Part shown: piece after piece, positions 1-59,348 of the stretch
Position numbering within the stretch: the first letter of the stretch is position 1
Layout: the number at the start of each line of letters is the position of its first letter
IMG/VR virus record: IMGVR_UViG_3300028388_002907
Coordinates: 1-59,348 of that record
Source of the DNA: a virus
Length of the DNA stretch: 59,348 bases
Strand: one strand, 5' to 3'
Notes under the pieces: generated by a model
Database searches by the model: none
The model's input: only the letters and a program-made list of their open reading frames with translations
Told to the model about the DNA's origin: nothing
Position numbers and translations under genes: made by a program

Positions 1-20
1 GTTTTTTCTTCTTTACTCAC
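1..20 (-). CDS. Possible 5' end of a further leftward gene (cut by window edge)
   Basis: On the minus strand a GTG at 20-18 opens a frame that stays open to the window edge (first residues M-S-K-E-E-K). A GAAGGGA Shine-Dalgarno-like element lies about 8 nt upstream. Only six codons are visible, so no function can be given. The segment 21-114 before it holds a weak 7-bp inverted repeat (GGCTACG ... CGTAGCC) and nothing else I recognise. Confidence 0.35.
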
Positions 21-111
21 AAGAATATTCCCTTCAAAAATGACGGGCTACGAAAAATGACAAAAACAATTCTATCAGGTTTACCGTAGCCTTACTGATT
101 TCTCCTGTCTA

Positions 112-118
112 TATTTAG
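112..118 (-). promoter_or_regulatory. Weak late-promoter-like element (CTAAATA)
   Basis: The minus strand reads CTAAATATAG here, overlapping the stop codon of the sulfotransferase-like gene. It resembles the TAAATA core seen before this phage's late genes. It could drive the gene that starts at position 20, but the match is weaker than at gp18 or gp23. Confidence 0.3.
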
Positions 119-711
119 TCAATTCGGTATTTCATTTTTGATAAAAGCGTGTCGCCAATTACAGTTTTTATCACAGTTATCTGTTCCTCGGTTAATGCGG
201 TCGGCTTCATGCTTGAATAGTAGTCCCGAGTTTCCTGTTTCATGGGTTCTGACTGACTAACCCGTGTTGGTATTCTCCAATTCCTATGCCGTCGCCTTTC
301 GTTTATAGAGGACAAAAACTGTCCTGCACCATCACCCAAAAGGTCTTCATATCGCACCTCATGGTAGCCATTATCGAGCCAATAGGAATAAAAGTCACGA
401 TAGGTCAGAGCCAAAGACCGCACATTGAAACCATTTTTGCCACACATCATGCCGGTCTCGTGTAGCCTTGCGGGGTATTTTTTCTGTGTCTTAACCCAAT
501 CCACACTATTTCTAAAGCACAGGGACTCGACCCATGTGAATGGATTCTTGTATAGGACATAGACAGGCGAACACAGCCTTGCGTGATCTACTGGACCAAG
601 GCTGTGTTTCCAAGTACCTGTTATTCTAGCACTATCCACGAAATTCTGTTTTATCAGAGCCTCTAGGAAATTCGTACCTGTTCTCTGTAGGCCAAAAATG
701 TAGTACCGCAT
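115..711 (-). CDS. Sulfotransferase-like protein
   Basis: A 198-residue protein with features of the P-loop sulfotransferase superfamily. A G-x-x-R-T-G-T-N motif at residues 7-14 fits the 5'-phosphosulfate-binding loop that holds PAPS. Y-K-N-P-F-T-W-V near residues 54-61 resembles the 3'-phosphate-binding region, and V-R-Y-E-D-L near 120 is also typical. Members transfer sulfate from PAPS to sugars, lipids or proteins; the substrate here is unknown. It is shorter than the usual 250-300 residues but has an intact start and stop. It is the last clear gene of the leftward block, 3 nt after the stop of the 51-aa gene. A role in modifying host or virion glycans is inference. Confidence 0.6.
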   Translation of the reverse strand: MRYYIFGLQRTGTNFLEALIKQNFVDSARITGTWKHSLGPVDHARLCSPVYVLYKNPFTWVESLCFRNSVDWVKTQKKYPARLHETGMMCGKNGFNVRSLALTYRDFYSYWLDNGYHEVRYEDLLGDGAGQFLSSINERRRHRNWRIPTRVSQSEPMKQETRDYYSSMKPTALTEEQITVIKTVIGDTLLSKMKYRID

Positions 712-714
712 GGC

Positions 715-870
715 TTACTTCATGTAGTTACCAGTCTTTAGCATTTCAGCAATGTACTCCACACTGTCTTTTCTAAATTCAGTCCTTTTTAGCATCCTAG
801 CCACCTCTAGTCGTGCTTGTTCTTCTCTGGCGTCAATGATGTTGCGCCATAATCGTCTAAGAAATTCCAT
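715..870 (-). CDS. Small basic helical protein (51 aa), unknown function
   Basis: An open frame of 51 codons starts at ATG 870, beginning M-E-F-L-R-R-L-W-R-N and ending N-Y-M-K. It is rich in Arg, Glu and Leu and looks alpha-helical throughout. It sits snugly between its neighbours, with 4 nt to the gene upstream and 3 nt to the sulfotransferase-like gene downstream, which supports it being real. I recall similar short M-E-F-type proteins in T4-like cyanophages, but cannot name a function. Confidence 0.6.
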   Translation of the reverse strand: MEFLRRLWRNIIDAREEQARLEVARMLKRTEFRKDSVEYIAEMLKTGNYMK

Positions 871-874
871 GTTC

Positions 875-1228
875 CTATCCTTTTCTTGTTCCATATGCGT
901 CTTTTATCGTTTTGGTTTGTAGTCTAACCATATCTTTTTTGGGGGGCCTGTCTATTACGATTTCACCATCAACCACACTGACAAAACCACTCTCAAAGCT
1001 ATTTTCCTCTACCCTGCTAATTATGATTTTTCTGAGACGATCCATCATTCCAGCACTCAATAGCGCACTGTCTTCGGTTCCCATTATGTACCATTTGACG
1101 GCCATTTCTGGGTTATCATCAGACAAATATCGTATGCAAACATCGTCAAAATTGTCACGCCTGTCGTGAAACTGCGTGTGTGTAAATGAATAGTCCGATA
1201 TACTCGGCCTCTTTTTCCAAAACATCAT
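875..1228 (-). CDS. Hypothetical protein (about 118 aa)
   Basis: I do not recognise the family. The product is mixed alpha/beta, with a basic start (F-W-K-K-R-P) and a helical centre around A-V-K-W-Y-I-M-G. The frame extends back to a TTG at 1249, but ATGs at 1228 and 1225 follow a GGGAAT element and are more likely starts. With either start the gene overlaps the end of the upstream metallopeptidase-like gene by about 70 nt, which is unusual here. The true start may therefore lie further in, for example at the Met before A-V-K-W. Confidence 0.5.
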   Translation of the reverse strand: MMFWKKRPSISDYSFTHTQFHDRRDNFDDVCIRYLSDDNPEMAVKWYIMGTEDSALLSAGMMDRLRKIIISRVEENSFESGFVSVVDGEIVIDRPPKKDMVRLQTKTIKDAYGTRKG

Positions 1229-1505
1229 ATTCCCTTTCGTCATTATCAATTCTTTGTTTCATATGCACCATTTCATGTGCTATAGTAACTAGACCAGATT
1301 CAACCGTCTGGTCTAGTGATATTTCCATCAAAAACCCGTCTTCACCAGAATAGAGGTATCCCAATGCATCTAGGTCGGGCAAAAATTCAATGTCGAATGT
1401 CACATCACCAATACCCAAATAGTCATCGCAGACATTCATGATTCGGTCAATATCATCAAGAATCATACCACGAATCATGTTGGTTTTGTCAACTCTGTAA
1501 ATCAT
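1155..1505 (-). CDS. HExxH zincin-like metallopeptidase-like protein
   Basis: A 116-residue protein with H-E-M-V-H at residues 77-81, inside a predicted helix starting T-I-A-H-E. This is the zinc-binding HExxH signature of gluzincin/minigluzincin peptidases. An acidic helix follows (L-E-K-E-A-E, about 96-101) whose Glu could be the third zinc ligand. The N-terminal half looks like a beta-rich SprT- or WSS1-like scaffold. SprT-like phage proteins may cleave host or DNA-linked proteins, but the target here is unknown. No clear Shine-Dalgarno precedes ATG 1505. It lies 18 nt after the 64-aa gene. Confidence 0.6.
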   Translation of the reverse strand: MIYRVDKTNMIRGMILDDIDRIMNVCDDYLGIGDVTFDIEFLPDLDALGYLYSGEDGFLMEISLDQTVESGLVTIAHEMVHMKQRIDNDEREYDVLEKEAEYIGLFIYTHAVSRQA

Positions 1506-1523
1506 TGCTCTGGGGGCGGTCGG

Positions 1524-1718
1524 TTACATATTTTTTCGTGATGTATCTGGCCAAGGGAGGAAAAAGTCGGGAGTCATTCCCCTAAACCCCTTCCCGCCGT
1601 TCAAACCACGTTTTATGTCATGTGCGACTAATTTTTGGTCGCAAAGAAACACCGTCTTTTTCGTGTCTTTCTCAATTATGCAGTACCCGCTTTTCCGCTT
1701 TCTGACAAAGTAAGTCAT
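1524..1718 (-). CDS. Small conserved-looking phage protein (64 aa), unknown function
   Basis: A basic 64-residue protein starting M-T-Y-F-V-R-K and ending S-R-K-N-M, with a beta-rich N-terminus (Y-C-I-I, K-T-V-F-L). Its ATG overlaps the stop of the gp41 C-terminal gene by 4 nt, so translation is probably coupled. I cannot assign a function from the sequence. Confidence 0.55.
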   Translation of the reverse strand: MTYFVRKRKSGYCIIEKDTKKTVFLCDQKLVAHDIKRGLNGGKGFRGMTPDFFLPWPDTSRKNM

Positions 1719-2320
1719 GTGAAATCTCCAAAATCTAGCTTGCGGTCTTCCATTTTTCTAGCAAAATCTCCCTTGTCCATTACCGAAATATCATCTTTTC
1801 GTCCACTATTCTTCTGTTTTTTCATATCTTGGGCATCAACCATCAAATCTTCTTGGGCAGAAGGTTCTGCATTAAAGACCCTCATTTTCGGCCTGTCAAT
1901 TCCCATCACAAACCGCCTGTAGTATCCAAGATCGCCCCAACGGTTTTTTAGCTGTTTGCCCATAATCTGACCCAATTCTTCCAATTCCTCACTCGAAATG
2001 AGACCGATCATGAAGTCGCAGGTCGCAGGAAGGCCGATACTGTTTTTGGTCAGAATGTCATTACAAAAGAAAAGATTGTCACCCGTAACCGATATGTCTA
2101 CAGTTTCTTTTTCGCCAACATATTCAATAGATACTATCTCGTCATTATAGTCTATCATAGAGTCTGATTTTGCTGTTTTTTCCTCCCTCTCTCTTTCTAT
2201 TTTGTATAACGTCATCGAAAGGTCTTCTAATGAAACGTCTCCGACAGACATGCCTTTCTCGATCATCATATTAGCCATTCCAACACACTTATTCAGAAGC
2301 TTTTCATTTATATCTATCAT
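1715..2320 (-). CDS. 41: Split-intein C half fused to C-terminal part of gp41 helicase
   Basis: 201 residues in three parts. Residues 1-54 are an acidic helical segment I do not recognise. Residues 55-93 are an IntC domain with D-E-I-V-S-I-E-Y, a block-F-like L-F-F-C-N-D-I-L, and the terminal T-K-N. Residues 94-201 start S-I-G-L-P-A-T and match the end of T4-family gp41 (G-Q-I-M-x-K-Q-L-K-N-R then Y-Y-R-R-F-V-x-G-I). After protein trans-splicing with the gp41 N gene, the 108-residue C-extein would restore the helicase. Ser94 is the +1 nucleophile; the penultimate residue is Lys rather than the usual His. ATG 2320 overlaps the endonuclease stop by 17 nt, with AGAAAGG just upstream. Confidence 0.9.
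   Translation of the reverse strand: MIDINEKLLNKCVGMANMMIEKGMSVGDVSLEDLSMTLYKIEREREEKTAKSDSMIDYNDEIVSIEYVGEKETVDISVTGDNLFFCNDILTKNSIGLPATCDFMIGLISSEELEELGQIMGKQLKNRWGDLGYYRRFVMGIDRPKMRVFNAEPSAQEDLMVDAQDMKKQKNSGRKDDISVMDKGDFARKMEDRKLDFGDFT
2042..2158 (-). other. Intein C-terminal fragment (IntC) of split gp41 intein
   Basis: Codons 55-93 of the gp41 C gene encode a minimal 39-residue IntC ending Asn before the +1 Ser. It resembles the IntC fragments known from split gp41 inteins of marine phage metagenomes. An internal Met at its first residue lacks a well-spaced Shine-Dalgarno: a GGGAGG lies about 23 nt away. The upstream 54-residue extension is therefore probably translated. Confidence 0.85.
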
Positions 2321-3359
2321 ACAGCCTTTCTATCCTCTGTCTTATCATTTTCTGCTGGGTTGTTAAATTATCATCCGACCAAACAACATGATATTCAAAC
2401 CCACGATTTTCAACTAATAACCTAACATCTTCGTCCCGATACTTTATATCATCATAATCCAATAATGGGTTTTTGTCAACCAAGTCTTTTCTATAATGCC
2501 AATGAGTACCATGATATTCAACAACTATTCTTAACTTTGGTATGCAAAAATCAACAAACCTTCCGATATTATCTTCTCCCGATTTTCTCACGAAAAACTC
2601 TCTAGAACCTCTGGCTCCATAATATATATCTTCTCTTTTGATCCCTAATCTTCTACAGTGTTTGTAAATCGGAGTGAAAAATCTTTTAGATTCAATAGAA
2701 ACGTATCCACCAGTCCTTTTGGTGTTATGTATTGATTTGAGGGATTTCTTAATTGCCTCGACTCTTTTATGATAAAGATAATGACCACTATCCCCATGCC
2801 TTCTTATCATAGAAGAAAGATCATTCTTACATTCTAATAGAAAAGGGGTGCGAAGCTGTTCGGATTGCTTAACATCAAATCCTTTATTTTTCCAATAATC
2901 CAAACAAAATTTAAGCTTACTTCTATGCTCTTTATATGATTCTTTACTTCTTTTTAAGACATTTTTGGTTTGTATTTCCGAAACTTTTTCGATAGCATCG
3001 GTTTCGCTATATCCACGATTAACCCAATACTCTTTGGTCCAGAGAGAAACAACATTTGGCTTTGGTCTGGATTTAAGTTTTTTTTCATATTCAAGTACCG
3101 CATTATTCCCCTTTCTAATACGAAGTTTTTCTTTCCTAGAATTTGTATCATAATACCTCAAATAATCCGCTTCTGTTTCTATGATATTACCACCATTATT
3201 TTTGTATATATCAGATAATACTTCAATGTGTCTTTGTATCTTACTATGAGAAAATTTTTTATTTTTCATAGCAATGATCTTTTCATTAAAAAATTCTTTG
3301 TTTTCTTTAGGTAACAATTTTTTAATGTTTGCGTGTTCGGTTATATGCTTCTTCTTCAT
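2304..3359 (-). CDS. Free-standing Vsr/EDxHD-like homing endonuclease inside fractured gp41
   Basis: A basic 351-residue protein. N-terminal modules contain a W-x-x-E-Y-W-x-x-R-G-Y-S repeat-like motif (about 107-120) and a looser F-C-L-D-Y-W-K-N-K-G-F copy (about 152-162), likely for DNA contact. The C-terminal third has a Vsr-like nuclease core: F-V-D-F, then V-V-E-Y-H-G-T-H-W-H (about 278-287), a conserved Arg/Leu helix, and V-V-W-S-D-D. This matches the Vsr-fold homing endonucleases found beside split inteins in marine phages. Its place between the two gp41 halves implies that it cuts intein-free gp41 alleles and drives spread of the insertion. Its ribosome site (GGAG) lies in one arm of an inverted repeat at 3366-3410. 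Confidence 0.8.
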   Translation of the reverse strand: MKKKHITEHANIKKLLPKENKEFFNEKIIAMKNKKFSHSKIQRHIEVLSDIYKNNGGNIIETEADYLRYYDTNSRKEKLRIRKGNNAVLEYEKKLKSRPKPNVVSLWTKEYWVNRGYSETDAIEKVSEIQTKNVLKRSKESYKEHRSKLKFCLDYWKNKGFDVKQSEQLRTPFLLECKNDLSSMIRRHGDSGHYLYHKRVEAIKKSLKSIHNTKRTGGYVSIESKRFFTPIYKHCRRLGIKREDIYYGARGSREFFVRKSGEDNIGRFVDFCIPKLRIVVEYHGTHWHYRKDLVDKNPLLDYDDIKYRDEDVRLLVENRGFEYHVVWSDDNLTTQQKMIRQRIERLYDRYK

Positions 3360-3365
3360 TTGATT

Positions 3366-3410
3366 AACTCCACTGTTGCTGGTATTGTTACTTAGCTTGA
3401 CGGTGGAGTT
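3366..3410 (-). promoter_or_regulatory. Inverted repeat covering the endonuclease ribosome-binding site
   Basis: Arms 3366-3375 and 3401-3410 are complementary at 9 of 10 positions, with a 25-nt loop. In the minus-strand RNA the downstream arm contains GTGGAGTT, which is the Shine-Dalgarno of the endonuclease (9 nt before its ATG). The upstream arm starts 5 nt after the stop of the gp41 N gene. The hairpin could hide the ribosome site in read-through transcripts, a strategy known for T4 homing endonuclease genes. That function is inferred. Confidence 0.5.
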
Positions 3411-3415
3411 ATATG

Positions 3416-4786
3416 CTATTTGGTACTCAAAAAATCTCCGACAGATAAACCACCTGAATTTAAGGAAATTCTCCCTCTTTGGGTAGGAAAAATATGATCC
3501 TTTGATGTGATTATACTCTTTCCAGATTTTGTGGTGATTTTAACACAGTCTTTGATCTTGGGATGATGAGTTTTTATGATAGTCTTATACCCATCATTAC
3601 TCAATATTTGATCCCCTAAAGCAAGATCACCCATTCTCTTGTGTTCGCCCGTTCTTAGAGTAACCATTTCATCAACGAATATACATTCTGCGGTATCTGT
3701 TAATTCTAGGTCTCCGGCACCGATTCCCGATCTGTTTGTCTGTGTCGCAGATACGATAGGCACATTAAACTCTACGGCAAGCCCCCTCAATTCCTCGGCA
3801 ATGGCCTTGATGTAGGTGTATGAATTGACGCCCGACATAGACTTGATCCTAGACGACACACAGATATTGATATAGTCAATGTAGATCACATCAGGCACAA
3901 AATCTTTCTTGAGTTTTAGGTCGTTAAGCAAGAACCTGAAATGATTCGCTCCTGCTGTAGTTGTGGGATATTCCTGAATGACCAGTTTTCCCTTTGACCT
4001 AGAGCGCACGCGGTTAACGCGGTTCACAAACGATTTTTTGTCTAGTGTTTTGATCTTCTGCACTTCGGTATCAAGGAAATTTGCGTCGATTCGCCTAGCA
4101 ACTTCTTCCTCGGACAATTCGAGGGTGATATAGAGGACGTTCAAGCCGTCCATCACATTACCTGCGGCGGTGCTACACATGAGCAAAGACTTGCCAACGC
4201 CTGTCCCGGCCATGATAATCGACAGGGATTTTCGCGCAAGACCACCATTTGTGATCTTGTTGATTATGTCCAGATTAGTTGGTATCCGTTCTTCGTCGCT
4301 GTTATAGTAGTCCCAGCGTGCCTCAACATCGTCAAAATAATCATGCCCGACCTTTGTATCAAACGAGACCGCAAGGGCCTCGTTTAACAGACTAGGCAAA
4401 GCCCCCTTCCCAATTTTTTTGTCTTCTCCGTCAATGACAGCAATCGACTGACGAATCGCGTTATAGAGCGCCCGGTCTTGGCAGTATTTTTCTGTTTCTG
4501 CTTTTAACCATTTGATGTTCGTGTTTGGGTCATACTCTACCCTATCCAGACATTCCATACATTCTGAAAACACTGTCTGGTCTAGGTTTTCCCTCTTTTC
4601 AACCATGATTGCCAGCACGTCCTTAGTCGGGACCGTGCTGTAATCAGACAGATGCTTTTCAAATTCTTCGAAAAGTACGCGAGAGGATTCTTCTTCAAAA
4701 TACTCTGATTTGATGAAAGGGGAAACCTCTCGCGCAAAATCTTCATTACCTATCAAACCACCAAGAATGGTTTCCTCAATCATCAT
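3416..4786 (-). CDS. 41: gp41 replicative helicase N-terminal part with split-intein N half
   Basis: 456 residues. Residues 1-367 are the DnaB-family hexameric helicase that unwinds the lagging-strand template 5'-3' in the T4 replisome. Walker A is A-G-T-G-V-G-K-S (193-200) and Walker B is V-I-Y-I-D-Y-I-N (300-307). At D-T-A-E the helicase stops and an 89-residue IntN begins at Cys368, with block-B-like S-K-D-H and an H-I-F-P-T-Q motif typical of gp41 inteins. The remaining 108 helicase residues are encoded at 1715-2041. 367 plus 108 gives 475 residues, equal to T4 gp41. The start overlaps the uvsX end by 11 nt. Confidence 0.93.
   Translation of the reverse strand: MMIEETILGGLIGNEDFAREVSPFIKSEYFEEESSRVLFEEFEKHLSDYSTVPTKDVLAIMVEKRENLDQTVFSECMECLDRVEYDPNTNIKWLKAETEKYCQDRALYNAIRQSIAVIDGEDKKIGKGALPSLLNEALAVSFDTKVGHDYFDDVEARWDYYNSDEERIPTNLDIINKITNGGLARKSLSIIMAGTGVGKSLLMCSTAAGNVMDGLNVLYITLELSEEEVARRIDANFLDTEVQKIKTLDKKSFVNRVNRVRSRSKGKLVIQEYPTTTAGANHFRFLLNDLKLKKDFVPDVIYIDYINICVSSRIKSMSGVNSYTYIKAIAEELRGLAVEFNVPIVSATQTNRSGIGAGDLELTDTAECIFVDEMVTLRTGEHKRMGDLALGDQILSNDGYKTIIKTHHPKIKDCVKITTKSGKSIITSKDHIFPTQRGRISLNSGGLSVGDFLSTK
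3419..3685 (-). other. Intein N-terminal fragment (IntN) of split gp41 intein
   Basis: Codons 368-456 of the gp41 N gene. Cys1 is encoded at 3683-3685, immediately after the E-T-A-E-like helicase motif (D-T-A-E). The block B His is in S-K-D-H and the fragment ends S-T-K before TAG. Length (89 aa) and the H-I-F-P-T-Q motif agree with the known gp41 IntN family. It should associate with the IntC at 2042-2158. Confidence 0.88.
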
Positions 4787-5834
4787 GATCCTCTAGCGGT
4801 TCTTCTTCGTCTTCGTCAGCCATTTTGTATCTGTTCAACACCCGTTTGCGAAAATTTTCGTCTTTCAGAACCTTATCAAGATACTCGAAATCTGCCTTGA
4901 TTTCTTTCTCTCGTTTGTTCACGGGGTCAATTTCGCCAGTTTCGGGGTCCATCACATTATACCAGCCCTTTTTTGCTTTGTGAACATACCCAAATTCCAG
5001 CAACAGGGGGAACAGCCCCGAGTATTTTGATATGCCATGCTCAAAGGTGACTTCAATTGGAATCTGAGACTTTTCCTTGGTACTGCGGGATTTGTCGATG
5101 TTGATGATAAACTCGAAACCCAACAACTTTCGCTCTGAATCTTGGGTCTGTCTCCGTCCAATAACCCACACATCGTCGGATGAATAGTAAAAGCCCGTTC
5201 CACCACTCACAACGTCCTTGGGGTACATAGGCCCAATCTCTTTGTATGTATGGTTGATCGCAATCAACGGAATGTCCTTGAATTTCAGATGGGGAGTAAT
5301 CATGCGGCCAAGACTTTTCATCAACTTTGCGCGAGTCATGTCGGCCTTGTCACTTCCTGAAATTGCGTCCGCAATCTCTTTGGGTGATGCAAGATTCCCC
5401 ACCGAATCAATGAGAACAATGATTCGATCCCCCTTATTGAAGTCCTCATTCAGACGCTTCACAAGATCGTTGGACAGCACGCCTATGTCTGTTGTAGGGA
5501 TATGAAAGACTCTTTTAGGATCAATTCCGACCGTATCGAAATAGTCTAGGGACGCACCCTTTTCTGAGTCATAGAAAAGCAGGTAAGCATCTTCAAACTC
5601 TCTCATGTATTCGGAACACAGCAAAAGCCCAAATAGGGTCTTGAAATGCTTTGACGGGCCAGCAATCATGGTGATGCCGCTCTGTAAACCACCATCTAGC
5701 GACCCACTCAGGGCGACGTTAATCATGGGATAGTTTGTCACTACCTCAAAATTGTTCTTGAATGCCTCGGAGTCCGGCAGAAGATCGCCCTTTATCGCCC
5801 CGCCTTTTTGTAGTTTATCCAGTAAGCTTGGCAT
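4776..5834 (-). CDS. uvsX: UvsX recombinase (RecA-like)
   Basis: A 352-residue RecA/Rad51-family protein that coats single-stranded DNA and drives strand invasion for recombination-dependent replication. Walker A is G-P-S-K-H-F-K-T (59-66), the T4-type variant of GPSKSFKS. Walker B is I-I-V-L-I-D-S (138-144). The C-terminus is strongly acidic (D-E-D-E-E-E-P-L-E-D-H-D-D), as in other UvsX proteins. ATG 5834 is chosen over a longer frame because GGGGGA lies 8 nt upstream and the protein then begins M-P-S-L-L-D-K-L. It overlaps the upstream small gene by 20 nt and gp41 by 11 nt. Its loader UvsY is encoded at 10324. Confidence 0.93.
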   Translation of the reverse strand: MPSLLDKLQKGGAIKGDLLPDSEAFKNNFEVVTNYPMINVALSGSLDGGLQSGITMIAGPSKHFKTLFGLLLCSEYMREFEDAYLLFYDSEKGASLDYFDTVGIDPKRVFHIPTTDIGVLSNDLVKRLNEDFNKGDRIIVLIDSVGNLASPKEIADAISGSDKADMTRAKLMKSLGRMITPHLKFKDIPLIAINHTYKEIGPMYPKDVVSGGTGFYYSSDDVWVIGRRQTQDSERKLLGFEFIINIDKSRSTKEKSQIPIEVTFEHGISKYSGLFPLLLEFGYVHKAKKGWYNVMDPETGEIDPVNKREKEIKADFEYLDKVLKDENFRKRVLNRYKMADEDEEEPLEDHDD

Positions 5835-6018
5835 GAAATACATCCCCCACATTGTTAATGCGCTCTGCCGCAAGAACCAATTCATGAATGGTTTCCTCGG
5901 ACAAAGAATCATAGTTTTTGTTGATGAATTTATCTACTATGACACTAAGCGCGTAGAGTTTTTCTTCTGCAATAAGCGCCCGCATTGAATACTCGGCTAG
6001 TTTGTCTCTTTTTGTCAT
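5815..6018 (-). CDS. Small helical protein (67 aa) between gp43 and uvsX
   Basis: A 67-residue, mostly helical, Glu/Lys/Leu-rich protein starting M-T-K-R-D-K-L-A. A perfect AGGAG precedes ATG 6018. It overlaps the uvsX start by 20 nt and follows the polymerase stop by 8 nt, so it belongs to the replication operon. I do not recognise a family. Confidence 0.6.
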   Translation of the reverse strand: MTKRDKLAEYSMRALIAEEKLYALSVIVDKFINKNYDSLSEETIHELVLAAERINNVGDVFHAKLTG

Positions 6019-6026
6019 CTAATCTC

Positions 6027-8519
6027 CTAGTCAAAAAGTGAATTGATTCTTTCGGTAGTCCATCCTACAGGACTGGTTATTAGCTGCATCGGGCTAATGA
6101 ACGATTTCTCAAATTGCTTGTTGTAGTCTACATATTGGTGTAGTCCTAATTCCTTGGGCAAGTACGAAGGGTACGAAATGGTGTACGACATTGCCGGATT
6201 CGGTTCTCGAAGGTAGCAAAACTTGACCTTCGAGCCATTATTCACTAAGTCGTACTTGTTGTCAAGACCTTTTTTCCTCAAGAGATAATTGTAAACGATT
6301 GCGCCCCGCACATGGATCGGACAACCCTTTTTGGGCATACCATCATCCCCAACCCATTTATCTATCTCGGAAACCCCCCTTGGGAAAGACACTTCCTCCG
6401 GTTCAAGCGATGAGAACCTCTCCCTAAAGTCCGCAATGTAATTATGGAGTTTCGATTCGTCCTCAGATAACACCATCTTGAAGCAATCCATGAACACATC
6501 CCGCACGACCTGCGGAGTAGAGGATTTGACCGCTTCGATGCCCATAACCTTAATTTTTGGCTTTTCGTAGCGAACGCCCTCATTGTCCAAGACACTCAGG
6601 ATATACCTTTTCTTTGCGGTCCAAACACCACTGTCTGCGATAACCTCCCGACTCATTTCCATACGCGGCGCGTAGGCATTCATATGCTCGTACATATCAG
6701 TGTACCCTTTGTTCAATTCTGGAACAAAATACCGATTGGCCGCACTTGAAATAAAGTCTACGGGGGTCTTGGGATCATATTTTTTGACAAATGACGAAAA
6801 GTCCACATACAGGGAGTCCGTGTCGATAGCACAAACGTAATCAACATCCTCGGTATTCATGATCTTGTTCATGGCCTTGTTCATGACCCGCTCTGCCCAC
6901 TTGATAGCAAGTTGCCCAGATATTGTGATGCCCTCGGCCATAGACATTTCGAAATAACGGAAATATGCATTTCCGAGCGCGCCATACAGACTATTGAGAA
7001 GAATCTTTACCGCCATTTGTCCGTTGTCAAGAATGTCAATTTCTCTCAATAGTGAATTGTCATGCGTCTTCTCATACTCTGACTTTTTTTCTAGCATTTT
7101 CTTTTTGATTTCGCGCCGCTCATTGTAGTAATCGACAATGATGCTGGGCAGAACGCCCTGAAAATCTTTACGGTACATCGACCCATTGGCAGCTATGGAA
7201 AAACCAAGCCCCATTTCTCGCTCTGTCGGAGGATTTTCTAGGTAATGGTCTGCACCGTATCCCCTAGCCAATTCGGTCTTCACCAGAGTCTCGGGAGACA
7301 TATTGTACTGCACGATCAGGTTAGGATAAAGCGAATTTAGGTCAAAAGAAACCACCCATTCATATTTTCCGGGAATTGGCTCTTTGACGTAGCCGCCCGG
7401 ATAGCTGGATTTGACCTTCTTTTCTTTTGGGGGAACAGCAATATTCATCTTGTTAAGGTGCCTGTAAATGATACTGTCCCAAATTGCGGTGGTCCCAAGT
7501 GTGTCCTTGAATGTGACACCACCTTTGTAAGCGATGGTTATGGCCTGTTCTAGCAGACCTACCCTTTCTTCCAACTTCTCGACCAACATCACGTCTCTAA
7601 TGTTGTACTCAATGAATTTTTGGTAGTTTTCTTTGTAGAGAGTATGTAAGCTGCCGTATTCCTCATACGACATTTTTTTCTCTCCCAAAACCATGTGACA
7701 GATGGTGTCGAGAGAGTAGCTTTCTGGTGTGCCGTACACATAGTCAAATTTCTTGAATACCTCTAGGTAGTCAAGCTGTTCAATTCCGCCAATCTCGTAT
7801 GTGTCATTTGATTTGCCGTTGATGAAAACCTCACGGTAATTCACTATTCCCCACGGAGATAGCTTTTTCACCGCGCCCTCTCCCATGAGCCGCCTTACCC
7901 GGTTGACCAAATATGGAATGTCAAAGAATCGTATGTTCCAACCCGTGAATACGTCAGGCGGATCGCCCAAAAGGAACACGAAAAATTTAGTCAGAAGATC
8001 GACTTCGCTTGAACACTGGATATAGCGGACGGTCTTTTCCTTGGTTTCCATCTTGGATGGGTCAAACTCACCCATGCCATAGACATGCATCAACTCAGAG
8101 CCAATCTCGGAATATGCGATGGATTGGATAGGATAAAGTGCTTCATCTGGCTTCGGAAACCCTTCGTCTGATCCCACCTCAATATCGAAATTTCCTATTC
8201 GGATCAGACCAAAGTCGTACTCAATATCGTTTGGATACATCGACGTGATGAATTGATACACGAAGTTGTCCATCCCATGCACATCAAAACCCTCCACGCC
8301 TGAGTATTGGTCAATGGCGTCTCGGGCTTCCGACATAGTGGAGAATTTCTTGGGCTTGACGTACTTTCCGGTAATGTCTTTCCAGTCCGTCTCTGTATTT
8401 GATGGAAAGAACATTACCGGAGAAAAGGTGCCCTTGCGGTTAAACTGTTTGCCGTCCGCATACCCCCTGTAGAAAATCTTGTTTCCCTTTCGAGCAACGC
8501 TCGTGTAAAAACTACTCAT
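6027..8519 (-). CDS. 43: DNA polymerase gp43 (family B)
   Basis: An 830-residue family B replicative polymerase with 3'-5' exonuclease. Exonuclease motifs are F-D-I-E (about 114), G-W-N-I-R-F-F-D-I-P (Exo II) and Y-N-I-R-D-V-M-L (Exo III). Polymerase motif A is D-L-N-S-L-Y-P-N (about 391), motif B K-I-L-L-N-S-L-Y-G (about 505), motif C D-T-D-S-L-Y-V-D (about 566), followed by T-A-K-K-R-Y. All catalytic residues are present. It is somewhat shorter than T4 gp43 (898 aa). It works with clamp gp45 and loader gp44/62, encoded in the middle block. Its ATG overlaps the RNA ligase stop (ATGA). Confidence 0.96.
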   Translation of the reverse strand: MSSFYTSVARKGNKIFYRGYADGKQFNRKGTFSPVMFFPSNTETDWKDITGKYVKPKKFSTMSEARDAIDQYSGVEGFDVHGMDNFVYQFITSMYPNDIEYDFGLIRIGNFDIEVGSDEGFPKPDEALYPIQSIAYSEIGSELMHVYGMGEFDPSKMETKEKTVRYIQCSSEVDLLTKFFVFLLGDPPDVFTGWNIRFFDIPYLVNRVRRLMGEGAVKKLSPWGIVNYREVFINGKSNDTYEIGGIEQLDYLEVFKKFDYVYGTPESYSLDTICHMVLGEKKMSYEEYGSLHTLYKENYQKFIEYNIRDVMLVEKLEERVGLLEQAITIAYKGGVTFKDTLGTTAIWDSIIYRHLNKMNIAVPPKEKKVKSSYPGGYVKEPIPGKYEWVVSFDLNSLYPNLIVQYNMSPETLVKTELARGYGADHYLENPPTEREMGLGFSIAANGSMYRKDFQGVLPSIIVDYYNERREIKKKMLEKKSEYEKTHDNSLLREIDILDNGQMAVKILLNSLYGALGNAYFRYFEMSMAEGITISGQLAIKWAERVMNKAMNKIMNTEDVDYVCAIDTDSLYVDFSSFVKKYDPKTPVDFISSAANRYFVPELNKGYTDMYEHMNAYAPRMEMSREVIADSGVWTAKKRYILSVLDNEGVRYEKPKIKVMGIEAVKSSTPQVVRDVFMDCFKMVLSEDESKLHNYIADFRERFSSLEPEEVSFPRGVSEIDKWVGDDGMPKKGCPIHVRGAIVYNYLLRKKGLDNKYDLVNNGSKVKFCYLREPNPAMSYTISYPSYLPKELGLHQYVDYNKQFEKSFISPMQLITSPVGWTTERINSLFD

Positions 8520-9151
8520 GTGTTCTCTCGCCCCCTTAATGTGTTGGTCCTAATCTCTTGATGCTTCCAATGAACGTCCGTCTGGACGTGATCTTGTCGG
8601 ACATACTTCGCCACCGACTTCCCAAATTCGTTGTAATGAAATGCTCTTGCGATTCTCATAACATAACCCTCTGATGTTTCAGAGTCAACCGAAATGTTTT
8701 CTATCACCTGTCTCTGAAATGGCCCATCGTAAATCACTGGCACCATCGGTATGTCGCGCTCGCTCAAAAACTTCACTGTCTCATCCCAAGACAAGCACAT
8801 ATTGTCGGCATTCCAAACCGAAAATGCCAAAAAATACGACCTCAGATTGTGGTATTCTATGCTATGTATCGCATACAGGTTTTCACCACAGACTCTCCAC
8901 CCATAAGGAATTTTGTAGGCAACTGACGCCCAATAGTTTTTCACCCAATCGCGGGAAGGATGGTGCGCGCCGTCTACTGATCTGGCGTGCATTCCATCAG
9001 CATACAGGGAAGTGTTTTCCCCATCCATTTTTTCTGTGACGATAACCCTCTCACCATCAAACATGGAAATACCTCCGATGACAAGATCATCGGAGGTCAC
9101 GCCTTTCGACCATGGCAAGTGCTTTGTTCTTGGATATTTGCTTTTGTTCAT
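8516..9151 (-). CDS. RNA ligase-like nucleotidyltransferase
   Basis: A 211-residue ATP-dependent ligase-fold protein. Motif I is K-M-D-G-E with the AMP-accepting Lys41. C-G-E-N-L-Y-A near 88-94 fits motif III, E-G-Y-V-M-R-I motif IV, and V-A-K-Y-V-R motif V. The size and motif set match small RNA-ligase-domain proteins rather than the full T4 Rnl1 or Rnl2, which have an extra domain. It may repair nicked or cleaved RNA (for example host tRNA broken by defence nucleases); that role is inferred. It lies between the small early gene and gp43 and overlaps gp43 by 4 nt. Confidence 0.8.
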   Translation of the reverse strand: MNKSKYPRTKHLPWSKGVTSDDLVIGGISMFDGERVIVTEKMDGENTSLYADGMHARSVDGAHHPSRDWVKNYWASVAYKIPYGWRVCGENLYAIHSIEYHNLRSYFLAFSVWNADNMCLSWDETVKFLSERDIPMVPVIYDGPFQRQVIENISVDSETSEGYVMRIARAFHYNEFGKSVAKYVRQDHVQTDVHWKHQEIRTNTLRGRENT

Positions 9152-9158
9152 GCCAATT

Positions 9159-9485
9159 TTAGTTGAGGGTGGAGATTGCCGAGAACAGCCCCTTGATGAA
9201 TTTCCCGGTGGCCTTCGCCTCTTTATAGAGGGCCTTTTTGAAGCCCCACTTCGGAAGCTGGGAGAAGGGGAGACGCACGTCTACATGCTTCCCATCCAGA
9301 ATGCCGTGGCAGTAGGACACATCCCATGCCGGGAAACCCGGATCACTCAGGAGACGCAGACGGGTGATTTCCAGACCATCTTCGGTCCAGTCCACCGTGT
9401 CGATGTATCCCTGTTCGTGGCGTTCGGCATGATAGGCAAGGCCGTTTTGCAGGCCGTTTGTTTCTTGTGTTCCGTAAAGGTCCAT
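9159..9485 (-). CDS. Small early protein (108 aa), conserved in marine T4-like phages, unknown function
   Basis: A 108-residue protein starting M-D-L-Y-G-T-Q-E-T-N-G and ending A-I-S-T-L-N. The central L-R-L-L-S-D-P-G-F-P-A-W-D-V-S-Y and L-P-F-S-Q-L-P segments look familiar from marine T4-like phages, though no function is known to me. ATG 9485 is preferred over a longer frame because AGAGGA sits about 7 nt upstream and a sigma70 promoter at 9513-9542 would start RNA only about 20 nt before it. As the first gene after that promoter, it and the following replication genes are probably early. Confidence 0.7.
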   Translation of the reverse strand: MDLYGTQETNGLQNGLAYHAERHEQGYIDTVDWTEDGLEITRLRLLSDPGFPAWDVSYCHGILDGKHVDVRLPFSQLPKWGFKKALYKEAKATGKFIKGLFSAISTLN

Positions 9486-9512
9486 GTTGTTTCCTCTCTT
9501 TCTTTCATCTTT

Positions 9513-9542
9513 AATATAGACTGATTCGCAGTCAGTTGTCAA
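9513..9542 (-). promoter_or_regulatory. Sigma70-type early promoter driving the leftward block
   Basis: On the minus strand a perfect -35 TTGACA (9537-9542) and a TATATT -10 (9513-9518) are separated by 18 nt. The spacer contains an inverted repeat, ACTGA-7 nt-TCAGT, which could be an operator. Transcription would begin near 9506, shortly before the 108-aa gene and the replication operon. Recognition by unmodified host polymerase is inferred from the consensus match. Confidence 0.7.
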
Positions 9543-9627
9543 GTGAAAACTTTTTGGGGGTGCGACAAAATGCGCAATGGACGAATCAAAAAAAATGGGT
9601 ATAATAGAATCGTGGTTCCGGGGGGTA

Positions 9628-9674
9628 AAAGATTCTTTAGAAAGAATTTATTAAAAGGATTCTAAAGAGTCTTT
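9628..9674. repeat. 15-bp inverted repeat (hairpin) in the divergent intergenic region
   Basis: Arms 9628-9642 (AAAGATTCTTTAGAA) and 9660-9674 are complementary over 15 positions with a single mismatch or wobble and a 17-nt loop. No T-run follows on either strand, so it is not an obvious terminator. It sits between the leftward early promoter and the rightward late-type promoter, so it could be an operator, an RNA control element or an origin element. Confidence 0.6.
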
Positions 9675-9703
9675 AATATACTATAGGTTGAAAGGCGTAG
9701 CCG

Positions 9704-9726
9704 CCCCGAAGGGGTCTTAAAAAGAC
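9704..9726 (+). other. Two small overlapping hairpins before the 9777 gene
   Basis: CCCC-GAA-GGGG (9704-9714) is followed at once by GTCTT-AAA-AAGAC (9714-9726). AGACTGATTC at 9723-9732 repeats the same ten bases found at 9518-9527 inside the leftward promoter. No clear function; this may be a weak terminator or a leader structure. Confidence 0.35.
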
Positions 9727-9738
9727 TGATTCTTGACA

Positions 9739-9746
9739 CATAAATA
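9739..9746 (+). promoter_or_regulatory. Late promoter (ACATAAATAC) before the tail-tube-like gene
   Basis: CATAAATA-type core, 30 nt upstream of ATG 9777. The same octamer precedes gp22, gp23 and other late genes here and matches the T4 late consensus TATAAATA read by gp55. It fits the structural nature of the 9777 product. Confidence 0.55.
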
Positions 9747-9776
9747 CAGAAAGAAGCGAAGAAGTCAAGGTATTCC

Positions 9777-10271
9777 ATGCATCAAATCAAACAAAATTTT
9801 CTTAGTCCGGTCAGTTTCAGTTTTGAAATACTGAGGCTTCCTCATGTCAATTTTTTTGTCCAGAAGGTCAGCATACCGGGCGTCAATATGTCGGCAGTTG
9901 AACAACCGTCACCATTCAAGAGTATATACAGACCCGGTGACAAAATCGAATATGACGACATTAGCCTATCGTTTAAGGTAGATGAAGAAATGGCGAATTA
10001 CCAAGAATTGATGGGATGGATGGTAGGTATGACGTTCCCAAAAAATTTCAGACAGTACGCGAACCTTGTGGATGGTGACGGACTGTATTCAGATGCCTCT
10101 CTGATAATTATGAGTAGCGGCAAAAACCCGAACATCCTGATAAAGATGGAGGACGTGTTTCCAACGTCATTGAGCGGCATAGACATGGATGCCATGGAAT
10201 CAGATGTTGTGGCTCCGACATGCCAAGTCACATTCAAGGTCAATCAACTTTCTTTTGAAAATATCTCTTGA
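9777..10271 (+). CDS. Tail-tube-fold structural protein (gp19-like paralogue)
   Basis: A 164-residue protein beginning M-H-Q-I-K-Q-N-F-L-S-P. The segments F-V-Q-K-V-S-I-P-G-V-N, R-P-G-D-K-I-E-Y and the beta-rich C-terminus resemble T4-like tail tube proteins, in which a short loop plus I-P-G motif precedes the tube beta-sandwich. The main tail tube gp19 is separately encoded at 35236-35781. I infer that this copy is a tube-capping or tube-initiating protein (a gp54/gp48-like role) or another minor virion protein. It is the first gene of the rightward block and has its own late-type promoter. Confidence 0.6.
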   Translation: MHQIKQNFLSPVSFSFEILRLPHVNFFVQKVSIPGVNMSAVEQPSPFKSIYRPGDKIEYDDISLSFKVDEEMANYQELMGWMVGMTFPKNFRQYANLVDGDGLYSDASLIIMSSGKNPNILIKMEDVFPTSLSGIDMDAMESDVVAPTCQVTFKVNQLSFENIS

Positions 10272-10323
10272 CAAGTCCTTTGTAGTGTAGTATGTATGCT
10301 ACATTTAATCAGGAGTGATTCGT

Positions 10324-10761
10324 TTGAAACTAGAAGACATTTTTGCAATGTGGGAAAAAGACGCTGAGATTGACGTTTTGTCACTCGCAAGAGAATCTGC
10401 GTCCGCTCCTAAGTTACATCACAAATACATGACTATTTACACGACCGAATGGATAAAACTCAAGAAGCTGCGTGAGAACCACAAAAAGTTGGTGTTCGAG
10501 AAGCGTGAATACTATTCGGGAGAAATGAGCAAGAACGATCTTGACGCAAAGGGCTGGAAACCGTTCCCCAAAAAAATTCTCAAAAAGGAAATTTCAGAAT
10601 ACATTGAAGGCGATTCTGATGTTATCAACTCGTCTCTGGCGATCAATTTGGCAGAGGGCAAAGTGGAATATCTCGAAAGTATTCTCAGGGAGATAGGCCG
10701 TCGAAGTTTCCATGTCAAGAACATCATAGATTGGGAAAAATTCAGAGTAGGTGCATCATGA
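10324..10761 (+). CDS. uvsY: UvsY recombination mediator
   Basis: A 145-residue helical protein that loads UvsX onto gp32-coated single-stranded DNA. It aligns with T4 UvsY by its start (M-K-L-E-D against T4 M-R-L-E-D), the Y-Y-S-G motif in the middle, and a C-terminus with S-F-H-V-K-N-I-I-D-W (T4 G-F-A-I-K-H-I-Q-D). A TTG at 10324 is chosen as start: AGGAG at 10311-10315 lies 8 nt away, while the alternative GTG at 10315 overlaps that ribosome site. It overlaps uvsW by 4 nt (ATGA). Confidence is high for identity and good for the TTG start. Confidence 0.88.
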   Translation: MKLEDIFAMWEKDAEIDVLSLARESASAPKLHHKYMTIYTTEWIKLKKLRENHKKLVFEKREYYSGEMSKNDLDAKGWKPFPKKILKKEISEYIEGDSDVINSSLAINLAEGKVEYLESILREIGRRSFHVKNIIDWEKFRVGAS

Positions 10762-12260
10762 CGTGCGAGGTCTCAATTCAAAAAGTTAATGACGTGTGGA
10801 TAAGGGTTATTGCAGAACCTTCCATCAAAATGGATATGTCAGAGTATTTCACATTCGAGGTTCCGGGCGCTAAGTTTTCCCCAAAGGTCAAAAGTGGTAT
10901 GTGGGATGGTAAGATTCGTATGCTGAACGGCATGACGGGTATGATTTATCTGGGTCTGAAAGATCGGGTCATCGAGTTTCTGGAAAGACGCGGTATCGAA
11001 TATGAGTTAGACGACCGCCTCGTTATCGACAACGACATACCGGAGGATGCAGGACACCACTTAGCCAAAAAATTTGACACATTATTTGAATGCCGGGACT
11101 ATCAGAATGAAGCTGTGGTGGCAGCACTGAAAAATGAAAGAATGCTGATGTTATCTCCAACATCATCTGGCAAGTCATTTATCATCTATCTCATCGCTAG
11201 GTATCATGCAGCAAGGGGCCGTAAGGTGTTGTTGCTAGTGGACTCCAAGTCTTTGCTAAAACAGATGGGACAGGACAACTTCCCGAATTACAACAAGAAC
11301 CGAGAGTTGTCATTTGGATATTACAATGCCGGGGAGGTTCCAGAGGTTGTCGAGCATGATATGACGCTTTGTCTGTACCAGTCTATTGCCAAAAATGTTG
11401 CCCCGTGGTTTGACCAGTTTGATGTTATCCTGTGTGATGAGGCTCACAAATACAAAGCGATGAGCCTCAAGAATCTCATGGAAAAGACCACGAAAATCCG
11501 CTACAAAATCGGTTTCACTGGCACCATTGATGGCGCAAAATCAAATGAATGGACGTTGAATGGCGTGTTCGGAGAGACGCACCAGATCATAACCACGAAG
11601 GAATTGATGGACGAAGGTAGTGTGTCAGAATTTGACATTTCAATCCTGACGCTTAAATATGATGATTCGGTGGTCAGAAGATACCGGAATTGCAAGAAAA
11701 ACAAAAAAGAAAAGAAAATCACCTATCATGACGAATCGGAGTTCTTGAAGACTCTCGAAGAACGCGATGATTTTCTTGTGCGGTTGATGGAAGCACGGGA
11801 CGGCGTGTCTCTGTTGTTGCTAAAACACGTCGAGCATGTAGAGACAATTGCTGAAAAGTTGACGGAGAGGGTTGACCGTCCGGTACACATGATCGTTGGC
11901 AAATTGTCTTCTGACGAACGTGAATCCATCCGTCAGAATGTGAACAAGTCCAAGGATGCAATAATTGTTGCGACATATGGTACTATGTCAACCGGAGTTG
12001 ATATTCCGTCGATCACGACTCTCGTTATGGGGTTTCCATACAAGAGCCGCATTACCGTGCTGCAAAGTATTGGCCGCGCCTTGCGTGTTACAGATAGAGG
12101 GAAGGCCAAGGTTTTTGATATTGTTGACGATCTGACAATAGGAAGACTGAAAAACTACACGTTGAAGCACCTGAATGAGCGGGTGAAGATATACACTCAA
12201 GAGCAATTCGACTACACTTTCAAAACAGTCAAGATAAAAGGAAAAGACAATGGACAATAA
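10758..12260 (+). CDS. uvsW: UvsW helicase (SF2, branch migration)
   Basis: A 500-residue superfamily 2 helicase that unwinds R-loops and migrates branched recombination intermediates. An N-terminal substrate-binding domain with W-D-G-K-I-R-M-L (49-56) is followed by Walker A S-P-T-S-S-G-K-S (133-140), DEAH (227-230), F-T-G-T as motif III, and Q-S-I-G-R-A-L-R as motif VI. These features and its length match T4 UvsW (503 aa). ATG 10758 overlaps the uvsY stop, indicating coupling. The next gene starts inside its last codons. Confidence 0.93.
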   Translation: MTCEVSIQKVNDVWIRVIAEPSIKMDMSEYFTFEVPGAKFSPKVKSGMWDGKIRMLNGMTGMIYLGLKDRVIEFLERRGIEYELDDRLVIDNDIPEDAGHHLAKKFDTLFECRDYQNEAVVAALKNERMLMLSPTSSGKSFIIYLIARYHAARGRKVLLLVDSKSLLKQMGQDNFPNYNKNRELSFGYYNAGEVPEVVEHDMTLCLYQSIAKNVAPWFDQFDVILCDEAHKYKAMSLKNLMEKTTKIRYKIGFTGTIDGAKSNEWTLNGVFGETHQIITTKELMDEGSVSEFDISILTLKYDDSVVRRYRNCKKNKKEKKITYHDESEFLKTLEERDDFLVRLMEARDGVSLLLLKHVEHVETIAEKLTERVDRPVHMIVGKLSSDERESIRQNVNKSKDAIIVATYGTMSTGVDIPSITTLVMGFPYKSRITVLQSIGRALRVTDRGKAKVFDIVDDLTIGRLKNYTLKHLNERVKIYTQEQFDYTFKTVKIKGKDNGQ

Positions 12261-12558
12261 TGAATACGAAATCTACACCCTGAAACTGAATACCGGGGTT
12301 GATCTTCTGGGGCTTGTGCATCCCCAAAATCGTGATGTGATAGAAACTCCTATCCAGATCATGTTTGATTTGACAGGCGTGCCATACGCCAGAAACTTTA
12401 TGGGCCTATCCTCCACGAATACATTCAAGGTTCCTGAGAATCGCCTTCTGTTTGAACCGGCCAGCGAGATTGGTGTGGATTTTTATAAATCATACACAAA
12501 TCATTCAAAAGAGGAAGAAATGGATTTATCGACAGATACCGGAGGTCTTTTGAATTAA
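12250..12558 (+). CDS. Conserved-looking small protein between uvsW and gp55 (102 aa)
   Basis: A 102-residue protein. The N-terminal L-K-L-N-T-G-V-D-L-L-G-L-V-H and the following beta-strands resemble an Sm-like small beta-barrel, but I would not assign it on that alone. N-F-M-G-L-S and F-E-P-A-S-E-I-G-V-D-F-Y are further marked segments. AAGGAA precedes its ATG inside the uvsW end, and its TAA overlaps the gp55 ATG by 1 nt. That position suggests a link to late transcription or recombination; function unknown. Confidence 0.65.
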   Translation: MDNNEYEIYTLKLNTGVDLLGLVHPQNRDVIETPIQIMFDLTGVPYARNFMGLSSTNTFKVPENRLLFEPASEIGVDFYKSYTNHSKEEEMDLSTDTGGLLN

Positions 12559-13142
12559 TGGCTAAAAGACAGAAACACAACTATGTGGATAAGGAAAAGC
12601 TGTACCAAGAAATTGTGAAGTACCGCAAAAGATGTGAAGAATGTGAAAATTCTGGTCTTGATGTACCGAAAGTCTCTGACCCCATAGCCAAAGACATTAT
12701 GGCCATTGCGAAGAACATGGCCGAGAAACACAATTTTAGGGGGTACTCATTTCGGGAGGATATGATCGGTGATGGGATACTTGATGCCTGTCGGGCCGTA
12801 GCCAATTACAACATAGAAAAAAAGAACCCCTTTGGCTATTTCAGCTTGATTATCCAGCGTGCATTTGTTAGGAGAATTGAAGCCGAGAAAGGTTATCTTT
12901 ACCAGAAGCACAAAGTTTTCGAGCGAGAAAAAATGATTGGGGCACTACACCAAACAGGTATTGACCAAAAGACAAGCATAGGATATGATGAAGGATACGA
13001 TTCGGAAACTGACTACATGAATGATTTTGTTAGCAACTATGAAGACAGAATCAAGGCAAAGAAACAGAAAGCCAAAGAGCGGCGCGAAAGACGAAAAATG
13101 GAGAAAGAAAATGAAGACACTGGGATTACCCGTACTGATTGA
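12558..13142 (+). CDS. 55: Late-transcription sigma factor gp55
   Basis: A 194-residue divergent sigma70-family protein close in size to T4 gp55 (185 aa). A region-2-like segment contains D-M-I-G-D-G-I-L-D-A-C-R-A-V-A-N-Y and N-P-F-G-Y-F-S-L-I-I-Q-R-A-F-V-R-R-I, as in other phage late sigma factors. It redirects host RNA polymerase to TATAAATA-type late promoters and works with the sliding clamp gp45. Matching late promoters are seen across the right block. The C-terminus is very basic (K-E-R-R-E-R-R-K). Its end overlaps the next small gene. Confidence 0.9.
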   Translation: MAKRQKHNYVDKEKLYQEIVKYRKRCEECENSGLDVPKVSDPIAKDIMAIAKNMAEKHNFRGYSFREDMIGDGILDACRAVANYNIEKKNPFGYFSLIIQRAFVRRIEAEKGYLYQKHKVFEREKMIGALHQTGIDQKTSIGYDEGYDSETDYMNDFVSNYEDRIKAKKQKAKERRERRKMEKENEDTGITRTD

Positions 13143-13272
13143 GGACATGATTAAAAAGGTCACTGACCCGAATGCGTCCTACACACAAAAACAACACTAT
13201 ATTGAGACTCTACGCAGGATTAGTGAGGAAACCAATAAAGCTATTGTGACTGCCGAGCAACAAAGACGATGA
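13111..13272 (+). CDS. Small protein between gp55 and gp47 (53 aa)
   Basis: A 53-residue helical protein (starts M-K-T-L-G-L-P-V-L-I-E-D-M, ends E-Q-Q-R-R). GGAG at 13100-13103 lies 7 nt before ATG 13111. It overlaps the gp55 end and shares ATGA with gp47. Sequence pattern (N-A-S-Y-T-Q-K-Q-H-Y-I-E-T-L-R) suggests two helices. I cannot name a function; its fixed place in a recombination/transcription operon argues that it is a real gene. Confidence 0.65.
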   Translation: MKTLGLPVLIEDMIKKVTDPNASYTQKQHYIETLRRISEETNKAIVTAEQQRR

Positions 13273-14315
13273 AAATTGCTATAATCTGTGATACCCATTG
13301 GGGGTACGCAGGGAAAGAAGTTTATCTTGACTATTTTGGTCGGTTTTTTGATGATGTGTTTTTCCCAAAAATTAAAGATGAGGGGGTGACACACCTTATT
13401 CATCTTGGCGATCTGACTGACCAGAGACGGGGCATCAATTACCTCGCCCTTTCGGTGATGAAGAAAAAATTCATTCAACCCATAGCTGATATGGGCATCA
13501 ATACCTATATTCTGGCCGGGAACCATGATGTGTACTACAAAAACACTAACCGAATCAACTCCCTTCAAGAGTTGTTTGGTCATGGGGAGTACCCGAATAT
13601 CCGGTTTGTCTGGGACAAGGCCGAAACCATAGAGATAGGTGGGCTGAAAATTGACCTATGCCCTTGGCTAAATCCTGAAAACATGGACAAAAACCTCTCA
13701 TACCTGAAAAATAGTGACTCGGACTTGCTCATGGGGCATTTCGAATTTGAAGGCTTCGATATGGGTGGAGGTAGGCTATGCACACATGGTCTGTCACCAA
13801 AGACGTTCCCTCACCGGAAGGTTTTCTCTGGTCACTTTCACACGCCTAGTACCAGAGGTAGGATCAGGTATCTGGGCGCCCCATACGAAATGACTTGGGC
13901 AGATTGTGATGGTTCAAGGGGCTTCCACATACTGCATACTGACACCAAGACGGTTGACACCCATCTAAACCCTCTAAAGTTGTTCAAGAAAGTCTCGCTT
14001 GACGAAGACGTTACGCTAAACGATGTTGAAAAGCTGGACTTAGGTGGCCGATTTGATCGAATGTATGTCAAAATCAATTCCAGAGCATCTAGGTCTGTCA
14101 CGGATGCCGCACTGTCGAAAATCAGCGACAGTGGTAAGGCGATTGATGTAAAAGTATCAGAGATGTTGTCTGAGTCAGTGTCAGACGATCTTGACATTGA
14201 CACATCTGACACCGAGACGCTGATTCGTAACTATGTCAAAAGCGCCAGTGTCAACTGTGATCGTGAATGGCTGGAAATGATGATGGTCAATCTATACAGG
14301 GAGTCCGAGATTTGA
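13269..14315 (+). CDS. 47: gp47 recombination nuclease subunit (Mre11/SbcD-like)
   Basis: A 348-residue metallophosphoesterase. Metal-binding motifs are D-T-H (8-10), G-D-L-T-D, G-N-H-D-V-Y, M-G-H-F and S-G-H-F-H, all intact. With gp46 it forms the Mre11-Rad50-type complex that resects DNA ends to make single strands for UvsX. The length equals the T4 protein closely (339 aa). Start ATG 13269 overlaps the preceding stop (ATGA), and its own TGA overlaps the TTG start proposed for gp46. Confidence 0.95.
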   Translation: MKIAIICDTHWGYAGKEVYLDYFGRFFDDVFFPKIKDEGVTHLIHLGDLTDQRRGINYLALSVMKKKFIQPIADMGINTYILAGNHDVYYKNTNRINSLQELFGHGEYPNIRFVWDKAETIEIGGLKIDLCPWLNPENMDKNLSYLKNSDSDLLMGHFEFEGFDMGGGRLCTHGLSPKTFPHRKVFSGHFHTPSTRGRIRYLGAPYEMTWADCDGSRGFHILHTDTKTVDTHLNPLKLFKKVSLDEDVTLNDVEKLDLGGRFDRMYVKINSRASRSVTDAALSKISDSGKAIDVKVSEMLSESVSDDLDIDTSDTETLIRNYVKSASVNCDREWLEMMMVNLYRESEI

Positions 14316-16015
14316 AGATAAACATGAAGCATGTGAAATGGAAAAATCTTTTGTCATATGGAAACTACGTTTCGGGTGTTGACTTCGAAGAACCCGGAAA
14401 AACCCTTGTGATCGGCCATAACGGCGCAGGCAAATCAACCTTTCTGGACGCTATCTGTTTTGGCTTGTATGGTAAGCCGTTTCGCAAAATCACCAAAAAC
14501 CAGCTAGTGAATAGCATAAATGCCAAAGATGTTTGGGTAGAGGTCTCATTTTCGGTTGGGGCTAAAGAGTACAGGGTCGTCCGCCAGATCAAGCCAAACA
14601 AACTTGTTATTGAGGTTGATGGTGAACCTATGGATGAAGAATCGTCTTTGTCTTTGATGCAGGCTAGGCTAGACGAAATTTTGGGGATGGACCTAAAAAC
14701 CTTCAAGCAGGTGGTCGTCATGGGTAGCGCAAACTACATCCCGTTCATGGATTTGTCGCCCGCTGATAGACGACAGACCGTCGAAGATGTTCTTGACATT
14801 CACGTTTTTTCGAAGATGGCTTCGCTTCTGAAAGAGCGAATCAAAGAGAACAAAACCCGCATTTCGGATGTGGAAAAGGACATATCGGTGTGCGAATACA
14901 AAATCTCTAATGAGCGCGCACACCTAAAGGAATTGGAGTCTATGTCAAGAAAAACCCTTGATGGTTTTGACCAGAGACTCCGTGAATTGAAGACCAAGAT
15001 GGTCGAGAAACAGGGTGAAATCAAGCTGTCCAAAAGCGAGGTAGAACACCTATCAACCACATTCGAAGAAAAGAAGCGTGCCATGAGAAACAAGCCTTCT
15101 CTGCGCGAGGTCGATTTTGATACAAGGCGGCTTGAAAAGGAAAAATCGTTTTTAGAAACCAGTGATTCATGCGATTCTTGTGGTCAGCCTATCTCCGATA
15201 CGTTTAAGAGAGACCGCCTCATAGACATTGGGGTAAAACTCAGTGATCTTGAGCGCGAAAGAGAAAGACTCAAAATTGAAATTGAAGCAGCGGAACGCAT
15301 CGAGAGAAGTGTTGCAGAGGTTGAAAGAGAGAGAAGGGCGGCAGAAACCCTTTTGATGAAGCGCGAATCTGTGTTAGAAGCCATGAAAGACAGTGCAAAA
15401 GCCATTCTCCGAGAAAAAAAAGATGTAGAATCACGCAACCTTTCTATTGACAAGACAGCCCTGAATGGCTATATTCAGGAATTAAAAGAGAACGAATCAA
15501 GAAGGAACGATCTTCTGGATGAGCGGGATGTGCTGGACGCCGCGAACATGATGCTCAAGGACACGGGCATCAAGGCTTCGATCATATCAGCATATATCCC
15601 AAAAATGAATGAGTTTGTTAATCAGTACCTAGAAAGGCTTGGGCTATTCGTTGGTTTCGAGATTAACGAACAATTTGAGGAAACGATTAAGTCTAGACAC
15701 CGCGACCAATTCACATTCAACTCTTTTTCTGAGGGTGAGAAGCTGCGAATCAGTCTGGCCTTAATGTTCATGTGGCGGAAAATTTCTTCGCTGAGAAATT
15801 CGGTGACGACGAACATTTTGGTGATGGATGAAATTATGGACAAATCGTTGGACAACGAGGGGATCACCGAGTTTTTGGCTCTGATTGATGAATTGGACGA
15901 AGACAAGATCGTGGTAATCAGCCACAAAGGTGATAGTGTGGTGCAGCAATTTGATAACGTCTATGTTGCAAGGAAAGAAGGAAATTTTTCAGTAATGGAG
16001 AAAGATCATGAGTGA
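14312..16015 (+). CDS. 46: gp46 recombination ATPase subunit (Rad50/SbcC-like)
   Basis: An SMC-like ATPase of about 567 residues. Walker A is I-G-H-N-G-A-G-K-S-T near the N-terminus. Long coiled coils flank a zinc hook C-D-S-C-G-Q near the middle. The ABC signature F-S-E-G-E-K and Walker B I-L-V-M-D-E-I close the protein. TTG 14312 is taken as start: AGGGAG lies 8 nt upstream and it overlaps the gp47 stop (TTGA), giving M-K-I-N-M-K-H-V-K-W. An ATG at 14324 is the alternative. A longer in-frame start at 14267 would overlap gp47 by 49 nt and is unlikely. Confidence 0.93.
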   Translation: MKINMKHVKWKNLLSYGNYVSGVDFEEPGKTLVIGHNGAGKSTFLDAICFGLYGKPFRKITKNQLVNSINAKDVWVEVSFSVGAKEYRVVRQIKPNKLVIEVDGEPMDEESSLSLMQARLDEILGMDLKTFKQVVVMGSANYIPFMDLSPADRRQTVEDVLDIHVFSKMASLLKERIKENKTRISDVEKDISVCEYKISNERAHLKELESMSRKTLDGFDQRLRELKTKMVEKQGEIKLSKSEVEHLSTTFEEKKRAMRNKPSLREVDFDTRRLEKEKSFLETSDSCDSCGQPISDTFKRDRLIDIGVKLSDLERERERLKIEIEAAERIERSVAEVERERRAAETLLMKRESVLEAMKDSAKAILREKKDVESRNLSIDKTALNGYIQELKENESRRNDLLDERDVLDAANMMLKDTGIKASIISAYIPKMNEFVNQYLERLGLFVGFEINEQFEETIKSRHRDQFTFNSFSEGEKLRISLALMFMWRKISSLRNSVTTNILVMDEIMDKSLDNEGITEFLALIDELDEDKIVVISHKGDSVVQQFDNVYVARKEGNFSVMEKDHE

Positions 16016-16448
16016 AAAACAGGAATGGGCAAAATCGGCCACAGGTGGTATGCGAGAAGGAATCGGTGTTCCTTACTTTAGACAGGTTCCCCTTGAGGCA
16101 TTGGCCGCTGGCGCTGCTGCATTAGAATATGGTGCAGAAAAATACGAGAACCGCAATTGGGAAAAGGGCTTGCCTTGGCAACAAATGATTGATAGTCTGC
16201 AAAGACACGTTCACGATTTTGAGCGTGGTCGAAACTATGATGATGGTGAAAAGGGAAGTGGACTGCATCAAGTGTGTCTTATCATGGCTTCGGCAATGAT
16301 GCTTACGGCGTCCGTTATTCGAGAGATTGGGGAAGACGACAGGTTGCCTCCCGTAAATTATGATGCAATGACGGCCAAAGACACGGCCTATTGGATTCAA
16401 CGACAGCTTGAAGCCGCCCGACAATTTAATGAAGAAAGGAATCAATGA
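16008..16448 (+). CDS. dATP/dGTP pyrophosphohydrolase-like protein (DUF5664, MazG-like)
   Basis: A 146-residue helical protein. The pattern V-P-L-E-A-L-A-A-G-A-A-A-L-E-Y-G-A-E-K-Y followed by N-W-E-K-G and R-H-V-H-D-F-E-R-G, with D-G-E-K-G-S-G-L-H-Q, is the signature of DUF5664 proteins. These are related to all-alpha NTP pyrophosphohydrolases and annotated as dATP/dGTP diphosphohydrolases. Acidic side chains in these helices would bind magnesium. It probably hydrolyses purine dNTPs to monophosphates and shapes the nucleotide pool, perhaps with the dUTPase at 20131. ATG overlaps the gp46 stop (ATGAGTGA). Confidence 0.75.
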   Translation: MSEKQEWAKSATGGMREGIGVPYFRQVPLEALAAGAAALEYGAEKYENRNWEKGLPWQQMIDSLQRHVHDFERGRNYDDGEKGSGLHQVCLIMASAMMLTASVIREIGEDDRLPPVNYDAMTAKDTAYWIQRQLEAARQFNEERNQ

Positions 16449-16449
16449 T

Positions 16450-16785
16450 ATGAGAGAATTTAACATGACGACCCTACTAGAAAAAGATTACATCCGTATT
16501 CCATATATGATGGGCCAATTGAACACAATGAGAAAAAACAGTGACCAATACCATTCAATGAATGTTGGTGATATTGTTCATATGTCATATGTGGCAAACG
16601 ATACTGTTGTTGCCAAAGAGTCATTTCGTGTTAGTAGAATGATTATAGGCCCATTCAATACTATTGTTAGTGATTTTTGGGCCTATAATCATGCCCTAGT
16701 TGATTCAGAGAGCGAGATGTATGAAATCATGCGGAATTGCTATGGGGAAATTGATCCTAACGATAAATTTTTGGTGATCTACTAA
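16450..16785 (+). CDS. Hypothetical protein, possibly PUA/ASCH-like (111 aa)
   Basis: A 111-residue protein beginning M-R-E-F-N-M-T-T-L. The central M-N-V-G-D-I-V-H-M-S-Y-V and the following beta-strand (E-S-F-R-V-S-R-M-I-I-G-P) resemble the small beta-barrel of ASCH/PUA-like domains, which bind RNA or modified nucleotides. The similarity is loose and I give it as a possibility only. AAAGGA lies 9 nt before ATG 16450, and the stop overlaps the glycosyltransferase ATG by 1 nt. Confidence 0.55.
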   Translation: MREFNMTTLLEKDYIRIPYMMGQLNTMRKNSDQYHSMNVGDIVHMSYVANDTVVAKESFRVSRMIIGPFNTIVSDFWAYNHALVDSESEMYEIMRNCYGEIDPNDKFLVIY

Positions 16786-17597
16786 TGAATTACGCTCTGA
16801 AAAAATCAGACTTCAAGAACAAGTCAATATTCCTTACCACGCCCATGTACGGCGGAAATTGTCATGGGTTGTTCACAAAGGGTGTGGTTGGTCTATCCCG
16901 AGAATGCGAAAAATACAAGGTCGAAATGGACGAGTTTTTCATTTTCAACGAATCACTTGTGACGCGCGCACGCAACTACTGCGTTGACGAATTTCTCCGA
17001 AGCGATAAGACACATCTGGTATTCATTGATTCGGACATTGGCTTTAACCCCATAGATGTTTTGGGTCTTGTCAAGATTTGTGACTACGATTCTGGTTATG
17101 GTGTTGTATCTGCGCCATACCCCAAAAAAACGATTGCTTGGGAAAAGGTATATGCCGCTGCCAGCTTGGATTATGTCAAAGAAGACCCTAAAAAGCTTGT
17201 TTTGTTTGCCGGTGATTTTGTGGTTAACACCGATGAAAAGGCCGTGTCACTAAATAAGCCTCTTGAGGTTAGAAACGCCGGGACGGGTTTCATGGTAATT
17301 CATCGAAAGGTTTTTGAGCAGTACGCCGAAACATATCCAGAGTTGACATACAGGCCAGATCATGTTAGAATTAAAAACTTTAGCAGGGATCGTGAAATTG
17401 TCGCATACTTTGACACCATGATTGACCCCGAAAGCAAGAGATACCTGTCAGAAGACTATATGTTCTGTCAGAATGTCAGAAAGATGGGTCATAAAGTCTG
17501 GATGTGTCCTTGGGTGAATCTCTTTCACATAGGCTCATATCGTTTCACTGGATCAATGCCAACTCTACTTAAAACAGGACTTCCACTTACATATTGA
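16785..17597 (+). CDS. Glycosyltransferase, GT-A type
   Basis: A 270-residue protein with a GT-A nucleotide-sugar fold. F-I-F-N-E-S-L-V-T-R-A-R-N near 52-64 fits the N-terminal Rossmann-like half. D-S-D (82-84) in V-F-I-D-S-D-I-G-F is the DxD metal/UDP-sugar site, and a C-terminal acceptor domain contains S-E-D-Y-M-F-C. No signal peptide or membrane segment is visible, so it acts in the cytoplasm. Candidates for acceptor are phage DNA, virion proteins or host surface precursors; none is shown by the sequence. It lies directly before the clamp gene gp45. Confidence 0.75.
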   Translation: MNYALKKSDFKNKSIFLTTPMYGGNCHGLFTKGVVGLSRECEKYKVEMDEFFIFNESLVTRARNYCVDEFLRSDKTHLVFIDSDIGFNPIDVLGLVKICDYDSGYGVVSAPYPKKTIAWEKVYAAASLDYVKEDPKKLVLFAGDFVVNTDEKAVSLNKPLEVRNAGTGFMVIHRKVFEQYAETYPELTYRPDHVRIKNFSRDREIVAYFDTMIDPESKRYLSEDYMFCQNVRKMGHKVWMCPWVNLFHIGSYRFTGSMPTLLKTGLPLTY

Positions 17598-17604
17598 GGA
17601 CAGA

Positions 17605-18249
17605 ATGAAATTAAGCGAACGCACACTGGCTATACTTAAAAACTATAGCACCATTAACAACGGAATCCTTTTCAAGCCGGGAAATGAGATTCGCACAATA
17701 ACCCCCCAAAGCCAGCTTATGTCGGCGGCAAAGATTAGTGAAGAAATTCCTATCGAAGCCGGTTTGCACAATCTTTCGGCATTTTTGACGACACTCTCAC
17801 TTTTTGATGATCCTGACGTTGAATTTCTTGACTCCCATGTGGAAATCAAGGGCAGAAATTCAAGCGCCAAGATCGACTATTCATCGCCAGAGACTTTCGT
17901 ATCGGCACCATACGATAAGGAACCGCCTATGAATGATGAATTAGCAGAGTTTCAACTTGAAGCCGAAACTCTAAAATCTGTGTTGAAAGCGTGCGGCATT
18001 TTGAGCAAGGACTCAATCTCATTTGATGCGGACGGCACATCAATCTATGTATCAACACACGACGAAAATGGAGTCAACCGAAACCGATACCGCACAGAAT
18101 TAGGCAATACCGACAAAGAATTTTCGGTGGTATTATCGGTCGAAAACATGAAACTTCTACCCTCGATTTACAAAATTACCCTAACGCAGAAAATCCTACG
18201 ATTTGATGCGAACGGACTTCGCTACTGGATTCGAACACAAACAGGATGA
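17605..18249 (+). CDS. 45: Sliding clamp gp45
   Basis: A 214-residue protein matching T4-family gp45 in position and in segments such as M-K-L-S-E-R-T-L-A-I-L-K-N-Y and I-N-N-G-I-L-F-K-P-G. The T4 protein has 228 residues. Three copies form a ring that tethers the polymerase and, as a mobile enhancer, activates late transcription with gp55. A short GGACAGA precedes ATG 17605. It overlaps the clamp loader gene by 4 nt. Confidence 0.9.
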   Translation: MKLSERTLAILKNYSTINNGILFKPGNEIRTITPQSQLMSAAKISEEIPIEAGLHNLSAFLTTLSLFDDPDVEFLDSHVEIKGRNSSAKIDYSSPETFVSAPYDKEPPMNDELAEFQLEAETLKSVLKACGILSKDSISFDADGTSIYVSTHDENGVNRNRYRTELGNTDKEFSVVLSVENMKLLPSIYKITLTQKILRFDANGLRYWIRTQTG

Positions 18250-19205
18250 TTACCATGAAAGACTATGAAAAATTCGTATGGGCGGAAAAGTATCGTCCCA
18301 AAACACTATCGGATGTGGTACTGCCGAATAGGATTAAGGACAGTTTGTCACAGTCTGTTGAGGCAGGAGAAGTGCAAGACTCAATTTTCTACGGTCCTCC
18401 GGGTATCGGAAAAACGACTGCCGCCCGCGCATTGGTCAATGACCTTGGGGCCGAGTATCTGTTTATCGAAGCTTCGATGCGTGGCAATATCGACACTTTG
18501 CGAAACGACATTACAGAATTTGCGTCAACATCCTCGCTTGTGGATGGTCGCAAATATGTGATATTGGACGAAGCTGACTTTCTAAACCCTCAATCCACGC
18601 AGCCCGCGCTTCGAAACTTCATTGACAAGTACAGTGCCACCTGTGGTTTCATTCTGACAGCAAACTATCCAAATCGCATTTTGGATGCCGTAAAGTCTCG
18701 GTGCATTTCTGTTGATTTTTCCATTCGGAAGGACGAAAAGAAGGATATGGGGATTGGATTTCTCCGGTCCTTGGAGAGCATTTTGGAGAATGAGGACATT
18801 GAATATGATAGGAAGGTTTTGGGTAAGCTGATCCTGAAAAATTTCCCAGATTGGAGACAGACCCTAAACCAGCTACAGAAATATTCATCTGACTATGGGC
18901 GGATTGATGTTGGAATCCTATCAGCATCCTCGGGGCCGGTATTCGATGCTCTTTTTGAATATCTAAAGGACAAAAAATTTACTGACATGAGAAAATGGGT
19001 ATCGGAAAACATGGACATTCCGACAACAGAGTTCTATACCACTTTGTATCGCAACCTCGAAAAAAGAACACAGTCTCCTGTCAGTTATGCCGATGCAGTT
19101 GTAATTCTGGCAGAGTATCAGTATCAAGAATCAATGGTCGCCAATGCCGAGATTAACCGTGTGGCCGCATTGGCTGTACTAATGGCGGATGTTGAATGGT
19201 GTTAA
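18246..19205 (+). CDS. 44: Clamp loader large subunit gp44
   Basis: A 319-residue AAA+ ATPase identical in length to T4 gp44. Walker A is G-P-P-G-I-G-K-T-T (50-58), Walker B L-D-E-A-D (about 106-110), and sensor/arginine-finger motif K-S-R-C. Four copies with one gp62 open and load the gp45 ring. ATG 18246 overlaps the gp45 stop; a second ATG at 18255 follows an AGGATG with better spacing and may be the true start (M-K-D-Y-E-K-F). A tiny zinc-ribbon gene begins inside its last codons. Confidence 0.94.
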   Translation: MITMKDYEKFVWAEKYRPKTLSDVVLPNRIKDSLSQSVEAGEVQDSIFYGPPGIGKTTAARALVNDLGAEYLFIEASMRGNIDTLRNDITEFASTSSLVDGRKYVILDEADFLNPQSTQPALRNFIDKYSATCGFILTANYPNRILDAVKSRCISVDFSIRKDEKKDMGIGFLRSLESILENEDIEYDRKVLGKLILKNFPDWRQTLNQLQKYSSDYGRIDVGILSASSGPVFDALFEYLKDKKFTDMRKWVSENMDIPTTEFYTTLYRNLEKRTQSPVSYADAVVILAEYQYQESMVANAEINRVAALAVLMADVEWC

Positions 19206-19369
19206 ACAAAATTCTGGGTAAAGAGGCGAAAAAAGCGTCTTGTTTTGTCTGCGGGAAAGAGGACGACAAGGTTAGCATGTTTGAAGTGTTTTTTACCAGC
19301 GATCCGAGTCCAAGCTATATGTGTGATGAATGTGAGAAAAATTTGGGGGGTGATTATGAGTCCGTTTGA
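19196..19369 (+). CDS. Small zinc-ribbon protein between gp44 and gp62 (57 aa)
   Basis: An open frame of 57 codons (ATG 19196, alternative GTG 19199) overlapping the gp44 end by 10 nt and the gp62 start by 14 nt. It contains C-F-V-C near residues 16-19 and C-D-E-C at 43-46, a classic two-knuckle zinc ribbon, with a beta-rich stretch between. No function is assignable. The four well-placed cysteines and the tight overlaps make a chance frame unlikely. Confidence 0.65.
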   Translation: MVLNKILGKEAKKASCFVCGKEDDKVSMFEVFFTSDPSPSYMCDECEKNLGGDYESV

Positions 19370-19739
19370 GTTTGTCAAGAGTATCAACAAGGGGGATTGC
19401 GATCTTTCTGACAGGGTTAGCGAGGGGTACGTTCCTTACATCGTGAACACATCGTTGTCGTATTTTCCTGACACGCTCATTTTAGCCAACCAAATGAACA
19501 GATTTCATTTTTTGCCAAATGACGTGCAGTACAAGTATTTCATAAATACTGTCAGACCTAGAAACCGCTATTCACCTTGGAACAAAAAGGACGAAAAACG
19601 CGAAAAGCGGGTCAATGCAGTATGCGAGATATATGGGTGTAATCGTTCTGTTGCTAGGACGTACATGACACTCATTCCAGAAGAAGCATTAGAAAAAATA
19701 GAAAAAGATTACAACAAAATGACGGAGAACAGACAATGA
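19356..19739 (+). CDS. 62: Clamp loader small subunit gp62
   Basis: A 127-residue protein starting M-S-P-F-E-F-V-K-S-I-N, in the conserved gp45-gp44-gp62-regA order. R-P-R-N-R-Y-S-P-W near the middle is typical of T4-family gp62. It is shorter than T4 gp62 (187 aa), as in many marine relatives. ATG 19356 is chosen because the longer frame runs back through the zinc-ribbon gene, and GGGGGGTG lies just upstream of this ATG. It shares ATGA with regA. Confidence 0.83.
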   Translation: MSPFEFVKSINKGDCDLSDRVSEGYVPYIVNTSLSYFPDTLILANQMNRFHFLPNDVQYKYFINTVRPRNRYSPWNKKDEKREKRVNAVCEIYGCNRSVARTYMTLIPEEALEKIEKDYNKMTENRQ

Positions 19740-20134
19740 CGAATATTTTTGATGGGTACGGTATTGAGATTGAGCCATTAGACGATGAGGGGTTCCTGAA
19801 AGTACGCGAGACCTTGACTAGAATTGGTATTGCATCAAATACTAAAAAAGAGTTGTACCAATCATGCCACATTCTACACAAAAGAGGGCGGTACGTCATA
19901 ATTCATTTCAAAGAGTTGTTTGCCCTAGATGGTAAACGGGATACGGTTGATCTGGATGATATTCAGAGACGTAACCTAATCACAAAACTTCTTGTTGAAT
20001 GGAACATGATACACACCATTGATGATTCCTATCTGGACAATCTGCCGGAAAATTCATCACTAAAAGTCCTTCCCTACAAAGAAAAGGCCGAATGGACCCT
20101 TTTGCCGAAATACAACATTGGAGCAAAAAAATGA
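19736..20134 (+). CDS. regA: RegA translational repressor
   Basis: A 132-residue protein strongly similar to T4 RegA: G-F-L-K-V-R-E-T-L-T-R-I-G-I-A near the start, L-Y-Q-S-C-H-I-L-H-K-R-G, I-I-H-F-K-E, and a C-terminal P-K-Y-N-I-G. RegA binds ribosome-binding regions of early mRNAs, including those of clamp loader genes and its own, and blocks translation. Its location directly after gp62 is as in T4. Its stop overlaps the dUTPase ATG. Confidence 0.94.
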   Translation: MTNIFDGYGIEIEPLDDEGFLKVRETLTRIGIASNTKKELYQSCHILHKRGRYVIIHFKELFALDGKRDTVDLDDIQRRNLITKLLVEWNMIHTIDDSYLDNLPENSSLKVLPYKEKAEWTLLPKYNIGAKK

Positions 20135-20619
20135 ATGTGAGATACTACAAAATTTACCCTCATGCGCACGACCCCGTTTTGTCAACCGAAGGATCGGCGT
20201 GCTTTGATTTGAAAGCATCAATCACCGATGATAGCATCAAGCTTAATGGTGGTAGAGATTGGAGAACACCTGTCGATGGTATCTTTGAATTGTATCCGGG
20301 CGAAGTTGCTTTGATCCCGACAGGTCTTGTCTTTGACTTGTATGAAGGCACGTCTATGAGGATTCATTCAAGGTCCGGCCTGTCATGGAAACATGGTGTC
20401 GTACTCAAAAATCAAGAGGGCATCATTGATTCTGATTATGTTGAAGAAGTGTTTTTGATGCTGCAAAACTCGTATCCTTATACATACGTTGTCAAGGACG
20501 GCGACAAGATTGCCCAAGCGGAAATTGTCAAAAGTCCAAATCACACCCTTTTACAGATTAACTCTCGGCCTGATAGAAAGACCAGTCGAAACGGAGGGTT
20601 TGGTAGTACCGGAAAATAA
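20131..20619 (+). CDS. dut: dUTPase (dUTP diphosphatase)
   Basis: A 162-residue trimeric-type dUTPase converting dUTP to dUMP and pyrophosphate. Motif 1 is A-C-F-D-L, motif 2 H-S-R-S-G-L-S, motif 3 G-I-I-D-S-D-Y, motif 4 G-D-K-I-A-Q-A, motif 5 R-N-G-G-F-G-S-T-G. All five motifs are present; motif 1 has Cys where Gly is usual. Motif 3 Asp carries the catalytic water. ATG 20131 overlaps regA (ATGA). It ends the rightward block, 4 nt before the hairpin terminator. Confidence 0.93.
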   Translation: MNVRYYKIYPHAHDPVLSTEGSACFDLKASITDDSIKLNGGRDWRTPVDGIFELYPGEVALIPTGLVFDLYEGTSMRIHSRSGLSWKHGVVLKNQEGIIDSDYVEEVFLMLQNSYPYTYVVKDGDKIAQAEIVKSPNHTLLQINSRPDRKTSRNGGFGSTGK

Positions 20620-20623
20620 AAAA

Positions 20624-20641
20624 GGGGGCCGTTTGGCCCCC
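20624..20641. terminator. Bidirectional terminator between dut and gp23
   Basis: GGGGGCC (20624-20630), loop GTTT, GGCCCCC (20635-20641). On the minus strand the stem is followed by TTTTTT-A-TTTT, a strong intrinsic terminator for gp23 transcripts. In the plus direction TTAGTCTTTT follows, giving a weaker terminator for the dut operon. It lies exactly between the convergent gene blocks. Confidence 0.88.
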
Positions 20642-20682
20642 TTAGTCTTTTGATCGGTTAACCCGACTCTCTACTTATCAGA

Positions 20683-22020
20683 TTACATCAAGTTGTTGAT
20701 AAGTGTGCGGCGGTAGTACACGTTGGTATTCGTGTCCAGACCGTCAGAACGTGTCCATCCGCTTACGGAGGTAGCGCCCTGACCGAATGGGTTGGCAATC
20801 ATACCATAACGTGTCTTGAAGCCGATCTTCGGGTTGAAGGTGTTTTCGCCCTGTGCGGTATACATTTCAACCGGGATATACGGGCAGTAGAAAACACCAG
20901 CGTCGAAGCTGTGAGACCCCTTATATCCAACGACCATGTAGTTACCACCAGCATACGGGTCAACGAAAACCTTCATGCGGTTTGCGAGCATACCAGCATA
21001 TGTGGAAGCGTTGTCGTCGGGGTTTAGCTGGCTCTTTGCATAAGCTGTTGACGGGTTCAACAGGCCAACCATTTCCAGAGCGGATGCAACGTCAGACGAA
21101 CAGATCACGATGTTACCCTTGCCCCTACGAGTCTGACGACCAATGGCGTTTGCTTCACGCTCGACTTGGAAGATCAGACCCTTGAATCTTTCTTCCATGT
21201 GACGACCGTTTGAGTCAACGTCTAGGTCGAATGTGCCCGGAGTTGCGGTCCCTACCTGAGAACCTTCCTTGGCAACACGGTAAAGCGTTCTGACCAATTC
21301 ACGGTTGATTTCGGCAAGCAATTCGGTTGTCATCACGTCAACCAAAATGTTGTGGGCGTCAAGACCGTGGACTCTGCGCAGGTCTTGTGCAAACTCGCGA
21401 GAGTATTCTGCCTTGAGTGCGCGACCATCTGCGGTAACAGTCGCCGTTTCGCAGGTGACGGCCATTTCACCAAATTCTCTGTCGCCAGCGGCACCATGGC
21501 CAAGACGCTCAAGAGTTTCGGTGTCCATGCCTGTGCCGGTGTCAAAAATGCTGGTGTTTCCAACATCAAGGCCAGTAGTACCAACATGAGCGGTGTTCGA
21601 GTCACCGGAAAACGCGGTGTTTGCCTCGTTGTAACCAGCTTCCGCACCATCCTGTGCAGCGTAGCGCGAACGCATAGCAAAGATCGTTCCGGTTGGTCCG
21701 CTCATTGCCTGCACACCTGCCACGTCATAGTGCATAAGATTCGGGGCAGCACGACGAACAAGGTTAATCAGGATCGGGTCATATCCGGCGACCGGCCCAC
21801 CTGCGGTTGCAGAAGCACCAAAACCACCTGTTCCTGCTGAGTTGGTTGGACCAGCTTCAACCAGAGGCTTCGGAGGTGAAATTTCACCGGCATGAATAGC
21901 TTGCTCGGTGTTTTCCAAAAGAGCGGCGACAACGCCTTTTTTCTCTCTTGATTCGATTGGCGGAAGCGAATCATGCTCTAGGATCGGCTTCCACTTTTCT
22001 TGCATTTCTGTGATATTCAT
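20683..22020 (-). CDS. 23: Major capsid protein gp23
   Basis: A 445-residue precursor of the HK97-fold hexamer protein. The N-terminal propeptide (about 57 residues with several Glu) ends at a likely gp21 cleavage site, P-L-V-E then A-G-P-T. Typical gp23 segments follow: L-V-R-R-A-A-P-N-L, D-V-A-G-V-Q-A-M-S-G-P-T-G, and near the C-terminus P-K-I-G-F-K-T-R-Y-G. It is shorter than T4 gp23 (521 aa), as in marine T4-like phages. AGGAG lies before ATG 22020 and a CATAAATA late promoter at 22049. No separate gp24 vertex gene is seen here. Confidence 0.96.
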   Translation of the reverse strand: MNITEMQEKWKPILEHDSLPPIESREKKGVVAALLENTEQAIHAGEISPPKPLVEAGPTNSAGTGGFGASATAGGPVAGYDPILINLVRRAAPNLMHYDVAGVQAMSGPTGTIFAMRSRYAAQDGAEAGYNEANTAFSGDSNTAHVGTTGLDVGNTSIFDTGTGMDTETLERLGHGAAGDREFGEMAVTCETATVTADGRALKAEYSREFAQDLRRVHGLDAHNILVDVMTTELLAEINRELVRTLYRVAKEGSQVGTATPGTFDLDVDSNGRHMEERFKGLIFQVEREANAIGRQTRRGKGNIVICSSDVASALEMVGLLNPSTAYAKSQLNPDDNASTYAGMLANRMKVFVDPYAGGNYMVVGYKGSHSFDAGVFYCPYIPVEMYTAQGENTFNPKIGFKTRYGMIANPFGQGATSVSGWTRSDGLDTNTNVYYRRTLINNLM

Positions 22021-22048
22021 TTGTTTTTCTCCTTTAGAGTATCGCTCT

Positions 22049-22056
22049 TATTTATG
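22049..22056 (-). promoter_or_regulatory. Late promoter upstream of gp23 (CATAAATA)
   Basis: The minus strand reads CATAAATAAGAGC, 28 nt before the gp23 ATG and just after the gp22 stop. It is a near-exact match to the T4 late consensus TATAAATA. Confidence 0.75.
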
Positions 22057-22059
22057 GAA

Positions 22060-22863
22060 TTAGTTTTTTAGGGAATTAGCCAAAGCTTCCGCATAAAATT
22101 TCATTCGGTCATGACCAGAAGAATCTTTGTCATCTGTGGTTTCGGCATCAAAAACTTCTTCCAGCATATCCCTGTTCGGGCTTTTTGGAGTGCTGCCCCC
22201 AAAGACATTCTCACGCAAAGACGTGATTTTTTCAACAAAATCATCATAAGTCTCGAATGAGATACCTTCCGCCATCACTTCAAGACGATCTTTATCGACC
22301 ATAGTCATACCCTCAGTCGCTTCTTTCAAAGCTAGAGTGCGGTTCAATTCCTCATTGATTGCATTTGCCTCAGAAAGTCTTTCGATTGCACGAGCGTATT
22401 TGTCTTCAATGTAGGCAACTCTATTTTCAGATTCTTCAACAACTTCAATATCAGATTCGTCCACGACAATATTGTGTTCTGAAAGAGTATCGCTCAATGA
22501 AGCGATAAGAGATTCGGCCACCTCAACCTTGATCGCGGACTCGATTTCGATCTTGTTTTCTTCTTTCCAATTTTCGACCACCATACTCAGGTATGACGAA
22601 AGTTTTTCGATAAGTTCTTCTGCCATGACCTCGACTTCTTCTGACAATGCATTGTCAAATGATTCTTGGTATTCTTGACGAATTTCATTTTCCTTTTCGG
22701 CAACCAAACCTTCGACCAGAGTAACGACATTGTTTTTGAAGTCCTCGGTTAGATCGACACCATCAAAAATAGTGGAAAAAGATTCAGACAGATCATCGTC
22801 TTCATTTTCCATTTCGTCGTTTTCGGTTTCTTTTTTTGTCTTGTCCAATTCTTTATCTGACAT
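22060..22863 (-). CDS. 22: Prohead scaffold core protein gp22
   Basis: A 267-residue, highly acidic, helical protein with long Glu/Lys-rich coiled-coil stretches, as expected for the internal scaffold around which the prohead forms. It is later degraded by gp21. Position between gp21 and gp23 is diagnostic. ATG 22863 (M-S-D-K-E-L) is preferred to the ATG two codons upstream because GGGGA then lies 7 nt away. Confidence 0.9.
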   Translation of the reverse strand: MSDKELDKTKKETENDEMENEDDDLSESFSTIFDGVDLTEDFKNNVVTLVEGLVAEKENEIRQEYQESFDNALSEEVEVMAEELIEKLSSYLSMVVENWKEENKIEIESAIKVEVAESLIASLSDTLSEHNIVVDESDIEVVEESENRVAYIEDKYARAIERLSEANAINEELNRTLALKEATEGMTMVDKDRLEVMAEGISFETYDDFVEKITSLRENVFGGSTPKSPNRDMLEEVFDAETTDDKDSSGHDRMKFYAEALANSLKN

Positions 22864-22892
22864 GACCATTTCCCCTTCTATTAGCTTCGATG

Positions 22893-22900
22893 TATTTATG
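22893..22900 (-). promoter_or_regulatory. Late promoter upstream of gp22 (CATAAATA)
   Basis: The minus strand reads CATAAATACATCG in the 42-nt gap between gp21 and gp22, about 30 nt before the gp22 start. Same octamer as at gp23. Confidence 0.72.
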
Positions 22901-22911
22901 TTTTTGAATTT

Positions 22912-24687
22912 TTAGAGAGACTTAATGAATTGTTCAAAAAGGCGGCTTGCCTTTTCTTCCAATTCTTTCCTAGAGACTTTTGCAGTTTCCTTAATTTCTT
23001 CTTCAATCCTATCAAATTCATTTTGGACAGTCCAAGAAGATGTTGCAACGTCATATACCCATTCTACGTTTTCCATCACCCCTCTGACAAAAGCGTTAGG
23101 CGCACTCGGATCAGCAACAATGTCACCGGCTGTTGCCAGCATAAAATCTTCTTGTACCTCCATAAAGCCCTGAGAATTTTTCTTCAAGGACCCCAGACCT
23201 CTTGATGAAATTCCCAATTTCGATCCTTCGTCAATAAAATTCTTGACTATCTGTCCCATAGGCTGACTGGTCAAGATTTTTGCCTTTCCCACTACATTGT
23301 CACCATCTTCTTCCAGACTGATAAATCTGTGAGAAACCCTGTCTAAATTGATTGATGGATTACAATTACCGCTCCAAAAGCTATAACCGTTGTCCCTAGC
23401 GATAAAGGTTTGGTTTTCTACTTGAATGCAGTAAACCTTTCCCTCATAAGGCACTTTTTCAATCTTTAGAAATCTTGGGTCTAAATAAACACCTTTAGAC
23501 TGAATGACCTTTGCGAAATAAAGGGGTTTTTTATTTGCCTTTGAAATAACCCTATCAGCAAAAACGTAGTCATTTTCACAAATCTCCATAACCTTATTTG
23601 AAGCATATCCAGCTATAGAAAGAATTTGCGTGCAATCATCAATAAGTTGTTCGCTTGTTGAAAACATATCACATCTTACATATTTTTCATCAAATGTTCC
23701 TCTGCCATCTCCTAACACGAAATAGTCTAGGAAACCTTTTGCTGATTCTTTTCCGAATGAATCCATAAGGTCTCTTGGAACATATTTGTTATAGCAATTC
23801 CCTAAACCGTGTAGATATTCACCAAGCCTTCTATCATGACAACTCCACATGAGTTTTCCATTGCTTGAATACTCATGCCAATTGAATTGATTCATGTCAT
23901 TCACTAGGTCTCGTATAATATCAGCCTTGTCTCCCTCATTCTGGAAAACACTCACTTTATATTTGTTATTACAAACAGTTGTGCAACCTTCTGCTAGATA
24001 TAGTCCCATAAACTTGGAAAATGTTGCCATATCTATATCAACATCCTCCAAAAGATGTCTAGTTTTGTCTGAAACAAATTTCAGAGTATTAGAGCCTTTG
24101 ATTGTATATTTTTCTCTGGTTTCTGGCAATCCTTCATTACCTTTGGGGATATACCATTTACTGATATTGGTATCGCTAATATACTCTTTACCACTTAAAT
24201 GATCTTCTATTTGTCTAGCAGTAACAAACTTTTCTTCATTTGTTCTCTGATTTACCACCAAAAATCTGTGATCTGGTGTTACTGTGGTATCAATACCTCT
24301 GTTTTTCAGGCGTAGCATATTACCAGAGAAATCGTTCACAACATGGGTTTTGATGGTATGTATTTCTGTTCTACCATTTTTTCTGGTATAGACCTTTTCA
24401 TCACCATCAATCTCTGCAATACCTTTCCAACCGTCAGTTGTCAGGATTTCCGCTGTCTCTAAAAAGCATGGATGCCCCAATTCACCATGCGCGCGGTTTT
24501 CCTTTACGTACAGTTCGTTGTACCGCGCCATTTCTTTCATCAGAACATTTTTGGGATAGACTCTCCCATTCTTGTTCTTGATGTTGCTTTGCATGATGAT
24601 CCCTTCGATGAAATACGATTTGGAACCATCTTCATTACCTTCCTTGAGGTATGATACGTCTTCTGTCAATTCTTTGATTAGGTTCAT
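22912..24687 (-). CDS. 21: Prohead core protease gp21, interrupted by an in-frame intein
   Basis: 591 residues, of which 1-73 and 442-591 form a 223-residue T4-type prohead protease (T4 gp21 is 212 aa). It cleaves scaffold and capsid proteins after Glu during head maturation. The His motif G-E-L-G-H-P ends at residue 73. The presumed catalytic Ser lies in L-G-I-S-S-R-G-L-G-S in the C-extein (about 491-500). Residues 74-441 are a complete intein with a homing endonuclease domain. The protease is inactive until splicing joins H-P to C-N-P-S, because the His and Ser lie on opposite exteins. GGGAG precedes ATG 24687. Confidence 0.92.
   Translation of the reverse strand: MNLIKELTEDVSYLKEGNEDGSKSYFIEGIIMQSNIKNKNGRVYPKNVLMKEMARYNELYVKENRAHGELGHPCFLETAEILTTDGWKGIAEIDGDEKVYTRKNGRTEIHTIKTHVVNDFSGNMLRLKNRGIDTTVTPDHRFLVVNQRTNEEKFVTARQIEDHLSGKEYISDTNISKWYIPKGNEGLPETREKYTIKGSNTLKFVSDKTRHLLEDVDIDMATFSKFMGLYLAEGCTTVCNNKYKVSVFQNEGDKADIIRDLVNDMNQFNWHEYSSNGKLMWSCHDRRLGEYLHGLGNCYNKYVPRDLMDSFGKESAKGFLDYFVLGDGRGTFDEKYVRCDMFSTSEQLIDDCTQILSIAGYASNKVMEICENDYVFADRVISKANKKPLYFAKVIQSKGVYLDPRFLKIEKVPYEGKVYCIQVENQTFIARDNGYSFWSGNCNPSINLDRVSHRFISLEEDGDNVVGKAKILTSQPMGQIVKNFIDEGSKLGISSRGLGSLKKNSQGFMEVQEDFMLATAGDIVADPSAPNAFVRGVMENVEWVYDVATSSWTVQNEFDRIEEEIKETAKVSRKELEEKASRLFEQFIKSL
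23365..24468 (-). other. Full-length LAGLIDADG intein in gp21
   Basis: 368 codons, from Cys1 (C-F-L-E-T-A-E-I-L-T) to terminal Asn (F-W-S-G-N), with +1 Cys. Block B is T-P-D-H. Two dodecapeptide endonuclease motifs are visible: F-M-G-L-Y-L-A-E-G (about residue 227 of the precursor) and L-D-Y-F-V-L-G-D-G (about 324), each with its acidic metal ligand. Block F-like Y-C-I-Q-V-E-N-Q-T-F-I precedes the C-terminus. The penultimate residue is Gly, not His. The endonuclease is likely active for homing into intein-free gp21 genes. Confidence 0.92.
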
Positions 24688-24706
24688 TTTTCTTCTCCCT
24701 TTTGTC

Positions 24707-24713
24707 TATTTAG
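24707..24713 (-). promoter_or_regulatory. Late promoter-like element upstream of gp21 (CTAAATA)
   Basis: The minus strand reads GTCTAAATAGAC, itself a small palindrome, 20 nt before the gp21 ATG. The core is CTAAATA instead of CATAAATA, the same variant as before gp19. Confidence 0.55.
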
Positions 24714-24730
24714 ACAAAACAGTAATTTCA

Positions 24731-26758
24731 TTATACCGGTGTATGTACTGTCCCTGCTAGGTCGATCCAACCATCACCAGCCGCACTACCTTGAGCATAT
24801 GCCATGATACCCCCCGATACATCTGTTATCCAAACAGATTTTCTGATGTGTTTTCCTCTGGTGTTAATCGAATGTGACACATCAAGAACATTGGCCTGAG
24901 TAACCTCGGAAATATCTCCGGGAGATTTGACTCTATACACTTCTTTCGCATATGTGTAAATCGTTGCGTCCGGCGCAGGAAGTTGTGTTGGGTCACGTTC
25001 AACCCTTAATCTAAGTGTTCCCGGACCCTGAAACGGGTCATCGTTTTTCATCATCATTCTTGCCCCATCAGCAAAAACGATATTATCCGTCAATACGTCT
25101 ATCGTAACATCTAGCCAAGTAGGAGAACCAACACCATTGTTGATAACAATGAAAAAAACATTGAGAGTGGATGGTGAATCCAAGGTAATGTGATTCACCG
25201 GAGGTATGTATAGCCCTCCCCCAACCACATCTGTGTTATCGAGAATAATGGAGGGCGATGCCACGGACCCTCCTAACAAGCTGTAAACATTTTCTTCTGC
25301 TACATATTGGACTAATCCGCCTACTGTTCCTACCAAAAAATTTTCTATCGGCATACAGTCCGAATTTGAGTACCAAGTTAATGTAGGCTCAAAATCGTTT
25401 CCATTTACATTAACCACTCTAGCCAAACTATCTGTGGCATCTCTCCTAATGACAATTCCTCTGACCCCAGTCTCACCGCCACTTAATATGAATGAATTGT
25501 TTACGGCTTTTGCGCCGCCCCTCAAGGAAGTTGTAATGTCTATTCCCACAACATCACTCATTCCTGTCAAATTTATCCTGTTGTTTTCGTATACGGACCC
25601 TATTGCACCAACTGATTTAATTCCTATATCAGCATGGCTACCTATGAAACAACCCGTTACGGTATTGTATTGTCCGTAGTCCTCAATTACAGTTCCCACT
25701 ACAGGAACACCCCCGTCTAGCGTAGTTTTATCGCCGTCTACACCTTCAACATATAGATTATCAACAAAGGTATCATTCGAGTATTCGCCCAGAATAACCC
25801 CCTTATCCACATGCGAAACTTGGCAATTTGATATACGGGTTGAGGTCATACCAACTCCACCACTAATCTCAGAAGCAATGTCATATGCGACACTAAACCC
25901 TCTGACACTAGTTTCCATAATAAGGAAAAGGCCCTGTGACCATGATGGTTTTACCCGTATTCCATAACCAGTCCTTGTTCCGGTTTCATCCCCACCTGCT
26001 GTATATGGATTGTCTATTGCGTGTTTGTTTATGAAAAAACATTCACTAATGATTCCTACTGGTGCATAATGGATATGGGCGCCGTCACCATCACCAAGTT
26101 GGTCAAATACAACTTGGTGGAATACGGCAAATTGACCACCTGATTGAATCATAGCCAATGGAACATTTTCATTTGTTGTTCCCACAATTCTCATGCTTTC
26201 GATGCCCCCACCACCATTCGATCCGGGGTCATCTCCTAAAATATCCGTATATGCCGGTACTGCGCCTGTTTCATCAAATTTCAGAATTGTTCCGTATAGG
26301 TTAAGTCTTGAACCAGCCTCTCCTGTACCCTTTCCAATCCATTTCCAAGTGCGATTTCTTGTTGGCCCGCCGCCACCCGGCCTTACGAATTGCCCGGACA
26401 TTCTATATACACCTTCTTCGCTGGATAACCACCAGCCATTGTCAAAGCTGTAATCTGCGGCCTGCTGAAATTTCGCAAGACAATCTTCTACACCTGTTTT
26501 ATCGGGATTCCATTGTTCTGTGCTGATAAATCCTTTTGAATCGGGTAGTGCTTTTAACAAAACACCATTAGCAGTCGATATGTGATCGTCTGACGATACA
26601 GCCGCCACCACTTCAAATTTGTATGCCCCGGCTTCCACAACGTCTCCTGCCGAGACAATTCGTTTAGGATCACCCTCAGAATACGACAATGTAGTATCAG
26701 CCGCTAATTCCTGCACAGAATCTAGAGTATATCTTGCTTTACCTATTGTTATTGGCAT
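24731..26758 (-). CDS. Tailspike-like beta-helix protein
   Basis: A 675-residue protein. Residues about 90-460 are rich in short beta-strand repeats with N-x-x-V, G-I-x-I and V-x-x-N patterns typical of right-handed parallel beta-helices of the pectate-lyase family. The N-terminal 80 residues look like a small attachment domain and the C-terminal 200 like a beta-rich receptor-binding or trimerisation region. Tailspikes bind and often cleave host polysaccharide, but no catalytic residues can be assigned here. It is the last gene of the fibre cluster, just before gp21. AAAAGGAAAAATT precedes its ATG. Confidence 0.7.
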   Translation of the reverse strand: MPITIGKARYTLDSVQELAADTTLSYSEGDPKRIVSAGDVVEAGAYKFEVVAAVSSDDHISTANGVLLKALPDSKGFISTEQWNPDKTGVEDCLAKFQQAADYSFDNGWWLSSEEGVYRMSGQFVRPGGGGPTRNRTWKWIGKGTGEAGSRLNLYGTILKFDETGAVPAYTDILGDDPGSNGGGGIESMRIVGTTNENVPLAMIQSGGQFAVFHQVVFDQLGDGDGAHIHYAPVGIISECFFINKHAIDNPYTAGGDETGTRTGYGIRVKPSWSQGLFLIMETSVRGFSVAYDIASEISGGVGMTSTRISNCQVSHVDKGVILGEYSNDTFVDNLYVEGVDGDKTTLDGGVPVVGTVIEDYGQYNTVTGCFIGSHADIGIKSVGAIGSVYENNRINLTGMSDVVGIDITTSLRGGAKAVNNSFILSGGETGVRGIVIRRDATDSLARVVNVNGNDFEPTLTWYSNSDCMPIENFLVGTVGGLVQYVAEENVYSLLGGSVASPSIILDNTDVVGGGLYIPPVNHITLDSPSTLNVFFIVINNGVGSPTWLDVTIDVLTDNIVFADGARMMMKNDDPFQGPGTLRLRVERDPTQLPAPDATIYTYAKEVYRVKSPGDISEVTQANVLDVSHSINTRGKHIRKSVWITDVSGGIMAYAQGSAAGDGWIDLAGTVHTPV

Positions 26759-26932
26759 AATTTTTCCTTTTAGCGTATTTTACCAAGAATCCGTCTTCGA
26801 CCGGCAAGAGCGTCTTTATCGTCCAGCCCCGACATTCGAGCGCCTGTCGCGTCACTTTCGTAGACGCGACAGGTCTGATCTGGGTCATACAGCGAGGGTC
26901 ACTTTGTCAGATCACCCCACTCAGCTATCGCC
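26759..26932 (-). other. 174-nt gap with a GC-rich palindrome and candidate short frames
   Basis: This gap holds a perfect 11-bp inverted repeat (26843-26853 and 26863-26873, 9-nt loop) without a T-run. Two overlapping frames look protein-like. One is 49 codons, ATG 26888 to TAA 26739, overlapping the tailspike start. The other runs 26961-26770, from a GTG to a TAA just before the tailspike ribosome site, but has one internal TGA at 26899-26901. Neither has a convincing ribosome site. The second may be a decayed or recoded gene; I do not call either as certain. Confidence 0.35.
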
Positions 26933-27307
26933 TTACGGGTTGTAATGCCGAATGACCGCACTTGTCAGGGTGACAGTACCGCCAGACACAATGGACACGT
27001 CATCCAGATTAATGTCAGACCCCGTTGTTCCAACGGTCAAGCCGGTGATGCTTAAAGTGGCGCCCGAGTTATTGATTCGCGCTCCGTCCGCTGTGCCGGT
27101 GGCGGAAGCCGTGACGCTGCTGCTGGTGACGGCCAGAGTCCAGTCTGTGTTGCCCCCAGCCGAGGTCACAGTGCCTCCACCAGCGGTGAGAGCGAAGCTG
27201 GCAAGAACGGTCACGCCGTCCAGAATTTCGAGCGTTCCGCTTACGTAATCGTCTCTGGTCGCGGTCATACGTGATTCTTTGGTTCCTTCGGGATAGATAA
27301 TAGCCAT
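26933..27307 (-). CDS. Small beta-rich structural-type protein (124 aa)
   Basis: A 124-residue protein dominated by Thr, Ser, Gly and Val. It starts M-A-I-I-Y-P-E-G-T-K-E-S and contains short alternating strands (T-G-L-T-V-G-T-T-G-S-D-I-N-L-D), which suggests a beta-sandwich or beta-helix fragment such as a fibre tip or decoration protein. AAAGGAG lies before ATG 27307 and a CATAAATA late promoter at 27353-27360. GC content is visibly higher than in the core genes, like the fibre next to it. Function unassigned. Confidence 0.6.
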   Translation of the reverse strand: MAIIYPEGTKESRMTATRDDYVSGTLEILDGVTVLASFALTAGGGTVTSAGGNTDWTLAVTSSSVTASATGTADGARINNSGATLSITGLTVGTTGSDINLDDVSIVSGGTVTLTSAVIRHYNP

Positions 27308-27320
27308 GAAATTTCTCCTT

Positions 27321-27378
27321 TGGTGCTACTAATAGTTTTATGGTACTGCTGATATTTATGGTGCTGCTGATAGTGTAG
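27321..27378 (-). repeat. Three short direct repeats overlapping a late promoter
   Basis: On the plus strand the pattern TGGT-x-CT-x-CT-x-ATA occurs three times with spacing of 18-20 nt (TGGTGCTACTAATAG, TGGTACTGCTGATAT, TGGTGCTGCTGATAG). The late promoter octamer lies inside the middle repeat. This could be slippage or a protein-binding array. Confidence 0.45.
27353..27360 (-). promoter_or_regulatory. Late promoter before the 124-aa gene (CATAAATA)
   Basis: The minus strand reads CATAAATATCAG, 46 nt before ATG 27307 and overlapping the end of the 43-aa frame. It is the same octamer as at gp22 and gp23. Confidence 0.6.
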
Positions 27379-27487
27379 TTCCGTTGACAGTAAAGGCTCC
27401 ACTGAATCCTCCGTTCCAATCGGCAACGGAACCCTGATAAAGCGTGCCTGTGCCGGTCTCGTCTGTGATCCCGGTTGTGTTAATCAT
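27356..27487 (-). CDS. 43-aa frame that appears to continue the large fibre after a frameshift
   Basis: From ATG 27487 the product starts M-I-N-T-T-G-I and ends T-T-L-S-A-A-P. It contains T-L-Y-Q-G-S-V-A-D-W-N-G-G, typical of the last strands of a concanavalin/LamG-type jelly roll. The 1854-aa fibre ends in exactly such a domain, in a frame one base away, 8 nt into this frame. The frame extends upstream to 27541 without stop. It could be a separately initiated peptide (ATGATTAA overlap), or the true C-terminus of the fibre reached by a +1 shift. Confidence 0.5.
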   Translation of the reverse strand: MINTTGITDETGTGTLYQGSVADWNGGFSGAFTVNGTTLSAAP

Positions 27488-30400
27488 GATGCTGGTCAGG
27501 TCCATCAAAAGTACCAGACAGCGTAGCGCTGTTCGTCCCATCCGATACAGTTATCGTCCACGCCCCCGCATTACTTGTAAAGTCAGCGGTAATTGGTGTC
27601 CCTGTGGTTATTGCCGCAGGTGACATACTCGATGAAGCGAAGCCGTTGAATAGTGGTAGAGGCGCAGTTCCCTCGCCGTACCGAGCCAGCCGCCCGCCTG
27701 TCTGATCCAGCCAAGCGCCACTTCCCCCCAACAATTCACCGAACATAAACTGGTTGCCAGTCAGGTCGTACATCGACCCGGACAGGATGATGCGGAAAGT
27801 GTTGCCCGTTATGCCAAATCCCGACAAATAGTTGTCTGTGCCATTCAGGCGTACCGTGTCTGCGGAAACTGGCGCTGCAACCGTGCCACTGGCGATCATC
27901 GTATCTGGTCCGCTTTCCACGGCCAGCATGGACCCTGTTACACCCGGTCCCGTAACCGTGCCGGATGCGATCATCGTATCTGGTCCGCTTTCCACGGCCA
28001 GCATGGACCCTGTGACGTTCGGTATAGTCACAGTGCCGGATGCTATCATCGTATCAGGACCACCTTCAACGGCCAGCATGGACCCTGTTACACCCGGTTC
28101 CGCAAACGTGCCACTGGCGATCATGGTATCAGGACCGCTTTCCACGGCCAGCATGGACCCTGTGACGGTTGGTGCAGTCACATTACCGCTGGCGATCATG
28201 GTATCAGGACCGCTTTCCACGGCCAGCATCGTGCCCGAGATTGGTAGCGCGCCCCGCACATAGTCATAGATGCGCGCGGTGATCGAAGCCCAGTTATTCG
28301 TAATCTCGCTGTTGATGCCTGTGCCGCCTGCCGGAGTAAAGGCCGGTGCCTGTGCATCGAAAATGTAAGAATACATGATAGCCGCAATAATCAGATAGGT
28401 GTCGCTGAATCCGTGCGGGGCATTATCCTCAAACAGTTCACTGAATGGCACGTTGCCAAGCGCAGTATTTTCGTATGCGTCGATGAAAGCGCCATTCACA
28501 TCCATGTGCCTAATATCGAGCGCGGGATATGCGGCTTGCATGTCCGCCACGTATTCAGACCCCCACCCAGCGTAGCCATAGTACGGCGTTGTGGTGGTGT
28601 CCGTTGCCGCTGCGATCCAATCCGCGATGTTCTGTGCCGTAGCGCTGCCCGGCTCTGCCCCGCCTGTCGGGAGACCGAAGTCGTACAAACCTGTGTATAT
28701 CCAATGCGTTCGATTGGCGTTGGCGGCATTGGTCTGCCATGCGTCGATAAGTGCCGAGTTCAGGCTGACGTAACTTTCGCTTGCTCCGGGGATGCCCCCG
28801 TTTTCATTGGGCGCACGGTTAGCCGCCTCGAAGTTATCGTGGACAAATATCAGATGGTTGACGCTTGCCGCACCACTCCATCCTGTCATGGATAGCTGCG
28901 TGGTATCCTCCGCGCTGATTCCGTTCGCGGGCGGGGTTTGCCACTGGCCGATAAATCCAAACTCGCCTCCATCAAAGAACACACCCGGCGTTCCCATACG
29001 CTCTAACCAATTTCGTGCATCGGTGTCGGACCCACCAACACCGGCATCGTGGTTCATTAAGCTGTTGTGGTATGCGTAGAGGATCAGATCGTCAGAGCCG
29101 GGAGCCGTAACCGTGCCACTGGCGATCATCGTGTCTGGACCACCTTCAACGGCCAACATGGACCCTGTGAAGGTTGGTGCAGTCACAGTGCCGGATGCGA
29201 TCATCGTGTCTGGTCCGCTTTCCACGGCCAGCATCGAGCCGGTTACGGTTGGTGCAGTCACATTACCGCTGGCGATCATCGTATCAGGACCACCTTCAAT
29301 TGCCAGCATCGTACCAGTCACAGGCGTTGCGCCGTGACCATAGTCAATCATGGCTTCGCCTCGGCTGTACCTCATATACTGCTCATAGGCAGGTGTGGCA
29401 GGATCGGCGAGACCTTGGCTCAAGCCCCAGAAGCCATATCGGCTATGTTCCGTCATGCTGCCATAGAAGTTAAACGGCCCATCATTTGGCCCTGTTCCGT
29501 TCTCCCACGCATTGATCTGACGGCGTAGTGCGTCACCGTAATAGGTGCTTTCTACAAATCCGCTGAACAACGTCACCAAGTCTGTCAGGCGAGGATGTCC
29601 AGAGGGTGGAACCATGTGACCTGTGCCTTCGTACATCATTAGGTCAAGACCGCGTGTGGTCATGGCGCTATTCCACGATGCAAGCGTGGTGGTGTAGTCA
29701 CCATCTACCTCGGCAACATAGGCATCATAGATTTCACGATAGGCTGCCTCGGCGCCCTCTGCGTCAAATGTCGCTATCAACGTGTCGTGGTTTGTGTTGT
29801 CTTCGGGGCCGTAGTATTCTGTGAGAATATAGGAGGTAACACCAATGGCATCAAAGCTGTTGACAGGCGCATCGCCACCAACCGCCGCGATTATATCAGG
29901 CGCATCAAGGTAAGCATCCATCAGGCCAAGGTGTCCGAAGAAACCACCTGCGGTACGGGTGATACGGTTTGTCTGACCTGCGAATATTGTGGCGAAAATA
30001 TCCATGCACTCGGCAGCACGATATCCAGCCCATTGCATATATTCGTCGCCGCTGCTCGTCCCTAAAATTGCGTGGGCTTGTTCGCGTGCGTACCACTCCT
30101 GCGGGAATATGCCGTTCCAAGTCTCATTTGAATATTCAATGTAGATATGTAGCGCCGGGTTCAGCCGGTCACGGATCAGCGTAGCCATTTGCGTCACGTA
30201 GTCGTCTGTTGCTTGGTGCGGAATGCAGAACCAAGCATCAGTGCCGAGTTCGTTCGCAAGGTCAATGCAGACCTCCAGCGGAACGCCAGTGAAAAAATTA
30301 TCGACAGTTTCTTCTGCGGAGTAAGTTGCTTGATCTGGAACGTAGCGATCCGCCCAATCAACTTGGTTGGACCCGTTGGTTGCAGTCCAGTCCATGAACC

Positions 30401-33044
30401 GCAGCATTTTGAGGTCACTTAACCACGTCAGATACTCCGGTCGGATCACCGCGCCAGCATCGTATAACGCGGTAAGGTCTGTCTTGACCATGGCCACATT
30501 TGACGCACCAGCCGGTACTTGAATTGCGACAAGGCCAGTGACAACATTCGTTACCGTGACCTCAATCTCGTTGGGTCCTATGGTCGTTTCCGATAGATTG
30601 GTGCTGAGACCTGTCGGGCCGTCCCACGTAATGCGGTAGGTGCCTTCCAGATCGGTGCCGCCGCTGCCTAACTCGTTCAAGGTCACATATTCGGCGGTTG
30701 CGGTTGTCGGGTAGCCTAGGGCATTATAGCCTGCCGTAGCGTCAGGGGTAGTCCGCCGTGCATTCTTGAAGACGTTAATAAACGGGTAGTCAGGCTGGTA
30801 ATCCACGATGCCGTTGAGGCCCAGAGCGGCGATGCCTGTGGAGACAGGGTTGAACGCCCCCGGTGCAGTCACAGTGCCGGATGCGATCATCGTGTCTGGA
30901 CCACCTTCAATTGCCAGCATCGAGCCGGTTACGGTTGGTGCAGTCACATTACCGCTGGCGATCATCGTGTCTGGTCCGTCCTCGACCGCCAGCATGGACC
31001 CTGTGACGTTCGGTATAGTCACAGTGCCGGATGCGATCATCGTGTCAGGGCCGTTCTCAACCGCTAACATCGTGCCTGTGACCGGTGCAGTTCCAGTGAT
31101 TTCCAAAGTGCCGGTGATGGTCAGTGTGCGGGAATACTCGTCTTCGAACGTGAAATTGTAGCTGGCGTCTGCGGTCCACACCACGCTTGATATGGCTGTA
31201 AGAAGGCCAACACTGTTTACAGTCACGCCAGACGGCAGGGCGGGGGATACACTTTGATAGGTCAGCGTGTTCCCGTTGTCTGTGACATTGGCCAGTAGGT
31301 CTTGAGTACCACCTGTTCCCGCAGCAAAGGCCATATCCAATGCGGCACCAGAGGTTGCTTGTGTTCTTATAGCAGTATTATGTGAAGTTGTAGATGTTGT
31401 CTCGCGCCCGTATTCATCCTGTCCTGTGATAACGATTGTCCCATTCGACGCAGCCGTTGGTGTACCTGAAATGATACCGTTGGAGGCGATAGACACGCCA
31501 ACCGGAAGCCCTGTGGCAGTATAGGTAAGGGTATTTCCATTAGTGGTGAAGTCCGTTGTGGCGTCTACAGAGACCGAGGTATCATCCACAGTCCAAGAAA
31601 ATGGCCCAAGATTGTTGTTGGCGATTGCCTGAGTCCGGTAATTTGTCTGAATTGAGAATGTACTATCGGTAGTGCGTCCGTATTCGTCCTGTCCCGTGAT
31701 AGTGTAAACGGCAGAAGTCGTTTCTGTGTTTGGCGTACCGCTCAAAATACCGTTTATTGACAAACTCATGCCATTTGGCAGAGCCGGAGAGACAGAATAT
31801 GTCAAGGTATTTCCATTATCACTAAAGTCGGTGTATAAATCTTGGGGGGAAATAGCCGAATCAACAACAAAATCAAATGGTCCAAGAGTATTGTTGGCGG
31901 TAGCTTGAGTCCGGTAATTTGTCTGAATTGAGAATGTACTATCGGTAGTACGTCCATATTCGTCTATTGCTGTGATGGTGTATGATGTTGCGATGTTTTC
32001 ATCACTTGGCGTACCGCTCAAAATACCATTTGTTGCCAAACTCAAGCCGGTCGGTAGGGCCGGAGAAACTGTATAAGTCAGGGTGTTGCCGTTTGCAATA
32101 AAGTCCGTAGAAAGGTCTTGAGGGACAATAGCCGAATCAACAACAAAATCAAATGGTCCAAGAGTGTTGTTAGCGGTTGCTTGTGTTCTCAGGCCCACGT
32201 CATACAGCGCGGCAGAGATGGTTTTCCGTCCATACTCGTCTGTTGCCGTGCAAATGATCGTGCCACTACCCAAAGAAGTTGGTGTACCGCTTAGAGTCCC
32301 ATCACCATCATCAACAACACCTGTCGGAATTTGAGTAAATGAATATGTCAGGGTGTTGCCGTTTGCAGTAAAATCGGAAACAAAATTTGTGTTGACAAGG
32401 GTATCACCCAAAACATAGTCAATAGGACCAACGCCGTTTGCGGCGGTCGCTTTTGGTCGATACTCGACATTCCATGTAAACGTGTCCGTAGATATTCTGC
32501 CATACTGATCTGTCATGGATACTGTCGCAGTACCGCTATTCTCGTCGCCTACCGGGGTTCCGACTATCAGTCCTGTGTTTTCGTTAATCGAGAGACCGGT
32601 CGGAAGATTCTCAGCCGAATAAGTCCATGTGATACCAACGCCGGTTCCCGAAGCGTCAAGGGACACCACAGAATCATCTATCAACCAATTTTGTCCATCT
32701 GGTATTTCTGAGGGGCTGCCTGCCTCAATTCTGATAGGCACACCTCTGGAATATGTCTCGCCCTGATCTGTTACCGTCAAGTACAGGATTTCCCCATCAT
32801 GTGCCGAATAGTCTGTAGGAGCCGCGCCCGTGCCAAACGTAGAATCACCAACAGAAAGGCCCCATTGGACACTTTCTGTCCCGTTGTCGGGAATTATGGT
32901 GTATCCAAGTGATGCGTGCGCTCCGGGCCTTGCTTCTCCACCAGCTAAATTGGTCACATAAAACCGAAAGAGTTTAGATTTCCCTCTCGGTGAAACATTA
33001 CTGAGAATAGATGATAGTTGTTTGCTGAATGGACTTTTTGACAT
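27480..33044 (-). CDS. Giant modular fibre/adhesin with Ig-like repeats and two enzyme-like domains
   Basis: 1854 residues. Residues 1-106 are a beta-rich N-terminal (probably virion-attachment) region. About 107-650 hold six He_PIG/cadherin-like modules of about 90 residues (P-T-G-L-S-x-x-x-x-G-x-x-x-G-T-P, then D-E-Y-G-R). Cluster A of 25-residue repeats spans 657-731. About 732-1243 looks like a clan GH-A-type glycoside hydrolase barrel, with S-N-E-T-W-N near 970 and M-Y-E-G near 1140 as possible acid/base and nucleophile. Cluster B is 1244-1318. About 1319-1603 resembles an SGNH hydrolase (N-S-L near 1328, D-x-x-H near 1541). Cluster C is 1604-1728, followed by a truncated jelly-roll. A host-polysaccharide-degrading receptor protein is inferred. 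Confidence 0.75.
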   Translation of the reverse strand: MSKSPFSKQLSSILSNVSPRGKSKLFRFYVTNLAGGEARPGAHASLGYTIIPDNGTESVQWGLSVGDSTFGTGAAPTDYSAHDGEILYLTVTDQGETYSRGVPIRIEAGSPSEIPDGQNWLIDDSVVSLDASGTGVGITWTYSAENLPTGLSINENTGLIVGTPVGDENSGTATVSMTDQYGRISTDTFTWNVEYRPKATAANGVGPIDYVLGDTLVNTNFVSDFTANGNTLTYSFTQIPTGVVDDGDGTLSGTPTSLGSGTIICTATDEYGRKTISAALYDVGLRTQATANNTLGPFDFVVDSAIVPQDLSTDFIANGNTLTYTVSPALPTGLSLATNGILSGTPSDENIATSYTITAIDEYGRTTDSTFSIQTNYRTQATANNTLGPFDFVVDSAISPQDLYTDFSDNGNTLTYSVSPALPNGMSLSINGILSGTPNTETTSAVYTITGQDEYGRTTDSTFSIQTNYRTQAIANNNLGPFSWTVDDTSVSVDATTDFTTNGNTLTYTATGLPVGVSIASNGIISGTPTAASNGTIVITGQDEYGRETTSTTSHNTAIRTQATSGAALDMAFAAGTGGTQDLLANVTDNGNTLTYQSVSPALPSGVTVNSVGLLTAISSVVWTADASYNFTFEDEYSRTLTITGTLEITGTAPVTGTMLAVENGPDTMIASGTVTIPNVTGSMLAVEDGPDTMIASGNVTAPTVTGSMLAIEGGPDTMIASGTVTAPGAFNPVSTGIAALGLNGIVDYQPDYPFINVFKNARRTTPDATAGYNALGYPTTATAEYVTLNELGSGGTDLEGTYRITWDGPTGLSTNLSETTIGPNEIEVTVTNVVTGLVAIQVPAGASNVAMVKTDLTALYDAGAVIRPEYLTWLSDLKMLRFMDWTATNGSNQVDWADRYVPDQATYSAEETVDNFFTGVPLEVCIDLANELGTDAWFCIPHQATDDYVTQMATLIRDRLNPALHIYIEYSNETWNGIFPQEWYAREQAHAILGTSSGDEYMQWAGYRAAECMDIFATIFAGQTNRITRTAGGFFGHLGLMDAYLDAPDIIAAVGGDAPVNSFDAIGVTSYILTEYYGPEDNTNHDTLIATFDAEGAEAAYREIYDAYVAEVDGDYTTTLASWNSAMTTRGLDLMMYEGTGHMVPPSGHPRLTDLVTLFSGFVESTYYGDALRRQINAWENGTGPNDGPFNFYGSMTEHSRYGFWGLSQGLADPATPAYEQYMRYSRGEAMIDYGHGATPVTGTMLAIEGGPDTMIASGNVTAPTVTGSMLAVESGPDTMIASGTVTAPTFTGSMLAVEGGPDTMIASGTVTAPGSDDLILYAYHNSLMNHDAGVGGSDTDARNWLERMGTPGVFFDGGEFGFIGQWQTPPANGISAEDTTQLSMTGWSGAASVNHLIFVHDNFEAANRAPNENGGIPGASESYVSLNSALIDAWQTNAANANRTHWIYTGLYDFGLPTGGAEPGSATAQNIADWIAAATDTTTTPYYGYAGWGSEYVADMQAAYPALDIRHMDVNGAFIDAYENTALGNVPFSELFEDNAPHGFSDTYLIIAAIMYSYIFDAQAPAFTPAGGTGINSEITNNWASITARIYDYVRGALPISGTMLAVESGPDTMIASGNVTAPTVTGSMLAVESGPDTMIASGTFAEPGVTGSMLAVEGGPDTMIASGTVTIPNVTGSMLAVESGPDTMIASGTVTGPGVTGSMLAVESGPDTMIASGTVAAPVSADTVRLNGTDNYLSGFGITGNTFRIILSGSMYDLTGNQFMFGELLGGSGAWLDQTGGRLARYGEGTAPLPLFNGFASSSMSPAAITTGTPITADFTSNAGAWTITVSDGTNSATLSGTFDGPDQHHD
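27861..28235 (-). repeat. Repeat cluster C: five copies of a 75-bp coding repeat
   Basis: Five tandem 25-residue units of the form G-S-M-L-A-V-E-x-G-P-D-T-M-I-A-S-G-T-V, each 75 bp. Copies are near-identical at DNA level, so recent duplication or recombination is likely. They form a linker between the SGNH-like domain and the C-terminal jelly roll. Confidence 0.92.
29091..29315 (-). repeat. Repeat cluster B: three copies of the 75-bp coding repeat
   Basis: Three 25-residue units of the same family, separating the glycoside-hydrolase-like from the SGNH-like domain of the giant fibre. Near-identity to clusters A and C offers sites for homologous domain exchange. Confidence 0.9.
30852..31076 (-). 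repeat. Repeat cluster A: three copies of the 75-bp coding repeat
   Basis: Three 25-residue units between the Ig-like stalk and the glycoside-hydrolase-like domain. The unit resembles repeat linkers I associate with alphaproteobacterial surface proteins, but that link is from memory only. Confidence 0.9.
31631..32180 (-). repeat. Two near-identical 276-bp Ig-like modules
   Basis: The sequence starting GAGTCCGGTAATTTGTC occurs at 31631 and again at 31907, a spacing of 276 bp (92 codons). Long stretches of both copies match almost base for base, including the segment AAATCAAATGGTCCAAGAG near 31871 and 32141. They encode the third and fourth He_PIG-like modules. Confidence 0.8.
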
Positions 33045-33049
33045 TCTCT

Positions 33050-33319
33050 TTATGCCGTTTCCACCACAATAGTTGCTTGACGTGTGACCGATCTAGCAAA
33101 CACATAATTCGGTGTTGGCTTGTATGTCATTTCGGTAACATCTTTCTTCAATTCGCCGTTTCTATGGTCGTAGATTAGACCAAATTCTTCTGCTGGCGGG
33201 GCGTTAGTGCTGTTGAAATTGATATATACCGGGTTGCCTCCTAATACCTGAAAGGTAATGTCGGATACGTTATTTCCAATAAGTGTCCATTCTGTATTAG
33301 TCAATTCTACTAATTGCAT
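33050..33319 (-). CDS. Small beta-rich virion-type protein (89 aa)
   Basis: An 89-residue protein with alternating beta-strands (I-T-F-Q-V-L-G-G-N-P-V-Y-I-N-F, N-Y-V-F-A-R-S-V-T-R-Q-A-T-I-V-V) resembling small phage structural or fibre-attachment beta-sandwiches. It overlaps the upstream gene by 1 nt and lies 5 nt before the giant fibre. It may connect the fibre to the virion, but this rests on position only. Confidence 0.6.
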   Translation of the reverse strand: MQLVELTNTEWTLIGNNVSDITFQVLGGNPVYINFNSTNAPPAEEFGLIYDHRNGELKKDVTEMTYKPTPNYVFARSVTRQATIVVETA

Positions 33320-33549
33320 TATCCGATTCTCCTATCCAATTGCTGTTCCATTCTTTTTAGTCGCTTTTGTGCCAATCTGTATTTAATATACTCCACTGAA
33401 TTGTGCATTCTTTTTGCGCTCTTTTCAGGAATATTTCCGATCATATCAAGCAGTTCTTCGTATGTGGCGTCTCTGACTTTTCTTGCAATCTCTTTTGGAG
33501 ATATGTTCCACCACCAATTCCATAGTATATTTTCTTCTAACTTATTCAT
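33319..33549 (-). CDS. Small basic helical protein in gp68 position (76 aa)
   Basis: 76 residues, starting M-N-K-L-E-E-N-I-L-W-N-W-W-W and ending L-D-R-R-I-G; strongly helical with a basic C-terminus. ATG 33549 overlaps the stop of the 46-aa gene (ATGAATAA), which supports this start over a longer frame. T4 carries prohead core protein gp68 at the equivalent place after gp20-gp67. I see no clear sequence match, so this is positional only. Confidence 0.55.
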   Translation of the reverse strand: MNKLEENILWNWWWNISPKEIARKVRDATYEELLDMIGNIPEKSAKRMHNSVEYIKYRLAQKRLKRMEQQLDRRIG

Positions 33550-33682
33550 CTTGGAAAAGGTCTTCGTAAACATCTTCGATGACATTTTCCACCAATTCAT
33601 CCATAATTTCAGTGATGTGTTCTTCGAAAGTCACGAAATCTTCTTCGATTACTGCTTCTAGAATTTTTGTTTGATCTTTCAT
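33542..33682 (-). CDS. Small acidic protein in gp67 position, possible prohead core protein (46 aa)
   Basis: A 46-codon frame, M-K-D-Q-T-K-I-L-E-A-V-I-E-E-D-F to F-Q-D-E, with very high Glu/Asp content and a helical pattern. GGGAG lies 8 nt before ATG 33682. T4 gp67, an acidic prohead core protein, is encoded directly after gp20 and starts with a similar L-I-E-A-I helix. Position, acidity and the coupled downstream gene support the assignment, which remains tentative. Confidence 0.55.
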   Translation of the reverse strand: MKDQTKILEAVIEEDFVTFEEHITEIMDELVENVIEDVYEDLFQDE

Positions 33683-33702
33683 ATCTGGTTCTCCCTAGAT
33701 TA

Positions 33703-35232
33703 TTAGAAACTTTCCTCTGGTTCCTCTGGTTCTTCCGCTTTTTCTTTTTCCATCTGTTTTTGTTCTGTGTCGATTTCTGTATCGGACATTTTCAGGATGT
33801 TCTTTTTCACCCACTCTTTTGAATAGTGCACTCCAACGTATTCATCAACATCTCTGAGTATATTTATACGTTCTCTAAGAACCTCGCTTTGCTTTAATTC
33901 CTCGAAGTGATTGTCTTTCATAAAATCGAAGCGGATATTGTTTTCGATTGTCTTCCAATCTTCGGGTGTGACAATTCCTTTCAGGATCAGTTGTTTCTCA
34001 AGCGCCCGCAAAAAAAGAACAGAAAATCTTGACCTAAGCCTTTTTATGAATTTCGAGAATTTTACTTCATCACGGGTAATCTCACTGGCCCGACCCAAAG
34101 AAAATCCGTTTTCGGGTTCCATTCGACTAATCGGCACTTTTAGCGCCTTGAACAATTTTCTCTGGAAGTACAGAATATCTTCTATTTCGCCTAGATTTTG
34201 GGCGCCTGACAGAGTTGTAATCTCTGTCCCTTTTCCGCCTTCCCTTCTAGGTAGCCAAAAATCATCTGTCATCGTCATTGACCGCCTATCATCCTGAACC
34301 TCGCCAGTTTCGGCGTTATAGACAAGACGGTTTTTGTGCTGCACCATCATGTTTCTCATATATTCTTCGGCTTTGCTCTTTGGCAGGTTCCCCACGTCAA
34401 CATAAATTGCACGTCTCTCGGGCGCACGCGAAAGACGGTAAATTACCGTAGCGTCCTCAAGCCTTTTAAGTTGGTTCAATGGCTTGAACGCTTTGTGTAG
34501 GTGTGATAAGATCAGAGAATTGTCTTCACTTAGGATACCGCTATTGCTGTTAATGATGGAATCTTTGGAAATTCTCAGACCGCTCTGCACATAGCTGTTT
34601 TTGTTTTCACGCTTATCAAACATATTGAAGCCTTTATCGCTATACACATAGTATTCATTTTTCAGGCGTTTCTTACTCTCTGCAAAATCAGCAGCATTGA
34701 TTTTGGTTTGTTCGTACTCCTTCACCAACCGTAATTTCCGGGGGTCAATGTACCGCAGTTCTTTGATTCCCTGTTTTGGGTTATTCTCGTCAATGACAAC
34801 GTGGTAATTTATTCGACCATCGACATACCATCTTGAGACAATATCGTATCCAAAGCTAGAAAAGTGGAGCAAATTCAGAATTTCATCAAATTCTTCCTCA
34901 ATCTTTTTTTTCACCTGATCCGAAAACTGTATGTCGTCTGTTATGCATTTCACACTTTTAGTGTCCGGTTCAATAGAGACCATTTCGTTAACTATGTCGT
35001 CAACTGCGTTCTCCACCTCGGGCTGATTCATCATCCCTCTATATTTTTGTACTATATCAGCTTCGTTGCTGATATTCGCATCTAGGTTGATGAAAGATGA
35101 TACCCCACCACCCATAGGTGCCGCTGAAATATACAGGGCACCATCGTTGAAGTCTTTTTCGACAAAGGACTTTACACCTTCACCATCAGCTTCATCTGTT
35201 TTTCGTTTAATCTCGAATCCGAATAATTGCAT
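33703..35232 (-). CDS. 20: Portal vertex protein gp20
   Basis: A 509-residue T4-family portal (T4: 524 aa) that forms the dodecameric DNA channel and initiates head assembly. Recognisable segments include Y-R-G-M-M-N-Q-P-E-V-E-N-A-V-D-D-I-V near 63-80, R-Y-I-D-P-R-K, L-S-R-A-P-E-R-R, the P-R-R-E-G-G-K-G-T-E-I-T-T-L tunnel-loop region, and F-S-L-G-R-A-S-E-I-T-R-D-E. The C-terminus is an acidic tail rich in E-E-P. It follows gp19 by 3 nt with a weak ribosome site. Confidence 0.95.
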   Translation of the reverse strand: MQLFGFEIKRKTDEADGEGVKSFVEKDFNDGALYISAAPMGGGVSSFINLDANISNEADIVQKYRGMMNQPEVENAVDDIVNEMVSIEPDTKSVKCITDDIQFSDQVKKKIEEEFDEILNLLHFSSFGYDIVSRWYVDGRINYHVVIDENNPKQGIKELRYIDPRKLRLVKEYEQTKINAADFAESKKRLKNEYYVYSDKGFNMFDKRENKNSYVQSGLRISKDSIINSNSGILSEDNSLILSHLHKAFKPLNQLKRLEDATVIYRLSRAPERRAIYVDVGNLPKSKAEEYMRNMMVQHKNRLVYNAETGEVQDDRRSMTMTDDFWLPRREGGKGTEITTLSGAQNLGEIEDILYFQRKLFKALKVPISRMEPENGFSLGRASEITRDEVKFSKFIKRLRSRFSVLFLRALEKQLILKGIVTPEDWKTIENNIRFDFMKDNHFEELKQSEVLRERINILRDVDEYVGVHYSKEWVKKNILKMSDTEIDTEQKQMEKEKAEEPEEPEESF

Positions 35233-35235
35233 AAA

Positions 35236-35781
35236 TTACTCTCGTGTTCCACCATCACCAGTGCTGCCGCCGCGTACTGTCCAATAGTCATACTGGAATG
35301 TCACATCAAACTGTTCAATTGTGTCCGTGGTGTTCCAGTCAACAGCAATCTCTGCGATGTTTGTCGGAAAAATACCATTGAAATTGTAGATTCTAAGCGG
35401 AGTTCCGTCTTTCCCAAATTGTGTCACCTGACCCTGCGATTTGTACTGGCCCGGAAGCACAGTTTGTGTGTTTCCCTCGGGGGTGTTGATTGCGCTCACC
35501 CAACCCTCCATGGCGTTTCGGATAAGAAAATCTTCGTCATTGATGACGGTTACGCTCCACTCCGCATATGTTCTATCTCCGGCCACCTTGATTTTACGTC
35601 CCATATACGGGACTTCGATCTGGCCAATCGTCGTTGCAGGAAGGCTAGATGCCTGTACCATAAACGGCACTTTCAGATCAGCCGCCGTGTTGATCGGATT
35701 TGTGATTTGGACTTGGAATAGTGTTGGCCTAGCACCCTCGTAGGTAAGCTGTGCCCTAATTTCGTTTACGTTGAAAGCCAT
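35236..35781 (-). CDS. 19: Tail tube protein gp19
   Basis: A 181-residue protein closely matching T4 gp19 (163 aa) in key stretches: A-R-P-T-L-F-Q-V, G-R-K-I-K-V-A-G-D-R-T-Y, W-S-V-T-V-I-N-D-E, G-I-F-P-T-N-I-A-E-I and E-Q-F-D-V-T-F-Q-Y-D-Y-W. Hexamer rings stack to form the rigid inner tube through which DNA passes. Two CTAAATA late-promoter-like elements lie at 35816-35838. A gp19-like paralogue is encoded at 9777. Confidence 0.93.
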   Translation of the reverse strand: MAFNVNEIRAQLTYEGARPTLFQVQITNPINTAADLKVPFMVQASSLPATTIGQIEVPYMGRKIKVAGDRTYAEWSVTVINDEDFLIRNAMEGWVSAINTPEGNTQTVLPGQYKSQGQVTQFGKDGTPLRIYNFNGIFPTNIAEIAVDWNTTDTIEQFDVTFQYDYWTVRGGSTGDGGTRE

Positions 35782-35815
35782 TTTTGGTTATCTCCTGATA
35801 ATGAAGGTTCACTTG

Positions 35816-35838
35816 TATTTAGGCTCTGTCCTATTTAG
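35816..35838 (-). promoter_or_regulatory. Tandem late promoter-like elements upstream of gp19
   Basis: Two CTAAATA cores on the minus strand (35832-35838 and 35816-35822) lie between the upstream terminator and the gp19 ATG. They would restart late transcription for gp19-gp20 after the terminator. Confidence 0.55.
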
Positions 35839-35848
35839 AATCAAAAAA

Positions 35849-35864
35849 GGGGCCGTGCGGCCCC
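35849..35864 (-). terminator. Terminator downstream of the endonuclease module
   Basis: GGGGCC-GTGC-GGCCCC hairpin. On the minus strand it is preceded by AAAA and followed by TTTTTT, a classic intrinsic terminator, 27 nt after the stop of the 113-aa gene. It separates this module from gp19. Confidence 0.88.
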
Positions 35865-35890
35865 TTTTCCAACTTTCTTTTTGGTATGTT

Positions 35891-36232
35891 TCATCGCCAA
35901 TTAATATCATTTGGCGTGATTACAGTTTCGAATCCATCATATTCATCTATGTGATATGGACCATCAACTTCCTTAATTTTCAACTTAGCACATATGCCAC
36001 TTGCACTTTCTGTGCCCAATTCCTTTACGGTTTCTACCAAAGCGGGATCATCGCGTTCAATTTCCCTGTTGTAAAATTCTGGGTTTTCCTCATAGTAGTA
36101 GTATTTATCCCAACTATATGCGCCCTCATGAAGAATTGGCGTGAAGCCCTTTTTTTCGATATACACTTTTTGGGCTTCCAGTGACAGGCTAAATCCCCCG
36201 TAGCATCCGTTATAGACCACTTTCCTTTTCAT
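35891..36232 (-). CDS. Conserved hypothetical phage protein (113 aa)
   Basis: A 113-residue protein starting M-K-R-K-V-V-Y-N-G-C-Y-G-G-F-S-L-S. The sequence N-x-C-Y-G-G-F-S-L-S followed by R-D-D-P-A-L-V-x-x-V-x-E-L-G and a late I-x-E-Y-D-G-F-E marks a family I recognise as widespread in phages and some bacteria, without known function. AAAGGA lies about 10 nt before the ATG. It is downstream of the free-standing endonuclease and upstream of a terminator, so the two form a small separate module. Confidence 0.65.
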   Translation of the reverse strand: MKRKVVYNGCYGGFSLSLEAQKVYIEKKGFTPILHEGAYSWDKYYYYEENPEFYNREIERDDPALVETVKELGTESASGICAKLKIKEVDGPYHIDEYDGFETVITPNDINWR

Positions 36233-36253
36233 GTTGTTTTCGTCCTTTCTGTC

Positions 36254-37744
36254 TCAGTATTTCATGTAGATTTTGTTTCCGCTGCTGTAGTACAAACGCA
36301 GTCCGGCGTTGATACTGTTTTGCTTCTCGGTGAGTTTTTTATCAAAGCCTTCAAAAAGCTTCTCTTGCTCTGACTTTCGGAACCTCAGCCTATGATACAG
36401 CTTGTCAGATTTTTTGTCGTAGTATGAGTACCCAACAGGCGTTTCGCCCATGTACGAAAATCCTATTGATTCAAAACCCTTTCCGTTTCCATGAAAACCA
36501 TCAACATAGGTGACTATCGGTTTACTGTCAAGATGCTTCTCGATGTTTTTCATCAATTTACCTAACCCGCCCACGACACAATATCCTAGTTTTGTTGCTA
36601 TTCTGTAAACCTCGTATCCTTCGTTTCCGAATCTGGCTTTAGAAAGCAGGGCGGCCATAAACACTTCACCATCATGCTCAAGTCCGAAGCATAGCTTTGT
36701 TCCCGTATAGCCTGATATGTGGTTAGCCTCAAAAAACCCCTTCATGTCTTGGGGGTTAAGGGTGACGAATTTTGTGTTTCGGGCATAGATACGCTTGCTC
36801 TTACCCAAGACATTATTGACCATAGACTGCACAATCTCAGACTGTTCCATAATCTGTTTATCTGTGAATTGGAGAAGCTTGATGCCCCTTTCTTCGCACA
36901 TTTTCCTTTTTTCGTAGTGCCGTAAATCAACCTTTGTGTGGTTCACGCTATGCCAAAAAAGTCCGTTTACTTCGAAGCCAACCTTTTTGCTCGGGATATA
37001 CACATCAATCTCACGGGGCCGTATTTGCGTCCTGTCGTTAATGGTCATATCTTCTTCCGAGACCATATCAATCAATTTTTGGTGGGGCACCGACACCGAG
37101 AATCTCTTTAGGTCATATGACCCACTCATTTTTTTGTGTAGGTAAGATGGGGAATATCCCATATCGACGCTCAGCACGGTAATCGGAACCTCTTTCTCGA
37201 TATGAATCTTGTAGATTTCGTCAAGGTCTGGATCAGTCAAGTCCTTTTGTGAATGGTGTTCGCCAAACGCAAACTTTCTGGGATTCTCTGAATGCCATTT
37301 TCTCACGGAGTCGAGATGTTTTTTCCTGACCTCATCATTCGCCATTGGGTTATTTTCGATCATACGTTTCCTTACATTTGAATCGGGTTTCCTATCCACT
37401 TCCACAAAAAACCCCCCATACATTTCATCAAAGGTCTGTTTTCTTTTTGCTTTGGTGGCTTCATCTACACACTTTGCGTTAGAGCATGTTTTTGAGAAGT
37501 CCTTCAACGACCTATGGTATTTCAGCGGCGTACCGCAAACCGTGCATGTTGGATTGGATGTATAGCCAAGCATAATAATTTTTACCCTATCCGACAACGA
37601 TGTGTCATTGGCCAAAAATGCACTGTCTCTCAGTATTTCCTCTCTCAGTTCATCAGACGCCTTTCGTTCAAGCCAAGGACTGATCTTGTCCTTGGCATCA
37701 TTGTAGAGACCTGCCCTTGATAGTTTTTTCTTTAGTGTGTCCAT
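36254..37744 (-). CDS. Free-standing homing endonuclease-like protein between gp18 and gp19
   Basis: 496 residues. An N-terminal zinc finger has C-T-V-C-G near residues 72-76 and C-S-N-A-K-C near 91-96. A helix-turn-helix-like region (S-V-D-M-G-Y-S-P-S-Y-L) follows. A Vsr/PD-(D/E)xK-like nuclease core has R-E-I-D-V-Y-I-P and V-G-F-E-V-N-G-L-F-W-H (about 245-265), then a C-terminal domain with G-L-E-H-D-G, Y-E-V-Y-R-I-A and T-Y-V-D. This layout matches large phage homing endonucleases that sit beside structural genes and cut the same site in relatives. No Shine-Dalgarno is visible before ATG 37744, and the gp18 terminator ends only 24 nt upstream, so expression may be low. Confidence 0.72.
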   Translation of the reverse strand: MDTLKKKLSRAGLYNDAKDKISPWLERKASDELREEILRDSAFLANDTSLSDRVKIIMLGYTSNPTCTVCGTPLKYHRSLKDFSKTCSNAKCVDEATKAKRKQTFDEMYGGFFVEVDRKPDSNVRKRMIENNPMANDEVRKKHLDSVRKWHSENPRKFAFGEHHSQKDLTDPDLDEIYKIHIEKEVPITVLSVDMGYSPSYLHKKMSGSYDLKRFSVSVPHQKLIDMVSEEDMTINDRTQIRPREIDVYIPSKKVGFEVNGLFWHSVNHTKVDLRHYEKRKMCEERGIKLLQFTDKQIMEQSEIVQSMVNNVLGKSKRIYARNTKFVTLNPQDMKGFFEANHISGYTGTKLCFGLEHDGEVFMAALLSKARFGNEGYEVYRIATKLGYCVVGGLGKLMKNIEKHLDSKPIVTYVDGFHGNGKGFESIGFSYMGETPVGYSYYDKKSDKLYHRLRFRKSEQEKLFEGFDKKLTEKQNSINAGLRLYYSSGNKIYMKY

Positions 37745-37768
37745 GATTTACATATAGCACAAAAGAAA

Positions 37769-37788
37769 GGGGAGGTCAATACCTCCCC
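37769..37788 (-). terminator. Terminator downstream of gp18
   Basis: GGGGAGGT-CAAT-ACCTCCCC perfect 8-bp hairpin; on the minus strand TTTCTTTT follows. It lies 26 nt after the gp18 stop and isolates gp18 from the endonuclease module. Confidence 0.85.
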
Positions 37789-37814
37789 TCCCAGATTTGA
37801 AGATTTTTTTGGTC

Positions 37815-39386
37815 TTAGAATTGACCGACAACTTCTTCAAATTCCACTCCGGTCCTAACCGCCACGAAGTTAAGCTGGATAAAGTTAATGGAACGTGCAG
37901 GTTTAACATATATATCCCCCACAAATTCGTTTCTGTCGATCACCTCGGGGGTGTTATTTGTTGCGTCCGATACCACCCTAAAGTCGTAGATACCTCGACG
38001 GCCCTGAACATCTCTCAGATATGGCTCGACAAGATTCACAAATTGCGCTCGGGTAAACTCATCGTTAAATTCAAAAAGCATCTGCTTTGCGGCTTTGGAA
38101 ATTGCTTTTTCCAGTACGATAAAGAGGCGACGAACATTGATTCGGTCAAATGCGCTCGCATTCTTCTGCAACGTCTTGTCACCGAATAGCAATGTGCCTT
38201 GGCCTTTTTCAGTGATTACCGGGTTTACGCCGTTTTTGTATAGAAGGTCTCTATCAGCACGGCTTGATGGGTTGTATGCGAGACGAATAACATTTTTGAT
38301 GAACCCACGGTTGTATCCAGCCGGAGAAAACCAAGGGTCTCGGGTGTCATCTGTTCGCACGCACAATCCAGCAATGTCGCCGTTTAACGGGGTGTAAACG
38401 TACCTGTCATTGTACTTGTCGTACCGATACTTGTAACCAGTGTCCATCACGCCATATGACGATGATCCTAGACCATTTCTAAAGTCCACAATCTCGGTCG
38501 CAGAGTCCAGACCATCACCGACAACATCGCTCATATGTGGAGAGATAAAGGCAACACAGTCACGTCTCACATCACACACATTGTCCAAAATGTATTTTCC
38601 CAATTCCCAATCGTTAGCCGCCCCGATAGCCTTCCCCTGTAGCACAAGAGATATATCAATATTGTCTGCATCTGCCAACATATCATATCCTGTAGTCAAA
38701 GAGGAATAAATGGCTGTGTTTGATTCTTCACTTCCGTCAGTTCCATTTTCAAGGACATAAACACCACTATTGAAAGCGGTTGTGTTGACTGGCATATTGA
38801 CGTATTTGGAGCGGTCATTAATCACGTCCAAGAAATAGTTGTTTGTACCATCGTCGTTTTTATCGCCGGGGGTGATTGAGACATTATCGAACCTTTCGAT
38901 AATGGTATTTGCTCCACCACTACGGGAAAACCTTCCTACCGTATCTACAATGGCGATATGTAGGTCAGGTGCCGTTGGTGCGGCATCAAAAATGGAATGA
39001 ACAGTGTTCGCGGTATCAAATGCAGCATTGTCGATTACATGAACCTCTAGATCATTACCTAGAGCGCCCGGATATTTGGCTTCAAAAACTGTGTCTGGTG
39101 TTGTGTTTGATGTTGCGGTGTTACCATCACTGACTCGAACGACATATAGTGCATTACCGTAGGATAGAAAGTCGGCTGCGGTGTAGAATGTTTCTACATT
39201 GTATCCGGTTTTGGGATACCCAAAACGATTCCGCATGTCCACTTCCGATGACACTAGGGTTGGTGTGTTAACCGGACCCCACTGGAAAACACCCGCAATA
39301 CCACCCTCGGTGGTAGATACTGCTGGGATGATGTTTGTCAGGTCAATTTCGCTTACATTTACGCCGGGGCTGATTTGGAATGGCAT
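37815..39386 (-). CDS. 18: Contractile tail sheath protein gp18
   Basis: A 523-residue sheath protein, shorter than T4 gp18 (659 aa) but like marine relatives, which lack some outer domains. Starts M-P-F-Q-I-S-P-G-V-N-V-S-E-I-D and contains G-G-I-A-G-V-F-Q-W-G-P, both typical of the family. Near the C-terminus are R-I-N-V-R-R-L-F-I-V-L-E and A-R-S-I-N-F-I-Q-L-N-F-V-A, which are part of the conserved inner domain. Its contraction drives the tube through the host envelope. An exact TATAAATA lies 48 nt upstream. Confidence 0.95.
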   Translation of the reverse strand: MPFQISPGVNVSEIDLTNIIPAVSTTEGGIAGVFQWGPVNTPTLVSSEVDMRNRFGYPKTGYNVETFYTAADFLSYGNALYVVRVSDGNTATSNTTPDTVFEAKYPGALGNDLEVHVIDNAAFDTANTVHSIFDAAPTAPDLHIAIVDTVGRFSRSGGANTIIERFDNVSITPGDKNDDGTNNYFLDVINDRSKYVNMPVNTTAFNSGVYVLENGTDGSEESNTAIYSSLTTGYDMLADADNIDISLVLQGKAIGAANDWELGKYILDNVCDVRRDCVAFISPHMSDVVGDGLDSATEIVDFRNGLGSSSYGVMDTGYKYRYDKYNDRYVYTPLNGDIAGLCVRTDDTRDPWFSPAGYNRGFIKNVIRLAYNPSSRADRDLLYKNGVNPVITEKGQGTLLFGDKTLQKNASAFDRINVRRLFIVLEKAISKAAKQMLFEFNDEFTRAQFVNLVEPYLRDVQGRRGIYDFRVVSDATNNTPEVIDRNEFVGDIYVKPARSINFIQLNFVAVRTGVEFEEVVGQF

Positions 39387-39433
39387 ATCCTATCTCCTAT
39401 TTTATGGTTTGGTCCTCTACCAATTACTCCCAT

Positions 39434-39441
39434 TATTTATA
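39434..39441 (-). promoter_or_regulatory. Late promoter upstream of gp18 (exact TATAAATA)
   Basis: The minus strand reads TATAAATAATGGG, identical to the T4 late consensus octamer, just after the gp17 stop and 48 nt before the gp18 ATG. It is the best single late promoter in the window. Confidence 0.82.
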
Positions 39442-39447
39442 GAAACC

Positions 39448-41049
39448 CTAATTCCAGCCTATATCGTCGCAAACATCATCAATGTGGAATCCGAAAGGAA
39501 GCATTTGCTCTAGCAATTCATCCTCTGATCTATCTCTCAATTTTGAAAGGGTGTTGTTATCTGTCAGATCGACAAAATAATCTTGGGTCGATAGCCAAGA
39601 AAAAATGACCAATGTCATCACAAGGTCATCGTGATTGCCCATTGCAGCACTGTAGCTGCTTCCCTTTTTCACGAATGTCGTTAATTCCTGAATGGTCTTG
39701 AAGTCATTTATGATTAATTGTTGCTGTTCAATTAGCAATTTCAAATTAGAGCAACCTATAGCCTTTGTTGTTTTTGTTGTTGTCAAGCCCTTTTCAGCGG
39801 TTTTTCCAAAGCCCTGACCAACCCTTTTTCCAGATCGACCTCTGTTTTCGGTGAAAATTAGGTTTTCGTTCTCCAAATCCATGTGTAGAATGTCGGCCAC
39901 CTGACTCCCAAGGTCATTCAATTCTATGAGAAGTTCGGCATTGTTGTATTTTTTAGAGATTATGTCTATCGTCTCGGCGTACTCCACCGGAGTAATGTTA
40001 TTGTCTCTAAAAACAAATACTTGCTTGTATGGCATTTCTGTCACATCAATGACCGAGAACGCAGAATAATCCAGCCCCTTACCTCGACTAACATCAGCCG
40101 TCAACACGTATATATGTTCTTCCTTTGGCTTCTCGTACATGAACATATTCTCGTTTTCGTAGATTGGGTTCTTGTAGGCCAAGTTTTCCAATACTGAGCC
40201 TGAAATGAGGGTGCCATCACTCCCCAGAAATTCGCATTCAAATTCCTGCCTAAACCGCTTTGGACCGATATTACCAAGGGTGATGTTTTTCCAATTCTCG
40301 TCTCGTTTTGGGTGTTCATTCCAATGTACTCGTATTGGTACAAATCCGTTCACGCCTTCTTTGGCTTCTGTGTAGATTTTGTAAAATAACTCGCGGCCAT
40401 TTGGCGTGCTGGTAATGATAATTTTCGTGGTGTCACCCGATGAAATGACCGGGTAGGTGGATTCGAAAAATTCATCTTGCCCATCAACGTGCGCAAACTC
40501 GTCCAAATAGACGATGTTAAAAGAAAACCCTCGCACCGAATCTGACGATGTTGATTCTGCGATAATCCTGCTCCCATTACCACACGTTATGTAGCTTTTT
40601 GCCCATTCATCAACACCGGGCTGAATCCATAGCGGAAGGTGTTCGTACATCATTTTAATCCGGGATAAGATTTCTCTTGCGGTCGCGCCCTTATTAGCCA
40701 GTATCCCGATTTCTTTGTGGCTGTTGAATATCAAGTAATGTAGAAGATATGCTGCGACCACCGTAGTTTTCCCCATTTGGCGAGGAAGCATATTTATCAC
40801 AAACCTGTTTGCATGAATTGTGTCCAAAATCGTTTTCTGAAAAGAGTATGGCTTGAATGGGATGAGACCATCATCCTTTGAAACGATTTTGCAGTAATTC
40901 TCGACAAAATACACAACATCATCCCGACATTTTATGTACTCATCTATCAATTCGGCTGTGAGGTTTATCGAGACACCAGATTTCTTTAGATTTCGGTTCC
41001 CGTTGTATCCGTCCTTTTTTTCAAGCCCGCTAACAATATCTTCAATCAT
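39448..41049 (-). CDS. 17: Large terminase subunit gp17
   Basis: A 533-residue DNA-packaging motor. The ATPase domain carries Walker A L-P-R-Q-M-G-K-T-T and Walker B I-V-Y-L-D-E-F-A. The C-terminal RNase-H-like nuclease has T-A-D-V-S-R-G-K-G-L-D-Y-S-A with its catalytic Asp. It cuts concatemers and pumps DNA through the gp20 portal. ATG 41049, overlapping the gp16 stop (ATGATTGA), is preferred; a TTG at 41079 would extend it by ten residues. T4 gp17 has 610 residues. Confidence 0.95.
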   Translation of the reverse strand: MIEDIVSGLEKKDGYNGNRNLKKSGVSINLTAELIDEYIKCRDDVVYFVENYCKIVSKDDGLIPFKPYSFQKTILDTIHANRFVINMLPRQMGKTTVVAAYLLHYLIFNSHKEIGILANKGATAREILSRIKMMYEHLPLWIQPGVDEWAKSYITCGNGSRIIAESTSSDSVRGFSFNIVYLDEFAHVDGQDEFFESTYPVISSGDTTKIIITSTPNGRELFYKIYTEAKEGVNGFVPIRVHWNEHPKRDENWKNITLGNIGPKRFRQEFECEFLGSDGTLISGSVLENLAYKNPIYENENMFMYEKPKEEHIYVLTADVSRGKGLDYSAFSVIDVTEMPYKQVFVFRDNNITPVEYAETIDIISKKYNNAELLIELNDLGSQVADILHMDLENENLIFTENRGRSGKRVGQGFGKTAEKGLTTTKTTKAIGCSNLKLLIEQQQLIINDFKTIQELTTFVKKGSSYSAAMGNHDDLVMTLVIFSWLSTQDYFVDLTDNNTLSKLRDRSEDELLEQMLPFGFHIDDVCDDIGWN

Positions 41050-41464
41050 CGTTTTCTTTATGCTTTCCCCTATCTTCAAGCATTTTCTGTAAGTCTTCGG
41101 TCGTCGTGATTAGGGTGTTGTTGTTTATCGTGGTGTCTTTTTTGGGTGCGTCCGCATCCTTTAACCTATTTCTCTTATTCACCAATTCTGCCAGAGCCTT
41201 GTTGCTGTCATTCAAGGTTTTTATCAGACTAGCGACCGAATCAAATGTGTCAGCCCGTTCGCTCTGTTTAGCAAGCAGTATCAATTCGTCTAGGGCGTCC
41301 TGACCCTTTTCGATAAGGTCGTAGTAATTGCTCCTAACAAAATCAAAGTCGGCAGTATCCTTGTCATCAACATCTGGTCTTGGGGTAGGCTCTCTTTGTT
41401 CGTCGTATTCGATAGGAACCATGTTAAGGGATTCTGCAATCCTGTCCGTTTTTTTGTCATTCAT
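41042..41464 (-). CDS. 16: Small terminase subunit gp16
   Basis: A 140-residue protein in the conserved gp15-gp16-gp17 order. A central helical pair (D-A-L-D-E-L-I-L-L-A-K-Q-S-E and F-D-S-V-A-S-L-I-K-T-L-N-D-S-N-K-A-L) fits the oligomerising coiled coil of T4 gp16 (164 aa), which regulates the gp17 ATPase and recognises the genome. It overlaps gp15 by 8 nt and gp17 by 8 nt. Confidence 0.87.
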   Translation of the reverse strand: MNDKKTDRIAESLNMVPIEYDEQREPTPRPDVDDKDTADFDFVRSNYYDLIEKGQDALDELILLAKQSERADTFDSVASLIKTLNDSNKALAELVNKRNRLKDADAPKKDTTINNNTLITTTEDLQKMLEDRGKHKENDD

Positions 41465-42260
41465 TTTCGATCCTCACAATATAGTCCCAATCATCCTCAA
41501 AGTTAATGTCAAGATAGTCTATGGTTTCGTTTATGTCTGTGGTCGGTTCACCATTTGCGGTTAGACCGGGCTGCACAGTGATTCTTTCGGCAGGATCATC
41601 GTTCTGATCCATCGTAGTATATACGCGAGCATCGACAAATTTGATTATTTTTCTGTTTGTGGTAGGTCCAAAGAAGTAGACTTTCATTGTGAAATTGAGA
41701 GTCCAGATAAGCGCACGGCGTTCCTCGAAGTTATTTTCGTAGGAGTCTTCTGATGAGACTCCGGTTAGAACAATCGGTATATCCCAAGACTCGTCAATAC
41801 CGTCCAATATTTTTACCGAAGGCGTAAAGTCAGGGGAAAAATACGGCAAGATTTGCTCAAGAATCTTCGACCCGTCTTCGCTGTATTTGGTCATGACGTT
41901 CAATTGCACATCGAGATTGTACGGAGTTGGCACAAAGTTGCTCACGACTTGCGTTCTATCTTCGGGATTCACTTGTGATTTGGCCGTAGCCCGTGTAGAA
42001 AGCCGTCTTTCAGGGTCATATGTCAGTCCGGTAATCTCAAATGACATTCTTGGGAGAGAAATTGCCTGAGAATCAAGATTCGGATCGCCTTCAAGTCGTG
42101 CGAGTATTTTTTGCATTGGGGCGTAACTGATAGGCACCTTCATTTGCTGAATCAGTGCGCCGCCGTTATCTCGCCTTTCAATAACAATGTCGTTGAACAG
42201 TGAGCCAAACACGGCCACATATCTGCGCATCGTCTCATTGTAAAACCGTGCCCCAAACAT
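41457..42260 (-). CDS. 15: Tail completion / sheath stabiliser gp15
   Basis: A 267-residue protein like T4 gp15 (272 aa). It begins M-F-G-A-R-F-Y-N-E-T-M-R-R-Y and has I-E-R-R-D-N-G-G, K-V-P-I-S-Y-A-P-M-Q-K, and P-R-M-S-F-E-I-T-G-L-x-Y-D-P-E-R, all gp15 hallmarks. It forms a hexameric ring that caps the tail and binds the neck. Its ATG overlaps the gp14 stop by 1 nt (TAATG). Confidence 0.93.
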   Translation of the reverse strand: MFGARFYNETMRRYVAVFGSLFNDIVIERRDNGGALIQQMKVPISYAPMQKILARLEGDPNLDSQAISLPRMSFEITGLTYDPERRLSTRATAKSQVNPEDRTQVVSNFVPTPYNLDVQLNVMTKYSEDGSKILEQILPYFSPDFTPSVKILDGIDESWDIPIVLTGVSSEDSYENNFEERRALIWTLNFTMKVYFFGPTTNRKIIKFVDARVYTTMDQNDDPAERITVQPGLTANGEPTTDINETIDYLDINFEDDWDYIVRIENE

Positions 42261-42907
42261 TACCAGTTATCCTCCCCAAACGGATTCTTTTCATCAAAGT
42301 CAATTATGCCGTCTGCTTCTGTCTCAATAGTGAAATTGTCGGAAAGGTCATCAAACGGTTCAATATTATCAATCGCGGTATTTGATGTAGTGTTGTAGGA
42401 ATCCATTTTCGAATCAATCTCGGCGACCCCGGTTTGAAACCTCTCGTTTGAGTATTCAAACAATTCGCAACGCAATTCATATACTGCCAAAGCACCGGCC
42501 TGATAGAACACTGATTCGTGTTCGACGTGCATCACTTCAAAAATTTTGTCGTTCAAGGGAAAGTAGATCAGGTCTCCCTCATTTGGGCGTCCGCCCCCAA
42601 TCTCGGCATTAAACCTAGTGATGGAAACCGCGAAAGTAACAGAATCTCTTATCTCAAGGCCAAACTTTGATAGAAAATCTCCCTGACCTTCAAATCCCTC
42701 TACGTTTTTGACGTACATTTCGATTTGTGTCGCAGAATTGAAAATTGGTAAGTCGTCTTCATTTAACAGATCGTCCTTGGCCCCAAGAGTCCGTGGCATG
42801 TAGTACATATCTATGCCATAGATTTGAATAACCTCAACAACCAAATCATCAATTAGGCTCTGTTCTGTGTTTGCGCTGTAGTTGTTGAAATATGGGTTTG
42901 TTGCCAT
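42260..42907 (-). CDS. 14: Neck protein gp14
   Basis: A 215-residue neck protein (T4 gp14 is 256 aa). M-A-T-N-P-Y-F-N-N-Y at the start and G-I-D-M-Y-Y-M-P-R-T-L are typical of the family. With gp13 it completes the head and links it to the tail. ATG 42907 overlaps the gp13 stop (TAATG); the longer frame adds five residues without support. Confidence 0.92.
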   Translation of the reverse strand: MATNPYFNNYSANTEQSLIDDLVVEVIQIYGIDMYYMPRTLGAKDDLLNEDDLPIFNSATQIEMYVKNVEGFEGQGDFLSKFGLEIRDSVTFAVSITRFNAEIGGGRPNEGDLIYFPLNDKIFEVMHVEHESVFYQAGALAVYELRCELFEYSNERFQTGVAEIDSKMDSYNTTSNTAIDNIEPFDDLSDNFTIETEADGIIDFDEKNPFGEDNW

Positions 42908-43647
42908 TATCCAATCACCCAATCAACCGGAAGTCCGTTGGCCTGCACAAATTCTTCTAGCTTGTCCCTTTCTTCCTTTCCTTCTGAATAGATTTTGTCA
43001 CCATTGAATTGCACACCACCAATCAATTGCACGCCCTCATATTTCGTCAGGTTGTCACCCCATTGAATCTTAATGAGGGCGGTCGCATAATTTTGTAGCC
43101 AGCGGTCCTTCCACACATCTGAGTATGTGTCTGGATCGACTACCCTATGACAGTCCGCAACAATATAGTTTCCGATAGTCAACGAATCCCAATCGGTGTC
43201 AATATAGAGCCGGTTGATGTGTCTGTTGTATCGAATCGGTTGCTGTCCTACCAAAACTTCCTCGATCAGTGCCAGATAGTCCATCGCTATAGTGTAATCA
43301 GATAAGTTGTAGCTGGTAAAATCTCGCATGGCATTTAGAGCAAACTGGTGTCTTGGTGAAAATGTGCCTCCCCCAAAACTGGTTAGTCCACTAAGGTCAA
43401 AAATCTTGGTCACACCTATAACATTTTCAGGAATGGTGATATATCTGTTGTCAATGTCGGCCTGCGTGATCTGGTGCTTTAGATACGTTTTTTCCGTGCC
43501 GCTATAGTGATAATCCCAATACATGCTAAGGGCCTCATCAATTCGATCCTCTATTTGCGCATCGTCTACGTTTATCTGGATGACCGGCTTTCCCAGCTTT
43601 CTGAGGCACCATTCCTTAAACTCTGTTCTCGTGGTAGGCTGTGCCAT
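42907..43647 (-). CDS. 13: Neck protein gp13
   Basis: A 246-residue protein with K-L-G-K-P-V-I-Q-I-N-V-D-D-A-Q-I-E-D-R-I near the start and A-L-I-K-I-Q-W-G-x-N-L-T-K-Y in the C-terminal half, both characteristic of T4 gp13 (309 aa). It forms the neck ring under the portal. Position directly before gp14 is conserved. Confidence 0.92.
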   Translation of the reverse strand: MAQPTTRTEFKEWCLRKLGKPVIQINVDDAQIEDRIDEALSMYWDYHYSGTEKTYLKHQITQADIDNRYITIPENVIGVTKIFDLSGLTSFGGGTFSPRHQFALNAMRDFTSYNLSDYTIAMDYLALIEEVLVGQQPIRYNRHINRLYIDTDWDSLTIGNYIVADCHRVVDPDTYSDVWKDRWLQNYATALIKIQWGDNLTKYEGVQLIGGVQFNGDKIYSEGKEERDKLEEFVQANGLPVDWVIG

Positions 43648-44036
43648 TAGTTACTCCAATACGAATCGTCTGCGTAGTCCTGCGGAATTGGGTCCATTGC
43701 AATTAGAGCGGATTGTGCTGCCAAAATTCTGGCCAAATCATTTAGATAAATGTCCCGCTTGTTGATGATAACAGCACACATCTGTTGGACAGTTAGCCCC
43801 CTCGATTGGGCCAAAGCGTTAACCAACGGGCCACCCCCATTATTGGCTTCTTCGATCTGCTGCATCCAAGTTTCACGTTCTTCATCGCTATAGCCAGAAA
43901 CGGCTTCTCGCATCCTTCGTGCGCCTTCCTCCCTGACTTCTTGTTCTGTCACAATATTGCTTGAAAAAATTGCCTCCATTTCAGCAATTTCTTCGGGGTT
44001 CATCATCACAACTTCCCCATTCACATATTTTTTCAT
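43647..44036 (-). CDS. Small acidic virion-associated protein, possibly fibre assembly type (129 aa)
   Basis: A 129-residue acidic protein beginning M-K-K-Y-V-N-G-E-V-V-M-M-N-P-E-E-I. That start (short beta hairpin, then M-T/N-P-E-E helix) is typical of tail-fibre-assembly or small tail proteins linked to fibre genes. AGAGGG lies 7 nt before ATG 44036, which overlaps the fibre stop (ATGA). A chaperone for the fibre just upstream is possible; not shown. Confidence 0.6.
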   Translation of the reverse strand: MKKYVNGEVVMMNPEEIAEMEAIFSSNIVTEQEVREEGARRMREAVSGYSDEERETWMQQIEEANNGGGPLVNALAQSRGLTVQQMCAVIINKRDIYLNDLARILAAQSALIAMDPIPQDYADDSYWSN

Positions 44037-45529
44037 GCTAGTGCCCTCTTTCCAATTAATTCCCATTCTCCTACAGCGAGCGGATAGACATCAGATCCCA
44101 CAAAAAATCGGATGCCGTTTATCTGATTATTGCCTCTAACAACGTGGATTCCATCAGTAAAATCAATTCTGTTAGTTTCAGTTAAACCAGTGGCTCTTTG
44201 ATAAACACCACTTTGATAAATTAAAGTTTCCCCATTTTGAGGTCGTATATCAAAGTCTGCCGTAATACGTTTCGTATAATTACGTCCCACAATCATTGAA
44301 TTAGTTTCATATTCAACACTTGAATATGCCGACGAACTGGTAAAAATAGATGAATAGGGAGTCGCAATCCAAGTATCACCACCATCATCGGTTAACAAAG
44401 CAAGAAACTTTCTTTGGATAATGTTTGCATCAGAGGCTGTACCAAAGTCTTTTAGTCTTAATGTATATGAATCGAAGCTGGGATCATTATCCCATGTAAT
44501 ATCAACTGTTGTGACAGGAGTTGTGACCTCCCCGCTCGAAATTAAAACTTCTTGTTCTCCAACAACAGACCAATCCGACCAAACGTCCAGCCTGCGAGTA
44601 CGGCGAAGTATTCGGCCAGTGTCCAAACTCATTGCCACCTGAGAAGTGTTTGCCGAGTTATATCTAATGTGCTGTAAAGTATACATATCAGATGATCCGG
44701 GAACCGGGCTATTCGGTGTTCCGCCCCAAAACCAATAAAACCCACTCTCGCTTATCGTGTTTAGATCAATGGCCTGATCTACCTGATCCTTGAACCCTTC
44801 TCCAAAATTCAACAAATCTCTGAAATTGGATGAATCTGATGTATTCAAAAGACTTCGGCCAAATGCCTGCGATGGGTGAAGAACCGGGGAATCTGGCCCA
44901 TCAAACCCCAAAATATCGCCATTTGATGTTGTCAAATCACCCAAAGCAACAATCAAGGGGTCAAGGGGGTCCATATCAAAAACTCCGGTATTGGCATCGT
45001 ATGACAGACCGCCAGTGGCCGAAACCCAACTTCTGATCGTTTCTTGGTGATTCGAAATATCTGAAATTTGTGCTGTGATGTATCCGGGCAACATACTGTC
45101 GTTTATGACGAGGTTGGTTGAATATATACCCCAAGTTGAATCAAAATAGACACCATCCCCATTTGCGTCATTTTGGAAATATAACCTATCACCATCAGCA
45201 CTTGTCCCAATGAACCAAGAATCCAGTCCAGAAATTTGAAAAACCACATAGGGAGAGCCACCTGAATCATTGTCAATCGACACACCATCCTCGACCAAAA
45301 TTCTTGATTCGAATGAAATTTCGGTTGATGCGGGACTGTAGTTTGTTATGGTGTCTGTGTAGAATTTGGCATTCGTAGACAGATCACCCTCAATGACCAA
45401 TTCACCAATATTCGATTGTCCGCTACCGAGGGTTGGGATGGATGATCCCAGAGACACAAGTTGATTAAACTTTGTCCACCATTCCTCGAACGTGTCTGTT
45501 GACACTACAGGATTAATGCTGACCGTCAT
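44033..45529 (-). CDS. Tail/whisker-type fibre protein
   Basis: A 498-residue beta-rich protein. The first 60 residues (F-E-E-W-W-T-K-F-N-Q-L-V-S) form a helix-containing attachment region. Repeated short strands follow, then a receptor-type domain with G-F-Y-W-F-W-G-G-T-P-N-S-P (about 258-270) and R-R-T-R-R-L-D-V-W-S-D-W. The latter resembles pyocin-knob-like fibre tips. In T4 the fibritin gene wac lies just before gp13; this gene has a comparable place, but no long coiled coil, so I do not call it wac. Confidence 0.65.
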   Translation of the reverse strand: MTVSINPVVSTDTFEEWWTKFNQLVSLGSSIPTLGSGQSNIGELVIEGDLSTNAKFYTDTITNYSPASTEISFESRILVEDGVSIDNDSGGSPYVVFQISGLDSWFIGTSADGDRLYFQNDANGDGVYFDSTWGIYSTNLVINDSMLPGYITAQISDISNHQETIRSWVSATGGLSYDANTGVFDMDPLDPLIVALGDLTTSNGDILGFDGPDSPVLHPSQAFGRSLLNTSDSSNFRDLLNFGEGFKDQVDQAIDLNTISESGFYWFWGGTPNSPVPGSSDMYTLQHIRYNSANTSQVAMSLDTGRILRRTRRLDVWSDWSVVGEQEVLISSGEVTTPVTTVDITWDNDPSFDSYTLRLKDFGTASDANIIQRKFLALLTDDGGDTWIATPYSSIFTSSSAYSSVEYETNSMIVGRNYTKRITADFDIRPQNGETLIYQSGVYQRATGLTETNRIDFTDGIHVVRGNNQINGIRFFVGSDVYPLAVGEWELIGKRALA

Positions 45530-45680
45530 TCTCTATCCTCTCTAGTTTTTTCTCCAAAATTGCTATCCTCTTTTCCAATTCTAGGATTTTTTGGTCTCTT
45601 TTTCGCTTTGCCTTGGCCTTGGCCCACGCTTCTTTTTCTGTGCTAACAAGAGCGTTGCCGTGTCTTTCGAATTTTCTCAT
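45513..45680 (-). CDS. Small coiled-coil protein (55 aa)
   Basis: A 55-codon frame from ATG 45680: M-R-K-F-E-R-H-G-N-A-L-V then a basic stretch A-K-A-K-A-K-R-K-R and a leucine-heptad helix I-L-E-L-E-K-R-I-A-I-L-E-K-K-L. The ATG overlaps the stop of the 1748-aa gene (ATGA) and the 3' end overlaps the fibre start by 17 nt. Similar F-E-R-H-G-type small proteins occur in T4-like cyanophages as I recall. Function unknown; perhaps a trimerising cofactor. Confidence 0.62.
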   Translation of the reverse strand: MRKFERHGNALVSTEKEAWAKAKAKRKRDQKILELEKRIAILEKKLERIENDGQH

Positions 45681-48600
45681 GTGACCGAGATTGCTCTAAG
45701 GTTTCGAATAGCGGGCGCAAGGTTTATGGTATCTCCAAGATACACAATTTTGATTTGGAACGATATATGCTCATCCGCACCACTTTCGTCCAATTCGTAC
45801 CTAAACTCTTTGAAGTCCCGGTCCTGAATTGTTGACGAATAAGATTCAGGCGACTGATCCACCAATTCAACCCAATCGGAAACCTCATCCTCGTTGTATT
45901 TATAGACGAATCTGCCGTATACCTTAATCGCAGACCCCTTTGGTCTGTGTGCATCAAAAATGACGACAAGTCCGGTCCCGTCAATATCATTTTGTAGCTT
46001 GACTTTAGAGGAAATGTATGCAGACGTATCAGATTCGTTTCCTTCGGGAAGAATTTGGTACTGGTTTGCGTACATACCGCTCATTTTGTGATCCAAGATC
46101 GGCGTATTATTTTGATTGGCACTGGTCAGCTTGTACCGGATCAAGAAAGTTTGGTCTGAATCGACATAATTTGATTTACTGTCGATTGTACGCAGGGTGC
46201 GCTGCAAGAAGGCTTCGGAGTTAGTCGCAATCTCTCTGTCCAGAGTTGCTCCATCGTACAGGTACACATTCGATTTTGTCAGGTTGGTGTTATTTTGGTA
46301 AATGATGGGCATGATGTAGCTAACCTCAATGTCATCAACGCTCACAATATCTGCGGTCGCGCCGCTTACGTCACCTATCAAAGATTGGCCGCTCGCAAAG
46401 ACATTGCCAGTCTTTGCCGAAGATTTTTTCAGTACAAGACGGTTTTTCTTTCGGGGGTTATAGAGGTCCACAATACCAGCAACAAGAATTTCGCATGTTA
46501 CCGCGCCCGAAATGCCAAAATTTTTCTCGATAGTGACGGTTGTCTGGTCTCCGGCCCCATCATATACCACATCATCGACAATTCGGCTAATGTAGTCAGT
46601 CCCAGAATGAGTGACCTTAACATAATCGCCATTTGCCAATGTGGTAGAGCCAGAAATTGTTACCGTCCTGCCTGATATAGATGCGGTCGCATATGTTGTC
46701 CCGGTGCTTCGATACACAATTTCATTTCGAGCAAAATGTCCAACATTGGCCTCAATCGTCAAAAATTCGTAATCGTCTGGTCGCAATTCGCAGTATGATT
46801 CTGTTTCGCTATCAAACACGTATTTATAGACAGTGAATTTCAGGTCTTCATCCTGATACGACTTCCATGCAGAATTGTTTGTTGATGTGAAAAGAACGCC
46901 GTCGCCCCAATCTTGGGTGATTGACCTATTGAGAGTATCGGTCTCCCCGACCCGTGCAGTCCACATGAGAAAATCTGGGTCATTGGCATCAGGTATGACT
47001 ACAATAGCATACTCTCTTTCGGCCACGAGTTTGACGGGGTTTCCGAAATTCACATTTGTTGGTACTGTTGCATTATCAGAGACAGAAATTTGTCCATTCC
47101 GCAAATGCACCTTTCCAAAAGGCAGAATCGTCATAGACGGGTAGCCGTTCACTACTTCCCTAATTTCGACAGTGACCCCCCGACTAGCACTTTTTCTTTG
47201 GAAATACAGGTCAATTGTACTCAGATATACATATCCGGTATCACCAGTTTGGCTTGACTTGACAAAGAAAGTCTGGGCAATAGGGTCTTGGTAGCCACTA
47301 TTTTCATTTTCTCTTGCCTCACCGACACGCGGATTTACCTCACCCTCATTCATTGGTCTATTGACGGTGGTGGTTGTGGTGGTTGTCCAACTAGAAGCGA
47401 CTTCTTCTGTGTTTACAACAAACTCAGGTACTCTTGTTGATGTAACAAGATTTTGTTTCGTGGTGTCTACGTTGTACGCATTAAATTCAACCTTGCAATA
47501 CGATGTTCCGCTTGATTTTATGTCGGCATAGATGGAAGAATCAGTTACCTCAATGTTCCTCTTTCCGACAAAAAACGTCGTTTCGGGGATGGTCATTATT
47601 GCATATAGTGTGCCGTTCGCATCTGTTACGATACTGTCGCCATTATCTCCCGAAGAAAATACCATGTCTGCCGTGATGGTGTCTGTGCTGCTGTCAACAG
47701 AAACGTAACCGGGCCTTGTGTTAGACGCCATATCAATTTTGTCAAAATACACATAATGCTCGGTGTTTGGCCTCAGACCATGTATCAGTATTTGAATTTC
47801 TTGTGACTGGATGAATGGCTGAAACATAACATCCGACACATATTCACCAACAACCCGATCCTCGTTCAACCCAGTCTCGACACCCAAAGTAGCTATCGTG
47901 TCAATCCCCCTAAACAGGTTGGTTGTTGTTGTAGTAGTTGACCCACCATTTCTGACTACATCTGTGATTCTGCGGACACCTGTGATCTGTCGAGAAACCC
48001 TGTTGACAGGCAGAAAATCTTGAAGATTGTCAAGCAGGCTGGTAAGCGGGGTCTCCATGTCAATATCAATCACAACATCCGGCGCGTTGACAACATCATA
48101 GCCCGGATCATATGGCGGATTGATTTGCCCCTTCCCTCGATACATATAGAAATTAGAAACTGCGTTTCTTGTGTTGGACGCATAGGGCTGTGTTATGAAC
48201 GAGGACTCTGTTACTCCACCCAAGGTCACAACATCATCGAAAATCTGGACGTTCTGATATGTCGAAATGTCAGTATTGACCTTTAGAGAGACTGGAATTT
48301 GTGTTACGGCAGGATTCATGATTTGACGTGACCTGTCGAGTGACGCCTTAAATTCTGGATTTGTTATGTCGCTGATTTTCAGATTTCGGAATGGGTCAAC
48401 AAAGAATCCATTCTTGAACCTCGGATTGCCGCTTTCGTCCAATACCAGAAGGTCAGAAGTCTTTTTTTCCAGAAGCGTAAGAGTCTCGGATTCGGCAAGT
48501 AATTCTGTCAGCCTGTCAATTCTGGCAATGTCCTTCATCGTGTACCCCTGAGTCGCAACATTTCTCAGGCGCGTGCGGTACGGCCCATTCAGGGTCGGAG

Positions 48601-50923
48601 ATTGAATTTCTATCTCTGCCAACACAAGCCCGTCATATGCTTTTGCCGGAGAAGGCGCCGCTGCCGGTACACCATTGACAATGTTCAAAAACCCATCTGG
48701 CTGCACCACCAGAGAATCAATTCTCTTGAGATTCAGTTCCGGGTCTGACGTGATTTGAGAATTGTTAGAGGGGGTGTTATTTGATGTTATGACCTTTGTG
48801 AATACACCATCCGCAATATCCGAATATGGTTCGGCAGTCTCGGCGCTCAACAGACTGTTCGCGTAAATCACATTCGGCTCGACGTATGGTCGGAAGTCGT
48901 ATGAGTTTCGAAGATCGTAGAGAACACCAAAACTGGATGTATAATTCAGGATATTCTCTATCTCAGAGTCAGGGTAGCTGTCAATGGTTAACAGACCTGA
49001 CGATGAAAGAGACGTTCTCTCAAATGCCTTGGCCCGCACCGCAACAGTAGTGACCGAAACATCCTCGCCTGATTTTTTGGTAATGTATGAAATGTCGTAA
49101 TGGGTGTCCTTTTGATTTGGGTTAAGGACAAAGCTGGAAGTAATTTCGTCTCCCTGAGTGGCCAAGTCGTATTCCCACACATCAAGAATTTCGTAAACGT
49201 CAGGCACGCCAAGAGACGCAACACCATTCTCAAGGGTCGTGATTACCCAAAACTCTCGGGAGGTTTTTTGGTCAGGTGAGGTATTCGTGGATGTTGTCAG
49301 GTCATAGTAGACCGTACCATCAGTGACGGCTGAATCTAGTGTAAGATCGACCGCCCCCCCGACACCAGCCGAAACATTTGTTACACCGACATTAGTCACC
49401 CCAACACTATCAAAAACAACAAAATCACCGGACAATGAAATTGCGTCACCGCCTGTTGACGGGGCCGGAATGGTAAGGGTTGTGTCAGATGCTTGAGAAA
49501 ATGTCTCGCTCACGCGCTTGGTAAATGTGATATTGGACAGGGTTTTCATTCCCCCGTTTTGCCCAATCTGGAAAATTGCAGGCGAATTACTTAATTCTCT
49601 TAGCGGAGATGTGACGGTGGTCGCGGTCGCGGTGTTTGCTCCCACACTTGACACAATAGTATTTTTCGATCCTGCCAGCTTCACCACATCGTACACATAA
49701 AGGCGACCGGATTCCACGTTCCTTACCGCACACGTTCCGATTAATGAATCACCCGAATCATACAGATTGTATCGTGTGCCGTCAAGAGAAAATGTTGACC
49801 CTAATGTGGCATACTCGAAAAACTGGCCATACTGCACGCCTGTAGTCTGCGACGTTGTATTGGCGGTTTCTGTCACGGTAGAAAGCGGTATTTTGCTTTT
49901 TGCCAGCTTTTCTACCCTGTACCCATTGACATAAGCCGTTCCGGGGTCAACTGTGGCGTAAATTGTGTTGGCATCTTCTTCTAGGGAACATTTCATACCG
50001 CTCACAACATAATCACCAGATTCCTCAAATGTTCGTCTTGCGGTATAATCACGAATGCTGTTAAATTCCGTGACATTTCGAATTTCTGTGGGCCGTCCTG
50101 CATCATATCTGATGAAAACGTGGAATCCGTCTGGTTCATTATTGGTCGGATGCGCTTCTAGTGTCGTTGACAGTTTTAGTCTATCAGCGCCCGGTGCCCG
50201 GAAATTGTTGAACCCCTGCGCGTTGTCGTAAAGATCGGGGTTTGTGGAAGATGCTTCTTCAAAGCTTTCCTCTACCATGAAACCGACCGAAATGGCTCGA
50301 CTTTCACCCGGCAAGGATGAGTATTTTTCAACGATAATTGATTGGGCGGGCACATAAATGAAATGCGACCCTTTGTAGATTATGCCTTCGGTAATAGAGA
50401 CCTGAAATCCATTTCCAACATGATTTGGCAGAGTCGTAACAGTAACGGAATTTCCGGTGTCAATACCATCGGGGTCGATGATCGAAAGCGTAGCCCCCGC
50501 CGAAAACTCACGATTTGCACCAACGCTTTGTGTGTAATTGATGAAAAATGTTTTTAGATCAGGAGACTGACTCTCAAATCCATCGGAGGCATCAACAATG
50601 ACCGCCTCTAGACCACTGGAATCTCTTAGGACGTATCGTCCGTTCTCGGTCGGAAGATACAAATCAGAGTTAAAGTTGGTGCTGCTGTCAGAAATCTTGA
50701 CAAATGCCACTTCGGGGTTTTCAGTATAACCAACACCATTGATGATGGTCCCTTCTTTGAAGATGTTTGATCCCATGCTGCCAATTTGATTTTGGAGCAT
50801 TGACTGAATTTGAGTCAGTTCTCGGGCTTGGACAGCGCGTCCGGCCCTAAACAAAATTCTATTGTATTGCTTTGATGGGTCAAAATCATCAAAATACGGG
50901 GATATGTTTGTCTGAATTGCCAT
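45677..50923 (-). CDS. Giant baseplate/tail-fibre network protein with DUF4815 N-terminus
   Basis: 1748 residues. The first 60 contain I-S-P-Y-F-D-D-F-D-P-S-K-Q-Y-N-R-I-L-F-R and A-R-E-L-T-Q-I-Q-S-M-L-Q, the DUF4815 hallmark of large phage structural proteins. The body is beta-rich with repeated carbohydrate-binding-like folds, and a C-terminal segment contains D-P-I-A-Q-T-F-F-V (about 1202-1210). In T4 the genes between gp8 and wac (9, 10, 11, 12) build the baseplate periphery. This single large gene sits there and probably replaces several of them. Confidence 0.75.
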   Translation of the reverse strand: MAIQTNISPYFDDFDPSKQYNRILFRAGRAVQARELTQIQSMLQNQIGSMGSNIFKEGTIINGVGYTENPEVAFVKISDSSTNFNSDLYLPTENGRYVLRDSSGLEAVIVDASDGFESQSPDLKTFFINYTQSVGANREFSAGATLSIIDPDGIDTGNSVTVTTLPNHVGNGFQVSITEGIIYKGSHFIYVPAQSIIVEKYSSLPGESRAISVGFMVEESFEEASSTNPDLYDNAQGFNNFRAPGADRLKLSTTLEAHPTNNEPDGFHVFIRYDAGRPTEIRNVTEFNSIRDYTARRTFEESGDYVVSGMKCSLEEDANTIYATVDPGTAYVNGYRVEKLAKSKIPLSTVTETANTTSQTTGVQYGQFFEYATLGSTFSLDGTRYNLYDSGDSLIGTCAVRNVESGRLYVYDVVKLAGSKNTIVSSVGANTATATTVTSPLRELSNSPAIFQIGQNGGMKTLSNITFTKRVSETFSQASDTTLTIPAPSTGGDAISLSGDFVVFDSVGVTNVGVTNVSAGVGGAVDLTLDSAVTDGTVYYDLTTSTNTSPDQKTSREFWVITTLENGVASLGVPDVYEILDVWEYDLATQGDEITSSFVLNPNQKDTHYDISYITKKSGEDVSVTTVAVRAKAFERTSLSSSGLLTIDSYPDSEIENILNYTSSFGVLYDLRNSYDFRPYVEPNVIYANSLLSAETAEPYSDIADGVFTKVITSNNTPSNNSQITSDPELNLKRIDSLVVQPDGFLNIVNGVPAAAPSPAKAYDGLVLAEIEIQSPTLNGPYRTRLRNVATQGYTMKDIARIDRLTELLAESETLTLLEKKTSDLLVLDESGNPRFKNGFFVDPFRNLKISDITNPEFKASLDRSRQIMNPAVTQIPVSLKVNTDISTYQNVQIFDDVVTLGGVTESSFITQPYASNTRNAVSNFYMYRGKGQINPPYDPGYDVVNAPDVVIDIDMETPLTSLLDNLQDFLPVNRVSRQITGVRRITDVVRNGGSTTTTTTNLFRGIDTIATLGVETGLNEDRVVGEYVSDVMFQPFIQSQEIQILIHGLRPNTEHYVYFDKIDMASNTRPGYVSVDSSTDTITADMVFSSGDNGDSIVTDANGTLYAIMTIPETTFFVGKRNIEVTDSSIYADIKSSGTSYCKVEFNAYNVDTTKQNLVTSTRVPEFVVNTEEVASSWTTTTTTTVNRPMNEGEVNPRVGEARENENSGYQDPIAQTFFVKSSQTGDTGYVYLSTIDLYFQRKSASRGVTVEIREVVNGYPSMTILPFGKVHLRNGQISVSDNATVPTNVNFGNPVKLVAEREYAIVVIPDANDPDFLMWTARVGETDTLNRSITQDWGDGVLFTSTNNSAWKSYQDEDLKFTVYKYVFDSETESYCELRPDDYEFLTIEANVGHFARNEIVYRSTGTTYATASISGRTVTISGSTTLANGDYVKVTHSGTDYISRIVDDVVYDGAGDQTTVTIEKNFGISGAVTCEILVAGIVDLYNPRKKNRLVLKKSSAKTGNVFASGQSLIGDVSGATADIVSVDDIEVSYIMPIIYQNNTNLTKSNVYLYDGATLDREIATNSEAFLQRTLRTIDSKSNYVDSDQTFLIRYKLTSANQNNTPILDHKMSGMYANQYQILPEGNESDTSAYISSKVKLQNDIDGTGLVVIFDAHRPKGSAIKVYGRFVYKYNEDEVSDWVELVDQSPESYSSTIQDRDFKEFRYELDESGADEHISFQIKIVYLGDTINLAPAIRNLRAISVT

Positions 50924-50931
50924 GCGTATCC

Positions 50932-52659
50932 TTAAAAGTCTAGTACGAAAATTGCGCGCTCGGTGTTATCGACACTTCTCTCAATTTGGTCAAAATTGGT
51001 GAAATGCAAAACGTCTCCGCTGAATGGGGTGTAGACCGACTCTGTTACGGTATTTATGGTCGCTGTCAATAGCAATGATTGGTTAGGGTTATTATTTCTC
51101 ACCCTCACAGTACCCGGCTGAAAGGTGGAATTGCCGTCATTTATGAAGTCGTACAGATATACCGTTGTGTCAGGATCATTGAACACGACTTCATGTACTT
51201 TCGCTAAAACCAATTCTTCATTGGCGTCCTCTTGTTCCAAAATCATGTTTTCTGATATGCTGCCAGTCTGATCCCCGTCTAGGGTTATGGACATTCTCAT
51301 GTCAACAGTTTTCGTGTCTGTAGAAAACTCAGGATTCACCACTAATCCCAATCTGGTATAGCCGTTCGTGTCTGTTATGTTCGTGTTAGAACCATCGACC
51401 ACACTTGCTATTTCGGCGTGAAGGATCACGCGACTCATGAACAACTCTGTGATTGGGTTTGATCCATGCCCGCCCTTGGTGGAAAGAATCGGACGCAAAG
51501 ATGAAGTGTCTCCATAACCAGCTATTTGAGAGTCTGTAACATCGACGTATGCACTAGCAGTCCTGTATCCGCTTCCCTTGTCAGTCAAAATAATCTCAGA
51601 GAGGGTCGATTGCTCATCCAAAACACCATAGCCATAAGATCGTTCTCCCCCATCGTCGTTTGGCCTAGAAATTATGATCTTTGGTAGGATGTGGCATTGC
51701 TCACCAAACGAAATTGCCGGGGTAATTGCGGGTAGGTTGTCTGCCTGTCTTGAAATAGTGATAAGCAATTCGCTGTTTCCGGGCAAAGATGACACGGTTT
51801 CGCTTCTCAGGATGGAAAACAGACCGCCAATGTTGTCGAACCGCAAATACATTTTTGTGTACTCGTTGTCAGACGTGCTTGGTGATGTGCCGTCTGTTTG
51901 GATTGTCAGTGTAAATGTATTAGACGCCACGTCTTCCTCAATACCTGTGACCTGACATTGACCAAGGTTAAATTCGTTAGAAAACATGGCAATAGGCGTT
52001 TCCTCAATTTCAATTTTTGATATGCCCTGTGTGGCCGAAGAAATTGTGTTGGCATCCTCCACATATGGGAGATAGTTACCATATCCGAATTTTAAGTATT
52101 CGTCGGACGGCACTTCAAATAGATATTCCCACTCGTAACCATCCGAATATATCCCAGAGGCGGTAGGGACCTGCGTTGACTCTGCTCCACCATTATTGCT
52201 TATGCACTTATAGACCCTGTACGACCCCTCGCTTGGAGCGCCCTCCAATACAGTCACATAAAAATCGAGATTCTCCATTTCCTCCACATCGTCGTACTGC
52301 GCATAAACGGTTCCGGCTGACCATGACTTTCTTTGAAATAGGTGCCGTATGTCGGCGTCTTCGATTTTGTAGGCAAAGATTGCCCTCCGAAGGAAGTCTC
52401 TCTTGTTCGATTCTGTGTTCAGTATTTCTCCGGCGTCGTTTACAGTCGATCCCACAATGTAATAGTCGCTGTCTTTGTAGTAGTCGGGAAACAAGTCCAC
52501 AAACATAGAAAGGGTGTTTTCGATCTGGTTGTTTGACAAATCTGTGTTGGCAAGTGCGTTCTCATAATCTGCCAGAAATGGCGTTAACCTATCGCTCATT
52601 TCTCTGACGAAATTTTTTGCTCTGGAAACTTTATGTTCTTCTGTCGTGATGCTTGCCAT
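50932..52659 (-). CDS. 8: Baseplate wedge protein gp8-like
   Basis: A 575-residue protein with the T4 gp8 landmarks V-Y-K-C-I-S-N, then D-G-Y-E-W-E-Y-L-F-E-V-P (T4 D-G-Y-V-W-E-Y-L-F-E-I-P) and a C-terminus G-D-V-L-H-F-T-N-F-D-Q-I-E-R ending A-I-F-V-L-D-F, like T4 M-I-Y-M-E-N-R ... I-L-F-T-F. It is larger than T4 gp8 (334 aa) through insertions. It stabilises baseplate wedges between gp6-gp7 and the periphery. Confidence 0.82.
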   Translation of the reverse strand: MASITTEEHKVSRAKNFVREMSDRLTPFLADYENALANTDLSNNQIENTLSMFVDLFPDYYKDSDYYIVGSTVNDAGEILNTESNKRDFLRRAIFAYKIEDADIRHLFQRKSWSAGTVYAQYDDVEEMENLDFYVTVLEGAPSEGSYRVYKCISNNGGAESTQVPTASGIYSDGYEWEYLFEVPSDEYLKFGYGNYLPYVEDANTISSATQGISKIEIEETPIAMFSNEFNLGQCQVTGIEEDVASNTFTLTIQTDGTSPSTSDNEYTKMYLRFDNIGGLFSILRSETVSSLPGNSELLITISRQADNLPAITPAISFGEQCHILPKIIISRPNDDGGERSYGYGVLDEQSTLSEIILTDKGSGYRTASAYVDVTDSQIAGYGDTSSLRPILSTKGGHGSNPITELFMSRVILHAEIASVVDGSNTNITDTNGYTRLGLVVNPEFSTDTKTVDMRMSITLDGDQTGSISENMILEQEDANEELVLAKVHEVVFNDPDTTVYLYDFINDGNSTFQPGTVRVRNNNPNQSLLLTATINTVTESVYTPFSGDVLHFTNFDQIERSVDNTERAIFVLDF

Positions 52660-52661
52660 GT

Positions 52662-54800
52662 TTACTCCACAGTGATGCTGTATTCTATGCCGTTTGCGCT
52701 ATCGACTTCACTTTTGATGAATGATGAAACGAACCTTTTTGTTCCACCAACCGAAAGAAGGTCATCGACAATTTCTCCGTACCGTTCTTCATTCACAGAC
52801 GACATAATGTCGTATGAATATGCCTGATAATAGTAATTATCATGTATTACCTTTGTTCTTTCGTTCAATAGACTTTTTTTATCTTTCCAACGCCCCTCTG
52901 ATTTACCAGCGCCTCGACATTCGATTTGCGCCTCGGCTAAAAATATCCCATCCTTTACCAATCGGACTTCTTCTCCGTCCTGATAAAGAAAACCTGTGTC
53001 ATTGATACTGACGCTCTTGATTTTTCCCGATACGTTTTCGGTCGTTGCTTTCACAATGGCATTTTCTCCAATATTTTTGCTGTTATCAACATACGAAATT
53101 TGCCGTATGGAGTAAGGCACGCCCCGAATAGTCAAATCAACTTTGTCTGAAATCCGCGTGTAAGAGTATGGTTCAAACTCATGAGTGTTTCCAATTTTGC
53201 GAATATACTTTGCTTTTGCTTCAACAACGTCACCGAAAAAATTCGTGATTGTTTGTGTTACAATTTCGCCACTATATAGGTTTGGGATATAGTCATCAAA
53301 TGTGATGATGATATTTTTATTGCTATCCGTATTTAACTCAGGATTTCTTAGGTATGCGCGTACCTCATAGGTATATCCTGCCCCAGACGACAACAATCCA
53401 ATCCGCTCAATTTCTCCTATTGTTACAACTCGGGGGGTAAAGGCATCCTCAATTGCAGTATTTGCGTTTACCGGACCTACACCAGACATTCCATAGTCGG
53501 CGCTATCCAGTGTCATGTTTGCATAGTCACCTATAACATCCTCATAGATTGACACGGTTTCGGTTTCAGATGTTTCCTCTACCTGAAAATCAGCACTGTC
53601 GTTAAATTCATAGACGTTAGCTACGGGAAAGGCGTCACCGAATCTGCGACCTACAAAAAAATCGCTTTCTCCTTGAGTGAATTTCAGGGCGTCGGTTGTG
53701 TGGATGAACAGGATTGGGTGTATGTAGTCAATTACATGACCTGATGGTGCGACCCCCCAAGAAGTGCTTCCCTCCCCGGCAACTATTCGATTCCCCTCGT
53801 TATCTACCAGAGTCTCACCATTTTCATCAGAAATGTCCCATCCGAGTCCTTCGCTAAGGGCAATTTCTTCAAATGGCGCAAATCCTTCCAACTCATCACC
53901 TGCGACCAGAAGAATTTGATTCGAGATGAACACTTCGGTATTGGCACCATACCCATAGCCTCCGCTTTCAATTTCGAAGCGGACAATACCATCGGACTGT
54001 TTCGAAATTTCGGTCACGGTCGCTTTTCCACCAAACCCACGTTGAGACGATATAACCTCAACAGAATCGCCTATGTTGTTTTCTGGAATACCGTCGATGA
54101 TGGAAATACTAGAAAGCGAACCTCGGATTCTGTTGTGATATGTGGAGGCTCTGTTATCGTCAGAGGATAGGTTTGATATTTTCAAGGAATCATTTGATAT
54201 GAAGTTGCCTTGTATGTCGTCCAGAAACAACACTGGCACCAATTCACCGCCCAAAACTCGAAAAAGAACCTGTGAAATAGACGCGGACGCTCCCGATGTA
54301 AGACCCACAATTCTATCTCCTACTCGAAATGGGTAGTTTTTCCATGACAGGACGGATTCCATTTCGAGATAAGAATCTTCGGTGTAGGTCGAATCCGAAA
54401 TTCGGAGTACATTCACTTCTGGATAGAAAATGTCTGGGGTCTCATTGAAGAAAATCTGGAAAAACAGAATGATGCTTTCCTCAGTGCCCTTTCTCTTGTA
54501 TAAGTCGAAAATGTTTTTGACCACAAAATTCAACTTTTCGCCTTCAAGATTCGGGTAGCCCTTTAGGTATTTTAGACGGAATTTGTCAAGGAATTTTTTG
54601 AACGTGTCGTCTAACAGAGAGGCATCAGTCACAATGTCAATGTCATTCAGGTCAAGGAAATTTCCCGAAAATTCGTCGTGCGCTGAATGTGTATCAACAA
54701 AATCGTAGTATGCCTTGACAAATTCGATGAAAAACTGATCGGGTTCTTCTCGATATATTGACGGAAACTGGTATGGGATATGTGCTTTTATGGAGGACAT
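52662..54800 (-). CDS. Baseplate wedge protein in gp7 position
   Basis: A 712-residue protein between gp6 and gp8, the place of T4 gp7 (1032 aa). It starts M-S-S-I-K-A-H-I-P-Y-Q-F-P-S-I-Y and has a helical N-terminal domain (F-V-K-A-Y-Y-D-F-V-D, L-D-K-F-R-L-K-Y-L-K-G) followed by beta-rich modules such as S-G-G-Y-G-Y-G. These are typical of the gp7-like wedge proteins of marine T4-like phages. Direct similarity to T4 gp7 is weak, so the symbol is left empty. Confidence 0.7.
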   Translation of the reverse strand: MSSIKAHIPYQFPSIYREEPDQFFIEFVKAYYDFVDTHSAHDEFSGNFLDLNDIDIVTDASLLDDTFKKFLDKFRLKYLKGYPNLEGEKLNFVVKNIFDLYKRKGTEESIILFFQIFFNETPDIFYPEVNVLRISDSTYTEDSYLEMESVLSWKNYPFRVGDRIVGLTSGASASISQVLFRVLGGELVPVLFLDDIQGNFISNDSLKISNLSSDDNRASTYHNRIRGSLSSISIIDGIPENNIGDSVEVISSQRGFGGKATVTEISKQSDGIVRFEIESGGYGYGANTEVFISNQILLVAGDELEGFAPFEEIALSEGLGWDISDENGETLVDNEGNRIVAGEGSTSWGVAPSGHVIDYIHPILFIHTTDALKFTQGESDFFVGRRFGDAFPVANVYEFNDSADFQVEETSETETVSIYEDVIGDYANMTLDSADYGMSGVGPVNANTAIEDAFTPRVVTIGEIERIGLLSSGAGYTYEVRAYLRNPELNTDSNKNIIITFDDYIPNLYSGEIVTQTITNFFGDVVEAKAKYIRKIGNTHEFEPYSYTRISDKVDLTIRGVPYSIRQISYVDNSKNIGENAIVKATTENVSGKIKSVSINDTGFLYQDGEEVRLVKDGIFLAEAQIECRGAGKSEGRWKDKKSLLNERTKVIHDNYYYQAYSYDIMSSVNEERYGEIVDDLLSVGGTKRFVSSFIKSEVDSANGIEYSITVE

Positions 54801-54801
54801 A

Positions 54802-56568
54802 TCAGACCTTTTCCACGTTGATGTTTATGTACTTCTTGTCAATAGCCAAAATTTTGTTTTTTTCTGACTTGATGTTTGGTGATTTCGGCCTTGCTGTAAG
54901 AGCGATGGTTGATCCCTCGTATCCCGAAAACACTACGTTGTTCAAATTGGCAGTACCGCTTTCGTAGTCCACAATTCCGAGGAAGTTGGCAACAACAGAT
55001 TTTGGCGTATTGGTGGACACCATGATAATGCCACCGCCACCATTGTCGTAAAACATGCCACTACTTCCGTTTCTGGTGAATACCGTTGAATAGATGGACG
55101 GACTAAAATCCTCAAAACCAGCAGATGTATTGTACCTGTAGGGTTTTACCAATTCATTCTGAAAATCGAATGTAGGCGATTCTGATGCGTTAAGGTCGGG
55201 AGTGTACTCGATAAGTACCTTGGGGTCTAGCGTCACCGAAACGATATTTTCGTCAAGATTGGCCAGATATGAGGCAAGACTTGACTCAGACAAGCGTGCC
55301 CCAAACCGATTCAGGTATAGGTCGCTGTATTCAATTGCTCCATTTTCGATCAAAGTCGAAATGTCAGAAATTGATCTTGGGCTTTGGGCGCTTGCGAATT
55401 GGACGTTAATATCGAGCGCCACAAACATGAAGTCAGCATTGATGAAAATAGGCTCGATTGTAAGAGGTGTCTTGTCTCTTAGGTATTCGGCATAAATGTC
55501 TGTCTCGGCTGACGCACTCCCCTGTTTATCTACGGTATCAATAGCAATAACCACGGACCCATACCTCGGCGGATCAACTTCATCCCCCCCAAAAACAGAT
55601 ATTGCCTGAATTGCTGGGAAACGCTTTTTTAGCAAGGTCTCGTAATCGGATTTTGTTACCGCCCGCTCTTGGGTCTGAATTGAGAGGGGAGCAAAATACT
55701 TGATTGATTCGTTGCTTTCCGGGTTGGCACCATTTAGGCTACAGTCAAACCCTTCTACCAAAGACAGAGAGATGTTGTTTTTGTTGATTTCTCCAATATC
55801 GTCCTTTGGACTAAACCTTTTGATCCCGTTCGCGTTCTCTCCATCACATACCCGATATTCAACGACTATCGTATCATTCTGTTTTGGCTGATACCCAAAC
55901 GTGTCTTTGCCGAATACGATAGCGTACTTGTCGTCAAATTCAGGACCAATGTAGAATACCTTTGACTCCCCAAAATTTCCGTAAATGTCGGATGAGTAGA
56001 CAAAATATTCATCGTTCACGCTAACCCTCACGGAATCTGTGTCCACCCGTTCATTTGAGATTGTTGTGTTATCGACACTTAACACTTCTTTTACCCATCG
56101 GCCCTCATATAGCCGTACTGTTCTGGCAACAAATTGGCTTGATCCCGACGAAACCCGTGTTGCGATGTGACTTTCAGAGGTAGAAAATGTGTATCCAACG
56201 CCGTCCACCGTAGCAACAAATTTTGTCTTTGGGGGTATGGTGATTCGATTTTCTGTTCTGGAAGGGGCGGTGATCGTAATATCAACATCAACATATGCAG
56301 ATCGGTATCCGCGCGGCAGGTAATTCAATTCTTTGGCGTGTGAAATGATGCTGTTTCGCAATTGTGCCGAGTCCAGAAACGACTCAGAGATAGCCATATT
56401 GAGATAGTGACTTTGCATGTATGTGTTGTATGCCAACACGTCTAGCAGTACCGCCATGTTCGATCCCAAAAAGTCGAAATCTTGAAAGCGTTCGTTTTCG
56501 GAAATATGTGATTTCAGCTTCTCTCGAATTGATCCGAAGTCTAAGTTGGTGAAATTTTTGTCTGCCAT
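54802..56568 (-). CDS. 6: Baseplate wedge protein gp6
   Basis: A 588-residue protein (T4 gp6: 660 aa). The N-terminus has F-D-F-L-G-S-N-M-A-V-L-L-D-V-L-A-Y-N-T-Y and A-Q-L-R-N-S-I-I-S-H-A-K-E-L-N-Y-L-P-R-G-Y, the strongest marks of gp6/J-like baseplate proteins. gp6 dimers form the inner ring that changes shape when the sheath contracts. It lies 3 nt after gp25. Confidence 0.93.
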   Translation of the reverse strand: MADKNFTNLDFGSIREKLKSHISENERFQDFDFLGSNMAVLLDVLAYNTYMQSHYLNMAISESFLDSAQLRNSIISHAKELNYLPRGYRSAYVDVDITITAPSRTENRITIPPKTKFVATVDGVGYTFSTSESHIATRVSSGSSQFVARTVRLYEGRWVKEVLSVDNTTISNERVDTDSVRVSVNDEYFVYSSDIYGNFGESKVFYIGPEFDDKYAIVFGKDTFGYQPKQNDTIVVEYRVCDGENANGIKRFSPKDDIGEINKNNISLSLVEGFDCSLNGANPESNESIKYFAPLSIQTQERAVTKSDYETLLKKRFPAIQAISVFGGDEVDPPRYGSVVIAIDTVDKQGSASAETDIYAEYLRDKTPLTIEPIFINADFMFVALDINVQFASAQSPRSISDISTLIENGAIEYSDLYLNRFGARLSESSLASYLANLDENIVSVTLDPKVLIEYTPDLNASESPTFDFQNELVKPYRYNTSAGFEDFSPSIYSTVFTRNGSSGMFYDNGGGGIIMVSTNTPKSVVANFLGIVDYESGTANLNNVVFSGYEGSTIALTARPKSPNIKSEKNKILAIDKKYININVEKV

Positions 56569-56571
56569 GGA

Positions 56572-56979
56572 TTACCGCACTCTCTCTAATATCAGGTTTA
56601 ATTCAACAGGTTCTTCGGTATTTATGACGTTGAACACGATAGAGACTTCTAATTGATTGCTATCAATTGACCCAAAAACATCAACATCAATGACGTTGCA
56701 TCGTGGCTCGTGGGCGCGCAGGGTGTCTTTAATCATTTCTCGAATGGTTATCAACATATCAGGTGTCACGTTTTCGAAAAGCAATTTTCTTACGTCACAT
56801 CCCAAGGTCGGTTGAAAGGGGCGCTCGCCCTTGTTAGTCATCACAAGATTTGTGATTGACTCCTTCACACTTGCCTCGTTAACCTTTCGTAGAAGGTCGT
56901 CATTGACTGGGCTTCTTTCAAATGACTTTGAAAAATCGCTGTAGTAGATTCTTTTTCTTTTTAGCGGACTGATAGGCAT
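56572..56979 (-). CDS. 25: Baseplate wedge protein gp25 (lysozyme-like)
   Basis: A 135-residue GPW/gp25-family protein (T4: 132 aa). It contains N-K-G-E-R-P-F-Q-P-T-L-G-C and A-H-E-P-R-C, carrying the conserved E-P-R motif. It joins gp6 and nucleates sheath polymerisation. Name aside, it is structural and not known to be an active lysozyme. It follows the M15-peptidase-like gene by 5 nt. Confidence 0.93.
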   Translation of the reverse strand: MPISPLKRKRIYYSDFSKSFERSPVNDDLLRKVNEASVKESITNLVMTNKGERPFQPTLGCDVRKLLFENVTPDMLITIREMIKDTLRAHEPRCNVIDVDVFGSIDSNQLEVSIVFNVINTEEPVELNLILERVR

Positions 56980-56984
56980 TTGGT

Positions 56985-58580
56985 TTACCCCGTTTCTTTC
57001 ATTTCTATATGGATATAACTATTTTCTGGTAATATGGTAGTGAATCCTGCTTGTCTTGCAGCATCAATAAATTGGCTTTGAGAAAAGCCAGTTTTTGCAA
57101 TATCTAAAGCAAGACCAGACATATGACGGCTTGTCTTCGAGACTCTTGGGTTTTTTCTAACATGCACCATATACACTTGATTGTAATATTGACTCCGATA
57201 TGCAGAATTTACTTGAAATTTTGTTCCCAGAATACTTGACATTTTCTCTAGAGCGGCCCAAACTCTTGGCTTTACCAAAGCGTAACCTGAATCATCCTGA
57301 TTTTTGGATGGGTCATAGTGCTTGGCCCATTCTGGATTATCCTTTCCCACACTTTCATAATGCTCTCTTGATCTTCTACCCATATCAGTAACACCGGGGG
57401 TTAATGTATATCCACTTCCTCCGCTTGCGCTCACAAGGCCAGCGGCCTTCATTTCTTCTTTGGTGGGCGGTACAAAAACAGGATTAATATCACCATAGAT
57501 GTTTCCACTGTCAGAAAAGCCAAGGTCTGTTGCGGTATCAATCGGAGCGGCTAGAGGGTTGTCAGAATCAAATCCCGGAACAGGTAAATTAACCCCTCCC
57601 TGAGTGGATATGAAACCACGCCTTGAATTTACGTTTGATGCGGCGGCAGGTCTTTGTTCAATCATTGTACCCATTCTTTCCTGATTCAGACCCTTTTGGC
57701 GCATCTCGAAATATCTTTCGTCTGTCTGTCTGGCCAAAACATTGTTTGTTCGCACTGCCCTTTCGGCAATTCCCTTAAATTCTTCTAGGGGGTTTTGTAG
57801 AAATTGTGCTATTTGCTCGGCAAGCTGACACATCCTAAACATGATTAACATCAACTCGTTTGGGCCTACATTTTCAAACTGCCCTATCAGACGCGACATG
57901 AATTTTTCCAATCCAGTTTTAAGCGACTCGATAGCGCCTTCATTATATGTCTGTTTCGTCTTGTGCAAATTCTTTATTAGCATCTGAGCATACGGTCCAA
58001 AAGACCCCCCAAGCTGATCCATTGTTTTTGAAAACACGTTGTCAGATATTTCCATGTTGTTTTTGGAAATCTTGTCTATCATTCCGCCCAGAGAGTTTAG
58101 GATTTGGGACGCTTGTGCCGCTCCATTTTTTCCTCCAAGCTGTGAAATCATGTCAGCAAATGTGGTCGCAATTCGCAGAGCCTCACCCAGATAATCATCA
58201 AGGAGATTGAAATACTTTTGCCCTTCGTCGTTTAGATTGTCATTGTCTGGATTGTTGAAATATGGCTGACCTTCCACAATCTCAATAGAGCGATCTTCAT
58301 CAAAATATGTGTCTATTGTGAAGTCCGCAATTTCGACCGGGTTGAAGCCTATGGTGTTAACCCGGTCTTGTATGTTGGGCCAAGTAGAAACATTGATACC
58401 CCTTGCCAATTCATCAATTCTCTGGGTCAGAATAACAATCTTGTCGGGGTCGAATGTGAACAGTGGATTATTCAAAAGCCCATCAATGACTCTATCTCTA
58501 TCCCCAAACTCAATTTCCTTGAGATATGAAGCTGTCACAGCATCTTTGAATGATTGGGGCGCTTTGCAATTATCTGTCAT
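56985..58580 (-). CDS. Tail-associated protein with C-terminal M15-type peptidase domain
   Basis: 531 residues. The first 300 are mostly helical and structural (K-N-L-H-K-T-K-Q-T, L-I-M-F-R-M-C-Q-L-A-E-Q-I-A). A flexible Gly/Pro-rich linker covers about 310-390. The C-terminal 140 residues are a D-Ala-D-Ala-carboxypeptidase-type domain: S-A-Y-R-S, then S-R-H-M-S-G-L-A-L-D with zinc ligands His486 and Asp493, and Y-I-H-I-E-M with His524. It would cleave peptidoglycan peptides during entry. Location before gp25 points to the baseplate hub. Its ATG overlaps the transglycosylase-like stop by 1 nt. Confidence 0.78.
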   Translation of the reverse strand: MTDNCKAPQSFKDAVTASYLKEIEFGDRDRVIDGLLNNPLFTFDPDKIVILTQRIDELARGINVSTWPNIQDRVNTIGFNPVEIADFTIDTYFDEDRSIEIVEGQPYFNNPDNDNLNDEGQKYFNLLDDYLGEALRIATTFADMISQLGGKNGAAQASQILNSLGGMIDKISKNNMEISDNVFSKTMDQLGGSFGPYAQMLIKNLHKTKQTYNEGAIESLKTGLEKFMSRLIGQFENVGPNELMLIMFRMCQLAEQIAQFLQNPLEEFKGIAERAVRTNNVLARQTDERYFEMRQKGLNQERMGTMIEQRPAAASNVNSRRGFISTQGGVNLPVPGFDSDNPLAAPIDTATDLGFSDSGNIYGDINPVFVPPTKEEMKAAGLVSASGGSGYTLTPGVTDMGRRSREHYESVGKDNPEWAKHYDPSKNQDDSGYALVKPRVWAALEKMSSILGTKFQVNSAYRSQYYNQVYMVHVRKNPRVSKTSRHMSGLALDIAKTGFSQSQFIDAARQAGFTTILPENSYIHIEMKETG

Positions 58581-59348
58581 TATTGTCTGTTGTAATAGTT
58601 GTTGATACTGCGTACCGTCACGGCTCCGTTACCGGGTTCTCTCCAACCGGGATTCTGTCTCCAAGCAGCCGTTCCTACGCCATAAATCGTTCTGGTACTG
58701 GTTGGCGGATATTTCACAAACGCGGGCGCGGCTTGCAGTACCCCAAGGTGATTACCAGAAGCAAAATTGTACTTTCCCATATAGGCATCATATACATTAA
58801 GCTGTTGAACAGGAGACATCTGTCTAATCGCAGATGTTGAAACACCCAAATCATTTGCTGTACTTGGTATGAATTGGAATAGACCAGACGCACCACTGTT
58901 TGCATTACGGGCTTGTGGATTAAACGCGCTTTCCCCGGCAATTATTTCATATAGCTGTGTTCTATCCATTCCATACTTTTCTTGCAATTCATCAACCTTT
59001 GCTCTCCACTCGGGATCGCTTTCCAGTGCGTTAATATCTGAATGCCACCTATCATCAATTCTATCGTAGTCTATGTCTCTATCCATCATTCCTCTATTCG
59101 GCTCCTGTCCGTCTCTTGACCCATCATCCGGGCCACTTGTCTCCGCAAAATCATCTTGATCCATTATTTGTGACCCACTTTCGGCATTTCCACCCTTACC
59201 ATATTTATCTGGCAAGACAACAGGCGGATCAATTTCCTCCATTTCAGGAATTTTTGGCTCAATTGGCTCAATTTCTCCCGGCTCTGCAATTTCTACTGGC
59301 GCGGCACCACTAGCACTTCCGCCCGGCACAGGCTTTGGATTACTGAAA
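58580..59348 (-). CDS. Lytic transglycosylase-like protein, N-terminus beyond window
   Basis: The frame is open to the window edge; a GTG at 59329 could start it, but upstream codons are open and no ribosome site is seen, so the gene is probably longer. A Pro/Glu-rich linker leads to a goose-lysozyme/SLT-like domain. The catalytic Glu lies in I-I-A-G-E-S-A-F-N-P-Q-A (Glu133 counted from the GTG), followed by S-G-A-S-G-L-F-Q-F-I-P-S-T-A, the classic SLT signature. It cleaves glycan strands of peptidoglycan. Together with the M15-like neighbour it would replace the lysozyme role of T4 gp5. Confidence 0.8.
   Translation of the reverse strand, partial: FSNPKPVPGGSASGAAPVEIAEPGEIEPIEPKIPEMEEIDPPVVLPDKYGKGGNAESGSQIMDQDDFAETSGPDDGSRDGQEPNRGMMDRDIDYDRIDDRWHSDINALESDPEWRAKVDELQEKYGMDRTQLYEIIAGESAFNPQARNANSGASGLFQFIPSTANDLGVSTSAIRQMSPVQQLNVYDAYMGKYNFASGNHLGVLQAAPAFVKYPPTSTRTIYGVGTAAWRQNPGWREPGNGAVTVRSINNYYNRQ

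What the first reader, a model, noticed from the sequence alone, without database searches (positions are those of the whole stretch)
1715..4786. Fractured gp41 helicase: split intein plus internal Vsr-like homing endonuclease
Seen: the helicase gene stops at D-T-A-E, continues as an 89-residue IntN, and is followed by a 351-aa endonuclease gene; a third gene carries a 39-residue IntC and the last 108 helicase residues. The exteins join to 475 residues, the length of T4 gp41. Known: similar split gp41 inteins next to EDxHD/Vsr-type endonucleases were described from marine phage metagenomes. Inference: gp41 function, and so all DNA replication, depends on trans-splicing.
Basis: partly seen in the sequence, partly recalled or inferred. 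Interest (0 to 1): 0.9.

Follow-up and report, generated by a model that had tools for sequence, protein, structure and literature searches.

The report
Split-intein helicase carrying a homing endonuclease
In this T4-like phage the gene for the replication helicase is cut into two genes that must be rejoined at the protein level by a split intein; the element is a new member of a family known from other phages, and its relatives show that it still moves between phages and suggest how its DNA-cutting gene is kept silent until late infection.

Summary
Minus-strand genes 3416-4786, 2304-3359 and 1715-2320 encode gp41 N-extein (367 aa) + IntN (89 aa), a Vsr/EDxHD-type endonuclease (351 aa), and IntC (39 aa) + C-extein (108 aa). 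The exteins join without gap to 475 aa at the position of T4 gp41 E373|S374. It occurs in all 37 relatives where it can be seen, is under purifying selection (dN/dS 0.09), and is predicted as two helices.

I found 36 more IMG/VR contigs with this intein at this site (some near-identical) and one isolate, Shigella phage ESh36. ESh36 is the only carrier found among some 530 Tequatrovirus-type gp41 records. It has an exact 1,553-bp insert, no other helicase, and a cluster of flanking changes, as expected from homing.

Between IntN and the endonuclease gene lies a covarying hairpin that sequesters the endonuclease's ribosome site. In most relatives its loop holds a T4 late promoter, the I-TevI switch; the window keeps the hairpin but not the promoter. 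Trans-splicing itself is inferred, not shown. The class (fractured genes with split inteins) is known. The insertion site, IntC extension, Lys before the last Asn and hairpin make this a variant.

The parts
3686..4786 (-). N-extein: gp41 replicative helicase residues 1-367, ending ELTDTAE
   Evidence: phrog_19 E=3.5e-97; DnaB_C; T4 gp41 8dtp
3419..3685 (-). IntN, 89 aa, Cys1, block B SxxH; stop codon at 3416-3418
   Evidence: 6qaz gp41-1 intein E=1e-10; profile of three members E=3.7e-51, only copy in the record
3365..3411 (-). RNA hairpin between IntN stop and endonuclease ATG; arms 3403-3411 (UAACUCCAC) and 3365-3373 (GUGGAGUUA); the 3' arm holds the endonuclease Shine-Dalgarno GGAG
   Evidence: -16.2 kcal/mol, z=-7.1, 0/200 shuffles as good; covariation in 15 loci
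2304..3359 (-). 351-aa homing-endonuclease candidate: N-terminal helical part, two YW-x(3)-G-[YF] repeats, C-terminal Vsr/EDxHD core with E254, D270, E281, H288
   Evidence: 18-member alignment, AlphaFold2 pLDDT 78, Foldseek Vsr/I-Bth0305I, profile vs PDB
2159..2320 (-). 54-aa N-terminal extension of the C gene (helices 6-21 and 31-50), excised with the intein if splicing occurs
   Evidence: present in all 37 family members where the gene start is visible, dN/dS 0.09, pLDDT 76-91 over residues 1-50
2042..2158 (-). IntC, 39 aa, ends ILTKN; Lys in place of the usual penultimate His
   Evidence: 6qaz E=4.5e-4; TKN in all 38 members
1718..2041 (-). C-extein: gp41 residues 368-475, Ser+1; stop codon at 1715-1717
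   Evidence: T4 gp41 8dtp E=5.7e-9; phrog_19 E=4.7e-15

Best explanation
A mobile 'fractured gene' element occupies codon 368 of gp41, in the helicase motif H4 region. One operon makes the N protein (gp41N-IntN) and the C protein (helical extension-IntC-gp41C). The intein halves associate and trans-splice, giving an intact 475-aa gp41. The middle gene is a Vsr/EDxHD-type homing endonuclease that cuts the empty site in competing phages, so that the whole element is copied in with short flanking tracts. A hairpin over its ribosome site keeps it untranslated on read-through transcripts of the replication genes; in most relatives a late promoter in the hairpin loop then releases it late. The conserved C-gene extension probably helps IntC find or hold IntN. 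Shown: anatomy, family, selection, hairpin covariation, and traces of recent insertion and transfer. Inferred: splicing, cleavage, timing, and the role of the extension.
For: Gapless extein join. Both intein halves match gp41-1. The same site is occupied in 38 contigs or genomes. dN/dS is 0.08-0.10 in IntN, extension, IntC and C-extein. ESh36: complete genome with a single, split gp41; an exact 1,553-bp insert relative to ESh31 and slur07, with equal 1,428-bp joined length. Its private changes cluster within 60 bp of the junction (11/120 against 12/1308, p=5e-7), including Ser TCT to AGT at +1. No other record reaches 95% identity over 60 bp at the junction. Element synonymous divergence is far below that of the exteins in L063/L064 (0.19 vs 0.59, p=9e-19) and L071/L074 (0.12 vs 0.64, p=5e-32). 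The element is 32-36% GC, the exteins 43-45%. The endonuclease is decayed or absent in 10 of 35 readable loci. Hairpin: 91.5% of cells paired, 31 double-changed cells against 8.8 in shuffles. TATAAATA in 14 of 17 intergenic regions against 0.5 expected.
Against: No splicing, cleavage or transcript data exist. The residue before the last Asn is Lys, not His, in the whole family; whether this slows splicing is unknown. Foldseek E-values for the endonuclease are weak (0.04-0.06). The window's own hairpin loop has no TATAAATA (nearest: GCTAAGTA). The ESh36 extension has no significant pairwise similarity to the window's, and the ESh36 endonuclease starts inside IntN without this hairpin. The window record is probably a fragment (82.7 kb).
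Confidence: 0.88

Rival explanations
1. The two gp41 pieces work as a non-covalent two-subunit helicase; the intein halves only clamp them together and need not splice (as reported for the split NrdA of phage Aeh1 and the split gp43 of Aeromonas phage 25).
For: Split T4-type replication enzymes without inteins exist and are active (PMC2988022). The residue before the last Asn is Lys instead of His.
Against: Cys1, the SxxH block, Asn and Ser+1 are kept in the relatives with dN/dS near 0.08, which a mere clamp would not need. The pieces would leave 89 aa and 93 aa of foreign chain inside motif H4 of a hexameric ring.
Confidence: 0.07
2. The element is decaying: splicing persists because it is essential, but the endonuclease is no longer active or mobile in this phage.
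For: Endonuclease remnants in L052 and L067 and absence in eight contigs. The window lacks the late promoter motif present in most relatives.
Against: The window ORF is full length (351 aa) with all invariant residues E254, D270, E281, H288, and its hairpin is intact.
Confidence: 0.2
3. Assembly or annotation artefact, or a dead gene.
For: The window is a metagenomic record, and the ESh36 record is labelled UNVERIFIED.
Against: Same arrangement in 38 contigs or genomes, open frames, purifying selection, exact empty site.
Confidence: 0.01

Closest known systems
Fractured genes with split inteins (gp41-1, gp41-8, NrdJ-1, IMPDH-1 loci; Dassa et al. 2009, known from citations and memory, paper not held)
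   Same: Helicase gene split by an intein whose halves are on separate genes, with a homing-endonuclease gene between; gp41-1-like intein sequence in both halves
   Different: Site is 12 codons downstream of the gp41-1 site and also not the gp41-8-type site (both seen in relatives); 49-67-aa IntC extension; Lys before the last Asn; regulatory hairpin. Whether the 2009 paper already lists this site could not be checked.
EDxHD homing endonuclease I-Bth0305I and Vsr mismatch endonuclease
   Same: Predicted C-terminal core matches 3r3p, 1vsr and 1cw0; conserved E, D, E, H
   Different: 12-15% identity; the last Asp of the EDxHD motif is D309 in the window but another residue (often Gln) in part of the family; different N-terminal helical and repeat part
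I-TevI regulation in the T4 td intron (also I-TevII, I-TevIII, segB, mobE; PMC2988022)
   Same: Hairpin sequesters the endonuclease ribosome site, with a late promoter placed so that late transcripts lose the 5' arm
   Different: Here it sits between genes of a split-intein locus, before a Vsr-type enzyme; no operator resembling the homing site was found; the window lacks the promoter motif
Mycobacterial DnaB intein in motif H4 (M. smegmatis DnaBi2, M. tuberculosis; PMC6195587)
   Same: Interrupts the same H4/DNA-binding-loop region of a DnaB-family helicase; gp41 E|S aligns to DS in Helicobacter DnaB
   Different: Contiguous intein with its own internal endonuclease; exact register not tested here

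Membership tests
Split intein (gp41-1 related) | IntN beginning with Cys/Ser and block B; IntC ending in Asn followed by Cys/Ser/Thr; the two on different genes | tested here: met
Split intein (gp41-1 related) | Penultimate His | tested here: not met
   Lys in all 38 members; not regarded as obligatory for inteins (own knowledge)
Split intein (gp41-1 related) | Protein trans-splicing | not testable with these tools
   Needs co-expression or infected-cell proteomics
Fractured gene | Host gene halves + split intein halves + intervening endonuclease gene | tested here: met
   arrangement in 25 of 35 readable loci
EDxHD / Vsr-like homing endonuclease | Vsr-like fold with conserved E, D, H (and D) residues | tested here: met
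   E254, D270, E281, H288 invariant in 18; fold matches prob 0.97-0.99. The final Asp is variable
EDxHD / Vsr-like homing endonuclease | Site-specific cleavage of the empty allele | not testable with these tools
   Indirect: flank change cluster in ESh36
I-TevI-type regulated endonuclease | Hairpin sequestering the endonuclease ribosome site | tested here: met
   Window z=-7.1; covariation 8 of 11 pairs
I-TevI-type regulated endonuclease | Late promoter (TATAAATA) inside the hairpin | tested here: inconclusive
   14 of 17 regions in the family; absent in the window, whose late genes use NNTAAATA
I-TevI-type regulated endonuclease | Operator resembling the homing site (autorepression) | tested here: not met
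   Combined p=0.94 over 15 loci

The most novel reading that the evidence does not exclude
This is a distinct, widespread lineage of mobile split-intein elements at gp41 motif H4. It has evolved two add-ons: a dedicated helical domain on IntC that promotes pairing with IntN, and an RNA-hairpin/late-promoter timing switch that lets one operon deliver the helicase early and the endonuclease late. In some phages gp41 is even assembled from three proteins, one of which contributes only a 12-residue extein.
Probability: 0.5. Interest if true: 0.75.

Novelty: new variant of a known kind. Interest (0 to 1): 0.6.

Why it matters
Split inteins of the gp41 group are widely used in protein engineering, but as far as I know homing of a fractured gene has not been shown. 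ESh36, a Tequatrovirus with hundreds of 'empty' relatives in collections, makes this testable by a simple phage cross. The IntC extension may be a natural pairing domain of use for split-intein tools. The hairpin links split-intein mobility to the classic T4 intron-endonuclease timing switch. Three-part gp41 loci with a 12-aa middle extein would be an extreme natural case of tandem trans-splicing.

Tried and rejected
Operator hypothesis (hairpin resembling the homing site, as for I-TevI): only L045 showed it, combined p=0.94; rejected. Extension as a translated relic of the endonuclease: rejected, as it is equally present in loci without endonuclease. Extension as a phage protein known elsewhere: no significant match in 50,697 phage records nor Pfam. 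The extension of ESh36 is not alignable with the window's by BLAST, so its homology there rests on position only. Single-sequence and two-sequence scans of viral contigs were too narrow; the three-sequence IntC alignment worked. Bacterial/archaeal genome contigs: no relative of the IntC. L054/L059 were left out of the transfer argument because their N-extein stretches are not comparable. The founding paper on fractured genes is not held, so prior description of this insertion site is unresolved.

Full report
**What is there.** The window is part of an 82,743-base virus record. On the minus strand it carries a T4-type order of replication genes: DNA polymerase, UvsX, then the broken gp41. Gene N (3416-4786) is 456 aa, gene M (2304-3359) 351 aa, gene C (1715-2320) 201 aa. 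Gene N holds gp41 residues 1-367 (phrog_19, E=3.5e-97) followed by an 89-aa IntN that matches the solved gp41-1 intein. Gene C holds IntC (residues 55-93) and gp41 residues 368-475. The joined exteins are 475 aa, the length of T4 gp41 (8dtp), and align without a gap at the junction, E=2.4e-97, at T4 E373|S374. It did not mention that gene C starts 54 residues before IntC, at an ATG preceded by AAAGG.

**How widespread.** A search with three IntC-plus-extein sequences returned 44 IMG/VR loci. With the window and Shigella phage ESh36, 38 contigs or genomes carry this intein at this codon (some are near-identical). In all of them IntC ends in TKN before Ser. Of the 35 where the region between the halves is complete, 25 have an endonuclease gene, 8 have none, and 2 (L052, L067) have remnants of its C-terminal part. 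The split therefore does not depend on the endonuclease, and the endonuclease decays, as in the homing cycle of other inteins. In L045 and L054 gp41 is broken twice: a gp41-1-type intein at TRSGY (IntC of L054 nearly identical to 6qaz) and this one 12 codons later. The middle gene contributes only a 12-residue extein (SSSDPELTDTSE in L054).

**Mobility.** In L008 the N-extein is about 30% identical to the window's, but IntN is 57-59% and IntC 87% identical. In L063/L064 and L071/L074 the proportion of synonymous differences in the element is a third to a fifth of that in the flanking exteins (p=9e-19 and 5e-32); other pairs were weaker (L046/L048, p=5e-4) or not significant. In the window the element has 32-36% GC against 43-45% in the exteins. 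The best case is ESh36, an isolate from sewage (PMC9686686). Its gp41 N-extein is 95-99% identical to 465 phage records, but no other record holds its 1,553-bp insert. Joining its flanks gives exactly the 1,428-bp gene of ESh31 and slur07. Changes private to ESh36 cluster within 60 bp of the junction: 11 in 120 bp against 12 in 1,308 bp (p=5e-7). One of them turns the +1 Ser codon from TCT to AGT, as in the window; the two empty relatives differ from each other at only one position there. This is what co-conversion during homing leaves. The complete ESh36 genome has no other DnaB-type helicase, so that phage lives on the split gene. Its GenBank record is flagged UNVERIFIED.

**The endonuclease.** Eighteen relatives align over their length; E254, D270, E281 and H288 are invariant. 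AlphaFold2 gives a helical N-terminal part and a C-terminal mixed domain (mean pLDDT 78). Foldseek places Vsr (1vsr, 1cw0) and I-Bth0305I (3r3p) among the four best matches, probability 0.97-0.99 but E 0.04-0.06. The family profile finds only Vsr in the PDB, aligning D270 with Vsr's DF motif. 'Vsr/EDxHD type' is supported by several weak lines that agree; activity is not tested.

**The extension of gene C.** It is 49-67 aa in every member with a visible start. dN/dS is 0.09 over pooled pairs, equal to that of the intein halves. It is predicted as two helices with pLDDT 76-91, while IntC alone is modelled with low confidence. It is absent from the gp41-1-type and gp41-8-type genes of L054 and L082 (4 and 7 residues). 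IntN is neutral to basic and extension plus IntC are acidic throughout. I infer a role in bringing the halves together. This is the least certain part.

**The hairpin.** Between the IntN stop and the endonuclease ATG (56 nt in the window) lies a stem-loop whose 3' arm contains the Shine-Dalgarno GGAG: -16.2 kcal/mol, z=-7.1. Over 15 loci 8 of 11 pairs show compensatory changes; 91.5% of cells pair, and 31 double changes compare with 8.8 in shuffles and at most 7 when the arms are slid. In 14 of 17 loci the region contains TATAAATA, expected 0.5. This is the arrangement described for I-TevI, I-TevII, I-TevIII, segB and mobE in T4-type phages (PMC2988022): transcripts from upstream promoters hide the ribosome site, while late transcripts start inside and free it. 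The window phage uses T4-type late promoters before several capsid and tail genes (NNTAAATA), but its own hairpin has no clear one. A further parallel, an operator resembling the homing site, was tested and not found.

**Verdict.** The finding is real and correctly read. As a kind it is known (fractured genes with split inteins). The lineage at this site, with its extension, Lys before the last Asn and timing hairpin, is best called a variant; whether the founding paper already lists the site could not be checked. Trans-splicing, cleavage and timing remain inferences with direct tests available.

Noticed in passing
window 22912-24687 (-): A second, contiguous intein of about 340 aa with LAGLIDADG-like motifs interrupts gp21, the prohead protease (GHP|C ... 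GN|CNP); helicase and protease are the two genes of this record with an intein-domain match.
   Followed up: partly
L054 148-3255; L045: gp41 split into three genes by two split inteins; the middle gene carries a 12-residue extein between IntC of one and IntN of the other, with a GIY-YIG-like endonuclease gene in the first gap.
   Followed up: partly
L007 (Vibrio phage vB_VmeM-32) 529-5906: UvsX is split by an intein with a SegG-like gene between, and gp41 is split at its P-loop (GVN|C ... HN|TGKS) with a short IntN (about 27 aa), a long IntC and an endonuclease gene between; not annotated as such.
   Followed up: partly
L006 (Shigella phage ESh36) 2888-5868: Isolated Tequatrovirus with this fractured gp41, annotated only as two helicase pieces and a hypothetical protein.
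   Followed up: yes
L016 4710-7264; L051; L053: Intein halves also appear in the uvsX/RecA-like gene next to gp41 in several of these phages (L016 with an endonuclease gene between), so two neighbouring replication genes can be fractured at once.
   Followed up: no
window 36254-37744 (-): Free-standing homing endonuclease gene (phrog_3339, HNH type) next to the tail sheath gene.
   Followed up: no

Follow-up and report, generated by a model that had tools for sequence, protein, structure and literature searches.

Paired predicted glycosidase and SGNH-type domains on a fibre-like protein of a T4-like phage and in Rhodobacterales surface-polysaccharide loci

Receptor-binding proteins that carry an SGNH-type or deacetylating domain directed at surface polysaccharide are established among phages, the tail fibres gp63.1 of E. 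coli phage G7C and gp66 of Pectobacterium phage Possum and the receptor-binding proteins of Klebsiella prophages being examples; in the available parts of the two papers concerned, no glycosidase partner is reported for them (PMC9569702, PMC13123978). A deacylating and a glycosidase domain do share one polypeptide in the exopolysaccharide locus for PNAG, where PgaB combines a de-N-acetylase with a GH153 domain and cleavage needs prior deacetylation (PMC5933820). The likeness of PgaB to the protein described here is one of logic; its domains are assigned to other families (GH153, and not SGNH), and it is a periplasmic export protein rather than a phage fibre. Phage fibres with an esterase are thus already known; what the present locus adds, as read from its sequence, is a predicted esterase and a predicted glycosidase on one fibre.

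The protein, P0001, is encoded in a window of 59,348 nucleotides, the whole stretch analysed, from IMG/VR record IMGVR_UViG_3300028388_002907. An earlier note on this DNA had proposed a modular fibre of 1854 residues with Ig-like modules, repeat linkers and two candidate carbohydrate-active domains, and this layout was borne out (Table 1). The reading frame is open over its full length, Pfam assigns the Ig-like modules to He_PIG in six stretches (E 2.2e-36), and a 25-residue unit, TGSMLAVESGPDTMIASGTV plus spacer, recurs in 11 copies (3 + 3 + 5) whose three arrays frame the two non-repetitive domains. The limits first proposed for these domains, residues 732-1243 and 1319-1603, agree with the homology limits to within a few residues. 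The C-terminal part is apparently truncated by a frame change, and the N-terminus contains no recognised tail-attachment domain. Among 50,697 phage records, tblastn returned no match to the N-terminus, the repeat linker, the GH-like domain or the SGNH-like domain.

Table 1. Features of the P0001 gene and of its neighbours in the inserted block (positions in the window; residues of P0001).
Feature	Positions	Strand	Remark
Modular fibre-like ORF (P0001), 1854 aa	27480..33044	-	ATG start, no internal stop
N-terminal region, residues 1-119, candidate virion-attachment part	32688..33044	-	no tblastn match among phage records
He_PIG Ig-like modules 1 to 6, approximately residues 120-651	31092..32687	-	Pfam
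Repeat linker A, residues 656-725, three 25-aa repeats	30870..31079	-	
GH-like clan-A (beta/alpha)8 domain, residues 732-1243	29316..30851	-	homology + model
E974 codon (SNETWN, residues 972-977), candidate acid/base	30123..30125	-	directly follows barrel strand 4
E1139 codon (MYEGTGH), candidate nucleophile	29628..29630	-	in barrel strand 7
Repeat linker B, residues 1243-1312, three repeats	29109..29318	-	
SGNH-like domain, residues 1316-1603	28236..29099	-	homology + model
S1328 codon, candidate nucleophile (N-S-L, block I)	29061..29063	-	invariant
G1366 codon, candidate oxyanion-hole Gly (block II, after strand 2)	28947..28949	-	invariant
N1404 codon, candidate oxyanion-hole Asn (block III, after strand 3)	28833..28835	-	invariant
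D1540 to H1544 codons (D-N-A-P-H-G), candidate Asp/His (block V)	28413..28427	-	invariant
Repeat linker C, residues 1603-1722, five repeats	27879..28238	-	
C-terminal part, residues 1728-1854	27483..27863	-	
124-aa protein, same inserted block	26933..27307	-	PHROG 3758 'virion structural protein'
675-aa candidate beta-helix tailspike, same inserted block	24731..26758	-	weak NosD match only

Clan A glycosidases (the 4/7 superfamily) are retaining enzymes built on a (beta/alpha)8 barrel, in which the acid/base Glu, usually preceded by Asn, ends strand 4 and the nucleophile Glu ends strand 7. Structure prediction gave such a barrel for the GH-like domain with high confidence (pLDDT 91.8, pTM 0.92), a beta-rich insertion lying between strands 1 and 2. 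The 50 best PDB fold matches were glycosidases, among them GH51, GH10, GH1, GH5, GH164, GH2 beta-glucuronidases and P. aeruginosa 4zn2, and the best of all belong to clan A, the similarity to clan-A structures being a distant one of fold only (TM 0.3-0.4 over the query). The residues singled out earlier as an acid pair fall at the clan-A positions in this model: N973-E974 comes after model strand 241-245 and E1139 lies within model strand 408-416, and both sites, within the motifs SNE[TV]WN and YEG, are invariant among 65 homologous sequences. Hence, the domain has in common with clan-A endoglycosidases (PslG 4zn2, GH51, GH10, GH5) the barrel, an acid/base Glu at strand 4 and a nucleophile Glu at strand 7, but it has no sequence family match to them. 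Indeed, the window domain matched no family in Pfam, NCBIfam, PHROGs or PDB sequences, and none of the 65 homologues matched any GH model in Pfam or NCBIfam; NCBIfam matches to DUF2756 and Tim17 were weak and far under the cut-offs. Homologues spanning the whole domain at 25-33% identity occur on plasmids of Rhodobacteraceae and Rhizobiaceae, and 582 stretches were confirmed in bacterial genomes. Taken together, the model and the conserved residues support the prediction of a clan-A-type (beta/alpha)8 glycosidase.

An SGNH-type assignment is likewise supported for residues 1316-1603, on a weaker model than that of the GH-like domain. The prediction is fair overall (pTM 0.82, pLDDT 76), with low values at residues 38-104, and shows the SGNH strand order with the signature residues in the expected loops: S1328 sits after model strand 5-9, and G1366 and N1404 come after strands 47-50 and 82-86 in the low-confidence part. 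The Ser, Gly, Asn, Asp and His of the signature are invariant in 45 homologues. Structural matches are weak; most of the top ones are SGNH or carbohydrate esterases, the best with an E of 4.4e-3 and none passing 1e-3. Of the two motifs named in the earlier note, N-S-L stands, at S1328, whereas D-x-x-H must be replaced by D-x3-H, the invariant Asp being D1540, four residues ahead of the invariant H1544. We rejected chance occurrence of the GH and SGNH motifs because their residues are invariant in the homologues. A match to a curated profile is a sufficient but not a necessary sign of the SGNH superfamily; the window domain matched no Pfam GDSL profile and no family in Pfam, NCBIfam, PHROGs or PDB sequences, and Lipase_GDSL_2 of Pfam matches 2 of the 45 homologues (best E 3.5e-4).

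Most bacterial homologues have a second Asp in block V that yields D-x2-H (D-D-A-P-H), and in the phage this residue is Asn. The substitution could be taken to mean that both domains were kept only as lectin-like, carbohydrate-binding modules on a fibre that binds its receptor and does not process it. We regard this as improbable: at an overall identity of only ~20-35%, neither domain has lost any of its candidate catalytic residues, whereas enzymes that had become inactive would not be expected to retain them.

What our analysis newly brings out is a natural partnership between the two domains. Rhodobacterales have both in a single conserved secreted protein, and across 80 bacterial loci the GH domain shares its ORF with an SGNH domain of type 1 or type 2 in 51, the SGNH domain being encoded in a nearby ORF in a further 5. 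Comparison by hhalign shows that the two types are related by homology (97.7%, E 2e-12). Type-2 pairings taken alone could be coincidence, because SGNH domains are frequent in phage fibres in general (PMC13123978). Neighbourhoods were counted over the 43 bacterial loci with a type-1 fusion: a polysaccharide flippase family is present in 33, a KS-AT-KR PKS in 30, and glycosyltransferases of families GT4 and GT2 in 25 and 21, respectively. Judged by these neighbours, the bacterial gene belongs to a surface-polysaccharide-type cluster. Among cultured marine bacteria, Roseovarius mucosus DSM 17069 and Thalassovita gelatinovora have this locus. The secreted proteins (e.g. L092, L093 and L101) have the same two domain families and the same invariant residues as P0001; they differ in running SGNH then GH where the phage has GH then SGNH, in having neither Ig modules nor 25-residue repeats, in bearing an N-terminal signal-like segment, and in being encoded in a polysaccharide-type locus. 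A variant from Paracoccus marcusii (L005) additionally contains GH16 and RTX repeats. This strengthens the earlier suggestion of an acquisition whose source was perhaps a surface protein of the host.

No fewer than three further uncultured phages have the pair, which is fused in L022 and encoded by adjacent genes in L012, L071 and L175; in L176 a terminase accompanies the SGNH domain, and the GH domain is missing. Scans of viral contigs with the single GH sequence, and with the single SGNH sequence or its two-row alignment A1, gave no match; the GH search with alignment A2 gave 80 loci. A terminase accompanies the GH domain in 17 of the 49 IMG/VR records above the cut-off, and since some of these contigs may be bacterial, a record was counted as a phage only where it contained phage genes. 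Several uncultured phages with T4-type portals have the GH-like domain too, and the view of such a fibre as out of the ordinary among T4-like phages must be amended accordingly.

P0001 lies within a 9-kb block between portal and prohead protease, an interval that measures 0.5-4.7 kb in 50 relatives, none of which has a similar fibre, 124-aa or spike gene there; we read this difference as a sign that the block was acquired. The genes of the block are thus located in the head cluster, and P0001 might decorate the head and attach virions to polysaccharide or biofilm instead of serving as a tail fibre. Its six Ig-like modules recall T4 Hoc, a head-decorating Ig-domain protein, and the PHROG matched by the adjoining 124-aa protein is classed with head and packaging functions. 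However, little can be read from where a gene lies, the same block encodes the spike-like protein of 675 residues, and the partly similar L022 protein (2225 aa) carries collagen repeats, which are common in tail fibres. We therefore consider head decoration rather unlikely and favour an adsorption fibre.

The GC content of the gene had been read as a mark of acquisition. The rise above the core genes is partly one of silent sites, fourfold-degenerate GC being 0.56 in the GH domain and 0.62 in the SGNH domain, against 0.42 in the Ig half and a mean of 0.445 (sd 0.066) in other genes; another part of it, however, reflects amino-acid composition. Given that composition effect and a major capsid gene that likewise reaches 52% GC, we judged GC alone a weak argument. 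The unrooted tree of GH domains places the window domain not with cyanobacteria but inside an alphaproteobacterial clade (96% SH-aLRT) in which 39 of 44 rows are bacterial. The window domain sits on a long branch (1.89), and a transfer would therefore be old. The same branch, the large phage-only clades in the tree and the occurrence of the pair in at least four phage records would suit an ancestrally phage pair, taken up by bacteria or exchanged between phages without recent host input. Against such an origin, which we think unlikely, stand the alphaproteobacterial placement and a bacterial gene that is widespread and held in a conserved biosynthetic neighbourhood. Since the same two domains occur together in a secreted protein encoded in sugar-coat gene clusters of marine Rhodobacteraceae, it is probable that the phage acquired an enzyme pair with which its host would trim its own coat.

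We propose that P0001 would act as a receptor-binding or adsorption fibre, presumably on the tail, of a T4-like phage whose host would be an alphaproteobacterium. The flexible repeat linkers would display the two polysaccharide-active domains; the SGNH esterase would strip ester (acyl) groups and, probably after it, the clan-A glycosidase would cut the chain, and a host surface polysaccharide so trimmed would let the virion reach the cell. The pair would derive from the two-domain secreted enzyme of Rhodobacterales surface-polysaccharide loci with its order reversed, host to phage being the presumed direction. That P0001 is an adsorption fibre which deacylates and cuts host surface polysaccharide, and that its two enzymes were captured as a pair from a host, seems to us likely. 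It is tempting to speculate further, with little expectation of being right, that the two domains form an obligate two-step pair for a single Rhodobacterales surface polymer acylated by the neighbouring PKS, and that phages repeatedly capture the whole pair, the fibre stripping the acyl coat before cutting the chain.

Our findings bring forward two new candidate enzyme families, the glycosidase partner belonging to a family that has no Pfam or NCBIfam model. Through the bacterial polysaccharide locus, they link a predicted receptor-processing protein of a phage to a specific candidate host polymer, and they suggest that phages copy the enzyme pair by which their hosts handle their own surface sugar.

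The fibre gene reads as one uninterrupted frame from an ATG start, with no internal stops. A Pfam search of its product returned six He_PIG Ig-like stretches and, beyond these, no match above the cut-off. Eleven copies of a 25-residue repeat form three arrays that flank and separate a glycosidase (GH)-like and an SGNH-like region, giving the order N-terminus, Ig modules, three repeats, GH-like domain, three repeats, SGNH-like domain, five repeats and C-terminus. The layout anticipated by the earlier note, a long frame with Ig-like modules and repeat linkers, is thereby borne out. Among the repeats, protein identity is 89% and DNA identity 79% (median dN 0.08, dS about 1.0), which indicates that they are old and maintained by selection at the protein level; they are therefore probably functional linkers rather than the product of recent slippage. 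At its C-terminus the frame ends in GTFDGPDQHHD-stop and, directly downstream, another frame carries on in a Gly/Thr-rich stretch of similar appearance, TSIMINTTGITDETGTGTLYQGSVADWNGGFSGAFTVNG; a frame change or an assembly error may have shortened the C-terminal domain.

Locations of the fibre, its domains and other features discussed
Feature	Location	Strand	Length
Fibre ORF	27480-33044	minus	1854 aa
GH-like domain	fibre residues 732-1243		
SGNH-like domain	fibre residues 1316-1603		
Fibre C-terminus and downstream frame	27300-27500	minus	
Spike-like protein	24731-26758	minus	675 aa
Prohead protease ORF (gp21-type)	22912-24687	minus	
ORF between tube and sheath genes	36254-37744	minus	496 aa
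GH protein with two SGNH-like domains	L022:7807-14481		2225 aa
GH protein with phosphatase-like stretch	L015:3223-7059		1279 aa

The libraries searched contain no profile for the family of either enzyme-like domain, and CAZy may already have a name for the GH family. The GH-like domain gave no sequence match in Pfam, NCBIfam, PHROG or PDB. Its AlphaFold2 model is nevertheless confident (pLDDT 91.8, pTM 0.92): the barrel strands follow one another in order, strand 1 leads into a beta-rich insertion, an N-E pair stands directly past strand 4 and a second Glu lies within strand 7. The 50 best PDB matches are clan-A-type glycosidases. The invariant positions of a 65-sequence alignment (domain numbering) are R156, N164, E244, N247-E248, W250-N251, Y346 and Y412-E413. 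The clan A fold suggested from sequence, with E974 and E1139 (protein numbering) as the acid pair, thus finds support in a predicted barrel and an invariant Glu pair.

The SGNH-like domain is supported well, albeit incompletely. The SGNH-block residues S1328, G1366, N1404, D1540 and H1544 are invariant across 45 sequences; in the model (pLDDT 75.9, pTM 0.82) Ser, Gly and Asn follow strands 1, 2 and 3, and Asp/His precede the last long helices, as in SGNH enzymes. The top PDB matches, mostly SGNH and carbohydrate esterases, lie at E 4e-3 or weaker, and model residues 38-104 are of low quality.

Homologues place the two domains together in bacteria. A tblastn search of plasmids with the GH-like domain found 25 records, mainly from Rhodobacteraceae and Rhizobiaceae (25-33% identity), 13 of them covering at least 80% of the domain, and scanning bacterial genomes with an alignment gave 582 confirmed stretches. 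Among the best 80 of these, from Rhodobacterales, other Alphaproteobacteria and Cyanobacteria, 51 have an SGNH domain within the GH-bearing ORF and 5 have one in an ORF close by; it is missing from the cyanobacterial loci. One plasmid homologue of the SGNH-like domain, a 315-aa Ruegeria protein with a polysaccharide export gene nearby, led to many further homologues within GH loci. Profile comparison shows the two SGNH subtypes that occur there to be homologous (97.7%, E 2e-12). In the neighbourhood of the 43 loci that carry the phage-like one we found a polysaccharide flippase family (33/43), KS-AT-KR polyketide synthase (30/43) and the glycosyltransferases GT4 (25/43) and GT2 (21/43), and the bacterial SGNH-GH protein therefore very probably acts on a surface polysaccharide or glycoconjugate. 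One Paracoccus plasmid joins GH, SGNH, GH16 and RTX repeats on a single polypeptide. In Rhodobacterales (loci L092-L170) the SGNH-GH protein, flippase, polyketide synthase and glycosyltransferases form a conserved cluster, a candidate surface glycoconjugate locus for which a literature search found no matching paper.

The GH domain also recurs in viruses, at 80 loci in IMG/VR records. Terminase scored above cut-off in 17 of 49 such records searched, and a T4-type portal was present in 6 of 12 tested, including the window's own; the family was absent from 14 control genomes. The phage-like SGNH subtype is present in four viral records, three of which have the GH domain fused to it or adjacent. 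In the 285-kb record L022, with T4-type portal and terminase, one protein combines collagen repeats, GH and two SGNH-like domains. Adjacent GH and SGNH genes occur in L071 (terminase), L175 (Phage_cap_E capsid gene) and L012, a short record with no phage marker of its own whose GH match is identical to that of L013, within the L022 record. Elsewhere, a phage-only clade (L024-L047, from many IMG/VR records) comprises stand-alone GH proteins of about 500 aa, some alongside terminase and T4-type portal genes, and the GH domain of L015 precedes a PhoD-type-phosphatase-like stretch (WDDHDYG).

The virus (full record 82.7 kb) is recognisable as a T4-like phage by its genes for terminase, sheath, tube, portal, protease, capsid and baseplate. 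Its terminase is nearest to those of Sinorhizobium phages (52%), and its capsid protein shares 52-55% identity with several T4-like groups. The host is presumably an alphaproteobacterium, probably one of the Rhodobacterales. The protease ORF has an intein-like interruption (CFLETAEILTTDGWKGIAEIDG... to ...FWSGNCNPS), and its principal PHROG match as a protease spans residues 444-590; the ORF between tube and sheath genes has a zinc-finger-like start and is possibly a homing endonuclease. Portal and protease lie 9.0 kb apart versus 0.5-4.7 kb (median 1.3 kb) in 50 relatives chosen by portal. No relative has a gene resembling that of the fibre, the spike or the 124-aa protein, and the intervening block is thus an inserted or replaced adsorption-type module. 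The spike-like protein, which lies in this block too, shows only a weak NosD match and no PHROG match. Acquisition had been suggested from elevated GC; silent-site GC favours a foreign composition in just the GH-linker-SGNH half of the fibre. In the GH tree the window's domain sits on a long branch (1.89) inside a clade of alphaproteobacteria (SH-aLRT 96), so that transfer, if hosts were the donors, would be old.

To the domain architecture, the conserved candidate active sites, the pairing of the domains and the locus context demonstrated here we add a proposed mechanism: the SGNH domain would strip acyl groups from a polymer and the GH domain cleave the polysaccharide chain, the linkers allowing both to reach it, and the phage would then gain access to the cell. 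The fibre, which may sit on the tail or the head, resembles in principle PgaB, a deacylase and glycosidase in one polypeptide whose cleavage depends on an active deacetylase (PMC5933820). Removal of acetyl groups from surface polysaccharide by fibres is established in other phages (PMC9569702, PMC13123978). Enzymatic phage fibres are already known; what is new is a fibre carrying a GH and SGNH pair that is mirrored in a host polysaccharide protein.
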